Origin: Phormidesmis priestleyi Ana
GTDB lineage: Bacteria > Cyanobacteriota > Cyanobacteriia > Phormidesmidales > Phormidesmidaceae
NCBI GenBank assembly: GCA_001314865.1
Contig: LJZR01000011.1
Span: forward strand, 1-64,000
Length of the DNA stretch: 64,000 nt
Direction: 5' to 3'
The notes under the pieces are model-generated. The model was not told the DNA's origin. It was given only the letters and a program-made list of their open reading frames with translations, and made no database searches. Numbering within the stretch: position 1 is the first letter of the stretch; each line of letters begins with the position of its first letter. This document shows, piece by piece, positions 1 through 64,000 of the stretch. The translations under genes and the position numbers were made by a program.

Positions 1-106
1 GGGTATGGAAGTGATGCACGAGCGCAATGCTCACAACTTCCCGCTTGACTTGGCTGCTGGCGAAGCGGCTCCTGTTGCTTTGAGCGCACCTTCTATCAAT
101 GCATAG
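1..106 (+). CDS. psbA: photosystem II D1 protein, C-terminal end (partial)
   Basis: Only the last 34 codons are in the window; the reading frame enters at base 2 and stops at TAG 104-106. The peptide contains [14 protein letters not shown] followed by a 16-residue tail starting AGEAAP. In D1 this stretch supplies ligands of the Mn4CaO5 water-oxidation cluster (His332, Glu333, His337, Asp342 and the carboxylate of Ala344 in standard numbering), and all of these residues are present. The tail is the extension that the protease CtpA removes after Ala344. D1 is the thylakoid reaction-centre subunit that turns over fastest under light. A strong terminator follows 75 bases downstream, so the gene is probably transcribed alone. 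Cyanobacteria carry several psbA copies; which one this is cannot be told from the tail. Confidence 0.97.
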
Positions 107-180
107 TTCCAACACATAGCTCATCAACGTATAGTCAATTGTTGATTACTCTTTGATTGACTCAAGCTAAATAGCTGACA

Positions 181-216
181 AAAGCCCCTAGTACAATGTG
201 CTAGGGGCTTTTTGTT
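181..216 (+). terminator. rho-independent terminator after psbA
   Basis: A perfect 11-bp stem (AAAGCCCCTAG 181-191 with CTAGGGGCTTT 201-211), 9-nt loop and a T-rich tail. It lies 75 bases after the psbA stop codon. Confidence 0.85.
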
Positions 217-261
217 TGAAAATTAGGCACATTCAAAGAGCCAAAAACGTTTTTAGGTTAT

Positions 262-312
262 CAACAAAACGCCCTACAGTTGCTCAAAAAAAGCGTTTGC
301 AGGGCGTTGTTG
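262..312 (-). terminator. terminator of the ferredoxin gene
   Basis: Inverted repeat AACGCCCT (268-275) and AGGGCGTT (301-308). Read on the minus strand it ends in AGGGCGTTTTGTTG, 56 bases past the ferredoxin stop. It faces the psbA terminator, so the two units converge. The U tract is short, so strength is uncertain. Confidence 0.6.
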
Positions 313-367
313 TCTCTAACTCATTAAGGTTCAGTTATCTCATTAGAGAGAAGTCAAGTAAGGAGGA

Positions 368-667
368 CTAGAGAAGTGCTTCTTCTTGATGAGTTTGAAT
401 AGTACAGTCGGAAGTTGGGTAGGCAACACAAGTCAGGACAAAGCCTGCTTCCATTTGGTCGTCTTCTAAAAAGACTTGATCAGACTGATCAACACTGCCG
501 GAGATGAGCTTACCCGTGCAGCTCGAACAGGAACCAGCACGGCAAGAAGCGGGTAGGTCAATGCCTGCGTCTTCAGCAGCTTCAATTATGTAAGTATCAT
601 CAGCACATTCAATTGTTTCGTTAATGCCTTCATCTTCGTTGATGAGTGTGACTTTGTAAGTCGCCAT
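368..667 (-). CDS. petF: plant-type [2Fe-2S] ferredoxin
   Basis: This 99-residue acidic protein is a soluble one-electron carrier that takes electrons from photosystem I and hands them to ferredoxin-NADP reductase, nitrite reductase, thioredoxin reductase and others. The family cluster motif is complete: Cys42, Cys47, Cys50 in CRAGSCSSC and Cys80 in LTCVAYP. The length equals that of ferredoxin I proteins (97-99 residues), and the acidic C-terminal half fits a partner-docking surface. ATG 665-667 is the only reasonable start. It is monocistronic, with its own terminator about 56 bases downstream. Cyanobacteria have several ferredoxin paralogues, so assignment to the major photosynthetic PetF is likely rather than proven. 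Confidence 0.93.
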
Positions 668-892
668 GGAAAGCCCTCTCTTGGAGAAAAAAGTGATTTA
701 TAGCCTAACGATTAGAGAAATAGTTAAGCTTCCTTAACAATACACTGCGAGATGCGCAGGGGAAATAGCTTTAAGCGCGATTCTATAAGGCATGATTCCA
801 TAAAAGTCGATTCCATAGAGCGATAGAATGGATAGTCACTGTGGCCAACAGCACAGTCGGACATCCTTTTTAAGCATTCACCCCCAGAACCT

Positions 893-3244
893 ATGTCAAC
901 TTTTGTGGCAAATCCTGCTTGCTCTCCTGAAGATATTGCTGCCGAAGGGCTAAAGCCTGATGAATATGACGAGATTGTGAGGCGGCTGGGCCGTCATCCC
1001 AATCGAGCTGAGCTAGGGATGTTTGGCGTAATGTGGTCGGAGCATTGCTGCTATAAAAACTCGCGCCCTTTGCTGAGCCAGTTTCCCACGGAAGGCCCTC
1101 GCATTTTAGTCGGCCCTGGAGAAAATGCAGGTGTTATTGACGTCGGGAATGGAATGCAGGTCGCTTTCAAAATTGAATCGCATAACCATCCTTCAGCGAT
1201 TGAACCCTTCCAAGGCGCAGCGACAGGCGTAGGCGGCATCTTGCGAGATATTTTTACGATGGGGGCTCGACCCATTGCAGCGTTGAACTCCCTCAGGTTT
1301 GGTAACCTAGAAGATGCGCGAACCCGACAAATATTTACCGGTGTTGTTTCTGGGATTGCGCACTATGGCAATTGCTTTGGGGTGCCGACGGTCGGTGGCG
1401 AAGTTTTTTTTGATGAAGCCTATAGCGGCAATCCTTTGGTAAATGCCATGGCGATTGGCCTGATGGAAACAGATGAGATTGTGAAGTCGGGTGCGGTAGG
1501 AATTGGTAACCCGGTGCTGTATGTGGGGTCTACAACGGGCCGCGATGGGATGGGTGGGGCGAGCTTTGCCAGCGCAGAACTCAGTGATGAGTCAGAGGCA
1601 AATCGGCCAGCGGTGCAGGTAGGCGATCCGTTTTTGGAGAAGTCGCTGGTGGAAGCCTGCTTAGAGGCGTTTAAGACGGGGGGCGTAGCGGCGGCTCAGG
1701 ATATGGGGGCAGCGGGTATTACCTGTTCTACGGCTGAGATGGCGGCTAATGGGGGCGTGGGGATTGAGCTGGATTTGGACTTAATTCCTGAACGGGAGCC
1801 GGGAATGGTGCCTTATGAGTATTTGCTGTCGGAGTCGCAGGAGCGGATGCTGTTTGTGGCACATGCGGGGCGAGAGCAGGAACTCATTGAAATATTTCAT
1901 CGCTGGGGACTGCAGGCGGTGGTGGCGGGCTCGGTAATTGAGGAGCCGATTGTCCGTATTTTATTTGAAGGGGGGGTTGCGGCTGAGGTTCCGGCGACAG
2001 CGCTGTCTGACAATACGCCGATTTATCATCATGAGCTGATGACTGAGCCGCCTGAATATGCTCGAACGGCTTGGGCTTGGCAGGAGAGCACCTTGCCCCC
2101 AGCAACAACGGCGGGTATTGACGGCCAGTCTTGGGGGCAGGTGATTGTGGCGATGCTCAGTTCGCCAACGATTGCTTCTAAGCGCTGGGTGTACCGGCAG
2201 TACGACCATCAGGTGCAAAACAATACGGTGGTGATGCCGGGTGGCGCAGATGCGGCGGTGATTAGATTACGGTTCCCCTCGGGAGAGACACGGCCTGCTC
2301 AGGCGAATCCTGCTGCGAATGCGAATGCAGGATTGGCTGCGACGGTAGATTGCAACGCTCGCTATGTGTATTTGAATCCTTATGAGGGGGCTCTAGCGGC
2401 AGTGGCTGAGGCGGCTAGAAACCTGAGTTGTGTAGGAGCAGAGCCGATTGCGGTGACGGATAATTTGAACTTTGGCAGCCCCGAAAAGCCGATTGGTTAC
2501 TGGCAGTTGGCTGAAGCCTGTCGAGGATTAGCAGAGGGCTGCCGGAAGTTTTCGACACCTGTGACGGGGGGTAATGTCTCGTTGTATAACGAGACTCTGG
2601 ACAGTAATGGTAAACCTCAGCCGATTTATCCGACACCTGTGGTGGGTATGGTGGGCTTGATTCCTGATTTGGCTAAAGTGTGTGGTCAGGCTTGGCAGGC
2701 GGAGGGCGATTTGATTTATCTGCTAGGGGTGAGTACGGACAGCATTGGCGATCGCGCGGTCACCCTGGGTGGGTCAGAATACCTTAAACGAATTCATGGG
2801 ATAGTCGCAGGCCAACCGCCCAAGATTGATGTAGCACTGGAGCTAGCGGTTCAGACAGCCTGTCGTGAAGGCATTCGTCAGGGTTTGATCCGCTCGGCTC
2901 ATGACTGTTCGGAAGGGGGGCTAGCGATCGCACTCGCCGAATGCTGCATCAGCGGCGAAAAAGGCGCGAGCCTAACGCTTCCTCAAGGCCAAATCAGACT
3001 AGATACCTTGCTCTTTGGCGAGGGCGGAGCGCGGATTGTGGTATCAGTTTCACCCGAGCATCAGTCTGACTGGGAAGCGCATTGCCAAAAATATCTACCA
3101 GATGTACGGCAAATAGGCGTCGTTGCCGCTGAAGATGCACCGATGACAGTTAGCAGCCCTTCTCACGGGCTCCTCTTCTCTTTAGATGTTTCGCATCTGA
3201 GCGATCAGTGGGGTAATGCAATTGAACGGGCACTCAGTAAGTGA
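893..3244 (+). CDS. purL: phosphoribosylformylglycinamidine synthase, subunit PurL
   Basis: This is the large subunit of FGAM synthase (EC 6.3.5.3), the fourth step of de novo purine synthesis. It uses ATP and ammonia passed from PurQ to convert FGAR to FGAM in the cytoplasm. At 783 residues it matches the small-type PurL, which needs separate PurQ and PurS. Early motifs include [14 protein letters not shown] and [21 protein letters not shown], followed by the two AIRS-like ATP-binding halves. A second-half motif, [11 protein letters not shown], and [11 protein letters not shown] are also visible. Neither purQ nor purS is adjacent, although purF lies about 40 kb away in the window. The start is ATG 893. 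Confidence 0.96.
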
Positions 3245-3390
3245 GTGATCTAAATTTTGTGTAAGCGCTTTTTTCTGAGGCGGAAAAGCGTTCTGGGAAT
3301 AGAAGATCAGCGGCAACGGCTTTTCTTTCCTTCTAGGGCACGTACTTCATGCCGTTGCGAATCAGAATTGTTTAGCAGTGACAAATTTTG

Positions 3391-3492
3391 ATGGAATTTT
3401 CTGATAGCTGGCAAAACTGGTTATTTACAGTTGCTTATCTCTCGTTTACGACTTTCATTATTTGGCAGGTGATCAAGCCTTCACCAAAATAA
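3391..3492 (+). CDS. candidate 33-residue single-span membrane protein
   Basis: A short frame from ATG 3391 to TAA 3490-3492 begins MEFSDSWQNWLF and continues with a hydrophobic and aromatic stretch (about residues 11-27) ending in a Lys/Pro-rich tail IKPSPK. One membrane span with a positive end is the pattern of small subunits of photosynthetic or respiratory complexes, but I do not recognise the family. There is no clear Shine-Dalgarno sequence. It is the only candidate coding region in the 437-base gap between purL and the next gene. It may be chance. Confidence 0.35.
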   Translation: MEFSDSWQNWLFTVAYLSFTTFIIWQVIKPSPK

Positions 3493-3681
3493 ATTTTACC
3501 GATACTGTAGGCCGATTAGCACCGCTATCCGTAGCACAATGATGTGCTACCACAGCGTCCTTGCTGTCCTTTGCTTTGCATATATTATTGGTTTGCTACC
3601 GACTATCTAAAACGACTGGTAATATAAAGAGCCGTACGTTGGGACAAGGCTAGTTATTGAGATGCATAGGAGCCAGCCGAA

Positions 3682-5249
3682 ATGCTGAAACGGTTTATGA
3701 ATTGGCTACTAAATAGGTTGCAAGGTCTCTTTGGGACGCAAAGTGGTAAGCGCAAGCCCAACAATCAAGATGCTTCCACCAAAACGATTAAACCTGTAGA
3801 TCGACTGCGTAATGCGCGGGCGACCGAGTCTCTTCAACTGCTTAACCGAAGTAGCGGTACAAATGCTACTGGAAATCGTCCTGAACCCTCGTTTCAGATT
3901 AGCGAGCAGCTTAGTCGGTCAGCAGATGCCTTAGATGATGTGGATCGCGATGCCAATATTTTAGATGGCACGTCTCTTGTTCCTAATAAAGATCCAAACT
4001 ATGTTGCTACTGAGAACACACTTGATAGTACTGATACCACGGACGCTTCGTCGGTAGATACTCATAATCGACTTGATGTGAGTTCGGCGGTTCTATCTGG
4101 TATTGCTCCTGTTAAACCAACTTTTGCTACAGAAGTCTCAGAATTATCGGACTCACTGCCAGAAGCGCAAGCCGAAACTGCCAAAAGTGAGCGTATTAAT
4201 GCTGACCTATCAATGCGTACGTTGAAGAAGGTCTCAGATGATCAGCTACCAGCTATCCATGATTTATTACCGGCTATAGAACCTGATGAGTCAGAGTCGA
4301 TACCTGAAAAAGTGGCTACCCCACCTACCGCGCCTACGACTTCTGAACAGGCTGTTCTTTTTAGCTTTGATATTATTGAAAGTGAGATACCTACCCAAAA
4401 ATTAAGCCAAACGGGTCTAGAAGACAGGGAGAATCTAGAAGACAGGGAGAATCTAGAAGACAGGGAGAATCTAGAAGACAGGGAGAATCTAGAAGACAGG
4501 GAGAATCTAGAAGAAGGGAGAATCTAGAAGACAGGGAGAATTTAGACAGCGGCAACACTCTAGGTATTGATGAAATTACTATCTCTGAAGATGTAGCGGA
4601 ATCACAATTCGAATTGCCACTGATTGATAGTATTCAGTCAGACAATCATGAACCGCTGCGGAGTGATGCTGTCATAGATGAAAGCTCATCTGAAGATGGT
4701 GATGCTTCAGAAATGGTTCAACCTGACGATTCATACTTTTCAGGTTGGCCTACGCCACCTTCTACAGCCACCTCACCTTCTACAACCACGCCCCCTTCTA
4801 CACCTTCTTTACAAACAGAAGAGAAATTTTCTGAGGTTGTTAGCGATTCCAAGAACACTGACTTAGCCTCTAGCGTTCATACGTTGCCTTATCCTTGGGC
4901 ATTACCAGATCCTCAAGTTCCAACAACGGCTCAGACTTCTTTAGATGAGTCAGTACAGCCTTCTAAGAAGGGGAATGAGCCTAATGATGACGCTAACGAG
5001 GAAGGAGCCCAGGCGGAAATTAATACTGAAGTTAATACTAAAGATGGCATTGTGAAGCTGCTTTTTACGTTAAAACAAGGCAACTTTCACGGTTACATTG
5101 CACCTGATGACGGCACTAAAGACATTCTCTTTCACGAAAAGTATATTAATGCAGATGTTTTCTCTCAGTTAGAGCGCGGAACTAGAGTGACTGCTGCTAT
5201 TAAGCATGTTGAAGGTAAAGCTTACGCTACGCGGGTAGAGGTGCTTTAG
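3682..5249 (+). pseudogene. cold-shock-domain protein gene broken by a 1-bp deletion in a tandem repeat
   Basis: Two frames, 3682-4527 (281 residues) and 4545-5249, become one of about 522 codons if a single C is restored between 4514 and 4515. The break is in the sixth of seven 18-bp repeats (unit GAAGACAGGGAGAATCTA, 4420-4544), where the unit is 17 bases long. The stop TAG then arises at 4525-4527. The N-terminus MLKRFMNWLLNRLQGLFG is an amphipathic helix. The middle is low-complexity, acidic and Ser/Thr/Pro-rich. The last 70 residues (from GIVKLLFTLKQGNFHGYIAP to the end) form a cold-shock/OB-fold domain with DILFHEKYI as the second nucleic-acid-binding strand, so the intact protein probably binds RNA or single-stranded DNA. 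Either the gene is truly frameshifted or the base was lost in sequencing. Confidence 0.7.
4420..4544. repeat. 18-bp tandem repeat, 7 copies, one lacking a base
   Basis: Units start at 4420, 4438, 4456, 4474, 4492, 4510 and 4527. Units 1-5 are identical, unit 6 is 17 bp (one C missing), and unit 7 has one substitution. In frame the repeat encodes LEDREN. Near-identity suggests recent expansion. Confidence 0.95.
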
Positions 5250-5281
5250 AACAGAGGCGCTTGAGAGCTATAAAATTAGAG

Positions 5282-6793
5282 CTATAAAAACAGCCTATAT
5301 GCTGGATTTTGACTTTCGTTCCAATAGCGGTATCCCAGCGTTTCTAAAAAAGCTTCCCATTGCATCATTTCTTCGGGTGGCACTTGCATGCCAACGACAA
5401 TTCTGCCGTAGTCAGCGCCGTGGTTGCGGTAGTGAAACAGGCTGATGTTCCAGTTTGGGCTCATGGCTGAAACAAAATTGGTAAGTGCGCCTGGTCGTTC
5501 TGGAAATTCAAATCGATAGAGCAGTTCGTGGTCTGCTAGGGGAGACTTACCGCCTACCATATGCCGCAAATGCATTTTGGCGAGTTCGTCGTCTGTTAGA
5601 TTGAGCGTTTTAAATCCTTGATTCTCAAAGTTTTGCTCAATCTCGTAGGCGTCTTCTCTGCCGTTTACTTTGATGCCTACAAAGATATGGGCCTGTTTTT
5701 CATCGGCAATTCGGTAATTGAATTCGCTGATGCTGTGATTGCCTAACGTGTCGCAAAACTTACACAGGCTGCCGGGTTCTTCTGGAATGGTCACTGCAAA
5801 TACGGCTTCTCTACCCTCGCCTAGTTCGGCTCGTTCAGCGACAAAGCGCAGGCGGTCAAAGTTCATGTTGGCTCCGCAGGCGATCGCAACCAAGCTTTCT
5901 CCTAAGATTTTTTCTCTGGCGACATAGGCTTTTAGCCCTGCGATCGCTAATGCTCCTGCTGGCTCTAAAATCGAGCGTGTATCTTCAAAGACATCTTTAA
6001 TGGCAGCGCAGGTATCGTCTGTACTAACTAAAATTACCTCGTCTACATACTGCTGACATAGCCGAAACGTTTCTTTGCCGACCTGTCGTACGGCTACCCC
6101 ATCGGCGAATAAACCGACTTGTTTGAGGCTGATGCGATCGCCTGCCTTTAATGACTGACTCATCGCATCTGAATCAACCGGTTCTACCCCAATAATTTTA
6201 ATTTCAGGCCGCAATCGCTTAATGTAGGCCGCAATGCCTGAAATGAGTCCGCCCCCGCCAATAGCGACAAAAACGGCATGAATCGGCAGCTGACACTGCC
6301 GCAAAATTTCCATCCCAATGGTGCCTTGCCCTGCAATCACATCAGGATCGTCAAATGGATGAATGAAGGTCAGCCCTTTTTCAGCCTCTATGAGGCGCGC
6401 ATGGGAGTAAGCATCGTCGTAGCTATCTCCATGCAAAATAACAGTGCCCCCGAGTGCTTTGACTGCGCCTACTTTTACCTGGGGGGTAGTCACTGGCATC
6501 ACAATAATGGCCTGGGTTCCTAGCTTTTGGGCAGCGAGTGCCACGCCTTGCGCATGATTGCCCGCTGAAGCCGCGATCACACCGCATGTCAGCAGCTCTG
6601 GTGGGAGCTGAACCATTTTGTTGTAGGCTCCGCGCAGCTTAAACGAGAAGACAGACTGTACATCTTCCCGCTTGAGTAAGACCTCATTGCCTAGCCGTTC
6701 TGATAGGTGAGGCGATCGCTCTAGCGGTGTTTCTTGAGCAACGTCGTAAACACGAGCCTTTAGAATGCGTTCCAGGTAATCAGAATGAGCCAC
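5282..6793 (-). CDS. ilvA: threonine ammonia-lyase, biosynthetic
   Basis: Deaminates threonine to 2-oxobutanoate, the first committed step of isoleucine synthesis; PLP enzyme of fold type II. The PLP lysine is Lys52 in SVFSFKLRGAYNKM, and the glycine-rich phosphate loop AIGGGGLISG is present. The catalytic part runs to about residue 320. It is followed by two ACT-like regulatory domains (about 325-400 and 420-497), the architecture of the isoleucine-inhibited, valine-activated form. Length 503 is normal (about 505-515). The gene is convergent with the broken cold-shock gene and single. Start ATG 6791-6793. Confidence 0.95.
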   Translation of the reverse strand: MAHSDYLERILKARVYDVAQETPLERSPHLSERLGNEVLLKREDVQSVFSFKLRGAYNKMVQLPPELLTCGVIAASAGNHAQGVALAAQKLGTQAIIVMPVTTPQVKVGAVKALGGTVILHGDSYDDAYSHARLIEAEKGLTFIHPFDDPDVIAGQGTIGMEILRQCQLPIHAVFVAIGGGGLISGIAAYIKRLRPEIKIIGVEPVDSDAMSQSLKAGDRISLKQVGLFADGVAVRQVGKETFRLCQQYVDEVILVSTDDTCAAIKDVFEDTRSILEPAGALAIAGLKAYVAREKILGESLVAIACGANMNFDRLRFVAERAELGEGREAVFAVTIPEEPGSLCKFCDTLGNHSISEFNYRIADEKQAHIFVGIKVNGREDAYEIEQNFENQGFKTLNLTDDELAKMHLRHMVGGKSPLADHELLYRFEFPERPGALTNFVSAMSPNWNISLFHYRNHGADYGRIVVGMQVPPEEMMQWEAFLETLGYRYWNESQNPAYRLFL

Positions 6794-7021
6794 AGACCAT
6801 CAGTGAATGAAAGAGCTAACGTCTACTTTACGCTTTTAGCTACAGCACTGACTACAAGGTTTCTATGACTTCAAAAGGTTTGGCTCGGATTGCAGCGCTA
6901 GGGTTTGAAACAGGGTTTGAAATAGGTGCGACCTTTAGTGGGCTCATTTGAGGATGTAGAATTGGCAATTTTTTTCGATAGACTGGGATGAGGTTCAACA
7001 GTGACGATTTAGGTTAGGAAT

Positions 7022-7552
7022 ATGGCTAAGGTCTTGAAAATTGCGGAGATAGGGAATCCGGTGCTGCGATCGCCTGCGCTCCCAATACAAAATATTCAAA
7101 CGCCAGCTGTGCAAACCTTGATCGACAACCTACTCAAAACGGTCAAAAAAGGGAACGGCCTGGGTATCGCAGCCCCGCAGGTTTCAGAGCGCCTACAGCT
7201 TTTTATCGTTGCTTCGCGGCCAAATCTTCGCTACCTCAATGCACCAACGATGGAGCCGATGGCGATGATTAATCCGCAGATATTAGCTTACTCAGATGAT
7301 ACGGAAAAAGGCTGGGAAGGGTGTTTGAGCGTGCCGGGAATGAGGGGATTGGTGGCGCGATCGCGCGAAATAAAAATTAGCTACAGCGATCGTTATGGCG
7401 AACAGCACACCCAAGTCTTTACCGACTTTGTCGCTCGTATTATTCAGCATGAATATGACCACATCAACGGCAAAGTCTTTTTAGACCGTGTAGAAAGTAC
7501 TTTGGATATGATGAGTGAGACTGAGTACCATGCTCGTATTGCCTGCGCATAG
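7022..7552 (+). CDS. def: peptide deformylase
   Basis: Removes the formyl group from the initiator methionine of nascent proteins; cytoplasmic, metal-dependent. The three family motifs are complete: GLGIAAPQ (46-53), EGCLSVPG with metal ligand Cys101, and QHEYDH with ligands His143 and His147 and catalytic Glu144. Length 176 is normal. An array of 12-bp repeats begins at the first base after the stop codon TAG 7550-7552, followed by a terminator. The frame after the stop is repeat-encoded and is not counted as a gene. Confidence 0.95.
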   Translation: MAKVLKIAEIGNPVLRSPALPIQNIQTPAVQTLIDNLLKTVKKGNGLGIAAPQVSERLQLFIVASRPNLRYLNAPTMEPMAMINPQILAYSDDTEKGWEGCLSVPGMRGLVARSREIKISYSDRYGEQHTQVFTDFVARIIQHEYDHINGKVFLDRVESTLDMMSETEYHARIACA

Positions 7553-7636
7553 TGATCTTAGAAGTGATTTTAGAAGTGATTTTAGAAATGACCTTAGAAA
7601 TGATCTTAGAAATGATCTTAGAAATGACCTTAGAAG
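7553..7636. repeat. 12-bp tandem repeat, 7 copies, directly after def
   Basis: The unit is TGATCTTAGAAG with variants at three positions; copies start every 12 bases from 7553. It lies wholly in the 3' untranslated region between the def stop and its terminator. Confidence 0.9.
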
Positions 7637-7677
7637 TGACCTAAAAACGACCCTAAAAAATTTGAAAACAAACCAAA

Positions 7678-7719
7678 AAGCCCCTAGACCTAAACCAATA
7701 AGTCCAGGGGCTTCTTTTT
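7678..7719 (+). terminator. terminator after def
   Basis: Stem AAGCCCCT (7678-7685) with AGGGGCTT (7706-7713), then CTTTTT. It closes the def unit after the 12-bp repeat array and may also serve the converging gene. Confidence 0.8.
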
Positions 7720-7747
7720 AAAATCCATGACAGATAATAAATATGGT

Positions 7748-8242
7748 TTAGTTCGTGTAAGGCGGAGCCCCTTTCACGTCAAAAGGCTCACCCAAATCCT
7801 GAGGCGCACTCGGATCTTTGCCTAAGCGTCCTTTATCTTGTGCAAAGCCAAAGTAAGCCGCCGGAATAGCAGTCGCTAAGTGAAGCCAAACATCGTTGCC
7901 ATAAATGGGCATAAGGCCGAATAGCGTATTGGCAATAGGGATGCAACCCAAAACAGCCAGAAACCCTAGCCAAACACCTAAAAACTGGGCATATAAGCGA
8001 GAAACAACTTCGTTACCTGAATAAGCTGCAATACCACAAACACCAATGACAAGGTAAACAAATCCTTCAAATACATTGACGGGCAGTAATCCAAACAGAT
8101 AGCCAAACCCTTGAGTAACACCGACCTCAGACATAATGCGGGGTACAGTTTGACTAGGCTCAACAAAGGCTGAAATAAGGCCCAAAATACCCAGTATCGA
8201 ATAGCCGATACCCACGACCAGAGAAAATAAACGAACGGACAT
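7748..8242 (-). CDS. DUF4383-type membrane protein
   Basis: The 164-residue protein has four hydrophobic segments (about residues 5-25, 44-71, 82-105 and 119-136) and a hydrophilic C-terminal tail DPSAPQDLGEPFDVKG. The spacing and the IYGNDVWLHLATAIPAAYFGF segment agree with the DUF4383 family of small four-span proteins, whose function is unknown. It would sit in the cytoplasmic or thylakoid membrane. Start ATG 8240-8242. No operon partner is visible, since both neighbours are more than 200 bases away. Confidence 0.75.
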   Translation of the reverse strand: MSVRLFSLVVGIGYSILGILGLISAFVEPSQTVPRIMSEVGVTQGFGYLFGLLPVNVFEGFVYLVIGVCGIAAYSGNEVVSRLYAQFLGVWLGFLAVLGCIPIANTLFGLMPIYGNDVWLHLATAIPAAYFGFAQDKGRLGKDPSAPQDLGEPFDVKGAPPYTN

Positions 8243-8510
8243 AACTCTTTCCTTTGCAAATGTGGACAGCTCTATTGGAACGTTGATCCACCTTCTTTTT
8301 CGTTCGCCAAATGGATGATGTCTGATTCGTAGGCTGGTATCTAAGGGAAGATAGTGAAAAGATAGTGGGAAGATAGTCAGCGGTCAGTCATGCCACTAAA
8401 ACCACCCCTAAAACATTTTGTTTGTCGGCACTGCACCAACTTTAAATATTCATACAGAGACGACTCTTTAAAGAACAGACACTGAAAATGAAAGAGAAAT
8501 TAAGGACATA

Positions 8511-9056
8511 TTATGCTTTGATTAGCCAGCTGTAAACTTCGGCCAGATCGGTTACTTGGTAGTGGGCATTGAGGCCGCTAGGGTTGGGGAGTGCCCAAAC
8601 TTGAGTGCCTTCCCAGTCGGGCTGAGGGCCGACTTTGGCTTTGGGCTGAGCAAAGGCAATGCGATAAGCAGTGATGCCTAAAAAAGCAAGGCATTGCGGC
8701 TTATATTTTTGGATTTTGGCGGATAGTAGTTGGCGGCCTGCTTTGATTTCGTCGGCACTGAGTTCGTCGGCGCGGGCGGTAGCGCGAGGGGCCATATTGG
8801 TAATGCCATAGCCGAGTTGGGGTAAGGTGCCATCCTCGCTAGGATCATATAGGCGGGGGGTAAAGCCTGCGTGGTAGAGAGCTGGCCAAAAGCGGTTACC
8901 GGGCCTGCCAAAATGGTGACCGATGGCGACGCTGTAAAGGCTAGGGTTGATGCCACAAAAGAGGACTTTGAGATTTGGCGCGATAATGTCGGGCATCGTT
9001 TGGCCATGGCAGGCGGTAAGTTCTGCTTTGGTAGGGCCTTTTTTGGGTTTTGGCAT
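8511..9056 (-). CDS. mug: G/U mismatch-specific uracil-DNA glycosylase (Mug/TDG family)
   Basis: A DNA repair glycosylase of uracil-DNA glycosylase family 2, which removes uracil or ethenocytosine opposite guanine. Both family motifs are visible: GINPSLYSVAIGHHFGRPGN from residue 35, with the active-site Asn in GINP, and the C-terminal NPSGLN at 158-163, which inserts into the helix. Length 181 is close to E. coli Mug (168). The N-terminus is basic (MPKPKKGPTKAE). It is divergent from argS. The C-terminus ends at WLIKA just beside the stop. Confidence 0.9.
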   Translation of the reverse strand: MPKPKKGPTKAELTACHGQTMPDIIAPNLKVLFCGINPSLYSVAIGHHFGRPGNRFWPALYHAGFTPRLYDPSEDGTLPQLGYGITNMAPRATARADELSADEIKAGRQLLSAKIQKYKPQCLAFLGITAYRIAFAQPKAKVGPQPDWEGTQVWALPNPSGLNAHYQVTDLAEVYSWLIKA

Positions 9057-9211
9057 GGGTCAGTGAAGGGGGCAGATAACATCGTTGTTATAAAGATAAT
9101 AACTAGACGACTGTTTATATCCCTTCATCTGTGACTGTTCTACGGTTTGAAACTATTATTGATAGGATCTGTGTGAATAGTTATGTGGTGCCGGTGGGCG
9201 ACGATCTGGTT

Positions 9212-10969
9212 ATGAAATCAACGCTAAATGAACTGAAAAACCGTGTGCAGGTTGCTTTGGCGGCTGCGTTTGGCGATGAATATGGCAGTATAGATCCGCT
9301 GCTGGTGGGGACGAATAACCCTAAGTTTGGCGATTATCAAGCGAATGTAGCGATGTCGCTGGCGAAGCCGCTGAAAAGCAATCCAAGGGCGATCGCAACC
9401 CAAATTGCCGAACAGCTCAACGTCAATGATATTTGCGAAACACCCTCTATCGCAGGCCCTGGCTTTATTAACTTTAAGCTGAAGACCAAGTATTTAGAGG
9501 CGCAGCTAAAAGCGATGCATGGGAGCGATCGCCTGGGCATTGCCAAAGCCCAGCCCCCGCAAAAAATTATCGTAGACTATCCTAGCCCTAACATTGCCAA
9601 AGAAATGCATGTGGGCCACTTGCGCCCGGCAGTCATTGGCGAGTGCTTTGCAAGAGTGCTTGAGTTTTTGGGTCATGACGTGCTAAAAATCAGCCATGTG
9701 GGTGATTGGGGGACACCATTTGGCATGCTGATTGCCTACCTACAAGAGACCTACCCTGACCCGCAAGCCGCCGCAGAAGCCTCAAATTCAGGAGATTTGG
9801 CGACCTTTTACCGACAGGCTAAGCAGAGATTCGACGAAGATGAAACCTTTAAGGAGAATGCACGGCAGGCCGTAGTAAGGCTGCAGGCAGGCGACTCAGC
9901 GGTTTTAGAAGCTTGGGAAAGAGTCTGTCAACTCTCTAAACGCTCCTATCGTAAAATTTATGATTTGTTGAATATCTCTGAAGATATTATCGATAGAGGA
10001 GAGTCTTTTTATAACCCATATTTACCTGCGGTCATAACCGATCTAAAAGAGAGTGGCCTGCTCGTAGAAGATAATGGCGCGCAATGCGTTTTTTTAGAAG
10101 GCTTTACTAATAAAGATGGCGACCCGCTACCGATGATTGTTCAAAAGTCTAACGGAGGCTATAACTATTCCACCACAGACTTGGCTGCGATTCGCTACCG
10201 CGTGACGCAAGATAAGGTAGATCGCATTGTTTACACCACTGATGCTGGTCAGGCGAACCACTTTACGCAGATATTTCAAGTAGCCCGGCGAGCAGGCTGG
10301 GTACCTGATAGTGTGGAGCTAAGTTATGCCCCGTTTGGACTGGTACAGGGTGAAGATGGCAAGCGACTGAAGTCTCGATCGGGTGAGGCGGTGCCTTTGA
10401 AAGAGCTGTTGGATGAGGCGATCGCACGTACCCGCTCGGATATAGAAAAGCGTTTAAAAGAAGAAGAAAGAACAGAATCTGAGGCGTTTATTCAAAACGC
10501 AGCTGAAAAAGTGGGCATTGGCGCAATCAAGTATGCTGACTTGAGTCAAAACCGCGTGAGCAACTATACCTTTAGCTACGATAGAATGCTCGATCTTAAA
10601 GGAAACACCGCGCCCTATATGATGTATGCCTATGTTCGGGTGCAAGGAATTAGCCGTAAGGGCGGAGTGGATCTCTCAACGCTGGATGCAGATATGAAGC
10701 TAACAGAAGAGAGTGAACTTACCCTGGCTAAACACCTGCTGCAAATGGATTTGGTTCTTGACGAGGTAAAAACAGACTTGCTACCCAACCGGCTATGCCA
10801 GTATTTATTTGAGCTGAGCCAAAAGTTCAATCAATTTTATGACCGCTGCTCGGTATTGCAGGCTGAGGAACCAACGCGAACCTCGCGGCTGGTGCTGTGT
10901 GACCTGACGGCCAGATCGCTCAAGCTAGGGCTATCGCTACTGGGTATTGAGGTGTTAGAGCGAATGTAG
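9212..10969 (+). CDS. argS: arginyl-tRNA synthetase
   Basis: Class I aminoacyl-tRNA synthetase that charges tRNA-Arg in the cytoplasm. It shows the N-terminal additional domain (about 1-110), then [19 protein letters not shown] with the HIGH-type motif HVGH at 133-136, and a C-terminal DALR anticodon-binding domain with [20 protein letters not shown] and the end [10 protein letters not shown]. The lysine signature is not the canonical KMSKS, as is usual in ArgRS. A frame extends upstream to GTG 9131, but ATG 9212 gives 585 residues, the family length, so I chose it. Confidence 0.95.
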
Positions 10970-11040
10970 GAGTTTATCGTGAAATATAAGCGTTGGATGG
11001 TCGTTGTTGTTTTAATGACGATCTTGATGAGATATTGACA

Positions 11041-12369
11041 TTAAGCGAGCTGTAATCCAACAAAGACCAGGCTGAATCCGGATAGATAGAGCAGTCCAAC
11101 AATAGCCAACCACGAGAGCCAGGGCTGCGGCTGTGCTGATGGTTCGAGCGTTGTAATGCTGCGCATATTGAGCCATGCATAAAAAGGCGCAGCGACGAAG
11201 GCGATGATCGTGATGGTGTTAATGAGCGGCTCAAAACCCGCCGTAAATACCGTAAGCAGAATACCTGCTAGCACAATGAGAATCAGGGCGATAGTTTGCC
11301 TGATTGGGAAGGAGATGGATTGAGTGCTAGGGAATAGTTCGTGAAGACCGGCTTCTAGGGTGCGGGGAAAGGCGTCTACAACGGTGAAGGTAGTGGAAAA
11401 AATAGCAGCGATCGCACATAGCCCAATCACCGGCTCGGCCCAGTCCCCAATTGACTGCGTATACATGCTCACCAGCTGCCCCGCAAACTCACCTGCTGAG
11501 GTTGACATCCCTTGGGCAGGCAACGTCAGCGTGCCCAGCGCTAAAAACAAACAAGCCAAAATAACCGTCAGGATATAGCCAAAGTTAAAGTCAAAGCTCG
11601 CTTCAGCCAAAGAGGTGGCCTTGCCGCTATCTTTGGCTGAAGCCTGTACCCACAGGGACTGCCACACAGATAGCTCTAAGCCACCAGGCATCCAGCCCAT
11701 AAAAGCAACCAAAAAAGGCACCGATGCCCAAGAAAATATAGGCGGTACACCGTTAGTTGTATTTGCAACAATATTTATAGTCGTGACCTGATCAGAGACC
11801 AATGTGACTAGGTCTTGAGCTGTTGCGGGTTCAATGGGGGTGAGCGATCGCGCCTGATAAATTACTGCGATGAGTGCCCCAACCGTTGCAAGGGATAGCA
11901 AAATGACGCACCATTTTGTCACCTGCTCAAACAGGTGATAGCGCCCCACTGCAATCAGCGACCAGCAAAATAGCAAAACACCCACCGCCAACACCTTCGC
12001 TGAGATCTGAGGAAACAGCAGATATTTCAGCAGCATAGCCGCTACAAAGGCATTTACGGCAAAACTGCCCACCGCACTAACCGAACTAATCACTAAAAAG
12101 GGAATGAAAAATCGTTTGCCCTGCTGCCGGTAAGCCTGAATCAGGTTTCTTCCTGATGCGGCTGCGTAGCGATGGCCATATTCATAAAATGGGTACTTCA
12201 TAAGGTTGGCAAGCAGCACAAAAATGAGTGCGCTCCAGCCATACATTGCCCCAGCCCTCGTGCTCTGCACTAGGTGCGACACGCCGATCGCGGCACCTGC
12301 CATCAGTAGCCCTGGGCCTAATTGAGCAAGAGAAAACCTGGAGATACTTTTTTCAGCAGCTGGTGTCAT
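11041..12369 (-). CDS. Nramp-like divalent metal or related transporter
   Basis: About 11 membrane helices. The N-terminal LAQLGPGLLMAGAAIGVSHL resembles the start of Nramp proteins, but the metal-binding DPGN motif of classical MntH is replaced by AAIGVSH. This places it in a divergent Nramp-related branch common in cyanobacteria, and its substrate cannot be assigned. It acts in the cytoplasmic membrane. I chose ATG 12369 (442 residues); a TTG 81 bases upstream would add a non-conserved leader. It converges on argS with about 70 bases between them and has no operon partner. Confidence 0.75.
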   Translation of the reverse strand: MTPAAEKSISRFSLAQLGPGLLMAGAAIGVSHLVQSTRAGAMYGWSALIFVLLANLMKYPFYEYGHRYAAASGRNLIQAYRQQGKRFFIPFLVISSVSAVGSFAVNAFVAAMLLKYLLFPQISAKVLAVGVLLFCWSLIAVGRYHLFEQVTKWCVILLSLATVGALIAVIYQARSLTPIEPATAQDLVTLVSDQVTTINIVANTTNGVPPIFSWASVPFLVAFMGWMPGGLELSVWQSLWVQASAKDSGKATSLAEASFDFNFGYILTVILACLFLALGTLTLPAQGMSTSAGEFAGQLVSMYTQSIGDWAEPVIGLCAIAAIFSTTFTVVDAFPRTLEAGLHELFPSTQSISFPIRQTIALILIVLAGILLTVFTAGFEPLINTITIIAFVAAPFYAWLNMRSITTLEPSAQPQPWLSWLAIVGLLYLSGFSLVFVGLQLA

Positions 12370-12450
12370 AGGGAAAAACGGGTGTAACTTAGGCCCAAGC
12401 TTAATAAGACCATTGCTTTGGCCACTTAGCCTAATACATTCTTCATACAA

Positions 12451-12935
12451 TTAGTGATCACTCAAACCATTATGTACTGCAGACTCAGTCGCTAACCCTC
12501 GTACCAATGCTTTGTTCTGTTTCATTTGCTACTGACTAAGTGCTTAAGTGCTATCGATATCAGCAGGGTTCCTTCCAACTAATCTCTCTTACCACAGGCA
12601 ATATCTATGTGAAAATCCTCTGTTTACGCGAATATCCTCTATTCCCGTAAATATTCTCTATCTCCAGGATAATTTTGCAGACATAATTATCTCTAGGGGT
12701 AGAGATGAACACCAAAAATAGCATTGAAACGGTTATACACCATGCCCCTAAAACTCTAGGATGTAGTGCCAGATTTCACAGCACTGTGCCAGATTTCACC
12801 ATATGGTAGTGCCAGATTTCACTGTATAGTGACAGGCTGTGACAGCCTATATGGGTGATAGTTGATTAATTAACAATTACCTGGTATCTGGCAAGTGCTG
12901 TGCTGTTGCAATCCTTAATCGCTAAGGAGAAATCG
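12451..12935. other. long leader region of the FIST gene
   Basis: No convincing gene. It holds a 34-codon frame from ATG 12704 of doubtful reality, three 14-bp direct repeats (12766-12822), an imperfect palindrome AGGCTGTGACAGCCT (12834-12848) and the FIST ribosome binding site. It probably carries regulatory sites for the FIST gene. Confidence 0.5.
12766..12822. repeat. three direct repeats GTGCCAGATTTCAC
   Basis: Exact 14-bp copies at 12766-12779, 12786-12799 and 12809-12822, with start-to-start spacing of 20 and 23 bases, about 115 bases upstream of the FIST start. Two helical turns of spacing would put a bound protein on nearly one face. Their role is unknown. Confidence 0.85.
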
Positions 12936-14120
12936 ATGTTAAAAGTAGTTGTTGGGCACAGTGAAGATCCAGAATCGCAATATGCAGTAGAAGAAGTGCT
13001 GGATCATTGCCGTAAGGATTTATGTGGGCTTAAGCCCCAAGCTGGCATCTTGTTTGCCGCTATTGATTTTGATTATTCCTTAATTCTCGATCATATCAAT
13101 CAGGCTTTTCCAGGCATTGACTTAATCGGCTGCACCACTGACGGTGAGATGTCTTCGATTTTAGGTTTCCAGCAAGATTCCCTTGCCTTAATGCTTTTTA
13201 GTTCCGATACCGTAAAAATTTCGGCTGGTGTTGGGCTTGGAGCCAAAGAAAATCCTACGCTCGCTGCCCAACAAGCTGTGCACCAAGCTACGGGTAGTGA
13301 TGCTTCTCCCAAAGTGTGTATTGCCCTCCCTGCCAGCTATATTTCCGATGGTTCCACAACCAGCGGCGGGGAAATTCTCAAGGGATTGGAGCTAGCACTT
13401 GGAAACCACGTACCTATTTTGGGCGGAACGGCAGGAGATCAATATCGGTTTAAGTCAACGGTTCAATTTTTCCGCACTGAAGTTCTAACCAATTCTATTC
13501 CAATCTTACTCTTCTCCGGAGATATCCAAGTCTCCTATGGCACAGCCTGTGGCTGGACACCCATTGGCCAAAAGGGGATCGTAACCCGTTCTAAGGGCAC
13601 TGCCCTCTATGAAATTGATGGTAAGCCCGCCTTGGAATTTTATCAACGCTATTTAGGCGATCGCCCCCCTACTGCCGAAACGCCGCTAGCCGTATATGAC
13701 GGCCAGAGCGATCTCTACTACATGAGGGTTCCGAACACCTATGACGCCGATTCTGGCCAAATCAATTTTCTAGGTGATATTCCCCAACAATCTATCATTC
13801 AACTAACTGATATCAATCGAGATGAAATCGTTTCCGCTGCCGAGCAATCTTTTACAACGGCTTTGGCTCGTTATCCTGGCACGGCATCTCCAGAGGCAGT
13901 GCTCCTATTTTCTTGCTGCTGTAGGCGCTGGCTATTGGGCTCAAGAGCCAAGGAGGAGTATCAGCTGGTGAGAAATGCACTCTCTAGCTCCGTGCCCATC
14001 TGCGGATTTTATACCTATGGAGAATTCGCTCCGTTAGAACCTGAGGGAACTACCCATTATCACCAAGAAACATTTGTGACCTTGCTGTTGGGGACGAACT
14101 CACCGCTAGAGAAGCCATAG
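12936..14120 (+). CDS. FIST-domain small-ligand sensor protein
   Basis: FIST N and FIST C domains fill the 394-residue protein. The N-terminal domain shows LIGCTTDGEMSS and the middle ILGGTAGDQY, both typical of the family; the C-terminal part has VLLFSCCCRRW and ICGFYTYGEFAP. FIST proteins are thought to bind small molecules, possibly amino acids, and feed two-component systems. ATG 12936 has a good Shine-Dalgarno AAGGAG at 12924-12929; an upstream frame start at 12900 lacks one. The histidine kinase gene follows on the same strand after 279 bases, so they probably form a sensory pair. There is no signal peptide or membrane span, so it is cytoplasmic. Confidence 0.88.
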   Translation: MLKVVVGHSEDPESQYAVEEVLDHCRKDLCGLKPQAGILFAAIDFDYSLILDHINQAFPGIDLIGCTTDGEMSSILGFQQDSLALMLFSSDTVKISAGVGLGAKENPTLAAQQAVHQATGSDASPKVCIALPASYISDGSTTSGGEILKGLELALGNHVPILGGTAGDQYRFKSTVQFFRTEVLTNSIPILLFSGDIQVSYGTACGWTPIGQKGIVTRSKGTALYEIDGKPALEFYQRYLGDRPPTAETPLAVYDGQSDLYYMRVPNTYDADSGQINFLGDIPQQSIIQLTDINRDEIVSAAEQSFTTALARYPGTASPEAVLLFSCCCRRWLLGSRAKEEYQLVRNALSSSVPICGFYTYGEFAPLEPEGTTHYHQETFVTLLLGTNSPLEKP

Positions 14121-14147
14121 CCCTTCTTAGGCATGTTTCACAAACTA

Positions 14148-14276
14148 TATAGCGTTGGTCACTTGGCTTGAAGACAGCAGCACAGCTGAACCCTTTACCC
14201 AACAGCAGGTCAAGTGACTCGCGGCATCCGTTGACAAAGCCTCGCCCCTAAAGATATGCATCCGCACGACGCTATA
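14148..14276. repeat. structured intergenic element with nested inverted repeats
   Basis: Outer arms TATAGCGT (14148-14155) and ACGCTATA (14269-14276). Inside are GTCACTTG (14158-14165) and CAAGTGAC (14211-14218). The right part, GACTCGCGGCAT then ATCCGCACGACGC, resembles the hairpin at 19110-19149. It could be a small palindromic repeat element, an RNA structure or a regulatory leader of the kinase gene. Confidence 0.5.
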
Positions 14277-14399
14277 ATCCAAAAATCGCTGCATGGGATT
14301 AGGCCGTAAAGGAGGTATGTAATGTTCCTGTAAAGAGAGGTAGGGGAAAGCTAGAGTAAAGCTAGCTTGCATCAGGCTTACAGCGCGTTTGAGTCGGCT

Positions 14400-15467
14400 A
14401 TGAATGAATCGATTGATGATCAGCACAGACTGAAAGAATTAGAAAAAACCGTCCGAATTCTACAGAAAAAGCTACAGCGGTCTGAAGTTGATCGTACAGA
14501 ACTGGAGAATGCAAGCGAGTTAAGAGAGAGCGTTCTTAAGACTGTGATTCGAGACCTAGAAAAGTCTCACACCATTTTACAAGATCGGGGACAAGCCCTA
14601 GAAACTGCCCTCAGCGATCTTAAAACATTACAGATGAAGCTTGTTGAATCTGAAAAAATGTCGGCACTGGGTATTATGGTAGCTGGCATTGCTCACGAAA
14701 TTAATAATCCGGTCAGTTTTATCTATGGAAACTTAGACTGCGCTAACGACTATCTTCAAAGTTTGCTCGGATTGATCCAGCTTTACCAGATCCACTATCC
14801 TGAGCCGATAGCCACAATTCAGGCAGAGATTGAATCCATTGATTTAGACTTTTTAAAGCAAGATTCTAAAAACCTATTTCAATCAATGAGAGTTGGGGCA
14901 GAAAGAATCAGTGAAATTGTGACGTCCCTGCGCACCTTTTCGCGGCTAGATGAGTCTGACTTTAAGATGGCAGATATTCACAAAGGGCTCGACAGTACAA
15001 TAACTATCTTGAATACTCGACTAAAACCCACGCCTGTAAATCCTGAAGGGATTAAACTGATTCGAGATTATGGCATAACATTGCCCTGTATTAATTGTTA
15101 TCCAGGACCGCTTAACCAAGTATTTATGAATATTCTGGTTAATGCTATTGATGCGCTTGATGAACTGGTGGAACAGGGGGGAATGCCTGAATCATTTGTT
15201 CCTACAATTTGTATTTCAACTGAACTGTCGCCTTTAAATAAAGTTTTAATCCGAATTTCTGATAATGGGCTGGGCATACCAGACAATATTAAAGATAAAT
15301 TATTTGATCCCTTCTTTACGACTAAACCCGTTGGACAAGGAACGGGCTTGGGGTTAGCCATTAGCTATCAAATTGTGACTGAAAAACATCAGGGACGGCT
15401 CTGGTATGACTCTATCCCAGGGCAAGGAACGGTTTTCTCACTTGAACTGCCGATCGACCAAGCATAG
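14400..15467 (+). CDS. soluble sensor histidine kinase with N-terminal coiled coil
   Basis: The 355-residue protein begins with a long coiled coil (about 1-88, heptads such as LKELEKTVRILQKKLQ). HisKA follows, with the phosphorylated His99 in MVAGIAHEINNP, and then HATPase with NQVFMNILVNAIDAL (N box), DNGLGIPD (G1) and GQGTGLGLAISY (G2). It has no membrane span and no sensory domain of its own, so input probably comes from a partner, most simply the FIST protein encoded upstream. No response regulator is adjacent. ATG 14400 is preferred to the TTG 33 bases upstream. Confidence 0.9.
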   Translation: MNESIDDQHRLKELEKTVRILQKKLQRSEVDRTELENASELRESVLKTVIRDLEKSHTILQDRGQALETALSDLKTLQMKLVESEKMSALGIMVAGIAHEINNPVSFIYGNLDCANDYLQSLLGLIQLYQIHYPEPIATIQAEIESIDLDFLKQDSKNLFQSMRVGAERISEIVTSLRTFSRLDESDFKMADIHKGLDSTITILNTRLKPTPVNPEGIKLIRDYGITLPCINCYPGPLNQVFMNILVNAIDALDELVEQGGMPESFVPTICISTELSPLNKVLIRISDNGLGIPDNIKDKLFDPFFTTKPVGQGTGLGLAISYQIVTEKHQGRLWYDSIPGQGTVFSLELPIDQA

Positions 15468-15771
15468 TTTCTTTTAATATCTGCCATAACTCGCGCTATC
15501 CCCTGCGATGAGTAGAGAAATACCTTATTTGTGCAACTCAGTTCTGAAAGTTTTGACAAGAGTTTTGACGAGGGTTTTGACAAGAGTTTTGACAAAGGTG
15601 TAAAAACGATCAACATAATGGACGTCTGTACGGACGTACAAACAGCGACGTCGTTTTACACTAGCGAATATTCGTATATTTACGATATATCTAGGGGGCT
15701 TTTCATGCGAACGAACCTACTTTTGGCTGCGCTCATAGTTTAAGTCATTGGTTGATTACACCTGCATTGCT
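15468..15771. other. gap with short repeat array; no convincing gene
   Basis: Contains four 12-bp repeats (15549-15596) and a palindrome TGTACG-GA-CGTACA at 15627-15640. A 70-codon frame runs through the repeats, but its composition is set by them and it is not called as a gene. Confidence 0.5.
15549..15596. repeat. 12-bp tandem repeat, 4 copies
   Basis: The unit AGTTTTGACAAG starts at 15549, 15561, 15573 and 15585 with one or two substitutions per copy. Confidence 0.85.
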
Positions 15772-16161
15772 ATGGATCCAATATCATTGCTGCTAGAAGA
15801 AGGCGTAGAATGCTGGAATCAGTGGCGAAATAACAACCCTCATTTGCCTTGTAGCTTGGAAGGTGAGTACTTAGTAGGCGGTTACTTTTTTGAAGGCAAC
15901 TTCAGCGGGCTCAACTTAAGACGAATAGATCTCAGGCGTGCCTGCTTAATTGGTGCAGATTTTAGATGGGCCGACCTACGAGGAGCGGACTTGCGCGGTG
16001 CATATTTAGATGAAGCGAGTTTTTACGGCGCGAATTTGACTGATGCTAAGTTTGCATGCACGAGCTTAGCGCGGACAGATTTGCGACGAGTACATTGGTT
16101 AGGTAAACAGGTGAGCGATATTCAAGCGGAGCAGTTATCTCTGAACACTTCATTTTCATAG
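15772..16161 (+). CDS. pentapeptide-repeat protein
   Basis: The 129-residue protein has an N-terminal helical part (MDPISLLLEEGVECWNQWR), then about ten A(D/N)LXX-type pentapeptides (GADFRWADLRGADLRGAYL and following), which fold as a right-handed quadrilateral beta helix. Such proteins are abundant in cyanobacteria and mostly of unknown function; this one lacks a signal peptide or fused domain. ATG 15772 is chosen; a TTG eight codons earlier is possible. Confidence 0.85.
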   Translation: MDPISLLLEEGVECWNQWRNNNPHLPCSLEGEYLVGGYFFEGNFSGLNLRRIDLRRACLIGADFRWADLRGADLRGAYLDEASFYGANLTDAKFACTSLARTDLRRVHWLGKQVSDIQAEQLSLNTSFS

Positions 16162-16407
16162 CGATATCTGGGATTGAACCTTTGGATTTAGGTGGGAGTT
16201 TCTGTTGCTTTTCTGTTGTTTTTCTGTTTCTTCATTATTAGTTGCTCTGTGATCCGCTGCTCTATAGCTAGATCTGAAAGTGATTAGCGAAATGACAGAA
16301 GAAATAGAGACTGCTTGTGTTATTTCTTCCCAAAGTACCATTTCCATTTTGTAATGTGCTGATACCGTGGTTGCCAACTAACCATATGAGCATGAGCATA
16401 TTTACTT

Positions 16408-16773
16408 ATGAGCTTCAATAATGACAATTTCAAAAATGAGTACTTGAGGCGCGAAGGTTTTGAAAAAGAAGCTTTTAACCGTGAAGTTTTTCGGAGTGGA
16501 ACTTCTGATATTTGCCAAACTTGTTCTTTGTGCGGCGTACGAATTGACTCTCAAGAGAGGGTTCACTTTTCTTTTGGCAAACCGGGTTCTCGCGAACGAC
16601 TCTATGCCAGAGTGTGTAGTCATGTTAAAGATACGGCTGGCTGTATTAACAGTAATGAAAATCAGCTTGGCCCAATTACTGCAGAAGACCATTATGGCTT
16701 TGAAGAGGTCTCTGTGGAACAGTTTGAACGAATGTTAGCCGCCTCTTTTCCTAACCTTTCTTCGAATGGATAG
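16408..16773 (+). CDS. small cysteine-containing hypothetical protein
   Basis: I do not recognise this 121-residue protein. The N-terminal third is charged and asparagine-rich (MSFNNDNFKNEYLRREGF). It is followed by DICQTCSLCGVRI, two CxxC steps that could hold zinc or a cluster, then VCSHVKDTAGC with two more Cys and a His. Composition and coding pattern look like a real gene. A frame on another phase over the same bases is much less protein-like. It is a single gene between two longer gaps. Confidence 0.6.
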   Translation: MSFNNDNFKNEYLRREGFEKEAFNREVFRSGTSDICQTCSLCGVRIDSQERVHFSFGKPGSRERLYARVCSHVKDTAGCINSNENQLGPITAEDHYGFEEVSVEQFERMLAASFPNLSSNG

Positions 16774-16877
16774 GATTTAAATGCGCTGATTTAAGGGCAT
16801 CTTCGATAGTTTGAGGATGCACCGTATAACGTATCGCCATGATTTACTGTTCATAAAAGGTGTAAGTCAAAAAAACC

Positions 16878-18026
16878 TCAGATTTCTCCCCATCCTGGCT
16901 TTAGCTTTTTCATGATGGGATTGTAAGCTTTGAAGTAAGCGACAGAGCCTAGCTGTCGTAGCATCGATTTTTGCTTGGTATCTGCTCCCATGCATCGCTG
17001 GCATACGGGATGAGTGACCTGAAATTTATCGAATCCTGCTCGCAGGCCGCAAGCAGGAGAGGCGTGGTCTAAAATGTCGCTGAGTGTATTGTTGTTCAAG
17101 TTGCCGAGCGGAATTTTGCCGTCGTAGTCTTTGCAGCAGGGCACAACGGTGCCATCGTATAAAATGCCTGCCTGGTCGGTAGTGCCGTTACAGTAGCCAA
17201 ATTTGGCAGGAATGACAGTGGTACTTTCTACATTGCCCCAACTGTCGAGTGGGAAGGTCTCTAGGGCGAGTTTTGGCGTAAGTTCTATTACCTGCCAGCG
17301 TCCAGGTTTGTGTTGAGAGAGTTTTTGTTCTAGTTCTGTTTCTGTGGGTCTATTAGAAGAATTCTTTAAAAGCCGATGGCTCCACGCTTTTAGCTGCTGC
17401 TGCATTTGTTCTTTGCCCTCTAACACATGCATTGTTTTGTGCGGTACTAAGAAGGGATGAGGGGTGGTGTCTAAAAACTTGAGATGTATTCGAGTGCTGG
17501 AGTTGTCATCTGCTAGGTTGGCCTGTATGTACTGCGTGATGCCGTTAAAGTACTGCTCAGGCGAGAGTTTGGGGGGAGCGCCTCGGATAATAAAGGTCTT
17601 TGGGTCGGGCGTTTGAAGTGAGATGGTGACTTTGGGAATGCCGGAGGTAACGAGCTGCGAAATATGTTCGGGGCGGATGTGGAAGGTACTGCCGTTGGTG
17701 GTGAGGTGCAGATTGAGTTGGCGATCGCATGCCATTGCGATCGCCTCAAAAATATGTGGATAAATCAGCGGCTCCCCCATCAAATGAAAAGCGACAATTT
17801 TCGCCAACTGTCCTTCAGCAGTCTCATCAAGCGCCTTTTCTAGTAGCGCTAGATCCATATGGCCTCGCTTACGTTCCATAATCGCATCCGGGCAAAACTC
17901 ACACTTGAAGTTACACACATTCGTGACTTCTAAATGTATGCGCTCTAGCCGATAGCGTTTGGGTGGCTGATTACGGGCAGCAGACGGTGTTTTCTCACGA
18001 ACAGGAACGCGATAAGCTGTAGACAT
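16878..18026 (-). CDS. radical SAM protein with C-terminal SPASM-like region
   Basis: A cytoplasmic radical S-adenosylmethionine enzyme of 382 residues. The [4Fe-4S] motif CxxxCxxC is Cys38, Cys42, Cys45 in VTNVCNFKCEFCPD. Next come the SAM-contact strand segment FHLMGEPL and TTNGS. The C-terminal part has cysteines spaced as in SPASM/twitch auxiliary cluster domains (FGYCNGT, VVPCCKDYDG, ASPACGL, VCQRCMG). Such proteins modify peptides or sugars, but no precursor peptide gene is adjacent, so the substrate is unknown. The nearest upstream gene is on the opposite strand and more than 400 bases away. Confidence 0.85.
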   Translation of the reverse strand: MSTAYRVPVREKTPSAARNQPPKRYRLERIHLEVTNVCNFKCEFCPDAIMERKRGHMDLALLEKALDETAEGQLAKIVAFHLMGEPLIYPHIFEAIAMACDRQLNLHLTTNGSTFHIRPEHISQLVTSGIPKVTISLQTPDPKTFIIRGAPPKLSPEQYFNGITQYIQANLADDNSSTRIHLKFLDTTPHPFLVPHKTMHVLEGKEQMQQQLKAWSHRLLKNSSNRPTETELEQKLSQHKPGRWQVIELTPKLALETFPLDSWGNVESTTVIPAKFGYCNGTTDQAGILYDGTVVPCCKDYDGKIPLGNLNNNTLSDILDHASPACGLRAGFDKFQVTHPVCQRCMGADTKQKSMLRQLGSVAYFKAYNPIMKKLKPGWGEI

Positions 18027-18441
18027 GCCGAGCTAAAACCTTCGTCAGAACAGAATGCTTTTACCTTATCAACTATGCTTAGCGAGTAGGTGAGAATAGG
18101 CTGAAAATTTTAGAAAACCTAATTGACAGAATACTCACCGATGTGCCGGGATTTCATATGTTGTGGTGTAGAAATGTGGAATAGAAAAAGGGTAAATCAG
18201 TCGTGAATTGTAGCTTGGGCGAATAGGCGCGATCGCGTCCTATCAGGCTTAAAGCTTCAGGGTTTCTGCTCGATAAACTTCTGCTAGGAGAACTCTCATC
18301 TCCGTTACTAGAGGGTGATAGAGATGGTTTTGGCAGACAACTTGAGAGAGAGCGACAGATTAACTTGAATTATCAATGGCTTAGATGCTTGATGGTAACT
18401 AGGAGTGACTTATTAGCATGATAAAAATAGGATAATCGGCC
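18027..18441. other. 415-base gap between divergent genes
   Basis: Divergent promoter region of the radical SAM gene and the 216-residue protein. One HIP1 site lies near 18230. No gene, clear terminator or RNA was recognised. Confidence 0.4.
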
Positions 18442-19092
18442 ATGACGAATGCTAAACAAGCATCTGAAGTGATTGCAGCTGCAGTAGAAGCCCTGCTTTA
18501 TAGGCAAAAGATTCAAAAAGCCCAAAAGATATTAGATTTGCCGCCTGCTGAAGAGGTTGTGAACGCTTTAATAGAGGCTGAACGACAAAATAAGCGTACT
18601 AAAAAGCACTTTAGCTACTCTCAGATGTTGGGGACCTGGCAACTACAGCTAGTGTCAGGTACTCAAAAAGTACAGACAAGTCCATCGGCTAAGTCAGTCA
18701 AAAGGCCAGGAAAGGGCAGATACTTGCCTCAACTGGTAACGATCAAAATTACCTATGGCATAGGCGATAAAACAGCTGATGTAGAACCCGCTATAGGTAG
18801 CGTAAAAAACTCAGTAAGACTGGCTCCATTGCACCTGTGCCTAACTGGCCCAACGCGATTTTGGCCTGCCACGAATAGTCTGGCTTTTGACTTTACGAGT
18901 ATTGCAGTCGGGCTAGGATCATGGACGCTGTACAACGGTGCTGTGCGCGGCGGACAAACGCGCAATCAAGCCTTTAAATCGCAATCACTCAAAGACCAGG
19001 CATTTTTCACCTTTTTTTGTGTAGAAGAACAATACATTGCTGCCCGTGGCAAAGGTGGAGGTTTAGCCCTGTGGACTCGTGAGAAAGGATAA
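18442..19092 (+). CDS. hypothetical protein, possibly fibrillin/PAP-like
   Basis: 216 residues without signal peptide. It has an N-terminal helical region (to about residue 55), then LGTWQLQLVSGTQK and, near the end, LAFDFTSIAVGLGSWTLYNG and IAARGKGGGLALWTRE. The LGTWQL opening and beta-rich remainder recall the lipocalin-like fibrillin (plastid lipid-associated) proteins, but the match is weak and I infer no function. It converges with acsF; the hairpin at 19110-19149 lies between them. Confidence 0.6.
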   Translation: MTNAKQASEVIAAAVEALLYRQKIQKAQKILDLPPAEEVVNALIEAERQNKRTKKHFSYSQMLGTWQLQLVSGTQKVQTSPSAKSVKRPGKGRYLPQLVTIKITYGIGDKTADVEPAIGSVKNSVRLAPLHLCLTGPTRFWPATNSLAFDFTSIAVGLGSWTLYNGAVRGGQTRNQAFKSQSLKDQAFFTFFCVEEQYIAARGKGGGLALWTREKG

Positions 19093-19109
19093 TCCAATGG
19101 CGTCAAAAC

Positions 19110-19149
19110 GACTCGCGGCATGCAGATGAATCTGCACGCCGCGATAGTC
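19110..19149. repeat. 40-nt near-perfect hairpin between converging genes
   Basis: Paired arms GACT-CGCGGC-A-TGCAGAT and ATCTGCA-C-GCCGCG-AT-AGTC around a 2-base loop. It lies 18 bases after the 18442-19092 stop and 25 bases before the acsF stop. It may act as a bidirectional terminator; it lacks a strong T run. Related bases are seen at 14215-14276. Confidence 0.75.
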
Positions 19150-19173
19150 AACAATTTCCTGCTTAACGCTATC

Positions 19174-20253
19174 CTACTTAACGATTTCGCGATTACTTTC
19201 CATGCTGATGGGCTTGATAAAGTACAGGCTAATTAGCTTTGAGCCAATGGCGGTGATGTGAGGAATTTTGCGTAGGAGCTGAAGTAGCTTGGGCTGACCC
19301 GACTGGCTGATTTTGCTGATGGTAGCAGTGTGCTTCGTGCAATTATCTAGCTCAGCGAAAAACTTAGGATCTTCTACATCCAAGATAATCGGGAACAGCC
19401 GACCTGCTGACTCATTGGTCTTTCTGATCACTTCAATGTCGTACTCACGCGCATCTAAACCCAATGAGGCATAAAAGCCTTTGCGCTGAATATCGTTAAG
19501 ATACATGGTGGCAAACACCGACAGCAGAAAGAACCGGCACCACAGCCGGGCCTTAAGATCATTTAAAAACTGCGGCTGGGACTTCATCATGGCAGCAAAG
19601 AAGTCGCCATGGCGATTTTCGTCTTGGCACCAGTTGTCGAAGAAGTTGAAAATGGGGTAGATGGTGTCGCCAGGGTTCTTCTCTAGATGGCGGAAAATGG
19701 TGATGTAGCGCCAGTAGCCAATTTTTTCAGAAAGGTAGGTGGCGTAGAAGATGAACTTAGGCTTAAAGAAGGTGTACTGTTTGCTTTTGGTCAAAAAGCC
19801 GAGGTCGAGCTGAAGGTTGAAGTCGGACATGGCTTTGTTAAGGAAGCCAGCGTGCCGAGCTTCGTCGCGGCTCATAAGATCGAAGCCTTCTGCCAGGATG
19901 GGATTGCGTCCTTTGAGCTTGCGGGCAAGTTCCTTGTAGAGAAGGAAGCCGGAGAACTCAGCGGTACAGGAGCGCTCTAAGAACTCTACAAAAAGCTGAC
20001 GTTTTTCGCCCTGGATGTGATCCCAAGCGCCGTCGAACTGCTCATTGCGCACAAAATGATGGCGATTGTAGTCCTCTTTGAATTCGGCGATGATGGCTTT
20101 AAGCTCTGCTTCGTTAGACGAAACATCCATGTTGGCCATTTCTTCAAAGTCGGTGGTGTAAAACCGGGGCGTCAGGATGGTGTCCTTGGCCGGTGTCTTT
20201 ACGCCGGGGCGAATTTCATCGAACTGACTCTTTTGGGGTTTCGTTGCTACCAT
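19174..20253 (-). CDS. acsF: Mg-protoporphyrin IX monomethyl ester oxidative cyclase (aerobic)
   Basis: The oxygen-dependent diiron enzyme that forms ring E of chlorophyll (EC 1.14.13.81), membrane-associated. The two iron-binding motifs are DEARH (130-134) and DENRH (211-215), with the preceding Glu in the [14 protein letters not shown] helix (90-103). Length 359 equals cyanobacterial AcsF/ChlAI. Start ATG 20251-20253. The gene is transcribed alone. Cyanobacteria often carry a second, low-oxygen paralogue; this one is likely the main aerobic form, though that cannot be proven here. Confidence 0.96.
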
Positions 20254-20456
20254 TTCGTCCTCTGCTTTGTACCTTTGGCGTAATTAAGTGCTTAGTGCTA
20301 TTTGCTAGATGCGTTGCGCTAACGTCGAGTGTAAATTTAAGTATGAATATTAGTGTACAAGATAAAAACTTTGAGGCTAGGGTTTTTACGAATTGCAACA
20401 ATTACAGCCGCAGTAAAGTCCAACTTAAAAGACTGATCTGGTCGTTGAATACTTAC

Positions 20457-20498
20457 CAGGGCATTTGAATCAGGGCATTTGAACGAGGGCGTTTGAAT
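20457..20498. repeat. 14-bp tandem repeat, 3 copies
   Basis: CAGGGCATTTGAAT at 20457, a one-base variant at 20471, and a more diverged third copy (GAGGGCGTTTGAAT) from 20485. It lies about 45 bases upstream of the 148-residue membrane protein gene. Confidence 0.8.
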
Positions 20499-20543
20499 GT
20501 TCAGGGTTGCCTCAATTAAGCCGCCCCTATAGCAAGAGCAGCT

Positions 20544-20990
20544 ATGAAGAGCAATGCGAAAAAGGAATTTGTAACGTCGCTATGGTGCTGGACAGCTGGC
20601 TATCCGTTGGTGATGGTGTGGGGCGTGGACTTAATGGTGAGTGCCGCGCTGCGGCGAGATATGGCGCTGGCTTCTGAATGGCTGCCTAAGCTGTTTCAAA
20701 GCGCGATCGCAGCAATGCCGTTTGTGGCCCTAGCCATTTGTGGTGAGCTGCTGTTGGGCAATGACGACAAGCGATCGCTCAGCGGACTGCGGTTTGCGGC
20801 AATGAGTGTTGCGATCGCCTCTATCACCCTATGGGTGGCTTACTACTGGGATGCGATTAACGCCTATACCGACCAAAGCATAGGCGGTGCGAATATTGGC
20901 CTAGGGCTATTGCTCGTGTTCTCTCCGGTGCTGTTATCGCTTTTAATTCCAGCCGCCTACTTAATTGGCGTCAGCTTGTTTAGATCCTGA
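20544..20990 (+). CDS. small four-span membrane protein
   Basis: 148 residues with hydrophobic segments at about 10-30, 48-68, 79-100 and 118-145. The N-terminus is basic (MKSNAKKEF). I do not recognise a family. Its last 34 bases overlap the 3' end of the convergent M48 protease gene, within a 12-bp repeat that both genes read. Confidence 0.6.
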   Translation: MKSNAKKEFVTSLWCWTAGYPLVMVWGVDLMVSAALRRDMALASEWLPKLFQSAIAAMPFVALAICGELLLGNDDKRSLSGLRFAAMSVAIASITLWVAYYWDAINAYTDQSIGGANIGLGLLLVFSPVLLSLLIPAAYLIGVSLFRS

Positions 20991-22726
20991 TCTGAATCCT
21001 GATCTGAATCCTGGTCTGAATCCTGACTATTGCTAGATTCTGGCGCTTCGGGTGTCGCTTCCGTTTCCTGATTGCTGTCAGTATTGTCTTCTATTGGCCT
21101 TGTTTCACTCGCCTCACTCGCCTCACTCACCTGATAAGCCGCTAGCTGGCGAGCCACAATTGCCTGCACTTCTTCATGGCTCGTGATTCCTTCGTAAGCG
21201 TAGCGATTGTAGCCCCCACGCTCTACCAAATTTTGCAAGTAGGCTACTCGGTCTTCAGGATTGGGATGACTGGCAAGCCAGGCAGGCGGATTTTGGCCTA
21301 CATTCTCTTCTTGTAGCGTGATCATCACATTGTACAAACCATCTGCCGCATAGCCCCCTGCGGCCACAATTTGCGTGCCGACGATGTCTGCCTGCCGTTC
21401 CATTGTGCGGGAGTAGCCGCTGAGGAAAACGTTATTAATCAGGCCGCCATAGGGCAGATATTGAGCGAGGCTACTACTGAGATTGCCCCGAGCCACCATC
21501 TGAAAGCCATGCGACAAAACGCTATGTGAAATCTCATGGGCAATAAGTCCAGCGAGTTCGGCTTCTGAGCGGGTTTTAAGAATGGCTCCGGCATTGATAA
21601 AAACCTTGCCACCCGGCAGGGCAAAGGCGTTGAGGGTGGGATCTAAAATAACGAAAAATTCGTAGTCTAAGTCATGACGACCAGTGGCGGCAGCGAGGCG
21701 ATTACCGATGCGGCGAACATAGCCCAACGCTTCGGGTTGCTCTAGCATGGGCAGCCGCTGCTGAATTTGGCTGGCAATACGGTGGCCGATTTGATTTTCG
21801 CCTTGCAGCAACATGATGGCTGAGTCGGCAGCTGTAAAAGGGCCGAAGATACTGCCCGTGAAGGCGTAGCTGAGGATGCCGGTAAAGGCATTCGCGATCG
21901 CATCTTGACGAATATCGCCTCGCGTTTGGGTTTGAAAGCGCTCTAAGTTTTCGGCAGCGAGCGCGGATTGGGTTGCGGCCTGAGGATGATCGCTGTTGAG
22001 GGCGGCAAACTGACGAGATGCGATCGCGGCTTCTAACCACGCCTCTTGCGACATGTACAAATCAACCTGCGCCAGCAGCAAATCGGTTTGCCCCGGATAG
22101 AGCGTGAGCGCCTGCTCTAATACACCATTGGCCGCTTCTAATTGACCTTCAGCCTTCAACACCGCTGCATATCGCAAATGCCCAGAAATAAAAGCCGGAA
22201 CCTCCTGAGTTAGCAGCTTTAGGGCAACGACCGTTTGAGAGAGTCGGCCATTTTCTATCCCCGCCTGCGACTCTCGCCAGTAAACGCCCCCAGCAGCCGA
22301 TAGCAACCTTTCGTCTGAAAAAGGCTCAGGTGGCAGAGCCCTAGATACCTGGGGCACTAACCAGCTTTCATCCTTGGCCTGACGGTACAGCGCTTCTGCC
22401 GCCGCCAAATTTCCCGCTGCATATTCCGCGTCTCCCTGAATGAGCAACTTGCGTCGAATGCGCTCACTTTCTGTCAGGATTTCTTGAGATTCGGCGCCAG
22501 TCTCTTCACCCGTGTTTTCAACGTCAGAGTCTTCTGCTCCAGGTTCTATGTCAGCGTCTATTTCCGGTTCTACGGGCATTGCAGCGTCGATGATCTGCTC
22601 AGATGACAGATGGTTAGGAACCGGCTGGTGAGACAATTGGCCAATTGCAGGAAGGCCATAGCTGCTAGCTGTCACAATAGCCAAACTGCTGCTGATAGCG
22701 AAAACAAGCGACTGAGAGCAGATCAT
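20957..22726 (-). CDS. exported M48-family metalloprotease with TPR-like repeats
   Basis: 589 residues. A signal peptide or anchor (about 1-30) is followed by an acidic stretch and TPR-like helices (about 93-260). The M48 peptidase domain carries HEISH (397-401) in LAGLIAHEISHSVLSHG, with the zinc histidines and catalytic Glu398, and SYSRTMERQAD downstream. Such exported BepA-like or HtpX-like proteases are thought to act in envelope quality control. The tail is rich in Asp, Gln and Ser with repeats (DSDQ)n from the 12-bp array at 20983-21018. Start ATG 22724-22726. Confidence 0.88.
   Translation of the reverse strand: MICSQSLVFAISSSLAIVTASSYGLPAIGQLSHQPVPNHLSSEQIIDAAMPVEPEIDADIEPGAEDSDVENTGEETGAESQEILTESERIRRKLLIQGDAEYAAGNLAAAEALYRQAKDESWLVPQVSRALPPEPFSDERLLSAAGGVYWRESQAGIENGRLSQTVVALKLLTQEVPAFISGHLRYAAVLKAEGQLEAANGVLEQALTLYPGQTDLLLAQVDLYMSQEAWLEAAIASRQFAALNSDHPQAATQSALAAENLERFQTQTRGDIRQDAIANAFTGILSYAFTGSIFGPFTAADSAIMLLQGENQIGHRIASQIQQRLPMLEQPEALGYVRRIGNRLAAATGRHDLDYEFFVILDPTLNAFALPGGKVFINAGAILKTRSEAELAGLIAHEISHSVLSHGFQMVARGNLSSSLAQYLPYGGLINNVFLSGYSRTMERQADIVGTQIVAAGGYAADGLYNVMITLQEENVGQNPPAWLASHPNPEDRVAYLQNLVERGGYNRYAYEGITSHEEVQAIVARQLAAYQVSEASEASETRPIEDNTDSNQETEATPEAPESSNSQDSDQDSDQDSDQDLNKLTPIK
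20983..21018. repeat. 12-bp repeats at the overlap of two convergent genes
   Basis: GATCCTGATCTG and two AATCCTG-type copies. On the minus strand it encodes the (DSDQ)n tail of the protease; on the plus strand it contains the stop of the 148-residue protein (TGA 20988-20990). Confidence 0.8.
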
Positions 22727-22865
22727 AATGTACGGTTTCTCCTAAAGAAAATTTTTAAAAAAGTTGTAGATAAGTTTGTAGATAAAACAGATGTGTGAAT
22801 CAGATGCGTGAATGACTTACCAGCGGTTGCTATACTGCATATGTAAAGATTTTCAAAGTAGCCCT

Positions 22866-23342
22866 ATGAGTTCCGAGACCTTAGATGCCATAAAACCTTG
22901 GCTCAATTTTATACACCCAATAGCTATGTGGGGAATTTTGGCGCTTACGCTTTATGCGGGTTATTTAGGATATAAGTATCGGCAGACCCGTTTAGCAACT
23001 GGTGAAGAAAAAAAGGAATTGATTAAGGGCAAGTTTTTAGGCCGACATCATAAAGCGGGTTCTGTTTTACTTGCTTTGATGATATTAGGCAGCATTGGTG
23101 GCATGGGTGCGACCTATATCAACAACGGCAAGCTATTTGTGGGCCCCCATTTGTTAGCAGGTATTGGCATGATGGGCCTAATTGCAACATCCGCTTCGCT
23201 AGTACCCTTTATGCAAAAAGGCAACGACACAGCTCGTTACACCCATATTGCGCTCAATGCGGTGTTGGTTGGCTTATTTGGCTGGCAAGCGTTTTCGGGC
23301 GTGCAAATCGTCCAAAAATTATTGGAAAGCATGTTTGGCTAA
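22866..23342 (+). CDS. DUF4079 membrane protein
   Basis: 158 residues with four membrane spans. Visible are WLNFIHPIAMWGILALTLYAGYLG, a charged loop with KGKFLGRHHKAGS, and GPHLLAGIGMMG. The conserved histidines near membrane ends (HP, HH, PH) match the DUF4079 family of cyanobacteria and plastids, which is related to cytochrome b561-like folds and may bind heme. ATG 22866 gives the family N-terminus; an upstream start at 22812 would add 18 non-conserved residues. A terminator follows at 23428. Confidence 0.8.
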   Translation: MSSETLDAIKPWLNFIHPIAMWGILALTLYAGYLGYKYRQTRLATGEEKKELIKGKFLGRHHKAGSVLLALMILGSIGGMGATYINNGKLFVGPHLLAGIGMMGLIATSASLVPFMQKGNDTARYTHIALNAVLVGLFGWQAFSGVQIVQKLLESMFG

Positions 23343-23943
23343 AAGGACCTATTGAGCGAACGCCGTATGTGACTGGATGCGTTTGCGCTAAACCACAAGA
23401 CCCTCGGCCAAGTGTCGAAAGGACAAAAAAAAGGGCAGACTTTAGGCTTCTTCTAAGGTCTGTCCTTTTTGGCTATCTCCACTGCGGCTTCACGCTGAGC
23501 GACTAGTAAGCGTCTGTTCTATCTCTAGGTAACACCGGGTTTGGAGAGCCCTAATGTAAGATTCGTTCAATGACTCATCTTAAAGTCAGGACACCATCGT
23601 CGATGAGTCTTATGGGGTAGACAAACTGCTGTTAAGCGGCTCGTATTGCAGTGTTTGGCTTCGATGGATTGAGTATGCCCATTCATATTAAAAAAACTTG
23701 CTACGTTCATAGAGAAACGCAGGGATTTGGCCTAAAAACGTAGGTTTAAGCGTTAAGAATTGATAATGTTCTTGTGAAAGCCAATAATTTCAGTGGTTTC
23801 TGGCTTTTTGCCCAAAGCTGCTGATTTAGCCGCTCACAATATTGTCACCTTCCCTTCATTTCCCCTTACGCTTGCCAAGCGATCGCGCAACTCAGTAGGC
23901 TGAAATTATTCAGTATTATTCGGTATTAATTTGTGAAATCGTC
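23343..23943. other. 600-base gap with terminator and one hairpin
   Basis: It holds the terminator of the preceding gene and a hairpin GACTCATC/GATGAGTC (23572-23579/23602-23609). No recognised small RNA and no coding frame of convincing composition was found. Confidence 0.4.
23428..23470 (+). terminator. terminator after the DUF4079 gene
   Basis: Arms AAAAAGGGCAGACTTTAG and CTAAGGTCTGTCCTTTTT pair with few mismatches around a 7-nt loop and end in a T run, 86 bases after the stop. Confidence 0.8.
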
Positions 23944-24354
23944 ATGTGTAAGAAACCTATGAGAAAACCCATGCCGATAGCGCTGTTAGTTCCTTTAGGG
24001 ATAATTGGCGGACTTGTCAGTGGGATTTTTGGGATCACACCTTCCACTCACGCCCAGCCATCTGGGCGATTAAATCCTGTGCGTGATCCCAATCAGGTTC
24101 CTACGGCTCGCTATGGTCGGGGTGAGGCGGTTGATTTGTCACTGATTGTAGAGGAATGGCGCGATCGCTATCCGACTATCCCAATATTTGTATGCAGCTG
24201 TAATGCAGAGACCTGCGGAGATACCGACCGCTGGCCGTTTAGAGCCTATGTCCGCTATCAGCCATTGGTCGCACTGGGTGACTTTAACGCGGCTCATAAT
24301 GAAGATACCGGCTTCAACTGCTTTGAGATGGAGACAGGGAGACGGCCAGAATAG
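23944..24354 (+). CDS. secreted cysteine-motif protein, paralogue of the next gene
   Basis: 136 residues: signal peptide (to about 38, with THAQ cleavage region), then one domain of about 90 residues. It shares with the next protein the pattern RxGRGE-V-LxxIVxEWRxxY, CxCxxxxC, WPxRxxxxYQxxVALG, then EDxGxNCFxxxxGxRP. Four cysteines are common to both, which could form two disulfides outside the cytoplasm. I do not recognise a named family. The two genes are 157 bases apart and probably arose by duplication. Confidence 0.65.
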   Translation: MCKKPMRKPMPIALLVPLGIIGGLVSGIFGITPSTHAQPSGRLNPVRDPNQVPTARYGRGEAVDLSLIVEEWRDRYPTIPIFVCSCNAETCGDTDRWPFRAYVRYQPLVALGDFNAAHNEDTGFNCFEMETGRRPE

Positions 24355-24511
24355 ATCTCCACAAATAGATCTATTGAAGTCGATCAAAGATCTATTCAGT
24401 AGTGCAAGACAGTAGTTCAAGACAGCGCTACTGAATGAAGTTGAAAAGATCTCTCGCATAATCCATCGGTTTGAAATTGGTTCAAAAATCGTTACGGTCA
24501 ATATATTAAAG

Positions 24512-25726
24512 ATGCAGCGTTTATCTACTTTCTTTCCTCTATCTCCTCGATATAGGCCAAGCCTGTTTGGTGGGCTTTCTCTTTCTCTTTCTTTGCTGTT
24601 GCCAATTTCGCCGCTTTTTGGAGGGGCTCAAGCACAGGCCCAAGAATCTCCCCAAGGATCTCCCCAAGAATCTTCTAGTCAGTCCAATTCGGTTGCGCCG
24701 GTTGCGCCAGTTGCGCCAACCGTGCGGTTCGCTAGGGGCGAAGACGTTGGTCTAGAGGCCATTGTGGCCGAATGGCGAAGCTACTATGCCGATGTCCCGG
24801 TGTACCTATGCACCTGCCAGGACAGTATTTGCGACCAAACCCAGCAGTGGCCCTATCGAGAATTTGACCGCTACCAGCTTAGCGTGGCCTTGGGGCCTAC
24901 CAACGGCATTATTGCTGAGGACTCAGGTGCCAACTGCTTTGATATTGCTGATGGCTCCCGGCCCACCCAACCTAGATCGTTTTCGGCTGAGCAAACAGGG
25001 ACTGGCCCTAGTGAGGCGATCGCGCCACCGCGCCCGCCCAGCAATAATACAGCGCCCCCAGTCGCCCCTGCTTCACGTCCAGCGACTGTACCGATATCTC
25101 CACCACCAATATCTCCCTCACCCGCAGCCCCAACTGCTGTAGCCCCGCCACCTACTCAGGCCAGTGCCCCAAGCTCTAGCAGCGGTGTGCCCACAACGGT
25201 AGCAGCTATTAATAACGGCTCCGCAATTCAGCTCACTTGGCCAAGCGGTGCTTCTGACATCATTGCCGTAGCCGGTAGCGGCTGGAATGTAACGGTGCTT
25301 AATGCGCTAGACTGCGCCAGTTTGAGCCAGGTAGAACAAAAAACGCTAGAAGCGCAAAGTGTGATCGGTAATCCGGCAATTGATGAACTAACGGGGAATG
25401 TAGCGGTGCCGGTGTTGCTTGACTCCTGTGTTGAAACTGATCAGTCAGCGGTTTTCATTTTAGATGCGAATGAAGGCGGAGGCTATGCGCTTTACCGGGC
25501 TCAGCTACCGGGCGATCAGTCCCTGCCGAACGAATTTTCTACCTATGCACTCAGTACCATTAAAGGACTGCGCTATTGGGATGGGTCTTTGCTGGTTCGC
25601 CAAGGCTCTAATGCCGTTTCAGCTGAATCAATGATTATTTTTCGTCCGGGGAGTACGCCTGCTGGCGAATATGCAGGCTGTGGGATAACGCGCCAGGGCG
25701 AGGGTTCTGCGGTATTGTGTCCGTAA
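24512..25726 (+). CDS. secreted cysteine-motif protein with proline linker and C-terminal domain
   Basis: 404 residues. Signal peptide (to about residue 42), Gln/Ser-rich start, then the domain shared with the preceding gene (VRFARGEDVGLEAIVAEWR to the CF and GSRP). A 50-residue proline-rich linker follows, and then a beta-rich domain (ending GCGITRQGEGSAVLCP) with its own cysteines, including VLLDSCVET. I cannot name the C-terminal domain. It probably acts in the periplasm or outside the cell. The gene is on the same strand as its paralogue, and the spacing would allow cotranscription. Confidence 0.65.
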   Translation: MQRLSTFFPLSPRYRPSLFGGLSLSLSLLLPISPLFGGAQAQAQESPQGSPQESSSQSNSVAPVAPVAPTVRFARGEDVGLEAIVAEWRSYYADVPVYLCTCQDSICDQTQQWPYREFDRYQLSVALGPTNGIIAEDSGANCFDIADGSRPTQPRSFSAEQTGTGPSEAIAPPRPPSNNTAPPVAPASRPATVPISPPPISPSPAAPTAVAPPPTQASAPSSSSGVPTTVAAINNGSAIQLTWPSGASDIIAVAGSGWNVTVLNALDCASLSQVEQKTLEAQSVIGNPAIDELTGNVAVPVLLDSCVETDQSAVFILDANEGGGYALYRAQLPGDQSLPNEFSTYALSTIKGLRYWDGSLLVRQGSNAVSAESMIIFRPGSTPAGEYAGCGITRQGEGSAVLCP

Positions 25727-25816
25727 GTAGGCTGCGGCCTTTAAGAGGGGCCTTGTTTAGAGAGAACGCTTTGGCCTTAAAAATGGACTGAAGGAAGAAT
25801 AAAGGATGTCGTACTT

Positions 25817-26251
25817 ATGAACATGCCGCTTATAGAGGTGACGGCGGCTATTTTGCATCAAGATGGCCAGTTTCTTTTGCAGCTGAGGGATGATTTTCCT
25901 CATATTGTTTATCCGGGGGTTTGGGGCTTTTTTGGCGGCCATATTGAGGCCAAGGAGGAGCCTCAGATCGGCATGAAAAGAGAACTATTAGAAGAGATTG
26001 GATATGCCCCACCTGAGCTAAGGTTACTGGGCGAACGGGCCGATAACAAGGTTCGGCGCTACTTTTATTACAGTGAGCTAGCGGTTTCTATTGATGAGTT
26101 ACAGCTCAATGAAGGTCAAGATATGGCGCTATGTTCAGTCGCAGAAATTCAGGCAGGCGAGAAGTATTCTGACAAGTTAGGGGAAGTGCGATCGCTCGGC
26201 AAGCCCCATCAACAGGCACTACTGTCTTTTATCAACAGCGGTCTGCGCTAA
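25817..26251 (+). CDS. Nudix hydrolase
   Basis: 144 residues. The Nudix box is exact at 41-63: G-x5-E-x7-REL-x-EE-x-G (GHIEAKEEPQIGMKRELLEE). It hydrolyses a nucleoside diphosphate linked to another group; the substrate cannot be inferred. The opening VTAAILHQDGQFLLQLRDD is typical of MutT-type folds. Start ATG 25817. Confidence 0.88.
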   Translation: MNMPLIEVTAAILHQDGQFLLQLRDDFPHIVYPGVWGFFGGHIEAKEEPQIGMKRELLEEIGYAPPELRLLGERADNKVRRYFYYSELAVSIDELQLNEGQDMALCSVAEIQAGEKYSDKLGEVRSLGKPHQQALLSFINSGLR

Positions 26252-26271
26252 GCAAGATTCACTGCTTTTTT

Positions 26272-26318
26272 GCCCGATTTTTTTGCCCGATTTTTTTGCC
26301 CGATTTTTTTGCCCGATT
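26272..26318. repeat. 13-bp tandem repeat GCCCGATTTTTTT, about 4 copies
   Basis: Copies start at 26272, 26285, 26298 and 26311 (the last truncated). They lie just after the Nudix gene, in front of the converging ABC gene stop. The T runs may help termination of the Nudix transcript. Confidence 0.85.
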
Positions 26319-26326
26319 CTTTAGAA

Positions 26327-28168
26327 CTAAGCTTTCAGCTGCCAGCCGTGGTCTTCTGAGAGTTTTAACAATGAATGATGATAGTGTTCCAACGATTCTC
26401 GATGGCCGACGCTCAGATAGGCAATGTTGTTGTTGGCCAAATGACCGTACAGCTTTTCTTCGTTAGCGGGATCGAGTGCGCTAGTTGCTTCATCTAGTAG
26501 AGTGTAGGCCGGTTGATGTAAGAGTACTCGCGCAAAGCTGAGGCGTTGCTGTTCACCCAGCGATAGGACATCACTCCACTCTTCTATAGTGTCAAATCCG
26601 TTGAAGCGCTCTGGTAGGTTAGGTAAGTTGACGGCTTTGAGGATGTCAGTGAGTTGCTGATCGTCAAAGTCAGTATTGGTGTAAGGATACAGGAGTTGCT
26701 GACGCAGGCTACCTAGAACCATGTAAGGTTTTTGCGGTAAAAACAACAAATCGCCTAATTCAGGTCTTTGAATCGTTCCTTCGCCTGAGTTCCATAAGCC
26801 CGCGATCGCTCTCAAAAGCGAACTCTTTCCACAGCCGCTAGGGCCCATCACTAGCAGCGATCCTTTGGCCGCTAGCGTCAGCGACAGATCTTCAATTAAT
26901 ATGCGCTGATAGTTCGGTGTCTGGAGTGTCAGGTGCTGTAAAGTTAGTTCTGGCGAAGTCTCTAAGGTAATGACCGGGGTACTGACCGGAGTGCTTACGG
27001 GAGTAGTCACTGGCTGCGTAGCGGCGTTCTCTGCCACTTTTTCAACATCATTAGCTTCAACATCATCGTCATTGGTCGCGTTTGTGTCAGCCGGTACGAC
27101 TAATGGTTTGGTATCCTCTGTAATCTCTGACAGATCTCCCTCGGCACTTGCTGTTGTTTTGTTCGCATTGATCGCCTCAGAAAAATCGTACAGACGATCA
27201 ATTCCGGCGCCAAAGGCTGTGAGTGACTGAAGGCGTGCAACGACCACATTGAGCGAAAAGAAAACGCGGATAAAAGCGCCCTGGGCCTCGCTCACCTTGC
27301 CGACTTCAACATCGCCACCAAATACGCCCGGCGCAACCACAATGGCAGGCAGCACAAAAGGAATGAACTCGTAAATGTTTGTGAGACCGTTAAGACTAAG
27401 CTCCCAAATTAGCAGCCGCTTGTAGTTGTTAAACGCGGCCATAAAGCGCTCTTTGATCTGAGACGATTCTTGCGCTTCGCCCTGATAAAAGGCGATCGCC
27501 TCGGCATTTTCTCGAACCCTGACTAAGCTAAAGCGAAAGTTCGCCTCTTTTTTCAGCTGTTCAAAATTCAGATTCACCAGGGGCTTACCGAACACGCCAA
27601 CGGTCACAAAAGTCCCTACGAGGGCATACACCAACAGAAAAAACACCAGCTCGCGAGAAATGCCCCACAGCACGCCGCTAAAAGCAATTACCGATAGAAC
27701 AGATTCGATCACCACCAGCGCTAGGGCAAGTGACTCTTGCGTAAAGCTTCTGACATCTTCAGCGATGCGCTGGTCGGGGTTGTCAATATCAGGCTGAAAC
27801 TGATTAATGCGGTAAAAGGCGCGATCGTTAAAATACCTTTTTACAAAACTATCGGTGAGCCAACGCCGCCACGCTAAGGCCAAGCGATCGCGTAAAAAGT
27901 TATAGCCTGCCAATAGCGGTGCATACACCACCAGCACTCCAATAAATATGGCCACCGTTTGCCAAAATCGCCCTTCATCCTTGGCTGACAAAGACGAAAT
28001 GAGTGCCCCCCGCTGGTTATTAAGCACAACGCTCAGCCCGGTATAGGCCACCAGTAAAACGGCGATCAGCAGCAGCAACCCTCTGGCTTTCCACTTTTCC
28101 TCTCCCGACCAGTAGGGTTTAGCGATCGCCCAGAATCGCCTAAACACTTTGAAGTTAAATCGTTCCAT
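26327..28168 (-). CDS. SbmA/BacA-like ABC transporter (fused permease and ATPase)
   Basis: 613 residues in the cytoplasmic membrane. The membrane half (to about 330) has the family pattern (WRRWLTDSFVKRYFNDRAFYRI, DNPDQRIAEDVRSFTQESL). A linker with Thr/Val repeats (about 340-395) follows, then the ATPase half with Walker A GPSGCGKSSLLRA, signature LSLGEQQRLSFARVL and Walker B YTLLDEATSALD. This is the subgroup of YddA-like transporters, whose cyanobacterial substrates are uncertain; peptide or vitamin uptake has been shown for some relatives. Start ATG 28166-28168. Confidence 0.85.
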   Translation of the reverse strand: MERFNFKVFRRFWAIAKPYWSGEEKWKARGLLLLIAVLLVAYTGLSVVLNNQRGALISSLSAKDEGRFWQTVAIFIGVLVVYAPLLAGYNFLRDRLALAWRRWLTDSFVKRYFNDRAFYRINQFQPDIDNPDQRIAEDVRSFTQESLALALVVIESVLSVIAFSGVLWGISRELVFFLLVYALVGTFVTVGVFGKPLVNLNFEQLKKEANFRFSLVRVRENAEAIAFYQGEAQESSQIKERFMAAFNNYKRLLIWELSLNGLTNIYEFIPFVLPAIVVAPGVFGGDVEVGKVSEAQGAFIRVFFSLNVVVARLQSLTAFGAGIDRLYDFSEAINANKTTASAEGDLSEITEDTKPLVVPADTNATNDDDVEANDVEKVAENAATQPVTTPVSTPVSTPVITLETSPELTLQHLTLQTPNYQRILIEDLSLTLAAKGSLLVMGPSGCGKSSLLRAIAGLWNSGEGTIQRPELGDLLFLPQKPYMVLGSLRQQLLYPYTNTDFDDQQLTDILKAVNLPNLPERFNGFDTIEEWSDVLSLGEQQRLSFARVLLHQPAYTLLDEATSALDPANEEKLYGHLANNNIAYLSVGHRESLEHYHHSLLKLSEDHGWQLKA

Positions 28169-28253
28169 ATCAGGCCGCTGCTTTTTCCAGTAGACACCTT
28201 AATATAAAGCGATTTTTTTCGGTCGGTTGGAGATCACTCGTTTAGCAATGCCG

Positions 28254-28757
28254 TTAGGGATGCCTTGCAAAGGCCGCAACGGAGCCATCTGCTTTCAGCG
28301 AGAACACTGTATAAGGCGGTGAGGGTCGATCGGATTCCATTCCAGGCGAGCCCATCGGCATCCCAGGCGCGGTCAGCCCAACAACATCCGGCTGTTCTGC
28401 CAGCAGGCGCTGAACATCTGTGGCTGGAACATGGCCTTCTATGACATAGCCGCCAATTAATGCTGTATGGCAAGAGTCTAGTCCGGCTGGGACGCCATAC
28501 CTTTGCTTAATTGCGTCCATATCCTGAGTGACATGCTCTTCAAGGCCAAAGCCTGCTGAGCGCATATGCTTACTCCAGTCTTCACAGCAGCCGCAGGTCG
28601 GCGAACGAAATACGGTGAGCCGATCATTTGAGGCGTCGGGCATTGGTTGGCTGCTGGCGTTGGCTCGTTGCGGATGGGCAATGGCACCGCTGATTCCGCC
28701 CCCTGTGCCCGCTATTCCAATGGCCAAAAGCTGAAGGGTAAATGAACGGCGATTCAT
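28254..28757 (-). CDS. DUF411 metal-binding protein, exported
   Basis: 167 residues. The twin-arginine-like start MNRRSFTLQLLAIGIAG suggests export. The DUF411 core shows VFRSPTCGCCEDWSKHM with Cys55, Cys57, Cys58, and SCHTALIGGYVIEGHVPA downstream. DUF411 proteins accompany copper and other metal resistance genes and may carry copper. It is divergent from a MerR-family regulator with about 260 bases between them, which suggests control by that regulator. Confidence 0.87.
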   Translation of the reverse strand: MNRRSFTLQLLAIGIAGTGGGISGAIAHPQRANASSQPMPDASNDRLTVFRSPTCGCCEDWSKHMRSAGFGLEEHVTQDMDAIKQRYGVPAGLDSCHTALIGGYVIEGHVPATDVQRLLAEQPDVVGLTAPGMPMGSPGMESDRPSPPYTVFSLKADGSVAAFARHP

Positions 28758-28889
28758 AGGTCTGGCGGGCCTTAATTGGGCCTGTGTGCAGCTATAGATA
28801 CAAACAAAAGTGTAGGTAGACAGATTGATTCTAGCGTGCGGTTTAGCATGATGAGCTGCACACGGCGAGCCAAATACGATTCAGCCAGC

Positions 28890-28949
28890 CTGAACACTTG
28901 ACGCCTGAACGCTTGACGCCTGAACGCTTTATGCATGAACGCTTTACGC
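28890..28949. repeat. 15-bp tandem repeat, 4 copies, between DUF411 and merR-like genes
   Basis: CTGAACACTTGACGC-type units start at 28890, 28905, 28920 and 28935 with increasing divergence. They are in the divergent promoter region. Confidence 0.85.
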
Positions 28950-28950
28950 C

Positions 28951-28989
28951 CAAACACTATAGTGAACTTTAGAGTTGTACGATATAATG
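28951..28989 (+). promoter_or_regulatory. probable promoter/operator of the MerR-type gene
   Basis: An exact TATAAT at 28984-28989, 31 bases before the ATG. Upstream lie a weak -35 (GTGAAC 28962-28967) and the near-dyad AACTTTAGAGTT (28965-28976), followed by GTAC-N8-GTAC (28977-28992). MerR regulators bind dyads between -35 and -10, so this is a likely site. Confidence 0.45.
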
Positions 28990-29020
28990 TACTTGTGTAA
29001 AAGCGTGAGGCTTTCTGCCA

Positions 29021-29494
29021 ATGACTGCTGCAATTCATTTAGCGAATTCTTCCATAGCGAATTCTTCAACAAAGCGACCGGAGAAACGCCTCAAAATTGG
29101 TGAGCTTTCTAAGCAAACAGGGCTCGCCGTTGGTGCGCTACGATACTACGAAAGTCTTGGTTTGCTCTCATCTACGCGCGGCCAAAATAGCTATCGTTAC
29201 TATTCACCAATCGCGGTAAGCCAAGTCAAGTTCATTAAAAAGGCTCAGGCACTAGGCTTTTCGCTAGACGAGATTGGTGAGGTGTTGACACTGCATGAGC
29301 GTGGAGATATGCCATGTGGATTGGTGCGATCGCTCTTACAAGAAAAAATTGAGCAGCTGACATCACAAATTCAAAAAATGACGGCATTTAAAGGCGAGTT
29401 AGAGCAGTACCGAGACCGTTGGGACACCGTTGAGCCCTACGTTGAGCCAGACGAAATTTGTCCCCTAATCGAGACTGTTCCGCTAGGTGAGTAG
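29021..29494 (+). CDS. MerR-family metal-responsive regulator
   Basis: 157 residues. An N-terminal winged helix (KIGELSKQTGLAVGALRYYESLGLL, from 25) is followed by a coiled-coil dimer helix (about 103-133). Two cysteines, Cys99 and Cys147, lie at positions comparable with metal ligands of CueR/ZntR relatives, so metal sensing is likely, but the metal is unknown. It is divergent from the DUF411 gene, and I infer control of that gene and of itself. ATG 29021 is preceded by a TATAAT. Confidence 0.85.
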   Translation: MTAAIHLANSSIANSSTKRPEKRLKIGELSKQTGLAVGALRYYESLGLLSSTRGQNSYRYYSPIAVSQVKFIKKAQALGFSLDEIGEVLTLHERGDMPCGLVRSLLQEKIEQLTSQIQKMTAFKGELEQYRDRWDTVEPYVEPDEICPLIETVPLGE

Positions 29495-29610
29495 TCAGAA
29501 ATGCGCCAAGATACGATGGCTACATCTATCCGCACCTCTCCTCTTAGTTAGTAGGTAGCTATTTTGTTAGTAGGTAGCTATTTTGTGTTTAATTTGCATT
29601 GATCTTGCAG

Positions 29611-30480
29611 CTAGTTGGTACTACTTGTTTGCTGGCCCATCACTACGCTAGCGAGTATCATCACTATCCCCGCTAGCTGAATAGGTGAAAACGTTTGCTG
29701 CAAAAACACATATCCAATCAGCGTAGCCACAAGCGGACTCAACAGAGCCAAATAGGATACCGCTGTCGCGCTCAATTGTTCAATACCACGAAACCACAGC
29801 GCATAGGCTAGCGCCGTACCCACTAATCCTAAATAAACAAAGCCATAGAGATTGGTTCGAGAGATTTCGGTAAATGGCCCCTCCGTAATTAAGGCAATGG
29901 GTAACAATACCAAGCCGCCGACCACCAGTTGCCAAGCTGTAAATACAACCAAAGAAACGGGAGACTTCCATTTCTTTACCAATACAGTGCCCAACCCCAT
30001 GGTGAGCGCTCCCCCGATAGCCGCCAGCACTCCAATGGCATCTAACTGAGCGCTAGGCCCCAACACCAGCAATCCAACGCCGATAAAGCCTGCGATCGCA
30101 GCCAAAATCGCCAGCTTAGAAGGCTTCTCACTCAGCATCAGCCAAGCAAACCATATCACCAGTAAAGGCTGAACCGCGCCTACTGTTGCTGCTACTCCAC
30201 CCGGTAGCCGATAAGCCGACACAAACAAAAAAGCCTGAAAAATACCAATATTGAGAACGCCTAAAACAAATATTCGCAGCCACCAAATGCCTTGAGGCAA
30301 CTTCCGCAAGCCGATAGTGAGCAAAAGACCGATAGGGAGCGATCGCATCGAAGCTACCAGCAATGGATGACCCGGTGGCAAAAACTCTGTCGCCACCACA
30401 AAAGTAGTCCCCCAAAACATAGGAGCCAAAGCCGTCAACAAAACATCAACCAGACGAGCGCTAGATGCAACCCCTTTCAT
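29611..30480 (-). CDS. EamA/DMT-family exporter
   Basis: 289 residues with ten membrane helices in two EamA repeats (about 10-140 and 148-285), the first with LAPMFWGTTFVVATEFL. It is a drug/metabolite transporter, probably exporting amino acids or related compounds. Start ATG 30478-30480. The preceding gene on the same strand (30522-31922) is 41 bases upstream, so the pair may be cotranscribed. Confidence 0.85.
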   Translation of the reverse strand: MKGVASSARLVDVLLTALAPMFWGTTFVVATEFLPPGHPLLVASMRSLPIGLLLTIGLRKLPQGIWWLRIFVLGVLNIGIFQAFLFVSAYRLPGGVAATVGAVQPLLVIWFAWLMLSEKPSKLAILAAIAGFIGVGLLVLGPSAQLDAIGVLAAIGGALTMGLGTVLVKKWKSPVSLVVFTAWQLVVGGLVLLPIALITEGPFTEISRTNLYGFVYLGLVGTALAYALWFRGIEQLSATAVSYLALLSPLVATLIGYVFLQQTFSPIQLAGIVMILASVVMGQQTSSTN

Positions 30481-30521
30481 ATCGTTCAGTATTACGCATC
30501 ACGCCTATCTCAGAGCGAATT

Positions 30522-31922
30522 CTACTCTGCCTCTGTTTCTAGGCGACCTAGCGCCGTGCCGGGATAGTAATGACCCAAAATTTCGATGTAGCTGTAGCCC
30601 TGCTCGGCCAATTCACGAGCGCCGTTTTGGCTCATGCCGCTGCCCCTGTGGACTTCATCGACAATGGCTTGCGAGGCCGCGTACAGCGACTCTACAATGC
30701 CGCCCTCATGGCTAATGAATTCGCCTGCGGTTGCCTGGACAGCTGCCTGAGTCGTGTTTGCTTCGCGGGCAATGCCTTTATACGCTTGAAAGCGCTCGGT
30801 GTTGTCTAGGTCAAAATACTCTTCACTGGCCGGACGAATGTTGTGCGTAAGCGCGTAGGAGCGAGCCGCCACTGCCTGCGCTTTTAGCGACTCAATCGCC
30901 CAGCTAGGAGACATTTCTGTCCCAACAACGCTGTACAAATAGTCGCCTAGCAATACATAGTTCACCGCAATCAGGCCCCGCTCCCGCAGTGCGATTAACA
31001 CGCGGCCTCGATACCAGCTATCGCCGATGGCAACATAGCCACCGTCTTCGGGATACACCCAAAATGCACCCGGCATTGTCTGCCCGCCTACCACGATACC
31101 GTTGCCAATTTCGGCTAGGGCAGAGGTTTCTGCGGATAATTCTTTAATGATGTTGCCGTCTAGGTCAATGAGGGTGCCGCTGCCTGAGGTGGCAAAGGCG
31201 ATCGCACTCACATCCTTTGCTACCGCTACCCGCATCTCTAATGCGTTGTCAATCGTTGTTCCGGTAAAGATTGTCGGCGCAGCCTTGGGCGCAGGGGGAG
31301 CGTCTGCTGTGACCTGTTCGGCGGCAGCTTTTGCTTTGGCGGCAGTGGTTTCTGTGGAGGGTGCTGCGCCAGACTTAGCCGCGTTGGTTCCTTTTTGTAG
31401 CGGATCGCCGAGTTGGGCCTGATTGCGCGGTATCAGTGCGATCGCCTCAACCTTGCGGTAAAAAATTTCGTTCGTTAAAAACAGATCCTGAGTTTCTAAC
31501 ACGGTCTCAGCTGCCGGATCATTGGCGCGGCTGACCGGAATATTGGCGGGGTTGGGTGCGATCGCAGCTTGTAATGAATCCACCTGAGTAAAGGCCAGTC
31601 CACTGCTAGCACCAATCAGCCCAATCACCGCAAACGCATACTTACGCTTGGGCGAGCCACTGAGCCTCATTGCGAGCCTACGAGCAAAGTTAGGCTTAAT
31701 TTGCTGTGCGCTCTCAGGGTTGCTCTCAGGATTGCGCTCAGGGTTGTGCTCAGGCTCAGCGACAACCTTATTCGATGACGGCTTGTTCAACAACTGATCG
31801 TTCGGCGACGGCTTATTTGGCGACGGCTCGTTCGACGACTGATCGTTTACCTGGGCCTCTTTTACTGAGCTTTTGGTAAAAAGACTGTTCAAAGCTTGCT
31901 TTATTGAGGGCTGCTTGAGCAT
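30522..31922 (-). CDS. SpoIID/LytB-domain protein
   Basis: 466 residues. A long disordered N-terminus with repeats (PEHNPERNPESNPES, NKPSPN) and a membrane segment (about 95-112) come first. A C-terminal SpoIID/LytB domain follows with SWAIESLKAQAVAARSYAL and YIEILGHYYPGT. SpoIID proteins cleave denuded peptidoglycan strands or stimulate amidases; the catalytic Glu cannot be fixed without alignment. It probably acts in the periplasm on the cell wall. Start ATG 31920-31922. Confidence 0.87.
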   Translation of the reverse strand: MLKQPSIKQALNSLFTKSSVKEAQVNDQSSNEPSPNKPSPNDQLLNKPSSNKVVAEPEHNPERNPESNPESAQQIKPNFARRLAMRLSGSPKRKYAFAVIGLIGASSGLAFTQVDSLQAAIAPNPANIPVSRANDPAAETVLETQDLFLTNEIFYRKVEAIALIPRNQAQLGDPLQKGTNAAKSGAAPSTETTAAKAKAAAEQVTADAPPAPKAAPTIFTGTTIDNALEMRVAVAKDVSAIAFATSGSGTLIDLDGNIIKELSAETSALAEIGNGIVVGGQTMPGAFWVYPEDGGYVAIGDSWYRGRVLIALRERGLIAVNYVLLGDYLYSVVGTEMSPSWAIESLKAQAVAARSYALTHNIRPASEEYFDLDNTERFQAYKGIAREANTTQAAVQATAGEFISHEGGIVESLYAASQAIVDEVHRGSGMSQNGARELAEQGYSYIEILGHYYPGTALGRLETEAE

Positions 31923-32212
31923 GGGGTTAATCGGGAGCTTCAGTGTTTTGACATTGAGGTTTTAACAATTGAATATAGAGGCTAGGCGCTAGCTTTATAA
32001 CCTCTTCCAACCTCTGTTAACCTCTTTCAATTTCTTTCAACCCGCATTGTGCAAACCCTGATAGATGGGCAGGCAGTTAAGCAAGTCTTTAGAGATTTTA
32101 AGCTTTATGACGCTAGATTAACAGTGAGTTGCCCAAACCCAATCAATATCAGTATTAAACAATACCCAACTGGTAAACAGCGTATAAACCGAAGCTCGCT
32201 CAGGAACAAACA

Positions 32213-33070
32213 ATGGCCTCACCGACAAATAATGAAAACGCCAATAGCTTGGCCAATAGTCTAGTATTGGTCGCCGGAGCCACTGGCGGCGTGGGCCAGC
32301 TATCAGTGGCGCAGCTATTAACCGCAGGCTATCGGGTACGCGTGCTCACGCGCAGCGCCGAAAAAGCTCAGACCATGTTTGCCGACAAGGTAGAGATTGC
32401 GGTCGGCGATATCCGCGAGCCCGAAACATTGGCCGCAGCTACCGCCGACATTGACTATTTAATTTGTGCTACGGGCACCACAGCGCTACCTTCTGACCGG
32501 TGGGACTTTAAAGATGGCTTAGGCAGTAACCCCATTGAGCAGTTTGGCAATTGGGTGAAAGTGTATCTGGATGCCGAATTTCGCAATGCTAAGGCGGGCA
32601 ATACGCCAGAAGCCGTAGATGCCATTGGGGTCAATAATTTATTGCTGGCTGCACCGGCTAGCCTCCAACGATTTGTCTTTGTTTCATCCTGCGGCGTTGC
32701 CCGTAAAGATGAATTTCCTTACACGCTGCTCAATGCCTACGGCGTGCTAGATGCTAAAGGCAAAGGCGAGACCGCTATTTTGCGATCGGGGCTGCCCTAC
32801 ACCATTATTCGCCCTGGCCAGCTCACCGATGGCCCCTACACCTCGCGGGATTTTAATTCACTCATTAAGGCGACGACTGAAAGCAAGCTCGGTGTGGTGA
32901 TGGCAACGGGCGATACGCTCAATGGGCAGACCAGTCGGATTGATGTGGCGGCAGCTTGTGTGGCTTGCTTAAAGGTGCCAGCCGCAGAAAATAAGGCGTT
33001 TGAAATAATTAATAAAGGCGATCGCCCAGCCGAAATAGACTGGGCGAGGTTGTTTGCAGCAGCAACTTAA
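32213..33070 (+). CDS. atypical short-chain dehydrogenase/reductase (NAD(P)-binding)
   Basis: 285 residues with the Rossmann motif GATGGVGQ near residue 22. Next come YRVRVLTRSAEKA, FVFVSSCGVARKD and IIRPGQLTDGP, as in the atypical SDR group that includes Tic62/HCF173-like and quinone-reductase-like proteins. The usual YxxxK pair is not obvious, so it may bind nucleotide without a known reaction. Start ATG 32213. Confidence 0.83.
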   Translation: MASPTNNENANSLANSLVLVAGATGGVGQLSVAQLLTAGYRVRVLTRSAEKAQTMFADKVEIAVGDIREPETLAAATADIDYLICATGTTALPSDRWDFKDGLGSNPIEQFGNWVKVYLDAEFRNAKAGNTPEAVDAIGVNNLLLAAPASLQRFVFVSSCGVARKDEFPYTLLNAYGVLDAKGKGETAILRSGLPYTIIRPGQLTDGPYTSRDFNSLIKATTESKLGVVMATGDTLNGQTSRIDVAAACVACLKVPAAENKAFEIINKGDRPAEIDWARLFAAAT

Positions 33071-33097
33071 CGTTTTTGAATGTTTTGAGGCAGTTTC

Positions 33098-33178
33098 CTA
33101 CACAAGGAAATTTACGGCCATCCACAGCGCTAAAAGAGAGCCAAAAACACCAAGCCAAAGCTTAAACCTGATATCCAT
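33098..33178 (-). CDS. candidate 26-residue single-span membrane protein
   Basis: ATG (33176-33178) to TAG (33098-33100) gives MDIRFKLWLGVFGSLLALWM and six further residues, AVNFLV. It is a short basic start followed by a hydrophobic span, as in small subunits of photosynthetic and NDH complexes. I do not recognise it. No clear Shine-Dalgarno sequence is seen. Confidence 0.4.
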   Translation of the reverse strand: MDIRFKLWLGVFGSLLALWMAVNFLV

Positions 33179-33325
33179 TGCAGTTAATTAAAGTCATAAG
33201 GTTACCTTTTCAATCTTAGCCAGAAAGCGACGGCTTTATCACATTGTGCGCGACAGTCCTCAGACGGTTTTTCCAAGACTATCCAGGACTCTCCCAACCT
33301 AATCTGCTGAATATTGTCCAGCCAA

Positions 33326-35194
33326 TTAGGCGGTGGTATAGCTTTCTGCTTGCAGACGAAACATCTCTTCGTAGCGACCTTGTTTTTCAATGAGCTGCTC
33401 GTGAGTGCCGGTTTCTATAATCTCGCCGTTTTCGAGTACGACAATGCGGTCGGCCATCCGCACGGTTGAAAATCGGTGGCTGACGAGAAAGGTCATTTTG
33501 CCTTGGGTGAGCTGGCGAAAGCGCTCAAAGAGGTCATGTTCGGCGATCGCATCTACCGCTGCTGTCGGCTCATCCAAAATCAGCACCTGCGCCTGCGACA
33601 TAAACGCTCGCGCCAACCCAATTTTTTGCCACTGCCCACCCGATAAATCCACACCGCCCACGAACATTTTGCCCAACACCGTTGCGTAGCCTTTGTCTAA
33701 CCGATCAATCAGCCCAGTTGCGCCTGCATCGGTCGCTGCCTGCTGCACCTGCAACCTATCTTCCCGCTTCGGCAAATTGCCAAAGCCAATATTGTCTTGA
33801 GCCGTCAGTGCATAGCGCGCAAAGTCCTGAAATAACACGCCAATGTTACGCCGCAAATCGCTGAGCTGAAAGGCACTCAGCGGTATATCATCTATCGCAA
33901 TCAGGCCACGATCAATATCGTACAAACGAGTGAGCAGCTTGAGCAGCGTCGTTTTCCCCGAACCGTTAAGGCCCACTAACGCAATGCATTCCTGCGGCCC
34001 AACGATGAGGCTGATGTTTTTGAGCGTAGGCTGTTCGCTGCCAGGATACGTAAAGTAAACATCTTTCAGCATCAGTCCTTGCCGAATGGGGCTTGGAAAA
34101 TCTTGAGGGCGAAGCGGGCTAATGACCTGAGGCGTGAGATCAATAAACTCAAAATACTGCGACACATACAGGTTGAACTCATACAGCGTTGCTACAGTCG
34201 TCAAAATGCCGGTGGTCGCAGCCTGCGCCTGCTGAAACGTGCCTGCATACAGCGTAAGATCGCCAATGGTTACCAGGCCCCGAACGGTTTCCCATAGCAC
34301 CAGTGCATACGCACCGTAAAAACCAACTGCCGAAATAATTTCTAATGTGACTTGGGCAATGGCTTGCCTGCGAGCAAGCTGCTGAGACTCAAGGTTAAAC
34401 TCTTCGCGAATTTCGCGGTACTGTTTGGCCATGTAGTCGCCCAGGTTAAACAGACGCACCTCTTTAACAAATTTTGGCTCGGTGAGCACGTTGCCAAAGT
34501 AGTCTGCTAGTCGGCGACTGGGCGTTTGGCGGCGAGTCATCCAAAAACGTCGCTCGGAAAAACGAACGCTCACCCAAAAAGTTGGCAGAGCGCTCAGCAG
34601 CAGCAGCACAAATACCAAAGGATTAAATCGCAGCAGCAGCGCCAGCAAGCCCACTAATCGGGTGACTTGGCCAAGCAATGTCAGCAGTAGCCGCAGGACA
34701 CGCATGGGGTAGGTACTGCCACTCTGCTGGGCTCGTTCCATCAAATCATGGAATTCAGACGATTCGTAGTGAGCAAGGTCGAGCCGGGTGGCCTGCTGAA
34801 GTAATTGGGTGTTGGCGAATAAAAGGAAGCGATCGCTCATCACCTGCGTGGTGTAGCCGTCTAACTGCGTCAGCACCGCCTGCAATAGCAAAAAGCCAAA
34901 ACCTGCGGCCACCAATGGCATGAGGGACTGGACAATGAGCGAAATAGCCGCCCCCTCACCCACCAACGCCACAACCTGATCCACAATCAGCTTACTGATG
35001 TATATTTGCGTCGCCGGAATCAGCGCGCTGACCAGTGTTAAACCCAGACTCACCAGCAGCGCAATCGGCGTAGCTTTCCACACCAATTTGATCAGCCGAG
35101 GCATATTTTTAAAAATAGCCAAAGAGCTCGTCAGAGACTCAACCAGCTTTTGACGCGGACTTATCGGATTTATCGGTTTAGAAGAGTTTGTCAA
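33326..35194 (-). CDS. ABC exporter, fused permease and ATPase
   Basis: 622 residues. The six-helix membrane domain covers about 45-340 and the ATPase the remainder, with Walker A VGLNGSGKTTLLKLL, signature DLSGGQWQKIGLARAF, Walker B VLILDEPTAAVDA and H-loop LVSHRFSTV. It belongs to the multidrug/lipid-type B-family exporters, and the substrate is unknown. Asp replaces nothing essential that I can see. Start ATG 35192-35194. Confidence 0.88.
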   Translation of the reverse strand: MTNSSKPINPISPRQKLVESLTSSLAIFKNMPRLIKLVWKATPIALLVSLGLTLVSALIPATQIYISKLIVDQVVALVGEGAAISLIVQSLMPLVAAGFGFLLLQAVLTQLDGYTTQVMSDRFLLFANTQLLQQATRLDLAHYESSEFHDLMERAQQSGSTYPMRVLRLLLTLLGQVTRLVGLLALLLRFNPLVFVLLLLSALPTFWVSVRFSERRFWMTRRQTPSRRLADYFGNVLTEPKFVKEVRLFNLGDYMAKQYREIREEFNLESQQLARRQAIAQVTLEIISAVGFYGAYALVLWETVRGLVTIGDLTLYAGTFQQAQAATTGILTTVATLYEFNLYVSQYFEFIDLTPQVISPLRPQDFPSPIRQGLMLKDVYFTYPGSEQPTLKNISLIVGPQECIALVGLNGSGKTTLLKLLTRLYDIDRGLIAIDDIPLSAFQLSDLRRNIGVLFQDFARYALTAQDNIGFGNLPKREDRLQVQQAATDAGATGLIDRLDKGYATVLGKMFVGGVDLSGGQWQKIGLARAFMSQAQVLILDEPTAAVDAIAEHDLFERFRQLTQGKMTFLVSHRFSTVRMADRIVVLENGEIIETGTHEQLIEKQGRYEEMFRLQAESYTTA

Positions 35195-35518
35195 AAGCGA
35201 AGAGGAATGAGCTAAGGAGGGTTGTATCTGATGAAGTGGGGCTAGATGTAGGCATTCGCGACGGTTCAGCTTATGTTTTCATTCACTTTTTTATTGGCTA
35301 TTGATTGACTATTTAGTTGACTACTTATTAACAACTTTTAGTGACGCAAAAATCTACTGCGCCTTTCTAGCGTAGCGTTTTCGTCTCTATCTCTCATACG
35401 AAACGCACCTACGGGAAATACCCCTTACCTCCGCCCTCATTATGCAGCGGTGCCACCACGCAGTCGGGAATGGCATCCGACTCTAGGCGAATCAATGAAG
35501 GTAATTCAAGGCGAGATA
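35195..35518. other. gap upstream of the ABC exporter, nothing recognised
   Basis: Probable promoter region of the ABC gene (minus strand). A Shine-Dalgarno-like AAGGAGG on the plus strand precedes only a 4-codon frame. Confidence 0.4.
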
Positions 35519-36124
35519 TTAGGGCAAAACGGTGACTGGCGTGTTCAGGTCTACCTGCTCATATAGCGCCTGCACATCTACGTTGCGCATTCTCACGCAG
35601 CCATGAGAAACAGCACTACCAATCAAGGACTCATCGGGCGTACCGTGAAAGCCAATAGAATTTGTTCCATCTGACCAAAAACCGATCCATCGATCACCTA
35701 ATGGATTATCTGGCCCTGGAGGCATCACTTGCCCCGTAAAAGGATGTTCCCAGGCCGGGTTCACCTGCTTTTGAAATACGCTGAACTGGCCGGTAGGCGT
35801 ATTCCAACCTTCCCTGCCGACTGCGACTGCATAACTCGCGATCAGCATGTCGCCGCGATACACCGACACGCGACGCGCTGACAAGCTCAGTACCAAATTA
35901 AGCGGTAGCGTTTGGATGTTTTCAGGGAAAGGCGCGATCGCGCGCGCATTCTCCGCCTGTTCGGGCGTCCGCTCAACCGCCACAGCAGGCGTGACCTGGG
36001 TTGTCAATAAAGCTGTTGTCAATAGAGCCGTTGTTAATAGAGCTGCCGGTAGCGCAGTCAACAAAAACATCATCACAGCAAAACCACTGCTGTGGAGTAT
36101 TGCGAACCATGGATTACTCAACAT
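35519..36124 (-). CDS. L,D-transpeptidase (YkuD family), second in tandem
   Basis: 201 residues, exported. Hydrophobic signal region (about 10-48) contains a 5-residue repeat (TALLT). The YkuD domain has IGFHGTPDE and the active site SHGCVRMRN with Cys176. It makes 3-3 crosslinks or attaches proteins to peptidoglycan. A paralogue gene lies 18 bases upstream on the same strand, with a fasciclin-domain gene before it; the three appear to be one operon. Confidence 0.88.
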   Translation of the reverse strand: MLSNPWFAILHSSGFAVMMFLLTALPAALLTTALLTTALLTTQVTPAVAVERTPEQAENARAIAPFPENIQTLPLNLVLSLSARRVSVYRGDMLIASYAVAVGREGWNTPTGQFSVFQKQVNPAWEHPFTGQVMPPGPDNPLGDRWIGFWSDGTNSIGFHGTPDESLIGSAVSHGCVRMRNVDVQALYEQVDLNTPVTVLP

Positions 36125-36142
36125 TGGATTTCGGATTTCGGA

Positions 36143-36682
36143 TTATTGGATTGTGACTGGCGTGCCCACATTCACCTTAGAAAACAGCGCCACCACATCC
36201 TCGTTTCTCATCCGCACACAGCCATTCGAAGCCGCCTGACCAATCGAGTCAAGCGTTGGCGTCCCGTGAAAGCCAAACGCCCCTGCTTCACTCGTTGCAA
36301 ACTCTATCCACCGCAAGCCCAAGGCGCTGTTTGGCCCAGGCGTATGCACCTCGCCCGTCCAAGGACTTTGCCACACCGGATTCACAATCATTTGCGACAC
36401 CGCAAATTGCCCCCGAGGCGTCGGGGTCTCTGCTGCACCCACGGCGACGGGATAACTGCTCAGCAGCATATCGCCGCTATATAAATAAACGCGGCGCTGC
36501 TGCAAATTCAGCACAATATGGCCATTGGCAACGGTTTGCCCTGCCGATGCGGAATCAGTTGTTGGGGAGCCTGCTGGCGGCGCTATGCCCGTCGGCATCT
36601 GTGCCAAACCAGGCGTAGCGCCGCCAAAGATACCAGCTATTGCAAGGGGCGCGATGCAATGAGCGAAAAGCCGCATTACCAA
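36143..36682 (-). CDS. L,D-transpeptidase (YkuD family), variant active site
   Basis: 179 residues with a signal peptide (about 1-27). The YkuD domain contains FGFHGTPTLDSIG and SNGCVRMRN, in which Asn153 stands where the family and its neighbour have His before Gly-Cys155. The catalytic Cys is kept. The ATG (36680-36682) overlaps the end of the fasciclin gene by 7 bases, so translation is likely coupled. It may have changed activity or be a normal variant. Confidence 0.88.
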   Translation of the reverse strand: MVMRLFAHCIAPLAIAGIFGGATPGLAQMPTGIAPPAGSPTTDSASAGQTVANGHIVLNLQQRRVYLYSGDMLLSSYPVAVGAAETPTPRGQFAVSQMIVNPVWQSPWTGEVHTPGPNSALGLRWIEFATSEAGAFGFHGTPTLDSIGQAASNGCVRMRNEDVVALFSKVNVGTPVTIQ

Positions 36683-37530
36683 AGGCCTCGTACAGGCTCT
36701 TGAGTAGCTGCTGGCTCAGGCTGGGGCACAGTCGCTTCAGCAGGTGCTACGGGCACAGCCGCTTCAGCAGGCGCTACGGGCTCAGGCGCAATTGATCGGT
36801 CAATCGCGGTTTCTTGCAGCGTTGTAATGCGCGTATTCTGCGCCTCAGTCGCCTGATCGTTACCCGCAGACATGCTGCTAGTGGTGTCAACATCAGCCCC
36901 ATTGTTTATCCTGGCCTCTAGCTGACTCACAAATCCAACCGGCAGCAGAACTTGATCCACCGCATGAATCACACCATTGGTCGCAGCGATATCGGCTTGC
37001 ACCACGTTGGCCTCTTCTACCCGTACACCCATTGGCGTAACCGCCACATCCACAGTGCCGTCAAAAGTAGAAAAAGAACCGGCGCTAAGCCGCTCAGACG
37101 TAAAGTCACCGTAGCCTACATGGTTGTAAAGCACTTTGATGAGCAAGTCTCTGTTTTCAGGCAGTAACAGGGTCTCTAAAGCTCCAGGTGGCAGCGCCAT
37201 AAAGGCCGCATCAGTAGGGGCAAACACTGTATAGGGGCCTTCGCTGGCTAAAATGCCGCCTAAGTTAGCAGCCTGAATGGCAGCTGACAGAGTACTAAAG
37301 CCTTCAGTAGAAGTCGCAATTTCTGCGATGGACGCGTCCGCTTCAGTATCAGGAACACTCTGAGCTTCGCTACCGCTTCTTCTAATCGCAGGGTCTACCA
37401 GGACGGAAGCATGAGCAGGGGCTGTCAGCATGAGCCCTGCACTCAGGATGCTAGCTGCGATAACAAAGCCACTCCTTTGGCGAATCGCAATTGTAGAAAA
37501 GAAAGCACTTGAGTTATGAGTAAATGCCAT
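36676..37530 (-). CDS. secreted fasciclin-domain protein
   Basis: 284 residues from ATG 37528-37530, chosen because it gives a signal peptide (to about 42, PAHA). The fasciclin (FAS1) domain spans about 75-210, with YTVFAPTDAAFMALPPGALE, VLYNHVGYG and TNGVIHAVDQVLLP. It is followed by a low-complexity tail rich in Pro, Ala, Val and Glu. FAS1 domains mediate adhesion. It overlaps the next L,D-transpeptidase gene, suggesting an envelope function. Confidence 0.88.
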   Translation of the reverse strand: MAFTHNSSAFFSTIAIRQRSGFVIAASILSAGLMLTAPAHASVLVDPAIRRSGSEAQSVPDTEADASIAEIATSTEGFSTLSAAIQAANLGGILASEGPYTVFAPTDAAFMALPPGALETLLLPENRDLLIKVLYNHVGYGDFTSERLSAGSFSTFDGTVDVAVTPMGVRVEEANVVQADIAATNGVIHAVDQVLLPVGFVSQLEARINNGADVDTTSSMSAGNDQATEAQNTRITTLQETAIDRSIAPEPVAPAEAAVPVAPAEATVPQPEPAATQEPVRGLW

Positions 37531-38085
37531 AGTTTTGTCTTGGAGTGAGTTGGAATTAGGGCTGAACCAGGTTTCTTTGACCACATCAGAAAGTGTACAG
37601 CACATCTAATTTGTACCAGAAGGATTCCGTAAATCTACGCGATTTTTGACAATATCTGCCAAAATAATTACCTCATTGCCTCTTTTTGGATATCTGCAAA
37701 AGAAAAAAACAGACTCTTACACTCACTTCGAGACCTACCAAGACCTACTTTGAGACCTGTAAACATTCAAAACATAGACACTCAAAAAAAGCGGCCTTTC
37801 GCTATCAGGAGAGAAAGGCCAGCTCAGGGAATAATAGGTTAATGATCGCATTTTATCTCAGGAGTTCTCTTGAGTTGATGTCTACTGAGGAATCAACAGC
37901 AACCGTAAATTAACCCTAAACCAACAGCCATAAAGCAATGCTCTAACTTGCTTTTAAGGCTTGTTCCTTGAGGGTTTAAAGCGACTAAACAACCGTTCAC
38001 TCTCGCCCTCATTTCTTACACTCACCAGAAAATGTTCACCCAAAATGCTGCCTATAGGGGGTGCCTCTAGATGGGTGCCTACAGC
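37531..38085. other. gap with minus-strand terminator, no convincing gene
   Basis: Includes the fasciclin promoter region and, at 37784-37820, a terminator for minus-strand transcripts that probably come from 38086-39156. A 39-codon minus frame near 37880-38010 is doubtful. Confidence 0.4.
37784..37820 (-). terminator. rho-independent terminator, minus strand
   Basis: Arms GGCCTTTC (37793-37800) and GAAAGGCC (37813-37820). On the minus strand the stem is followed after two bases by seven U. It lies about 265 bases past the stop of the mannose-1-phosphate guanylyltransferase gene, leaving a long 3' region or an unseen small RNA. Confidence 0.8.
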
Positions 38086-39156
38086 CTACAATAGGTGCTT
38101 AAACTTCTCCTCAGCGCCCAGCAATTTTACCGCCTGTTTAATTTCCTGAGTTCTGTCCTTTTTCACAATTAGGGTCGCATTGCCATCGCGGACGATGACG
38201 ACATCTTCCAAACCGATAGTCACAATCAGCTCGTCGGGATTAGCGCTGTATAAAATGCTGCCTGTCGTATCTAGGCCTCGGTGCTCGCACATTTCTACAT
38301 TTTCAGCACTGCCTTTGAGCAGTCTTTCAATCGCGTTCCAATCGCCTAAGTCATCCCAACCAAAGTCAGCTGGAACCACATAGGCGCGATCCGTTTTTTC
38401 CATCACAGCGTAGTCAATGCTGAGCTTGTCTAAAGTTGCGTAAGCCTCTACGCCCTCTTCCATCAGCGCATGAGTCATTTCAGGCGCATGCGCCTTCAGC
38501 TCGTTGAGCATCACTGCTGCCGGAAAGATAAACATGCCACTATTCCAGCTGTACTGGCCGCTAGCCAGAAATTTTTCAGCGATCGCACTATCTGGCTTTT
38601 CAGTAAACCGACTGACCTTGTAGGCCGGTAAATTGCTGACGGTGCCTGCGCTAAAAGTCCCTGCTGTGGCACCTTGCTCAATATAGCCGTAGCCGGTAGA
38701 AGGAAATGTTGGCGTGATGCCTAATGTTGCGATCGCTCTTTCGCTCACCGCTAAGGCCATCGCCGCTCGCAGCGTATCGCAATATCGCGTTTGATCCGTA
38801 ATGTAATGATCTGCCGGAAAAAATCCACAGACTGCATCTTCACCGAATCGCTTCGCCACTTCTATCGTCGCCCAAGCTACCGCTGGCGCCGTATCGCGAC
38901 CCCAAGGCTCCACCAAAATATTGGCATCAGGCAACTCAGGCAGCTGCTCACGTACCCCTTGAGCTAAATGCGACGCGGTGATTACAAACAGTGAATCCCA
39001 ACTCGCTAGCGGCAAAAGCCTATCAGCTGTCGCTTGCAGCAGCGATCTATTTCCGCCATCTAAACATAAAAACTGTTTGGGTCGCTTCAGTCGACTCACA
39101 GGCCAGAAGCGTTCACCTTTGCCACCAGCCAAAATAACAGGGATAAAACGAACCAT
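38086..39156 (-). CDS. manC: mannose-1-phosphate guanylyltransferase
   Basis: Makes GDP-mannose from mannose-1-phosphate and GTP for polysaccharides. 356 residues. The nucleotidyltransferase signature is AGGKGERFWPVSRLKRPKQF near residue 10, followed by FFPADHYI, RFTEKPD and FGWDDLGDW. The short form lacks the C-terminal isomerase domain of bifunctional ManC/AlgA. Start ATG 39154-39156. Confidence 0.92.
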   Translation of the reverse strand: MVRFIPVILAGGKGERFWPVSRLKRPKQFLCLDGGNRSLLQATADRLLPLASWDSLFVITASHLAQGVREQLPELPDANILVEPWGRDTAPAVAWATIEVAKRFGEDAVCGFFPADHYITDQTRYCDTLRAAMALAVSERAIATLGITPTFPSTGYGYIEQGATAGTFSAGTVSNLPAYKVSRFTEKPDSAIAEKFLASGQYSWNSGMFIFPAAVMLNELKAHAPEMTHALMEEGVEAYATLDKLSIDYAVMEKTDRAYVVPADFGWDDLGDWNAIERLLKGSAENVEMCEHRGLDTTGSILYSANPDELIVTIGLEDVVIVRDGNATLIVKKDRTQEIKQAVKLLGAEEKFKHLL

Positions 39157-39545
39157 AACAAGGTGGTGCCATCAAAATAATTGGATTTATCGTACTCCGC
39201 TCAATGGAGGTACCAAGCTATAATTCCCTTAACAATTCATTAACAAAATACAAACCTACAAAAATTGTCTAAACTTTCCGGTCGTCTCGATAGCTTGAAC
39301 CACAACAACGGCGGCTAGGGATAGCATATAGAAACCGCTACAAACGCCCCATACTGCTCACGAATGCATTGCTCAAAGCTAAGGTAGCCCCTTGAACTGT
39401 TTACATTCTCTATAACCTGCTGCAATCTGTGCTGTATCAACGGTCAAATCGAAAACTGTCTTACAAGCTACCAGCGTCATAGCAAGTATCTGATAGCTTC
39501 ATAAACACTCTAACTCTTGCCCACCCTTCCGCCCATGGCCCAGCA
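39157..39545. other. 389-base divergent promoter region
   Basis: Separates the guanylyltransferase gene from the LCP-family gene. No gene or RNA was recognised. Confidence 0.4.
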
Positions 39546-41243
39546 ATGACTACTCAGCCAGCAGATCCAGCGGCCAATCTATCGGCTGAAAAGCAATTGC
39601 CTAAACAGTTATCCACTCTTTCTAAGCAGCAGCCACCCAGCAACAGCAGTCAAAGCAACAGCAGTCAAAGTAGCAGCAGTCAAAGCAACAGCAGTCAAAG
39701 TAGCAGCAGTCAAAGTAGCAGCAGTCAAAGCACTGCACCCCAACTTACTCCAGTAAAATCGCTCAATTCCCAAGCAATTCACCCACCCTTAAACGCTGGG
39801 ACGAGCACCCCAGGAGCTACACCGACGATCTTTCCTCTGGGACATCCGGTAGACCGGGCCTTAGCCCAGCAAAACGCCACCCCAGGCAAGCAAAAACATC
39901 TCCTCATGAGACTGATTAAAGGCCTCTTTTGGGCCACAGTATTTGGATCTACCGCCTTAACTGCCGCAGCGCTAGGTACTGTTGCAGTACTGTCCTTTCC
40001 CCTGCCCCGCCAAGTTAGCGGCGAAACAGTCGCGCCCCCCCTGACCGATTTGTGGAACTCTGGCTTTCGCTATCAGGTTTCTCGTCCAGTCAATATTTTA
40101 ATCATGGGTTTAGACGAAGCTCGCGATGTTGAAGGCGCTCAGCCTACGGATCTGGTTGGTCGGACTGATACAATGCTGCTCGCGCGCGTGGACCCCGAAG
40201 CAAAAGCCATTAACGTGATGTCTATTCCACGGGACACGCGAGTCGAAATTCCTGGCTATGGCATGGACAAAATAAACCAGGCCAATTTTGAAGGCGGCGC
40301 TGAGCTAGCTGCCCAGACCGTGATGTACAACTTTAACAACGTTAAAATTGACCGCTATGTGCGGGTCAGTACGGCAGCCTTTAGAGAAATTGTAGACCTG
40401 GTCGGCGGCATTGAAGTGATGGTGCCAACAGAAATGAAGTACGAAGATAAAACTCAGGGTCTCGTCATTGATTTAGAGCCGGGTCTACAAATTCTCAATG
40501 GAGATGAAGCCGAACAGTTTGCCCGCTTCCGCCAAGATTCATATGGCGACATCGGCCGAGTGCAGCGTCAGCAAATCTTGTTAAAGGCCCTTCGTAAGCG
40601 CCTGACTAATCCGATGGTACTGCCCAAGCTCCCTCAAATTGTGCGTGTTCTGCAAAGCTACATTGACACTAATCTCAGCTTAGAGGAGCTACTAGCCTTA
40701 GCGGGATTTGGCCTAAATTTAGACAGTCAAGACATGCACATGGTGATGTTGCCTGGTGAATTTAGTGACCCTGAAGAATACAGCGCCAGCTTTTGGATTG
40801 CCGACTCATCTGCCACCAGCAGCCTAATGAGTACCTATTTCGATGCCAAGCCCACCCAATTCGTTACAGAAGATGCCGGCGACGACATTAACTACTACAA
40901 GCCCCCTTCTGAGAGCGTCGTCAGCGAGCTCAGGATAGCCGTGCAAAACGCCACAGACGATCAGTATGCAAGTTCATCTATGGCCGATCATCTCAGAAGT
41001 TTGGGTTTTTACAACGTCTATGTCATGCGCGATTGGTCGCATGTAGACCGGACAACCTCAGTGGTCGCCCAGCGCGGTGATATTGGCAGTGCCCGCGTCT
41101 TGCAAGATACCATCGGAATTGGTCAGCTACAGTACGATTCTACAGGCGATATAGAATCTGACATTACCATTCGTGTGGGTGAAGACTGGCTTATGCAAAC
41201 TAACCCTGACTGGCAGCGGTTGCCATACGATGTCCCTAGGTAG
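39546..41243 (+). CDS. LytR-CpsA-Psr (LCP) family protein
   Basis: 565 residues. A Ser/Gln/Asn-rich cytoplasmic N-terminus (to about 120) carries six five-residue repeats (S[NS]SSQ), followed by one membrane helix (about 125-150). The LCP domain (about 170-345) includes GRTDTMLLARVDPEAKAINV and IPRDTRVEIPG with the arginines that bind polyprenyl pyrophosphate. A LytR C-terminal domain follows (about 435-545). LCP enzymes transfer glycopolymers from lipid carriers to the wall or other acceptors. It is divergent from the GDP-mannose gene. Start ATG 39546. Confidence 0.9.
   Translation: MTTQPADPAANLSAEKQLPKQLSTLSKQQPPSNSSQSNSSQSSSSQSNSSQSSSSQSSSSQSTAPQLTPVKSLNSQAIHPPLNAGTSTPGATPTIFPLGHPVDRALAQQNATPGKQKHLLMRLIKGLFWATVFGSTALTAAALGTVAVLSFPLPRQVSGETVAPPLTDLWNSGFRYQVSRPVNILIMGLDEARDVEGAQPTDLVGRTDTMLLARVDPEAKAINVMSIPRDTRVEIPGYGMDKINQANFEGGAELAAQTVMYNFNNVKIDRYVRVSTAAFREIVDLVGGIEVMVPTEMKYEDKTQGLVIDLEPGLQILNGDEAEQFARFRQDSYGDIGRVQRQQILLKALRKRLTNPMVLPKLPQIVRVLQSYIDTNLSLEELLALAGFGLNLDSQDMHMVMLPGEFSDPEEYSASFWIADSSATSSLMSTYFDAKPTQFVTEDAGDDINYYKPPSESVVSELRIAVQNATDDQYASSSMADHLRSLGFYNVYVMRDWSHVDRTTSVVAQRGDIGSARVLQDTIGIGQLQYDSTGDIESDITIRVGEDWLMQTNPDWQRLPYDVPR
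39639..39728. repeat. 15-bp in-frame tandem repeat, 6 copies
   Basis: AGCAACAGCAGTCAA and AGTAGCAGCAGTCAA variants from 39639, encoding SNSSQ or SSSSQ in the LCP protein. Confidence 0.9.
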
Positions 41244-41624
41244 CTAGAATAAGAACACATACCTCTAAGACGGCACATCACCTCTAAGACGGCACATCTA
41301 AAAGCACCCTTCAGAACCCAAATAAAAACATCAATGAGTCTGACTTCAGTTGGAATCGCCCTCGGCATGGCCTGCTGCTGGGTGCTGCTATTTGCCCTAC
41401 CTGTTGCCCCCCGGTAGCACCTGTCACTTTGGTCACATCGCTTTGGTCACATCGCTTTGGTCACATCGCTTAACAATTGGCTCAACGCTTAACGATGAGC
41501 TCAACACAATCATGAGTGATCATTAAAACCGTCATGTGTTGGGCTCAGTGGCTAGCCGTCATGCAAATGTATGCAATGACGGCTATATAGTGCATCTGTC
41601 ACTTTGGTTAGGACTGTACCGTTA
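41244..41624. other. gap with short repeats and one microORF
   Basis: It includes two 18-bp copies near 41259-41300 (CTCTAAGACGGCACAT), a microORF 41334-41417, and three 14-bp copies of TTTGGTCACATCGC at 41428, 41442 and 41456. Confidence 0.6.
41334..41417 (+). CDS. candidate 27-residue hydrophobic peptide
   Basis: MSLTSVGIALGMACCWVLLF and a further seven residues ending APR. It would be a single membrane span with a basic end. No Shine-Dalgarno sequence and no family recognised. Confidence 0.3.
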   Translation: MSLTSVGIALGMACCWVLLFALPVAPR

Positions 41625-43193
41625 TTAGCCCACTTCGGCAGGTACTTTTTCTAGCATCAGCTTGGAGGTTTTGACCTGCGCTGGAATATCAATTGGATAG
41701 TCTCCTGTAAAGCAGGCAGAGCAAAAGCTGTCTGTATTCACATTGGTTTCTTCTAACATGCCTTCCCAGCTTAAATAAGCCAGCGAATCTGCCCCAAGCT
41801 GTTGCCCAATTTCCTCTACTGTCTTTGTCGCAGCGATGAGGTTGTCTTGGCTGTCGGTGTCAATGCCATAAAAGCAGGGATGTGTGACTGGCGGCGAAGA
41901 GATTCGCATATGCACCTCTATAGCGCCAGCATCGTACAGCATTTGCACCAGCTTGCGGCTGGTTGTGCCCCGCACAATCGAATCATCCACAATCAAAATT
42001 CGTTTGCCCATGAGCACATCAGGCATTGGATTTAGCTTCATCCGAATACCGGTTTCTCGCATGGTTTGAGTCGGCTGAATAAAGGTGCGTCCTACATAGC
42101 GATTTTTGATTAAGCCTTCTGCGTAAGGAATGCCGGAAGCCTCTGAGTAACCAATCGCGGCTGGAATACCCGAATCAGGAACTGCCATGATTAAATCTAC
42201 ATCTGCCGGAGACTCCTGCGCCAGTCGCTTACCAATGCGTTTGCGATAGCTGTATAGGCTCTCTCCGTGGTAAACGCTGTCGGGTCTGGCGAAATAGATC
42301 ATCTCAAAAACGCATAGCTTACGCTCTGTTTTGTCGGCCCATTGAATCGACTTGACGCCGTTGCCGTCAATCCAAATTAGCTCCCCTGGGGCAATATCTC
42401 GAACATAGTCGGCCCCTACAATATCGAGCCCACAGGTCTCAGAAGCGACAACAAAATTTCCGGGCCCGTAGCTGGCGTTGCCGCTGCCTAATGGGTTTGA
42501 AGTGAGTGTTTGGCTGCCTAAGCGACCGAGTACCAACGGCCGAATGCCATGGGGATCGCGAGCGGCAATGATGCCCTCAGAGGTGCCAATTACTAGGCTG
42601 AAGGCGCCTTCACAGCGCTTGAAGGCAGCGATCGCGCCTTCAATCCAATCCTTACCATCATTGACCGCTTCCATCAGCGCAAACGCAATGAGTTCTGAGT
42701 CAGAAGTGGTCACCAGGTTGTAACTTTCCCGCTGAAGCAACGCCTCCCGCAGGCTTTTAACATTCACGATGTTGCCGTTATGAGCCAAGGCCAAGGGACC
42801 TAGCCGCGTTTCTAATACCGCTGGCTGCGCATTGGCAACATGGCTAGAACCGGTTGTTGAATAGCGCGTATGGCCAACCGACCACTGACCTGGAATATCT
42901 TTGAGCACGTCGTCGGTAAACACCTGCGAAACCAGGCCCATACCTTTATGCTGGTGGACTTCTCCATGGTCAAAAGAAGCAATGCCTGCCGACTCTTGCC
43001 CCCGATGCTGAAGCGCGTAAAGACCAAAATAGGCTAGCGTTGCGACTGCTTCATCTGGCGCATAAACGCCGAACACACCACAGGCTTCTTCAGGCTTATC
43101 TGGTCGGTTATCTTCATTCGCCCAGCCAGTAGCAGAGAGGTCAGAACTAACAGATGTCTCAAGATTCACAACAGCACCAAGGGACTGGGACAT
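41625..43193 (-). CDS. purF: amidophosphoribosyltransferase
   Basis: The first committed step of purine synthesis: PRPP plus glutamine to phosphoribosylamine (EC 2.4.2.14). 522 residues. The glutamine amidotransferase domain starts after a cleaved propeptide at Cys38 (EACGVFGVY), with LQHRGQESAGIAS. The phosphoribosyltransferase PRPP loop is ILIVDDSIVRGTTS near 390-405. The C-terminal cysteines (SFCSACFTGDYP) and the GVDSQD-like turn (YGIDTDSQDNLIA) belong to the [4Fe-4S] type. Start ATG 43191-43193. Confidence 0.96.
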   Translation of the reverse strand: MSQSLGAVVNLETSVSSDLSATGWANEDNRPDKPEEACGVFGVYAPDEAVATLAYFGLYALQHRGQESAGIASFDHGEVHQHKGMGLVSQVFTDDVLKDIPGQWSVGHTRYSTTGSSHVANAQPAVLETRLGPLALAHNGNIVNVKSLREALLQRESYNLVTTSDSELIAFALMEAVNDGKDWIEGAIAAFKRCEGAFSLVIGTSEGIIAARDPHGIRPLVLGRLGSQTLTSNPLGSGNASYGPGNFVVASETCGLDIVGADYVRDIAPGELIWIDGNGVKSIQWADKTERKLCVFEMIYFARPDSVYHGESLYSYRKRIGKRLAQESPADVDLIMAVPDSGIPAAIGYSEASGIPYAEGLIKNRYVGRTFIQPTQTMRETGIRMKLNPMPDVLMGKRILIVDDSIVRGTTSRKLVQMLYDAGAIEVHMRISSPPVTHPCFYGIDTDSQDNLIAATKTVEEIGQQLGADSLAYLSWEGMLEETNVNTDSFCSACFTGDYPIDIPAQVKTSKLMLEKVPAEVG

Positions 43194-44011
43194 GCTCGGT
43201 TAAAACTCCAATGCAACCGCGTACAAAAAATGCTCAATTACTTAATTAATAGATAGAGGGATAGACCGGCAAAGAGGTAGACAGATGAACTGTATGATGC
43301 TAACCGCAGGATGCCAGCCGCACCTACCTAGTTTAGTAGTTCTAAGGGGTGAGTGTTTGCAATCGATAGCCCAATCGAAAAAATAGAACGTACGTAACGT
43401 ACGTAGTGGGTTAATTTTAATTTAACATTTCGTTAAACTCTGCGCTCAAATCCTACCATCCTCTGTAGCGCTCCTTCGGCGGGTTACTTTAATTAAAGTG
43501 ATTTTTTATACATCTTTTGTATTTCATCGAATTCCCCACGAAGTATACGCTCTACAAGCTAGAGAAAATACGGAGTTAATCTCTTACTTTTCAGACCTAT
43601 CACAAGTCCTGGTTGCCTGGTAGGTTTCTGAAATAAGCATCTTTATAAATACTTGATGCCTTTACCTTATAAAATTAGGCATTTTGGCATTTATCAGGCA
43701 CTTTGATGGGCATTCTGGTTACATCCTGATCATGTGTTTTCTTAGTTTTTAGCTAAATTATTTCCACATCACAAGGTATAACCGTGAGTAGCATCCACAG
43801 GCATTAAATGTATATTTTGCTACTCACTATTAGGATGGCTTGGGCCTTCACTGACCATGCTGCCAAATCTAGAAGGAGCAAATAGTAGAAATTTTTCGCA
43901 TCTGTTTTACAAGTCGGTCTTTACGATAATGGGCAATCCCAGGCAATCCTCGTAAAAGCATCTTCAGCTTCCCAGTGCAGCATCTTCCATAACAAATCTT
44001 TTTGACAAGCG
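43194..44011. other. 818-base gap upstream of purF and the CHAT gene
   Basis: It holds direct repeats ACGTACGTA x2 near 43387, a palindrome ACTTTAATTAAAGT near 43487-43500 followed by T residues, and inverted repeats GTGAGTAGC (43784-43792)/GCTACTCAC (43819-43827). No coding frame looks real. It probably contains the promoters of both flanking genes. Confidence 0.5.
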
Positions 44012-47000
44012 ATGAAGCCTACTAGTTCTACATCCCAATATCTCCTCCCTTTTTGGATACTCCTGCCTTTGTTCAGCGTTGTTATGCTGGCATCAAACGC
44101 CTCAGCGCAGGTTATCTCTGCCGAGGATGAAGTTGGCACTATAGTTACCACATCGGGCGATCGCATGGATATCAGCGGAGGGCAGCTCTCAAGCGATCAA
44201 ACAAATTTGTTTCAAAGCTTTGAGCAATTTACCCTTGACGCTGGCCAAACTGCGAACTTTATGACTAACGCAGCAACACAGAACATCATCAGTAGGGTAA
44301 CCGGAGGCAATGCATCTATTCTGAATGGCGAACTTCAGGTCAGCGGGAGCGATGCCAATTTATATCTGATGAATCCAGCTGGTGTTTTGCTAGGGCCTAA
44401 TGCTCAGTTAAACTTGTCTGGTGGGTTTACCGCCACAACGGCCACTGGCATAGGATTTTCAGGAGATCAATTCAACCTATTCGGAAATAGCAACTACAGC
44501 ATACTCAACGGAGTTCCTTCCACCTTTTATTTTGATCGTCTTAAGGCGGGCGCGGTTGTCAATACTGGAGACTTGAGTGTTTCAGATGGCGAATCTATCA
44601 CGCTAATAGGTGGCAGCGTAGTCAATACCGGACGATTGAATGCGCCAGCAGGCACCGTGACCCTAGCAGCTGTAGAAGGTGAGAATTTAGTCAAAATTAG
44701 CCAGGGCGATCAGCTCCTTTCTTTGGAAGTAGAGGCGATTGACAGGGATGCTATACCTTCACAGATTACGGCCAAAAGTATTGGCGAGATGCTAACAGGG
44801 AGTGGTTTAACTCAAGCCACTGCGATGATGATAGAGCCAGATGGATCGGTTATGCTCAGCGGCACTCGGGTTAGCGAAGGGGGGGGCAGTGCGATCGCCT
44901 CAGGCTTCATTTCAACCTCAGGCACCAGAGGCGGCAATATCAATGTTTTAGGCAGCAATCAGGTAACACTGCAAAATTCTATCTTGAGCGCAGAGAGTGA
45001 TAACGATGGTGGGCTCATTAGAATCGGGGGTGACTACCGGGGCCAGGGCGATATTATCAACACCACCCAAACTTCAATAGATAGTACATCTCGCCTTTTA
45101 GCAAATAGCCTCAGCAATGGTGATGGCGGCAACATTTTTGTTTGGGCAGAGGATGCGACAACAGTTTACGGCAATGTTCAGGCAAGAGGCGGACAATTAA
45201 GTGGAGATGGCGGTTTTGTAGAGATTTCAGGGAAAAACCAGCTCACTCTGAGAGGTTCTGTAGATCTCAGCGCTCCCAAAGGGAAGCTTGGAAACCTTTT
45301 GCTAGATCCTCAAAACATTGTGATTACAGATGGCACGGCACCGCCCAATAATGAGAGTAATACATACTTCTCTAGCCGCGATATTGAAGACCTTTCTACC
45401 TCCGCTAACATAGAGCTAAGCGCTACCGGCAACATTATCATAGAAAACCTTTCTGATAACAGCTTACGCTTTCAACAAGGAAGATCAATTACCTTTGTTG
45501 CTGACTCAGATCTAGACGGAGAAGGAAGATTTGAGATGCTGGACAAAAACGATGAAATTGAAGCCAATAGAGGCGATATCAATATTTTTGCAGCCGGAAT
45601 TATGGCAGGAAGGCTCGCCACCAATACGATAAGCCTAGATGGAGAAAGTGCAGGAAATATCACGCTAGTCAGTAGTCAAGGCGTTACTGCCAGAAACCTG
45701 AGTGCCAATGCCTCTTCATTATTAAACAATTCTGGAAACGGCGGCAATGTAACAATTGAAGCACAAAACGGAGACATTCTTGTCGAAGAAATAATAAGAA
45801 CTTGGTCTTATGCGCTATTCAACAACGCTAGCGATGGTGGAGATGTTAATTTAAGCGCAAGTGGCGGTATCACGGTACAGGATATTGTTACTTTTTCAGA
45901 TGTAGGATTCAACAATCCTGGCAACAGCGGCAGAGTCTCTTTGATAGCAAATGACGATGTTAAAACAGGAGACATCAATACTCAGGCATGGTTTCGCAGA
46001 GATTATCGTGGAAATGGCGGGAGTGTAACCATTACATCCGCTAACGGCGGCATAGAAACAGAAGGCATTTCAACACCTAATGGCAGTGTGATTTTAACAG
46101 CAGCAGACAGCATTGAGGTTGACTTTATTGATGCTAGGGATCGTATTAATAGCCAAGAACCTACATTTATCAACATCACAACTCAGGATTTGTTCAAGGC
46201 AACAGATGTCATCGGCACGACAGGCGCGAGTTTGTCTACGGCAGGCACAAACGATGGACTTATCACGATTACTTACAACAGCGAAAATACTCCTTTTACC
46301 GTAGGTGAAAGCACTTCAAACGGCACTGTTGGAAACATTGAGTCATCCACTAACACACTCTCAAGTGGAAGTTTTATTGATGACTACATAGCTGGTAACA
46401 TCAGCTTAATTAATCTCTTCGATAGCTCTGAAGGAAATTCTTCTGGTACTGGCTCTGAAGGCAACTCTTCTGGTACTGGCTCTGAAGGAAATTCTTCTGG
46501 TACTGGCTCTGAAGGAAATTCTTCTGGTACTGGCTCTGAAGGAAATTCTTCTGGCACTGGTTCTGAAGGTAATTCTTCTGGTACTGGCTCTGAAGGAAAT
46601 TCTTCTGGCACTGGTTCTGAAGGTAGCTCTTCTGGCACTGGTTCTGAAGGTAGCTCTTCTGGCACTGGTTCTGAAGGCAACTCTTCTGGTACTGGCTCTG
46701 AAGGAAATTCTTCTGGCACTGGTTCTGAAGGCAATTCTTCTGGTACTGGCTCTGAAGGAAATTCTTCTGGCACTGGTTCTGAAGGAAATTCTTCTGGCAT
46801 TGGTTCTGAAGATAACCTGTCTGTCATTGGTTCTGAAGGTAACTCTTCTGGTACTGGTTCCGAAGGGAAGATTGAAGGTAGCAGTCCTGAGACATCTGCT
46901 ACGCCAGGAATGGAACCACTTGTTGTTCCAGCCGAAACTCCTAATGAATTAGAAGAAACTGACTTAACGGCCTCAATCAACGACAACGTGGTGCTAGCGC

Positions 47001-48445
47001 TGCTACGACCAAATGCGAGAGGGCCTCAAGAATCGAGTTCAAAAGAAAATCTATTGGATCAGAGGCAAACCTTAACAACACCAGAAATAGAAGAATCTTT
47101 CGAGGTGTTCGAGCAGGTTGAAACCGAACTAGACGAAACCTATAGGCAACATTTGGGAATTCCCAATGATGACTTCCAGAATTTAGTTACCGTAGGAACG
47201 CTGCAAAGAAGTTTGGCACAAACGGAAAATGCCACGGGATTGAAACCTGCATTCGTATATGTTTACTTTGTGCCCAGCGCTGAAACCGAGAATCCGTCTG
47301 AACATCCTAACGACGAGCTTGAGATTATGGTCGTGACGGCCGATGGAGTGGCTATGCGGCAACGACAATGGGGCGTTACGCGATCGCAACTGACAGCCGC
47401 TAGTCACCAGTTACGACAGCAAGTAACCAGTCAGTTTTCCTCAGCAAGGCAGTATTTGCCACCCGCACAACAGCTGTACAACTGGATTATGGCTCCTATT
47501 GTACAAACCTTATCAAATAGCAATATCAGTAGCTTGGGTTTTGTAATGGATGTCGGGCTGCGTACCTTGCCAATAGCCGCTTTGCACAGTGGTGATCGCT
47601 ACCTCATAGAAGACTACAGTCTTGGGTTACTGCCCTCTTTTAGTCTGACCAATTTTAGTGAGTTAGGTGAAAGCAGTCGTCCTCAAACAGCCTTTGAGCC
47701 CATGCAAGTACTCGCCATGGGCGCTTCTAGGTTTGAAAACCAGCCAAGCCTGCCAGCCGTAGAAGCCGAGCTACGTATTGTCGCGAACAAGCAAGCGCAA
47801 AATAACAGAGACATCGCACAGCCAAACCTTAGCCTTACGGCTTCTAGCAATCACCCTTCTAACGGAGAATTGCACAGCCAAGCCTTCTTAAACGAAGACT
47901 TCGTACTTGCAAACATCCAAACTCAGTTGGAAAACCCAGACTACGACATTTTACACTTGGCCACTCATGCCACCTTTGAGTCCAATAGCGCAGAAAACTC
48001 CTACATTCAGCTATGGAACGACAAACTTAAAATCAACGAAATCGATCAACTGAAGCTGAATAAATCCAGTATCCGATTGATAGTGCTCAGCGCCTGCAAT
48101 ACAGCCCTAGGCAGTCCGGCCTCAGAATATGGATTCGCTGGCCTAGCGGTGAGTGCAGGTACTAGAACAGCCTTGGCAAGCCTCTGGCCAGTGAGCGATG
48201 AAGGCACCCTCGGGTTTATGTCTCAGTTTTATCACTATCTTGAGTACTCACCTGCACAAGTTGAAGCCCTCCGGCAAGCTCAGCTTCGCATGATTGAAGG
48301 CAAACTTGAAATCGTGAACGGGACTATATATAAAGCTGGCAATGAAGTCTTAGCCGTTTTGCCTGAGCTAAAAGAGAGCGGACAGTGGGACTTTTCACAT
48401 CCCTTTTATTGGTCGGCATTTACGATGATTGGCAATCCCTGGTGA
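44012..48445 (+). CDS. TPS-secreted hemagglutinin-like protein fused to a CHAT caspase-like protease
   Basis: 1477 residues. Signal peptide 1-32 (ASNASA/Q). A two-partner-secretion hemagglutination domain (about 36-170) follows with DANLYLMNPAGVLLGPNAQL, then a beta-helix-like region to about 800. A 16-copy nine-residue repeat (GNSSGTGSE, residues 808-951) acts as a spacer. The C-terminal CHAT domain (about 1180-1477) has catalytic His1319 in HLATHATF and Cys1362 in VLSACNTALG, and ends FYWSAFTMIGNPW. The fusion suggests an exported protease or a surface protein whose C-terminal part acts after processing. Its TpsB transporter gene is not in the window. The minus frame over the repeats is a shadow. 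Confidence 0.9.
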   Translation: MKPTSSTSQYLLPFWILLPLFSVVMLASNASAQVISAEDEVGTIVTTSGDRMDISGGQLSSDQTNLFQSFEQFTLDAGQTANFMTNAATQNIISRVTGGNASILNGELQVSGSDANLYLMNPAGVLLGPNAQLNLSGGFTATTATGIGFSGDQFNLFGNSNYSILNGVPSTFYFDRLKAGAVVNTGDLSVSDGESITLIGGSVVNTGRLNAPAGTVTLAAVEGENLVKISQGDQLLSLEVEAIDRDAIPSQITAKSIGEMLTGSGLTQATAMMIEPDGSVMLSGTRVSEGGGSAIASGFISTSGTRGGNINVLGSNQVTLQNSILSAESDNDGGLIRIGGDYRGQGDIINTTQTSIDSTSRLLANSLSNGDGGNIFVWAEDATTVYGNVQARGGQLSGDGGFVEISGKNQLTLRGSVDLSAPKGKLGNLLLDPQNIVITDGTAPPNNESNTYFSSRDIEDLSTSANIELSATGNIIIENLSDNSLRFQQGRSITFVADSDLDGEGRFEMLDKNDEIEANRGDINIFAAGIMAGRLATNTISLDGESAGNITLVSSQGVTARNLSANASSLLNNSGNGGNVTIEAQNGDILVEEIIRTWSYALFNNASDGGDVNLSASGGITVQDIVTFSDVGFNNPGNSGRVSLIANDDVKTGDINTQAWFRRDYRGNGGSVTITSANGGIETEGISTPNGSVILTAADSIEVDFIDARDRINSQEPTFINITTQDLFKATDVIGTTGASLSTAGTNDGLITITYNSENTPFTVGESTSNGTVGNIESSTNTLSSGSFIDDYIAGNISLINLFDSSEGNSSGTGSEGNSSGTGSEGNSSGTGSEGNSSGTGSEGNSSGTGSEGNSSGTGSEGNSSGTGSEGSSSGTGSEGSSSGTGSEGNSSGTGSEGNSSGTGSEGNSSGTGSEGNSSGTGSEGNSSGIGSEDNLSVIGSEGNSSGTGSEGKIEGSSPETSATPGMEPLVVPAETPNELEETDLTASINDNVVLALLRPNARGPQESSSKENLLDQRQTLTTPEIEESFEVFEQVETELDETYRQHLGIPNDDFQNLVTVGTLQRSLAQTENATGLKPAFVYVYFVPSAETENPSEHPNDELEIMVVTADGVAMRQRQWGVTRSQLTAASHQLRQQVTSQFSSARQYLPPAQQLYNWIMAPIVQTLSNSNISSLGFVMDVGLRTLPIAALHSGDRYLIEDYSLGLLPSFSLTNFSELGESSRPQTAFEPMQVLAMGASRFENQPSLPAVEAELRIVANKQAQNNRDIAQPNLSLTASSNHPSNGELHSQAFLNEDFVLANIQTQLENPDYDILHLATHATFESNSAENSYIQLWNDKLKINEIDQLKLNKSSIRLIVLSACNTALGSPASEYGFAGLAVSAGTRTALASLWPVSDEGTLGFMSQFYHYLEYSPAQVEALRQAQLRMIEGKLEIVNGTIYKAGNEVLAVLPELKESGQWDFSHPFYWSAFTMIGNPW
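46433..46864. repeat. 27-bp in-frame tandem repeat, 16 copies
   Basis: Units encode GNSSGTGSE with GSSSGTGSE, GNSSGIGSE and DNLSVIGSE variants. Third-base differences (GGT/GGC, AAT/AAC) sort the units into subtypes, indicating past duplication of blocks. Confidence 0.95.
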
Positions 48446-48506
48446 AACAAGATGAAGCCAAATGAAGCGGGTCTAACTTCCAGCATCCTGGAAGTTAGAT
48501 AAACAG

Positions 48507-50555
48507 CTACCACACTCGCCACGCTTCCCAATCCAAATTGAAGATAGAAGTATTGGGAAATGCCGTTGGGTTGCCATTGGCATTTAGCCGCCGCTGAAGC
48601 TTCTCTAGCAAAGGCTCAGGCGAGGGCAAATCATCCACCAGTTCATAGGGCAAAACACCCTCGGTCAAGGCAAAGTCAATCGTGGTTCCGGCAGCGACGC
48701 CAACTGACCACTCAAAGGAATGAACCCGATAGGCAGCGGCGGCAATATTGCTAGTTGCGATGGTTTTACCCGCGATCAGTAGGTTGTCAATGTTTTGCGG
48801 AATCATCGCCCGAAGTGGAATTTGGCCAGGGTAAGCTTGGCCATGAGCCTTGCGGATATTTTTGTATTCGGTGTTGCCAGGCGTTTCTGGCGGTGACAGG
48901 GTTAGGCAAGGGTGAAAATCGATGGCGTATTGCGCAATGCCCACCGAATCGGGATAGATGGTCGAGCGGGTGCGGCGAACGATATCAGCCGGGGGAACTT
49001 GGTCGTCAATGGCGGAGATAGTGTTGAGTCCAGCTAACGCGTACCAAAGCGTCCGGTAGCGAGCAGGGCCAAGGGAGGTTTGATAGTATTCATCGCGGTA
49101 GTCAGCCCGGGAAATATCGATTTCGTTAACCATAAAGCCTTGGTCATATCCGTAGGCTGGTCGCCCCACAATACGCCGAGCTTCACGAATATAGGGATAT
49201 TTAGATAAGCCATGGGCAGTTCCCATAGGCGCATCTAAGCCATAGATAAATCGGTGGTTAGGGTTAGGCTCTTTAACATTGGGGCCTAACTGAGAATCGG
49301 TATCGCCAGTAGTCAGCCAGTGGTAATAGCTGTAGGCATTTTCTTCGCCTTTGCGCAGCGTTTCTACGCGCAGGCCACCAAGCCAGCCGCCGGGTTCTAG
49401 CTGACCGCTAGCCATGAGCTGCGCTGGGGTGTAAATGAGGTTATCAGCCGGGGTGCCAGGACGATAGTCGTTTCCCCAAGTCCAGTTTTGCATGGAGATA
49501 TCGCCGGGAGCGACTTTGCTAACGCCAAACTGCCGACCTTCGGGCCGAGGGTCAGGAGCCGCAATGCGACGGTAGGTAAAAACATAGTCGAAGTAGTCGT
49601 TGGTATTGCGAGGCCGCTCATAGCTGAAGTAAGGCGCGTACTGCTGATAATAGGAAGGTTCAGGCTGTGGCTGCGGCTCGGCGGTGCGCTCCATCCCAAA
49701 AGTGTAGGTAAAGCCCTGGGTACAGTATTGATCGCCCGTTTCGGTTGGGGAGGAGGGGTTGAGGTAGGAGCGAGGGTCTAGGCCCAATTGGTAAGGAACA
49801 CCTGAGAGTGCAATGACTTCGCCGGTTTCGGTGGCTTCGACGACGTACCAGTCGGCAGGGCCAGACTGCGGCGTTTTGGCAGGGATGAACTGAATGATTT
49901 TTTTGGTGAAGCGCTCGGAGTCTTCATAGCGGTAGCTGTCTATAAAGGTTTCTGAGAGCGTCTGTGTATTGAGCGGTGGCGCGCCGGGGGCTGGGGTATG
50001 CTGAATGGCGATCGCACTATCAATCATCTTGCCATCTGCACTCAGGGCCAACTCTTTTACCACCGTAGAAGGAAACCACTTCAGCTCACCACCACCTTTT
50101 CGAGCAGCATCTGCGAGCATATCGGTCAAAATCTGGTGGGCATCGCGTGGTAAAAAGCACGAAACACTCACCCAGCAGCCACCGGGGTTTAGCTCACCAT
50201 AAAAAGCTTCGATTCTTTGACGCAAGGCCTTATATCCCTCGGAATAAAAAAGCTCTGATCGCTGCTTTTGAGCCTCATCTAACGCCGAAGTGCCCTGAGA
50301 AGAAATTTGTCCGCCCACCCAGTCGGTAAGCTCAGTCATACAAACAGTACGCCCCGACAGTAAACTTTCGTAGGCGGTCGCTGTCCCCGCTAATCCACCA
50401 CCGACGATGAGCAGCTCGCACTCTACGGTGTCATCAGGTGCTACTGGCGCGGCTTGTGCCATGACTGGCCGCACAGAGCCTAATGGTAAGGACAAAGCTG
50501 CGAGCAGCATACTCAGTGCCCCCGCCGAACAACGATGTAACAAATCAATGGCCAT
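48507..50555 (-). CDS. exported FAD-dependent oxidoreductase
   Basis: 682 residues from ATG 50553-50555 (a GTG 33 bases upstream is possible); the choice places a signal peptide at the start (about 1-34, VMAQAA). The dinucleotide fold GGGLAGTATAYESLL is close after it, with VGGQISSQGTSALDE and a late FAD contact IDNLLIAGKTIATSN. This resembles the PF12831-type FAD-dependent oxidoreductases. The substrate is unknown. It is convergent with the CHAT gene. Confidence 0.85.
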   Translation of the reverse strand: MAIDLLHRCSAGALSMLLAALSLPLGSVRPVMAQAAPVAPDDTVECELLIVGGGLAGTATAYESLLSGRTVCMTELTDWVGGQISSQGTSALDEAQKQRSELFYSEGYKALRQRIEAFYGELNPGGCWVSVSCFLPRDAHQILTDMLADAARKGGGELKWFPSTVVKELALSADGKMIDSAIAIQHTPAPGAPPLNTQTLSETFIDSYRYEDSERFTKKIIQFIPAKTPQSGPADWYVVEATETGEVIALSGVPYQLGLDPRSYLNPSSPTETGDQYCTQGFTYTFGMERTAEPQPQPEPSYYQQYAPYFSYERPRNTNDYFDYVFTYRRIAAPDPRPEGRQFGVSKVAPGDISMQNWTWGNDYRPGTPADNLIYTPAQLMASGQLEPGGWLGGLRVETLRKGEENAYSYYHWLTTGDTDSQLGPNVKEPNPNHRFIYGLDAPMGTAHGLSKYPYIREARRIVGRPAYGYDQGFMVNEIDISRADYRDEYYQTSLGPARYRTLWYALAGLNTISAIDDQVPPADIVRRTRSTIYPDSVGIAQYAIDFHPCLTLSPPETPGNTEYKNIRKAHGQAYPGQIPLRAMIPQNIDNLLIAGKTIATSNIAAAAYRVHSFEWSVGVAAGTTIDFALTEGVLPYELVDDLPSPEPLLEKLQRRLNANGNPTAFPNTSIFNLDWEAWRVW

Positions 50556-50797
50556 GAGTCTTTTAAAGGGGGAGAACAATAGGATCACAGGAGGATGACG
50601 GAAAAATTACCAGGAGAAAAGAATTAAGAAAACTTGCTGCCGAAAATGAGTGAGCGTATTTTTCCCTAAAGCTACGCATTTCCGTCTGTGCTTGACAAGT
50701 CCCTTTGTATCAGTTGTTAGACCAAGCGAAAAGGGACAGCGAACCGACACTAGTGCATACCCTACGCGGTGTACGATTAAGTTTGGGACGCTCAGGG

Positions 50798-52072
50798 ATG
50801 CCTCAAAACCAGCGTATGGCTCAAAAATCGGCTCAAAAGCTTTTATATATCAGCAACGGCCATGGGGAAGATAACCACTCCTCTCACATTATTCGGACGC
50901 TGCGCGCGATTCGCCCTGAGCTAGAAATTGCGGCCCTGCCAATTGTGGGAGAAGGAAACGCCTACCGTAAAATTAATGTGCCAATTGTGGGGCCAACCTA
51001 CACCCTGCCTTCTGGCGGCTTTACCTACATGAATCGGCTGCGGCTGATTGATGACATTCGCGCGGGGTTGCTGACGATGACTTGGAAGCAATACCGCGCC
51101 ATGCGTCAGTATGTCGATCAGGTCGATTTTGTGGCCGCCACAGGCGACACGATCGGTCAGGCATTTGCGTTGCTGAGCGGCAAGCCTTTTGTATCCTTTA
51201 TTTCGCCGCTTTCAGCAATGTATGAAGGCAAGCTGAATATGGATTTAATCCTGTGGCAGATCCTAAAGTCGGAGCGATGTCGGGCAGTGGCTACTCGCGA
51301 TGCCTACACCGCCGAAGATCTGCGTCGGCAGGGACTTGAAAAAGTCACGTTTGGCGGAATTCCTTCGCTAGATAGGTTAAAGCCTGTAGGCCGAGACATT
51401 CAGCTAGGCGAGGGTGAAAAAATGGTTGCCTTGCTGCCCGGATCTAGAACCGCAGAGGCTGTTCGCAACTTTAAGCTAGAGATGCAGGTGGCCTTAGAAG
51501 CCGCGCGGCTCAATGAGCAGATTCAGTTTCGAGCAGCTTTAGTGCCTAGCGTTATGGCCGAGGTAGAGCAAATTGCCGCTGCTGAAGGCTGGCAATTTGA
51601 GCAGCACAGTCGAGAAAATGGGACGCCCTGGATTCGATTAAGCTACAGCCACAGGGCGGGAGTTGGCGATCGCCCAATTGAAATTCTTTGCTACAGCGAC
51701 GCCTTTAACGACATTGTTTGTCGTACCACGCTGGTGGTCGGCATGGCAGGATTGGCCGTGGATCAGGCCATGGCAATTGGTAAGCCGATTGTGCAGATTG
51801 CGGGCGAAGGGCCACAGTTCACCTATGCGTTTGCCGAAGCTCAGGAGAGGCTGCTAGGGCTTTCGGTACAGACCATTGGGAAGCGGGCGGCAACGCCAGA
51901 GATATTGAAAGAGGCCGCTGAGTGTGTGGTCAAGACGATTGAGGATAGCGCTTATCTACAGCGATGCGTGGACAATGGGTTGGCAAAATTTGGGCCGTTT
52001 GGCGCATCAGCGCGAATTGCGAATTTGATTTTAAGGCATATGGATGAGGCGATCGCAACCAATGCGCAGTAA
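50798..52072 (+). CDS. lipid-A-disaccharide synthase-related protein
   Basis: 424 residues from ATG 50798. Opening LLYISNGHGEDNHSSHIIRT and later ALLPGSRTAEAVRNFK and GMAGLAVDQAMAIGKPIVQI match the GT-B fold of an LpxB-related family found in cyanobacteria, not true LpxB. Substrate and product are unknown; cyanobacteria commonly lack classical lipid A acyl pathways. It overlaps the following ABC exporter gene by 11 bases, which suggests that the exporter handles its product. Confidence 0.82.
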   Translation: MPQNQRMAQKSAQKLLYISNGHGEDNHSSHIIRTLRAIRPELEIAALPIVGEGNAYRKINVPIVGPTYTLPSGGFTYMNRLRLIDDIRAGLLTMTWKQYRAMRQYVDQVDFVAATGDTIGQAFALLSGKPFVSFISPLSAMYEGKLNMDLILWQILKSERCRAVATRDAYTAEDLRRQGLEKVTFGGIPSLDRLKPVGRDIQLGEGEKMVALLPGSRTAEAVRNFKLEMQVALEAARLNEQIQFRAALVPSVMAEVEQIAAAEGWQFEQHSRENGTPWIRLSYSHRAGVGDRPIEILCYSDAFNDIVCRTTLVVGMAGLAVDQAMAIGKPIVQIAGEGPQFTYAFAEAQERLLGLSVQTIGKRAATPEILKEAAECVVKTIEDSAYLQRCVDNGLAKFGPFGASARIANLILRHMDEAIATNAQ

Positions 52073-53909
52073 TCGCTCTAGTTATCGCCATTTATGGCCG
52101 TTTATTCAGGCTGAGTGGCCGCTGTTTGTCAGAACGTTTGTGGGCGTGTTGGGGTATGTGATTACGGCGGCTTTGCTGCCGCTACTCGCACGCGAGATTG
52201 CTGGTTCTATTGGCTCTGGAGATGTTAGACAGACGGCCTATTGGCTGGGGCTAGCCGTGATTGACTTTACTGTGCAAAATGTTTTTTTGTATGTAGAGCG
52301 TGTGGGGGCGATCGCAGCGGCGCAAAACATCGTATTGGCTGTCCGCAGGCAAGTATACAAGAACCTGCATGGGCTAGATATTGACTACTTTGCCAATGCC
52401 CAAACGGGAGACCTGGCTTACCGCATTACAGAAGATACCGACAAAATCGGTGAAGTGATCACCAAAATGTCGCAGCAGTTTATCTCTTGCGTGCTGCAAA
52501 TTGTTGCTTTTACAGGCTACATACTGTACTTGAACTGGCAGCTGTCGCTCACAGGCATTGTGATTATGCCGATACTGGCGCTGCTGATCAGCTTTTTTGG
52601 TCGGAAAATGTTGACGCGATCGCGCCGCAACCAACAAGAAATTTCCAACCTCTCCTCACTGCTCACTGAAGTCTTTGGCAGCATCCGCATCGTCCATGCC
52701 TTCGCCGCCCAAAAATACGAGCTCACTCGATTTTCTCAGGAAGCTCAAAAAAATAGAGATGCCAAATATAGAGCCGAGCATATTACGGCCATTCAATATC
52801 CAGTGCTCGGCTTTTTGCAGGCAATGGGCGTGATGCTCCTGTTTTTGGTCGGTGCATGGCAAATTTCCATCGACAATCTAACGCCCGCAGACCTCATTTC
52901 TTTTTTGACGGCAGTGGCGCTGCTCATATCACCGATTGACCTGGCGACTCAGCACTACAACCTCTACAAGCAAACAGAAGCCTCAGCAGAGCGCGTGTTT
53001 GAGCTGATGAACCTAAAGCCAACCCTTGTAGAACAAGCCGATGCGATCGCCCTCCCCGCCATCACCGGCAAAGTAGACTACGACCAAGTAAGCTTCGGCT
53101 ATGTCCCTAACCCTTACAAAGTTGAGCAGGGATTTGATCGTGAATTTGATCGTGAATGGGAGCATGAATTCGATCACGGATCACTCAACAGAACACACAA
53201 CAAAACGCAAACCTCAGAAGCTGCGCCTGATCTCATCCTCAGCGAGCTAAACCTGAAGGTTCATCCCGGTGAAGTCATCGCGCTAGTCGGCCCTTCTGGT
53301 GCCGGAAAAACCACCATCGTGAACCTGCTGATGCGCTTTTATGACCCTCAGGCAGGCCGAGTATTAATTGATGGCATTGACATCAAAACCGTTACCATCG
53401 ACAGCCTGCGCCATCAAATCGGGATTGTGCCGCAGGAAACGACGCTGTTTTCAGGGACGGTGGCGCAAAATATTGCCTACGGGCAAACCAAATTAGACTA
53501 CGCAGCCATTGAGGCAGCCGCAAAAATCGCTAACGCCCATGAATTTATCAGCCAGCTTTCAAAAGGGTATGACACTTGGGTTGGCGAGCGAGGCACCAAT
53601 TTTTCGGGCGGTCAAAAGCAGCGAATCGCGATCGCCCGCGCCATTTTGCTCAACCCGCGCATTTTAATTTTGGATGAAGCCACCAGCGCCCTCGACCCAG
53701 AATCCGAAGCCTTAGTTCAAGAAGCCTTAGAGCGAGCCATGGAAAATCGCACGGTATTTATCATTGCTCACCGGCTCAGCACAGTCCGTCAGGCAAACCG
53801 TATTCTCTTTTTAGAAAAAGGCAAAATTTTAGAGTCGGGCACACATGCCGAGCTACTCGCCCATAAGGGCCGGTATGCTCAGTTTTATACACAGCAGTTT
53901 GAAGGGTAG
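52062..53909 (+). CDS. MsbA-like ABC exporter
   Basis: 615 residues (a start 18 bases earlier is possible). The membrane domain covers about 15-300, then a charged insert with repeated DREFDREWEHEFDH before the ATPase. The ATPase has Walker A VGPSGAGKTTIVNLLMRFY, Q-loop VPQETTLFSGTV, signature FSGGQKQRIAIARA, Walker B ILILDEATSALD and H-loop IIAHRLSTV. This is the lipid or multidrug B-family. It overlaps the LpxB-related gene. Confidence 0.9.
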   Translation: MRSNRSSYRHLWPFIQAEWPLFVRTFVGVLGYVITAALLPLLAREIAGSIGSGDVRQTAYWLGLAVIDFTVQNVFLYVERVGAIAAAQNIVLAVRRQVYKNLHGLDIDYFANAQTGDLAYRITEDTDKIGEVITKMSQQFISCVLQIVAFTGYILYLNWQLSLTGIVIMPILALLISFFGRKMLTRSRRNQQEISNLSSLLTEVFGSIRIVHAFAAQKYELTRFSQEAQKNRDAKYRAEHITAIQYPVLGFLQAMGVMLLFLVGAWQISIDNLTPADLISFLTAVALLISPIDLATQHYNLYKQTEASAERVFELMNLKPTLVEQADAIALPAITGKVDYDQVSFGYVPNPYKVEQGFDREFDREWEHEFDHGSLNRTHNKTQTSEAAPDLILSELNLKVHPGEVIALVGPSGAGKTTIVNLLMRFYDPQAGRVLIDGIDIKTVTIDSLRHQIGIVPQETTLFSGTVAQNIAYGQTKLDYAAIEAAAKIANAHEFISQLSKGYDTWVGERGTNFSGGQKQRIAIARAILLNPRILILDEATSALDPESEALVQEALERAMENRTVFIIAHRLSTVRQANRILFLEKGKILESGTHAELLAHKGRYAQFYTQQFEG

Positions 53910-53982
53910 CGAAATATCATTCCTAATATCCATCATCCCTAACATCTATACTTAGCATCAGCACCGGAGTAACCAGTAAGCG

Positions 53983-54060
53983 AAAAAAAACCGGCATTGC
54001 TTGCGTTGTAGAGACGCGATCGCAATGCCAGTAGTAAGGTGTGAGGAGTCAATCACTCCT
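53983..54060 (-). ncRNA. yfr1: candidate Yfr1 small RNA
   Basis: The minus strand carries the exact 11-base core ACTCCTCACAC (54049-54039), the unpaired hallmark of cyanobacterial Yfr1. It is followed by a strong terminator: GGCATTGC (54029-54022) and GCAATGCC (54000-53993) flanking a 21-base loop with an inner stem, then eight U (53990-53983). A short 5' stem AGGAGT/ACTCCT would overlap the core, so the true 5' end is uncertain. Yfr1 is known as a trans-acting regulator, for example of outer-membrane proteins. It lies alone between the converging ABC and MlaE genes. Confidence 0.75.
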
Positions 54061-54169
54061 ATTAGCCATACTGACTGAGCCATGTGACTTTTGTATGACA
54101 TCGGCATGACAAAGCTGTTTGATGCACTACAGCCTATTTTTTGAGTCAGCCTAGTACATCAGCTGCCTA

Positions 54170-55090
54170 TTACATCAGCTGAAAGAGACTGACGCCAGCA
54201 AACAGCAAATCAATGACAAACAATGCCAACCAAGAAGTGACCACCGCTGACGTAGCAGACTCGCCCACACCCTTGCCATGCAGCGCTGCCGTTAGCCCCC
54301 GGCTACAGCTAGCAACTGCAATCACACCGCCAAACAATATGGCCTTAGCCGTAATAAACAAAACATCTGACACCGTCAGATAGGTACGTACGCCGTCTAA
54401 AAAGCTCGCCCTCGACAGCTCATAAACTTGAGTGGTGATCAGCCCACCGCCCGCCACCCCACAAAACAGCGCCAGCAGCGTCAAAATCGGTAGCATAATG
54501 GCACAGGCAATGACCCGAGGCATCACTAAGTAGTCAATGGGGTCAGTCCGCAGCATTTTTAAAGCATCAATTTGATCCGTCAGCTTCATAGAGGCAATTT
54601 CGGCAGCAAAAGCGGAACCCACCTGACAGGCCAACACGCCTGCGGTCAGCAATGGCGCGAGTTCGCGGCAGAAGGCAGCCGCAAAGATACCGCCCAAAGA
54701 CGATATCGATCCAAACCGGGCCATTTCTCTAGCCGACTGAATCGCAAAAATGATGCCAGCACAGAGATTGGTCATCACCACAGGTGCCAGACATCGCGGC
54801 CCCGCGCACATGAGATGATCCATTATTTGCCGTTGACCATAACGGCCCTGAACCAAGCGATGCATGACCTGCCCTGCTAGCAAAACTGCCATTGCAGAAT
54901 GGTAAATTGGGTTGTCAGCCTCCAGTCCAGGGCTGTGTCGCTGGGCTTGCTTTTGCGTTAACCGAGGAAAATCTTTTTGTAAGGGCACATCTTTAACGGG
55001 CTTAGCGGCAGGCAGTGCTTTTTCGGGCCTGGAAGCGGGTTTCCAAAACCGAGAAATGCGCTTCGTTATCCGCCGATCAGCTTTGACCAT
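54170..55090 (-). CDS. MlaE-type permease of a lipid ABC transporter
   Basis: 306 residues. After a basic N-terminal extension (about 1-65), the MlaE/YrbE domain shows four to five spans with GQVMHRLVQGRYG, AFCRELAPLLTAGVLACQVGSAFAAEI and DALKMLRTDPIDYLVMPR. Mla-type systems move phospholipids or glycolipids between envelope membranes; in plastids the homologue TGD1 acts in lipid import. No partner ATPase or MCE-domain gene is adjacent. Start ATG 55088-55090. Confidence 0.88.
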   Translation of the reverse strand: MVKADRRITKRISRFWKPASRPEKALPAAKPVKDVPLQKDFPRLTQKQAQRHSPGLEADNPIYHSAMAVLLAGQVMHRLVQGRYGQRQIMDHLMCAGPRCLAPVVMTNLCAGIIFAIQSAREMARFGSISSLGGIFAAAFCRELAPLLTAGVLACQVGSAFAAEIASMKLTDQIDALKMLRTDPIDYLVMPRVIACAIMLPILTLLALFCGVAGGGLITTQVYELSRASFLDGVRTYLTVSDVLFITAKAILFGGVIAVASCSRGLTAALHGKGVGESATSAVVTSWLALFVIDLLFAGVSLFQLM

Positions 55091-55501
55091 TGCTACAGAC
55101 TATATCAAAGTAACCCCGGTGAACTAGCTGTTCGGCCCTAGTTGCTAACTAGCTGTTAAAAGGATAGATTGCCCAATCATTTTCACCCATTCAAAAAATG
55201 ATTCAAAAAAGTCGATAGATAATCATTTGTACTATAAGCAAGGCATTAGCTGCCCTATACTTCTGTACTAAAAACGCTGTACTAAAAGCTCTTTGCTAGC
55301 CATCCCGCACTGGCAGCCAGTACAGCACCGGCACTCAGAAAGGCGTCATAGCAATGATGCTGGCCCTCAGAAAAAATAAAAGTTGATTTTTCAGAGATAT
55401 ATAGTACACTTGTACCAAGCACTGAAAGAAGAGATTTCGTTTCACTTCTGCGAACTCAATAGTTCGTTTTTGTGTGCCGTTTGCGCCCTCGCATTTTGGA
55501 T
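55091..55501. other. 411-base gap with a LexA-like site
   Basis: It holds repeated TGTACTA motifs (55228-55285 region) and a LexA-like palindrome at 55403. No gene was found; a 46-codon minus frame is doubtful. Confidence 0.5.
55403..55416 (+). promoter_or_regulatory. candidate LexA box
   Basis: AGTACACTTGTACC fits the cyanobacterial LexA consensus RGTACNNNDGTWCB at every position and lies 86 bases upstream of the next ATG. One site alone is weak evidence. Confidence 0.4.
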
Positions 55502-56881
55502 ATGAAGTCATCTGATATGGAACTACAGGCTATTCGAGAAAAATTGCAGCAGCTTCAGGCAGAGCCGCCAGCCGCTGAGGCACTGGCTTTGCCGGCACCA
55601 TGGTCTGACCCCAAAAACAATGCTGAGCCTGCACCTCACGCAGCCGGGTCACAGTCTATACCAGTGGCTCATAACCCACAGTTTGTTCAGTCACTGGCCT
55701 ATCAGCAGGGTTCGCACAGCATTTCCCCACGCCCAGATCAGCAACTCAACAATCCACGACTCAACAATCCAGATCAGCAGATCAACCAAAGTCCTCAGGA
55801 AAAAGCAATTGAGGCACTTAAGCAGCGATCGCTTGGTCATGATCAAGCAGCGATCGCACGAATGGATCATCTAGTCGCGCAAGAAATTTATCGGCTAGAA
55901 GTGCAGGCTAACAATATTAATGAGCGATCGCGTCAGCAAGCCACCGAGATTATGGCGATTAAGCGCTCGGCACAGCAGGCGTCGGTTGGTCTGCGTCGCC
56001 AAGGCATTCACGACCACCCCCAGCTCACAGCCATCATTCAATTTCTCGCAGACCATCAGTCCGCAGCGGTGCCCTATATCGAGCGAGATTCGCAAGGCCA
56101 CTTCACACTCGCCTACGACACTATCGACTTTCACCAAGCTGAACAAGAAGCCATAGACACTGCCCATGCCCTCAGAAACCGTCGCCAAGCTTCTCACGCC
56201 GTACCCATTTCTCAGCCGCCGCATCAAGCGCTGTTCACGCAACCTATTGCATCATCCGCTCAGCACAATACCCTAACCCCTCCGAGAAACAACTACGAAA
56301 CCGCTAAAAGCTGGATAGAAGCCGCTTGCAACTTTGCCGTTGAAGGGACATCTGAGCTCATTCATACTTTCAGCAGCGGGAGCGCGAGTGATCTCACTGA
56401 AAAAGGCAAACGTCGAAGAAGGCGTCGAAATACGGTCACGATAGAAGGAGACTATCCCGAAACCAACAGTTTGAATCACGATGAATGGCCAGAAGGCATT
56501 GAAGAAGGCTTCGGACAAGCAGGTTTATCTGCCATGGGTGGATTTTCCATGGGTAGCTCTGACATGGGTAGTTCTGACATGGGTAGTTCTGACATGGGTA
56601 GTTCTGACATGGGTAGTTCTGACATGGCAGAGGGCTACTTGAACCATCAGTTTTCATGGCTAGATGGCACTATTTGGTTTAGCTCAGCCGCGATCGCTCG
56701 AATTATGATTCAGGCGATCGCAGCCAGCTATCCCATTGTCCAAACGCTTTCTCTGATGGGGTTAGTCGGCGTAATCGTGTTTGCACTCTACAAAGTCATC
56801 ATTTCAAAATCCACCGATTACAGCCTGGTATATCGGCTTTGCATTGGCATGATGGGCTTATTCTTAGCCGGTCTTTTCTGA
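55502..56881 (+). CDS. hypothetical protein with coiled coil and C-terminal membrane spans
   Basis: 459 residues from ATG 55502 (GTG 55472 is an alternative). Parts: Ala/Pro/Gln-rich N-terminus; helical region about 95-160 (AIARMDHLVAQEIYRLEVQ); a hydrophilic middle with KRRRRRN; a five-copy MGSSD repeat; and two hydrophobic segments (about 390-425 and 435-459). I know no family. It is probably anchored in a membrane with the N-terminal part in the cytoplasm. Confidence 0.6.
   Translation: MKSSDMELQAIREKLQQLQAEPPAAEALALPAPWSDPKNNAEPAPHAAGSQSIPVAHNPQFVQSLAYQQGSHSISPRPDQQLNNPRLNNPDQQINQSPQEKAIEALKQRSLGHDQAAIARMDHLVAQEIYRLEVQANNINERSRQQATEIMAIKRSAQQASVGLRRQGIHDHPQLTAIIQFLADHQSAAVPYIERDSQGHFTLAYDTIDFHQAEQEAIDTAHALRNRRQASHAVPISQPPHQALFTQPIASSAQHNTLTPPRNNYETAKSWIEAACNFAVEGTSELIHTFSSGSASDLTEKGKRRRRRRNTVTIEGDYPETNSLNHDEWPEGIEEGFGQAGLSAMGGFSMGSSDMGSSDMGSSDMGSSDMGSSDMAEGYLNHQFSWLDGTIWFSSAAIARIMIQAIAASYPIVQTLSLMGLVGVIVFALYKVIISKSTDYSLVYRLCIGMMGLFLAGLF
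56549..56623. repeat. 15-bp in-frame tandem repeat, 5 copies
   Basis: ATGGGTAGTTCTGAC-type units at 56549, 56564, 56579, 56594 and 56609 encode MGSSD. The first copy differs by one base; the rest are identical. Confidence 0.95.
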
Positions 56882-57022
56882 GTTTTTTAATTTGTCTTAG
56901 TATGTCTTAGTAAAACTCTCTTTGTTGGTTTTACAACATCTTTTTCTTTAACCGTTCTTCTTTAGAAACATTCTCCTATCCCCATAAACTTATCCTTATA
57001 ACGCCCAACCAAAGAGGTAGCT

Positions 57023-57466
57023 ATGACCTTATCTAATCCTGCTCGCAACCCGATTAAGCCATTTGCTAAGCCCCTGCTCGCTGGCGGCCTCTTGTTCTCT
57101 TTAATTATCATTTTATTAGATGCTAACGGGGTTAAATCATTGGTGAGCAATCCGCCTACCTTTGTAGATACCCTTGCTCGCCCAGAGTCTATCTCTGCTT
57201 TATCCAAAGAATGCGAAAGCAATATTAACGAGGCAGTCCGGCTCTCACGCGAACAGCTATTACAACTGCTCGCCGTTCCTGAGCGCGATCATAAATCACG
57301 CGTGCGCCAAATTGCCAATGAGCCATACTGCGAGCTATCGCCGCTGCAAGTTCGCGCCGGGGTAGACGCGATACGCGAAGCATATCCACTAGAATTTGAC
57401 CCCAAAACAACGCTTGTAATCCTTTACGAAAACAACGAATATGCAGGCTATCGCTTTAAGCACTAA
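57023..57466 (+). CDS. hypothetical membrane-anchored protein
   Basis: 147 residues: one N-terminal membrane span (about 19-37, AGGLLFSLIIILLDANG), then a soluble helical part with cysteines at ECES and PYCELSP. The family is unknown to me. It overlaps the following lipoprotein gene by 26 bases, so the two are probably cotranscribed. Confidence 0.6.
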   Translation: MTLSNPARNPIKPFAKPLLAGGLLFSLIIILLDANGVKSLVSNPPTFVDTLARPESISALSKECESNINEAVRLSREQLLQLLAVPERDHKSRVRQIANEPYCELSPLQVRAGVDAIREAYPLEFDPKTTLVILYENNEYAGYRFKH

Positions 57467-57953
57467 TTCTTTTTCAGTTTCTTTCTCAATCATTTCTCAC
57501 CAATTTCGCTACTTGCTTCGTGTCTGTCTTCTTCTATTGAGTGCGATTGGCCTAGCTAGCTGCGGATCTCAGACTGAACCACAAGTCAGAGCTATCACAT
57601 TACAGCAACAGTGGGTTCTAAACCCTGGCGATGAAATCGCCGGGTCGATAGTGGCAGGCAGCTTAGGAGATATTTCACTGAGCTTAAAAAATGGCAAAGT
57701 AAACGCCCCTTTTGACGGAGAGCTAGAGTTGAGCGAAACCGAACGCTGCGCGCTCTACTCCACACCCGAAATACCTGCTTACTTGTTTCGACTATGTGGG
57801 CTCAAAAGCTTTGACTACGGTGAAGTCAAAGCTGGCAAACAAATGGGGAAAGGGGACTTTCTCAGCTTTGCAACGCTGCGCCGCCAGCCAGACGGAAGTT
57901 GGATCATTGTTGAACCGGCTAAAGGCGTACTAGAAAAAACACTCTCGAATTAA
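57441..57953 (+). CDS. putative lipoprotein
   Basis: 170 residues with a lipobox LASC at Cys41 after a hydrophobic stretch, so a lipid anchor is likely. The mature part is beta-rich, with FRLCGLKSFDYGEVKAGKQMGKGDF. I do not recognise the family. It starts inside the end of the preceding gene. Confidence 0.6.
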   Translation: MQAIALSTNSFSVSFSIISHQFRYLLRVCLLLLSAIGLASCGSQTEPQVRAITLQQQWVLNPGDEIAGSIVAGSLGDISLSLKNGKVNAPFDGELELSETERCALYSTPEIPAYLFRLCGLKSFDYGEVKAGKQMGKGDFLSFATLRRQPDGSWIIVEPAKGVLEKTLSN

Positions 57954-58131
57954 CGCGCCTGTTTTAATCATTCATTCATTCACTCGCATCACTTCATTGT
58001 TCATCGCTCATTGTTCATTGCTCATGGATTGACCGTTAGTTGATCAACCATTTATTAATTAATTGTTCATTTTTCACCTAGTCTAAGTCACTGACCTATA
58101 CACCTCTTAAAGAGCCATCGTTTGTATTGCA

Positions 58132-59784
58132 ATGCTGAAATCTCCCTTACTTTTTGCCATTAGCGTACTAGTCGCATTGTTGAGCTGGACACCTAAAGCC
58201 ATTGCCTCAGAAGAGCTAGTAGGACTTAGCTTTGATCTTCCTCCAGCTAGCCAAGTATCTAGCCCAATCGCATCCATTCAAACAGCCGTAGCCCCTAATC
58301 AGACCAAGCTACAGATCGAGCCATTAATTCGACCGACTCAGCCCCTGCCACCGCTAACCGAAACTAGTCTTGGCACGCAGGCTAGCTTACAGACCACCAC
58401 ACCAACGGACATCGGCGTTCACTTCCCAGAAAATTCTCTACAGCTACCGGCCCAAGTAACGGAAGAAACAGTCGCGACTGAGACTGTTGACTTAAATATT
58501 CCTAGGCAACTCTCACAAGTTAACGAACAAGTTGAAAAACAATTTAACGAAACAACCGAGGCAGCTGTCGAGGCTCCTTCAAAGACTCTGAACTATAGCT
58601 CTTTAAAACTAGATGACTGGATTTTTGAAGGTGGAACACAGTCTTTAGTGGCACATACTGTTGGGAGTGCTGAAGGAACCAGACAGTCAGATGGCACCAA
58701 AACCAATGCTTACTACGGTCATGTTGATCCAGGCAATGGCGTATGGAACATTGGCACTTTTTCCTACCAGCATGAAGCTAGCTCGCCAGAGGAAGCTGAC
58801 GAAAAGCAAATAAAGCGCCTCAAATATCAAGGATTACAGCTAGAAGCACAAGCGGCAGAGCAAGGCATTGAGCTGTCTTTAAACGAAAAGCTGAATGGCC
58901 TAGATCTTGCAAATCAGGCTCCGCTAGCAGCCCTTGGGGAAGGTGGGTATATCGAGCGGCTAGCGCAGGCACGTAAACTAAATTTGCGTAATGAAGAAGA
59001 AGCGATCGCATGGGCTCGCACTCATTCCTATATAGATCCTAATACACGCACTTGGGATGCACCTGGTCTAGGCAATACGCTCTATGGCATCAGCAAAGAC
59101 CAAGAACGGCGCATGGCAGCAATAGATGAGGCGCTACGCGCTTATAACCAGTCAGGCGAACAAAAACTAGCGTTAGCAGGTCTTCAGCACATCACACTAG
59201 AAAAGTCTGAACTCTACAAACCTGCATTTGACAACATCGCCGTAGACAATATCGCCGTAGAATTTGAACTCAGCACAGCCAAAGGACCGGTGGAGCTGAT
59301 CGAGCCCCATAACGATAGCGACCAAGCTAATGCGGTGACTGCTAGTCACAATGCATTGGCAACCATCACACCTCTCAATAATGTCAAAGAACCTGCAGAA
59401 GAGGTAGAAGTAGAAGTAGAGGTAGAGGTAGAAGTAGAAATCGAACCAGAGCCAGAACCAAAGACAGTCAGCAAGATCCCAGAAAGCAGCATCCCCGCAA
59501 GCCGCATTCTAGACACCCATCCCCCAAACATCAGTACGCCAGAAACCTCAAGCTCAGAAGGTCTGTTAGAAAAACTATTAGCAACACTGCCAAAAACAAC
59601 GCCAACCGGAGATACTGAAGCTACGGCAGAGGAAAGTTCTCAGCCTCAAGATTTCAGCACAGAAATTTCGATTCCAGCACCGCTGACGGATACCACTACG
59701 CAAACTAATGATGCCTCAGCACCTAGCCAATCACCTAGCCAATCTTGGTGGAGAACCGAAGACAAGGTCATTCGCAGCAAGTAA
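58132..59784 (+). CDS. exported protein with a lysozyme-like-looking domain
   Basis: 550 residues. A signal peptide (to about 25) precedes a Pro/Thr/Gln-rich region. A domain of about 200 residues (from about 160) follows, with VGSAEGTRQSDG, YYGHVDPGNGVWNIGTFSY and LGNTLYGISKDQERR. Then comes a repetitive Val/Glu stretch and a low-complexity tail. The Glu in AEGT followed by YGHxDPG resembles some phage or bacterial muramidase-like segments, but I cannot assign an activity. It is probably periplasmic or outside the cell. Confidence 0.6.
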   Translation: MLKSPLLFAISVLVALLSWTPKAIASEELVGLSFDLPPASQVSSPIASIQTAVAPNQTKLQIEPLIRPTQPLPPLTETSLGTQASLQTTTPTDIGVHFPENSLQLPAQVTEETVATETVDLNIPRQLSQVNEQVEKQFNETTEAAVEAPSKTLNYSSLKLDDWIFEGGTQSLVAHTVGSAEGTRQSDGTKTNAYYGHVDPGNGVWNIGTFSYQHEASSPEEADEKQIKRLKYQGLQLEAQAAEQGIELSLNEKLNGLDLANQAPLAALGEGGYIERLAQARKLNLRNEEEAIAWARTHSYIDPNTRTWDAPGLGNTLYGISKDQERRMAAIDEALRAYNQSGEQKLALAGLQHITLEKSELYKPAFDNIAVDNIAVEFELSTAKGPVELIEPHNDSDQANAVTASHNALATITPLNNVKEPAEEVEVEVEVEVEVEIEPEPEPKTVSKIPESSIPASRILDTHPPNISTPETSSSEGLLEKLLATLPKTTPTGDTEATAEESSQPQDFSTEISIPAPLTDTTTQTNDASAPSQSPSQSWWRTEDKVIRSK

Positions 59785-59907
59785 CGAAATAGACAATTAC
59801 TTTCACTTCGAGCTAAAGTAGTGGTGCGCCCAGTTTTGACATGCTATCTATTTAAACCGACTTATCAATTAAACCGACTTATCAAACTGACTTAGCCAAA
59901 CCATGCC

Positions 59908-60369
59908 ATGCAACCAGTAGCTGAAGCCGTTGTACCCATTGAATCATTAGACGATGCGATAGAGCGGTGCCAATCACTAGGAATGCGACTAAGCCGCCAA
60001 AGGCGGTACATTTTAGAGCTGCTTTGGCAAGTTCAAGAGCATCTATCTGCTCGCGACATCTACGATAGATTGAACCGCATAGGCAGAGAAATCGGCCATA
60101 CTTCGGTATACCAAAACCTAGAAGCCCTCTCAGAGCAAGGCATTATTGAATGTGTAGAGCGCTCTGATGGCCGACTGTACGGTCATATCAGCTCATCTCA
60201 TAGCCATGTCAATTGCATTGACACCCAGCAAATTATCGACATCAACATTGAGCTACCCGCCGAGCTACTTGCTCAGGTAGAAGCTCAAACCGGCGTTAAA
60301 ATATCTGACTACAGAATTGATTTCTTTGGATGCAAGTTGCCAAGTAGTGTAGACAGCGGTAAGGAATAG
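59908..60369 (+). CDS. Fur-family regulator
   Basis: 153 residues. The winged helix (about 20-90) has LSRQRRYILELLW and GHTSVYQNLEALSEQG. The regulatory site region YGHISSSHSHVNC has His98 and His100 with one Cys (103) instead of the usual CxxC pair, and Cys142 is the only other Cys in the C-terminal half. The type (Fur, Zur or PerR) cannot be fixed; the sparse zinc ligands suggest a derived member. A strong terminator follows at 60386. Confidence 0.85.
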   Translation: MQPVAEAVVPIESLDDAIERCQSLGMRLSRQRRYILELLWQVQEHLSARDIYDRLNRIGREIGHTSVYQNLEALSEQGIIECVERSDGRLYGHISSSHSHVNCIDTQQIIDINIELPAELLAQVEAQTGVKISDYRIDFFGCKLPSSVDSGKE

Positions 60370-60385
60370 GGCAATCACCTTCACA

Positions 60386-60439
60386 AAAAAACTCTGGTAA
60401 TTAGCTTACTCAAAAAAGCATTTTTACCAGAGTTTTTTT
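60386..60439 (+). terminator. terminator after the Fur-family gene
   Basis: AAAAACTCTGGTAA and TTACCAGAGTTTTT pair perfectly (14 bp) around a loop of about 22 bases, ending in seven T. The A/T ends allow action in both directions. Confidence 0.85.
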
Positions 60440-60490
60440 ATATCTGTGTTTTAAGACATCTTTGTCTGAGTCTTATGCCGATGCTCATGC

Positions 60491-60565
60491 CTAGCCGTTG
60501 AGCACTTCTTTACTAAACAACACCAGCACAGTACCAAAAACTAAAGCCGCTATCACCAAATCCAT
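60491..60565 (-). CDS. candidate 24-residue single-span membrane protein
   Basis: ATG (60563-60565) to TAG (60491-60493) gives MDLVIAALVFGTVLVLFSKE and four more residues, VLNG. A Shine-Dalgarno-like AAAGG lies at 60569-60573, the best-supported of the microORFs here. One membrane span then a short charged end, like small subunits of photosystems or cytochrome b6f. I do not recognise it. Confidence 0.5.
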   Translation of the reverse strand: MDLVIAALVFGTVLVLFSKEVLNG

Positions 60566-60710
60566 AAGCCTTTCTCTATATTAGTAAAATTAATAAAACT
60601 GTCTATAACTAAAGTACTCAGTCACAAGCACTCAATCAAAAGGACTTAATCAACATACCCTGACTCAGCAACCTCTCACCCGTACAGGCACATGAGATTG
60701 CCGATATATT

Positions 60711-61847
60711 TTAGCTCCGAATCTGCACAGGCATTACTAGATAGGTAATATTAGGCCCGCCTAGCGGTGTCAGCACAGAAGGACTCGTCGCCGTATTGCA
60801 TTGAATCTGAATCTCAGCGGTAGGCAGTGCTTTTAGCCCTTCTAGCAAGTAGCGCACGTTAAATGCAATTTCTAAATTCTCACCCGTTACCTGAGCCGGC
60901 AAGTTTTCGAGCCCACTGCCGACTTCTTGAGCCTCGACCGATATTGCCAGCGACTGAGCTGAGCTGTCAATGGAGAGCTTGACAATATTATTGCGCTGAT
61001 CAGCCATCACGGCAATTCGTTCAAGTGAGGCAGTGAGTTGCTTGCGGTCAACGGTCAGCTGCCGCTCAAACTGCTTAGGGATCAGCTGACGATAGTTAGG
61101 ATACTGACCTTCGAGCAGGCGAGTTGTAATGCGCTGCTGCCCTAGGTCAAACACCACCTGGGTTTGATCGAGCTGAAAAGACACAGGCTCATTACTAGGG
61201 TAAATCTGCAAAATTCGCTCTAGCTCACGGAGTGCTTTACCAGGAATTGTCACGTTCATATCTACCGATGAAGCAGGGGCACCGGATTCATCAACTGTTT
61301 TCACCACGGCCAAGCGGTGGCCGTCTGTTGCAGCAAACTCTAAGCTTTCAGAATCAGCTGTCAAATGCACTCCAGTTAACACCTGCTTAGTTTCATCTGA
61401 GCTAGTGGCGAACAACGCACCTCTGAGTCCCTCTATCAAAGCCTCGGCAGCCACTTTAATCGGTTCAGAAGCTTCTACCTGAGGGAGCTGAGGATAGTCT
61501 TCAGCGCTTAGTCCGCGAACCTGATAGCGACCAGACGAACAAGAGAGCGTAACCACTGGCTCGTCGTCATCCTCAGCAATGTTGATGTCTTCGTTAGGCA
61601 GTCTAGAGACAATATCGCCGAGCAGTTTAGCCGGTAGTGTCAATGAGCCACTTTCTTCAACCTGTGCAGCAAAAGCAGTTTGAATGCCCAATGTTTCATC
61701 AAAGCCAATGAGGTAAACCTGCTGCGTATCGGTTCTGGCGGTTACGAGCACATTGCCTAGGACTGGCTTACTTGGCCGCGAGGGCACCGCCCGACTGACT
61801 AAAGAAAAATGTGTATTGAATTCGGCTTGAGGGCAGCTAAATTTCAT
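60711..61847 (-). CDS. dnaN: DNA polymerase III beta subunit (sliding clamp)
   Basis: The ring-shaped processivity clamp. 378 residues, three similar domains. Start MKFSCPQAEF, and LTGVHL, ATDGHRLAVV, EGQYPNYRQLIP and C-terminal YLVMPVQIRS are family landmarks. Start ATG 61845-61847. It is downstream of the origin and reads away from it on the same strand as dnaA. Confidence 0.96.
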   Translation of the reverse strand: MKFSCPQAEFNTHFSLVSRAVPSRPSKPVLGNVLVTARTDTQQVYLIGFDETLGIQTAFAAQVEESGSLTLPAKLLGDIVSRLPNEDINIAEDDDEPVVTLSCSSGRYQVRGLSAEDYPQLPQVEASEPIKVAAEALIEGLRGALFATSSDETKQVLTGVHLTADSESLEFAATDGHRLAVVKTVDESGAPASSVDMNVTIPGKALRELERILQIYPSNEPVSFQLDQTQVVFDLGQQRITTRLLEGQYPNYRQLIPKQFERQLTVDRKQLTASLERIAVMADQRNNIVKLSIDSSAQSLAISVEAQEVGSGLENLPAQVTGENLEIAFNVRYLLEGLKALPTAEIQIQCNTATSPSVLTPLGGPNITYLVMPVQIRS

Positions 61848-62264
61848 CGTGCAGTGTTTAGAAAGGATTCAAAAGGGGCTAGCCAAGATGCCCAATACTA
61901 TCACTCTACAAGCCCCAATCTTTTCTGTTTAGATTGCTCAAAAAATGATTTTTCTTCGCGCTTCTAAAGACTATTTTTCTTTAAAAATCTATTTAAAGTA
62001 GTAGTAGTAGGGGCTGTGGAAACTGTGGAAAATTCAGTTAGTTCCTTAGTCTTATTAGGATATAGTCATTTTTAAATTGTGGAAAACATGTGGAAAACAC
62101 ACTGCTTTTTCCACAGCCCTTACTATGAAAGAATTCTTTTCCACATTGAGTTACAAGTTTTCCCCGTGATCTCCACAGGTTTTCCACAGGAAAATCAGGG
62201 TTTTCCACAGGAAAATCCTGCCTATTTATTTACCTTTCTTTAGGAAAAACTCAAGTTTTAGGCC
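61848..62264. other. oriC: replication origin oriC
   Basis: The gap between dnaN and dnaA carries seven exact TTTTCCACA boxes: three on the minus strand (62024-62032, 62078-62086, 62089-62097) and four on the plus strand (62107-62115, 62137-62145, 62180-62188, 62201-62209). A near match lies at 62015-62023. Immediately left of it is GGGC (62011-62014), then TAG x4 (61999-62010), then AT-rich DNA (about 61920-61998). TTTTCCACA is the DnaA box reported for cyanobacteria, and the order box, GC-rich spacer, trinucleotides, AT-rich region is that of the bacterial basal unwinding system. Confidence 0.92.
61996..62023 (-). promoter_or_regulatory. DnaA-trio next to a DnaA box
   Basis: Read on the minus strand: GTTTCCACA (box, one mismatch), GCCC, then CTA x4 and CTT, then AT-rich sequence. 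The complementary strand shows 3'-GAT repeats, the DnaA-trio described in Bacillus subtilis, where DnaA loads onto one strand to open the origin. Opening would proceed toward dnaN. Confidence 0.85.
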
Positions 62265-62307
62265 AAACATAAAGCCCTCTGTGATTTTCACAGAGGGCTT
62301 TATGTTT
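62265..62307 (-). terminator. terminator-like hairpin after dnaA
   Basis: A perfect 20-bp inverted repeat (AAACATAAAGCCCTCTGTGA, 62265-62284, and its complement 62288-62307) with a 3-base loop, 28 bases past the dnaA stop. The tail TTTATGTTT is only moderately U-rich. It would keep dnaA transcripts out of oriC. Confidence 0.75.
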
Positions 62308-62334
62308 GATAGGAAGAAGAAAAAGGGTTGATAG

Positions 62335-63708
62335 CTAGCTACTAGACGAAATTGTGATGCGATCGCTCACTTCTCTAATCTTTTGAGCCAGGTTGAGATC
62401 GCGCTTAACGAGCTGCGCAATTTTGTCACAGCTATACATCACGGTCGTATGATCCTTCCCGCCAAACTGCTCGCCTACTTTAGGCAGGCTCAGATCAGTA
62501 TGCTGCCGCATGAGGTACATTCCGACCTGTCGCGCCTGAGAAATCTCACGACGGCGAGAGTTGCTTTTAAGGTCTTCTACCGAAATTTTAAAAGCATCTG
62601 AAACGGCTCTAATCACTGCCTTGGGCGAACATTCAATACGTTCTGCGGGGGGGTCTAAAACGGGAATCAGGTTCTCGACCGTCATGGGTAGTCCCGAAAT
62701 AGAAGTGTAGGCGATCGCGCGAGTCAGGGCCCCTTCTAGCTCACGAATATTAGAGGTATACGATGAGGCGATATACTCCGTTACCTCTCTAGAAATCATC
62801 ACCTGCTCATATTCAGCCTTCTTTTGCAAAATTGCCATCCGGGTTTCAAAGTCGGGCGACTGAATGTCAGCAATTAGCCCCATCGAAAACCGTGAGCAGA
62901 GCCTGTCTTGTAGCCGGGGGATTTTGTTTGGCGGTCGGTCAGAGGCCAGCACAATTTGTTTGCCTGCCTCATGCAGTGTATTAAAGGTATGAAAGAACTC
63001 TTCTTGAGTGTATTCCTTACCCTCAATAAACTGGATATCGTCTACCAAAATGACATCAACCTCTCGATACTGCTCTCTAAAGCGCTGCATCGTATCTCGG
63101 CGAATAGAGGCGATTAGATCGTTTGTAAAGGTTTCGGTAGAAACATAGGCGACCTTTGCCTGCTGATCGCTTTCCATGCGGTAGTGACCTATCGCCTGCA
63201 TTAGGTGTGTTTTGCCTAAGCCTACGCCGCCACATAAAAAGAGCGGATTAAATTCTCGTCCGGGTGATTCAGCGACTGCTAGGGCCGCAGCATGAGCCAT
63301 GCGGTTGTTAGCACCAACCACAAACCGTGAAAAAACGGCCTTAGAGTTGAGAGCCGATGACTCGCTGCTAACGCGATCGCTACCTGTCGTCGCTACAGCC
63401 GCCACCGTCGGAAATACCGTTGGACTCGCATCGCTTGGCACAGGAGCCTGCGTCGTCTCATTAGTTACTGTGATAGAAACTTCGATATCATGCCCCAAGA
63501 TCTCAGCCGCTACTTGCGTAATCTGCCCCAGGTAGTGCTTTTGCAGCCAATTGCGAGCAAAAGGGTTGTCAGTCAGCAAAATCATCTGCTGTTCAGACAA
63601 GGCTTGAATGCGAGTGGGCTTTATCCAAGTTTCAAACGTCGGGCCGCTGAGCTGCCCTTCTAACTTGGCTAATACCTCATTCCAAAGCTCTTCTTTGATC
63701 TGGGTCAC
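62335..63708 (-). CDS. dnaA: chromosomal replication initiator DnaA
   Basis: 457 residues. Domain I (about 1-75) is followed by a linker, then the AAA+ domain III with Walker [10 protein letters not shown] (160-168) and Walker B LVDDIQFI (221-228). DNA-binding domain IV has the signature [15 protein letters not shown] (416-430). All catalytic motifs are intact, so it is functional by sequence. It lies just upstream of oriC and dnaN on the same strand, the classic bacterial order, although in some cyanobacteria dnaA is elsewhere and not essential. Start ATG 63706-63708. Confidence 0.96.
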
Positions 63709-64000
63709 AGATTTACCTCTACGGTTTCTTTGGTTATCGGGGTTTGAGCTGGACGAATCAATCCGAATGGTTGAGTAAACCTGACCCTGCTTAGCCCAAC
63801 TTTCGGTTCAACAGGCATGGGATTGGATGAATCTAATGTGTTGACGGCTGTATTAACGGGCCAAATCCGTTGATTTGGTTTAGATTTATGGACTTATGGA
63901 TATTTGAACTCCCTGACATTTTGGCGAGCCCAAAAAATGGCGCTTCCATCCGAAAAACGGCGTACAAAATCCATGTTTAATGAATTTTGTATTTAATCGT

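Follow-up and report, generated by a model that had tools for sequence, protein, structure and literature searches.

A candidate basal unwinding system at a Leptolyngbya-like chromosome origin, with a DnaA-trio conserved across most cyanobacteria and lost from some origins that keep their DnaA boxes

The intergenic region between dnaA and dnaN in the window (the whole 64,000-nt stretch of DNA analysed here) very probably holds the basal unwinding system (BUS; DnaA boxes plus a DnaA-trio) that opens the chromosome origin in a Leptolyngbya-like cyanobacterium. The element is an ordinary, very clean BUS. What is new is how deeply it is conserved and where it has been lost: most of the phylum carries it nearly unaltered, and in some lineages, among them ones for which DnaA-independent replication is reported, it has decayed and the boxes remain.

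Both genes lie on the minus strand at the right end of the window, with 487 bp from the dnaA stop to the dnaN start (Table 1). A total of eight DnaA boxes (≤1 mismatch) were found between them, as expected for the origin setting proposed in the first-pass annotation, and cumulative GC skew along the 157.6-kb contig reaches its minimum at ~64 kb; apart from this contig-wide minimum, skew near the trio site is weak. By sequence, the region thus has the features of a chromosome origin.

Table 1 Features of the predicted origin in the window. Lattice positions are relative to the first trio base.
Feature	Position	Strand	Basis or remark
dnaN (sliding clamp), downstream of oriC	60711..61847	-	ORF; match in 155/156 cyanobacterial genomes
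AT-rich DNA past the trios, putative spread of opening	61938..61998	.	77% A+T
Fifth trio-like unit, imperfect, 3'-GAA-5'	61996..61998	+	sequence; run = 5 N-A-N units
DnaA-trio, four exact 5'-TAG-3' (3'-GAT-5'), TAGTAGTAGTAG; expected DnaA-filament strand	61999..62010	+	sequence; in-phase conservation
Spacer GGGC, 4 nt, GC-rich	62011..62014	.	sequence; relatives G[GC]C[CT] in dnaN-sense
Trio-proximal DnaA box GTTTCCACA (+ strand: TGTGGAAAC)	62015..62023	-	box at -13 in 52/67 genera
Anchor DnaA box, perfect TTTTCCACA (+ strand: TGTGGAAAA)	62024..62032	-	box at -22 in 58/67 genera
DnaA box TTTTCCACA, lattice -76	62078..62086	-	box scan
DnaA box TTTTCCACA, lattice -87	62089..62097	-	box scan
Outward-facing DnaA box, lattice -105	62107..62115	+	box scan
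Outward-facing DnaA box, lattice -135	62137..62145	+	box scan
Outward-facing DnaA box, lattice -178	62180..62188	+	box scan
Outward-facing DnaA box, lattice -199	62201..62209	+	box scan
Perfect 21-bp inverted repeat, 3-nt loop, terminator-like, between dnaA stop and oriC	62264..62308	.	likely dnaA terminator
dnaA	62335..63708	-	window I199, N196, R211, E237, R273 = B. subtilis I190, N187, R202, E228, R264

On the minus strand the core reads TTTTCCACA GTTTCCACA GCCC CTA CTA CTA CTA CTT TAAATAG, with the perfect box 13 nt and the imperfect box 4 nt from the trio. The four perfect TAG repeats, the GC-rich four-base spacer and the AT-rich DNA just beyond were recognised in the first-pass annotation, and its comparison with the Bacillus arrangement holds in order, orientation, spacing and strand. 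The range that it gave (61996-62023) covers the trio, the spacer and one box and omitted the perfect co-oriented box that adjoins them. The box that it counted as having one mismatch does so against the cyanobacterial TTTTCCACA, given as the consensus of the phylum in PMC6323995 and PMC4674748, but has two against the E. coli TTATCCACA. PMC8287927 defines a BUS by a run of three or more 3'-NAN-5' units with one or more boxes no farther than 16 nt away; in the window, a box (≤2 mismatches) lies within 16 nt of the trios with a second box near, and the box-proximal run comprises four GAT and one GAA. Because boxes, trios, spacing and DnaA residues (N196, replaced by D, excepted) fit, the element agrees with every sequence-testable definition of a BUS.

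The best PDB match of the window DnaA is 8btg, a structure of B. subtilis DnaA, and nine of the ten trio-contacting or oligomer residues of the B. subtilis protein are kept (E183, N187, I190, I193, R202, K222, E223, E228, and R264, in B. subtilis numbering), so that the ISM and arginine-finger residues of a cognate DnaA are present. The tenth, the B. subtilis N196 that contacts T, is D in the window DnaA, as it is in every one of the 42 cyanobacterial DnaAs compared. Residues including E183, N187, R202 and E228 capture the G and A of each trio, and the third base is flanked by I190 and I193 (PMC10721633).

What the analysis shows directly is the sequence and geometry of the element, its conservation, its movement together with the origin and the conserved DnaA residues; from these we infer binding, filament strand and opening site. 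DnaA would anchor on the tandem boxes (62032-62015) as double-stranded DNA, and further subunits would extend the filament along the plus strand in the direction of dnaN, where each pair of subunits would capture the G and A of a single 3'-GAT-5' unit, from 62010 down to ~61996. Capture of the trios would stretch and separate the strands, opening would spread into the AT-rich stretch at 61938-61998, where the helicase would be loaded, and the remaining six boxes would serve as a conserved lattice for recruiting or regulating DnaA.

Among known systems, the BUS of B. subtilis (boxes 6/7 and DnaA-trios; PMC6669920, PMC10721633, PDB 8btg) resembles the window, as judged from published descriptions, in having a pair of co-oriented boxes, a short spacer rich in GC, trios of the 3'-GAT-5' type and a location between dnaA and dnaN, and it differs in that the window boxes are of the TTTTCCACA type and the N196 contact is D in cyanobacteria. 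A second counterpart lies within the phylum. The genome G030, which we take to be S. elongatus, carries the same element, TTTTCCACATTTTCCACAGCCCCTACTACTACTG, upstream of dnaN, and this stretch presumably corresponds to the S. elongatus scaffold used in PMC8287927. According to the same study, purified DnaAs, that of S. elongatus included, unwind their cognate scaffolds only when both boxes and trios are present, and unwinding by the S. elongatus protein in vitro requires boxes, trios and the arginine finger, with ATP dispensable, unlike in B. subtilis. The first-pass remark that such elements are little documented for cyanobacteria is therefore only partly right, since BUS elements have been predicted throughout bacteria and one has been reconstituted in vitro with S. 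elongatus DnaA (PMC8287927). Predicted cyanobacterial oriC regions in DoriC and Ori-Finder 2022 likewise show a TTTTCCACA box cluster beside dnaN, and DnaA-trios are tagged in their records, but the accessible parts of these sources give no description of phylum-wide trio conservation or of trio loss with boxes kept (PMC6323995, PMC10225481).

To profile conservation, the intergenic region was compared with relatives using BLASTN, and the matches contract with distance to the trio and box core; in G004, from another family, query positions 160-192 (window 61999-62031) were 100% identical. Under a relaxed rule, the element was detected in 111 of 149 dnaN-upstream regions (68 genera, 25 families). 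Genus-weighted information was 1.49-2.0 bits for each of trio bases 1-10, comparable to the box cores, and 0-0.65 bits past position 14. The pattern TTTCCACAGNCYCTACTACTAC matched 114 of the 156 genomes of the class with ≤2 mismatches, almost always once, against two matches for the reversed control; only such matches were counted, because three mismatches were noisy and gave many reversed-control matches. Outside the GTDB order of G121 (the order of the Nostoc and Synechocystis lineages), the same rule detected the element in 113 of 142 genomes, and inspection by eye of the remaining non-matching genomes (G035 excepted, and with G134 scored trio-less by the pattern scan alone) found a recognisable trio, some degenerate, in all but eight (f15, n = 7; f23, n = 1). 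The alignment of related origins proposed in the first-pass annotation thus came out in its favour, as TAG phase and spacing are conserved across cyanobacteria, lost cases apart. The trio is as conserved as the boxes across the phylum, in phase and at about one copy per genome.

In f25, f32, and other genomes, the element was detected at an oriC distant from both dnaN and dnaA, where the box lattice around it is the same or similar; it thus moves with the origin, not with either gene. We guess f25 to be Thermosynechococcus-like and f2 to be of the Prochlorococcus type. A scan of 84,980 bacterial and archaeal genomes with the exact pattern found dnaA and/or dnaN within the same stretch of ≤8 kb in 108 of the 118 matches listed, which included Streptomyces, Selenomonas, Clostridia, Acidobacteria, and cyanobacteria. 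The scan independently supports the broad BUS conservation described in PMC8287927, where a BUS was predicted in 85% of 2070 species.

Slippage can generate trinucleotide runs, and the other DnaA boxes of the region lack trios (among the eight, only the tandem pair at 62015-62032 has more than one CTA alongside), so the TAG run might be a functionless repeat that came to lie by a box through slippage or chance. However, TAGTAGTAG is expected only 0.24 times across the whole window, and dinucleotide shuffles of the 487-bp region gave at least four CTA in 0 of 5000 cases (a local chance of a four-CTA run below 1 in 5000) and three or more CTA no farther than 16 nt from a box in 1 of 5000. With a single copy per genome, and with phase and 4-nt spacing unchanged in relatives of 25 families, some with genomes of only 1.6-1.8 Mb, a chance origin has a practically negligible probability. 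Conservation of the run could instead reflect control of dnaN, as a promoter or regulator site and not an unwinding element, given that its usual place is 80-600 bp upstream of dnaN and that dnaN transcription leads out of the region. Yet 12 genomes have the element and box lattice with neither dnaN nor dnaA within 3 kb, in G017 the element follows dnaA with dnaN far away, and phase and orientation are fixed to the boxes whereas the distance to the dnaN start varies; we consider this role extremely unlikely. A scan for sigma-70 promoters returned no match.

The trio might also be a relic in an origin that opens at another AT-rich site, by E. coli-like single-strand recruitment or a recombination-dependent start, as the trio is gone from lineages of the Nostoc/Synechocystis order, for some of which DnaA-independent replication is reported. 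Against this, nearly every member of the window's family retains the trio, at times in degenerate form, which is unlike a relic, and the trio residues of DnaA are conserved. A relic is thus very unlikely, and an active BUS is the reading that we prefer for the window.

Across the phylum the trio is not universal, because some cyanobacteria having DnaA and a box cluster lack it. In the order of G121, the element was detected in ~25 of 232 genomes (≤2 mismatches), some probably by chance, and DnaA in 196 of the 232. Within this order f26, the only well-sampled family to do so, keeps the element in all of its 14 genomes, and none was detected in f31 (n = 21) or f30 (n = 19); f33 and f42 are likewise counted among the trio-less families. 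The closest chains to the PsaA of f31 are 6tcl/6jeo, which we take to be from Nostoc/Anabaena 7120, and those to the PsaA of f30 are 4kt0/5oy0, presumably from Synechocystis 6803, and we assign the two families to these lineages on that assumption. Six trio-less origins (G121, G100, G108, G115, G089, and G051) have the tandem boxes and the -76/-87 pair in their usual places within ~1 bp and most outward boxes near theirs, with unrelated bases at the trio site, e.g., TTTTCCACAGTTTCCACA ATTT TTAACCTAGG in G121. Box spacing is largely retained in the anchored trio-less origins; the dnaA-less G142 and G149 have also lost the box cluster at dnaN. A CGATCG / GCGATCGC (HIP1-like) site occupies the trio position in the trio-less G033, G046, G115, G307, G352, G185, and G222. 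G177, from the same order, has a perfect trio element (C120:4323-4357) and no Bac_DnaA match, which may reflect incompleteness of the assembly (95%).

Mapped onto a DnaA tree built from 41 cyanobacterial rows, presence or absence of the trio requires seven changes, and well-supported branches force at least two. A change in DnaA accompanying trio loss was considered and rejected, as 16 of 19 trio-less genomes have all trio-reading residues intact and the three exceptions, all from f15, are too few. These are G107 (L335), G134 (L340), and G059 (L330), with R202H, R202Q and I190V, respectively; changes of this type at essential trio contacts were found in none of 23 trio-bearing genomes.

DnaA-independent replication has been reported for Nostoc PCC 7120, Synechocystis PCC 6803, and Synechococcus 7002, replication in S. 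elongatus is DnaA-dependent, and dependence was lost repeatedly (PMC7198777). Relatives that keep the boxes but not the trinucleotides, named in the first-pass annotation as the case that would count against it, do occur, mainly in the Nostoc/Synechocystis order, where such DnaA independence is reported (PMC7198777). The match between trio loss and DnaA independence is suggestive but not proof, with few species bench-tested, trios kept in f26, and the losers in f15 and f23 outside the bench set. Given the reported DnaA-free replication in Nostoc and Synechocystis and intact trio-reading residues in most trio-less DnaAs, trio decay could mark the loss of DnaA-driven opening; because 16 of the 19 proteins keep those residues, these origins may also have a diverged trio or open at another site. 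Tentatively, and with somewhat less than an even chance of being right, we propose that selection acts differently on the trio and on the box lattice, as on two separable modules: once DnaA has ceased to fire the origin, the trios would be the first to decay, and the boxes would remain in register because of a second role, in regulation or timing, that DnaA still has at the old origin. If so, trio integrity would be a sequence-level marker of DnaA-driven initiation.

For the origins of most of the cyanobacterial phylum, the conserved element fixes where opening is predicted to start and which strand is predicted to carry the filament, and the prediction extends to genomes with moved origins or uninformative GC skew. 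Trio-less origins, with boxes and DnaA kept, are natural mutants that could reveal what DnaA does where it is not needed to start replication, a question left open by PMC7198777.

Beyond the core, boxes recur at -22, -13, -76/-75, -87/-86, ~-105 (outward), -135, -156/-167, -178, and -199 from the first trio base, and those of the window are at -22, -13, -76, -87, -105, -135, -178, and -199. An inverted BUS-like copy at 62107-62125 was rejected as a second BUS because it has one perfect CTA only, which is not conserved in relatives. Two exact 19-bp copies of GGTTTTCCACAGGAAAATC, 21 bp apart, lie at 62178-62217, each with an outward-facing box. The palindrome GTATWWATAC is absent from the window and may be a second conserved origin element in relatives (e.g., L087, L089, L064, L045, and L283), where it lies at -117 (±2), a few bases past the -105 outward box. 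Exact copies occur in 39 of the 106 origins at dnaN that bear a trio, spread over 11 of 25 families, against a rate of 0.0002 in shuffled sequence, and Nostoc-like trio-less origins have a near-match, GGTAATTATACTTA. Elsewhere in the window, the C-terminal half of an ORF at 55472-56881 contains a run of SSDMG repeats, and another ORF at 58132-59784 has EV/EP repeats.
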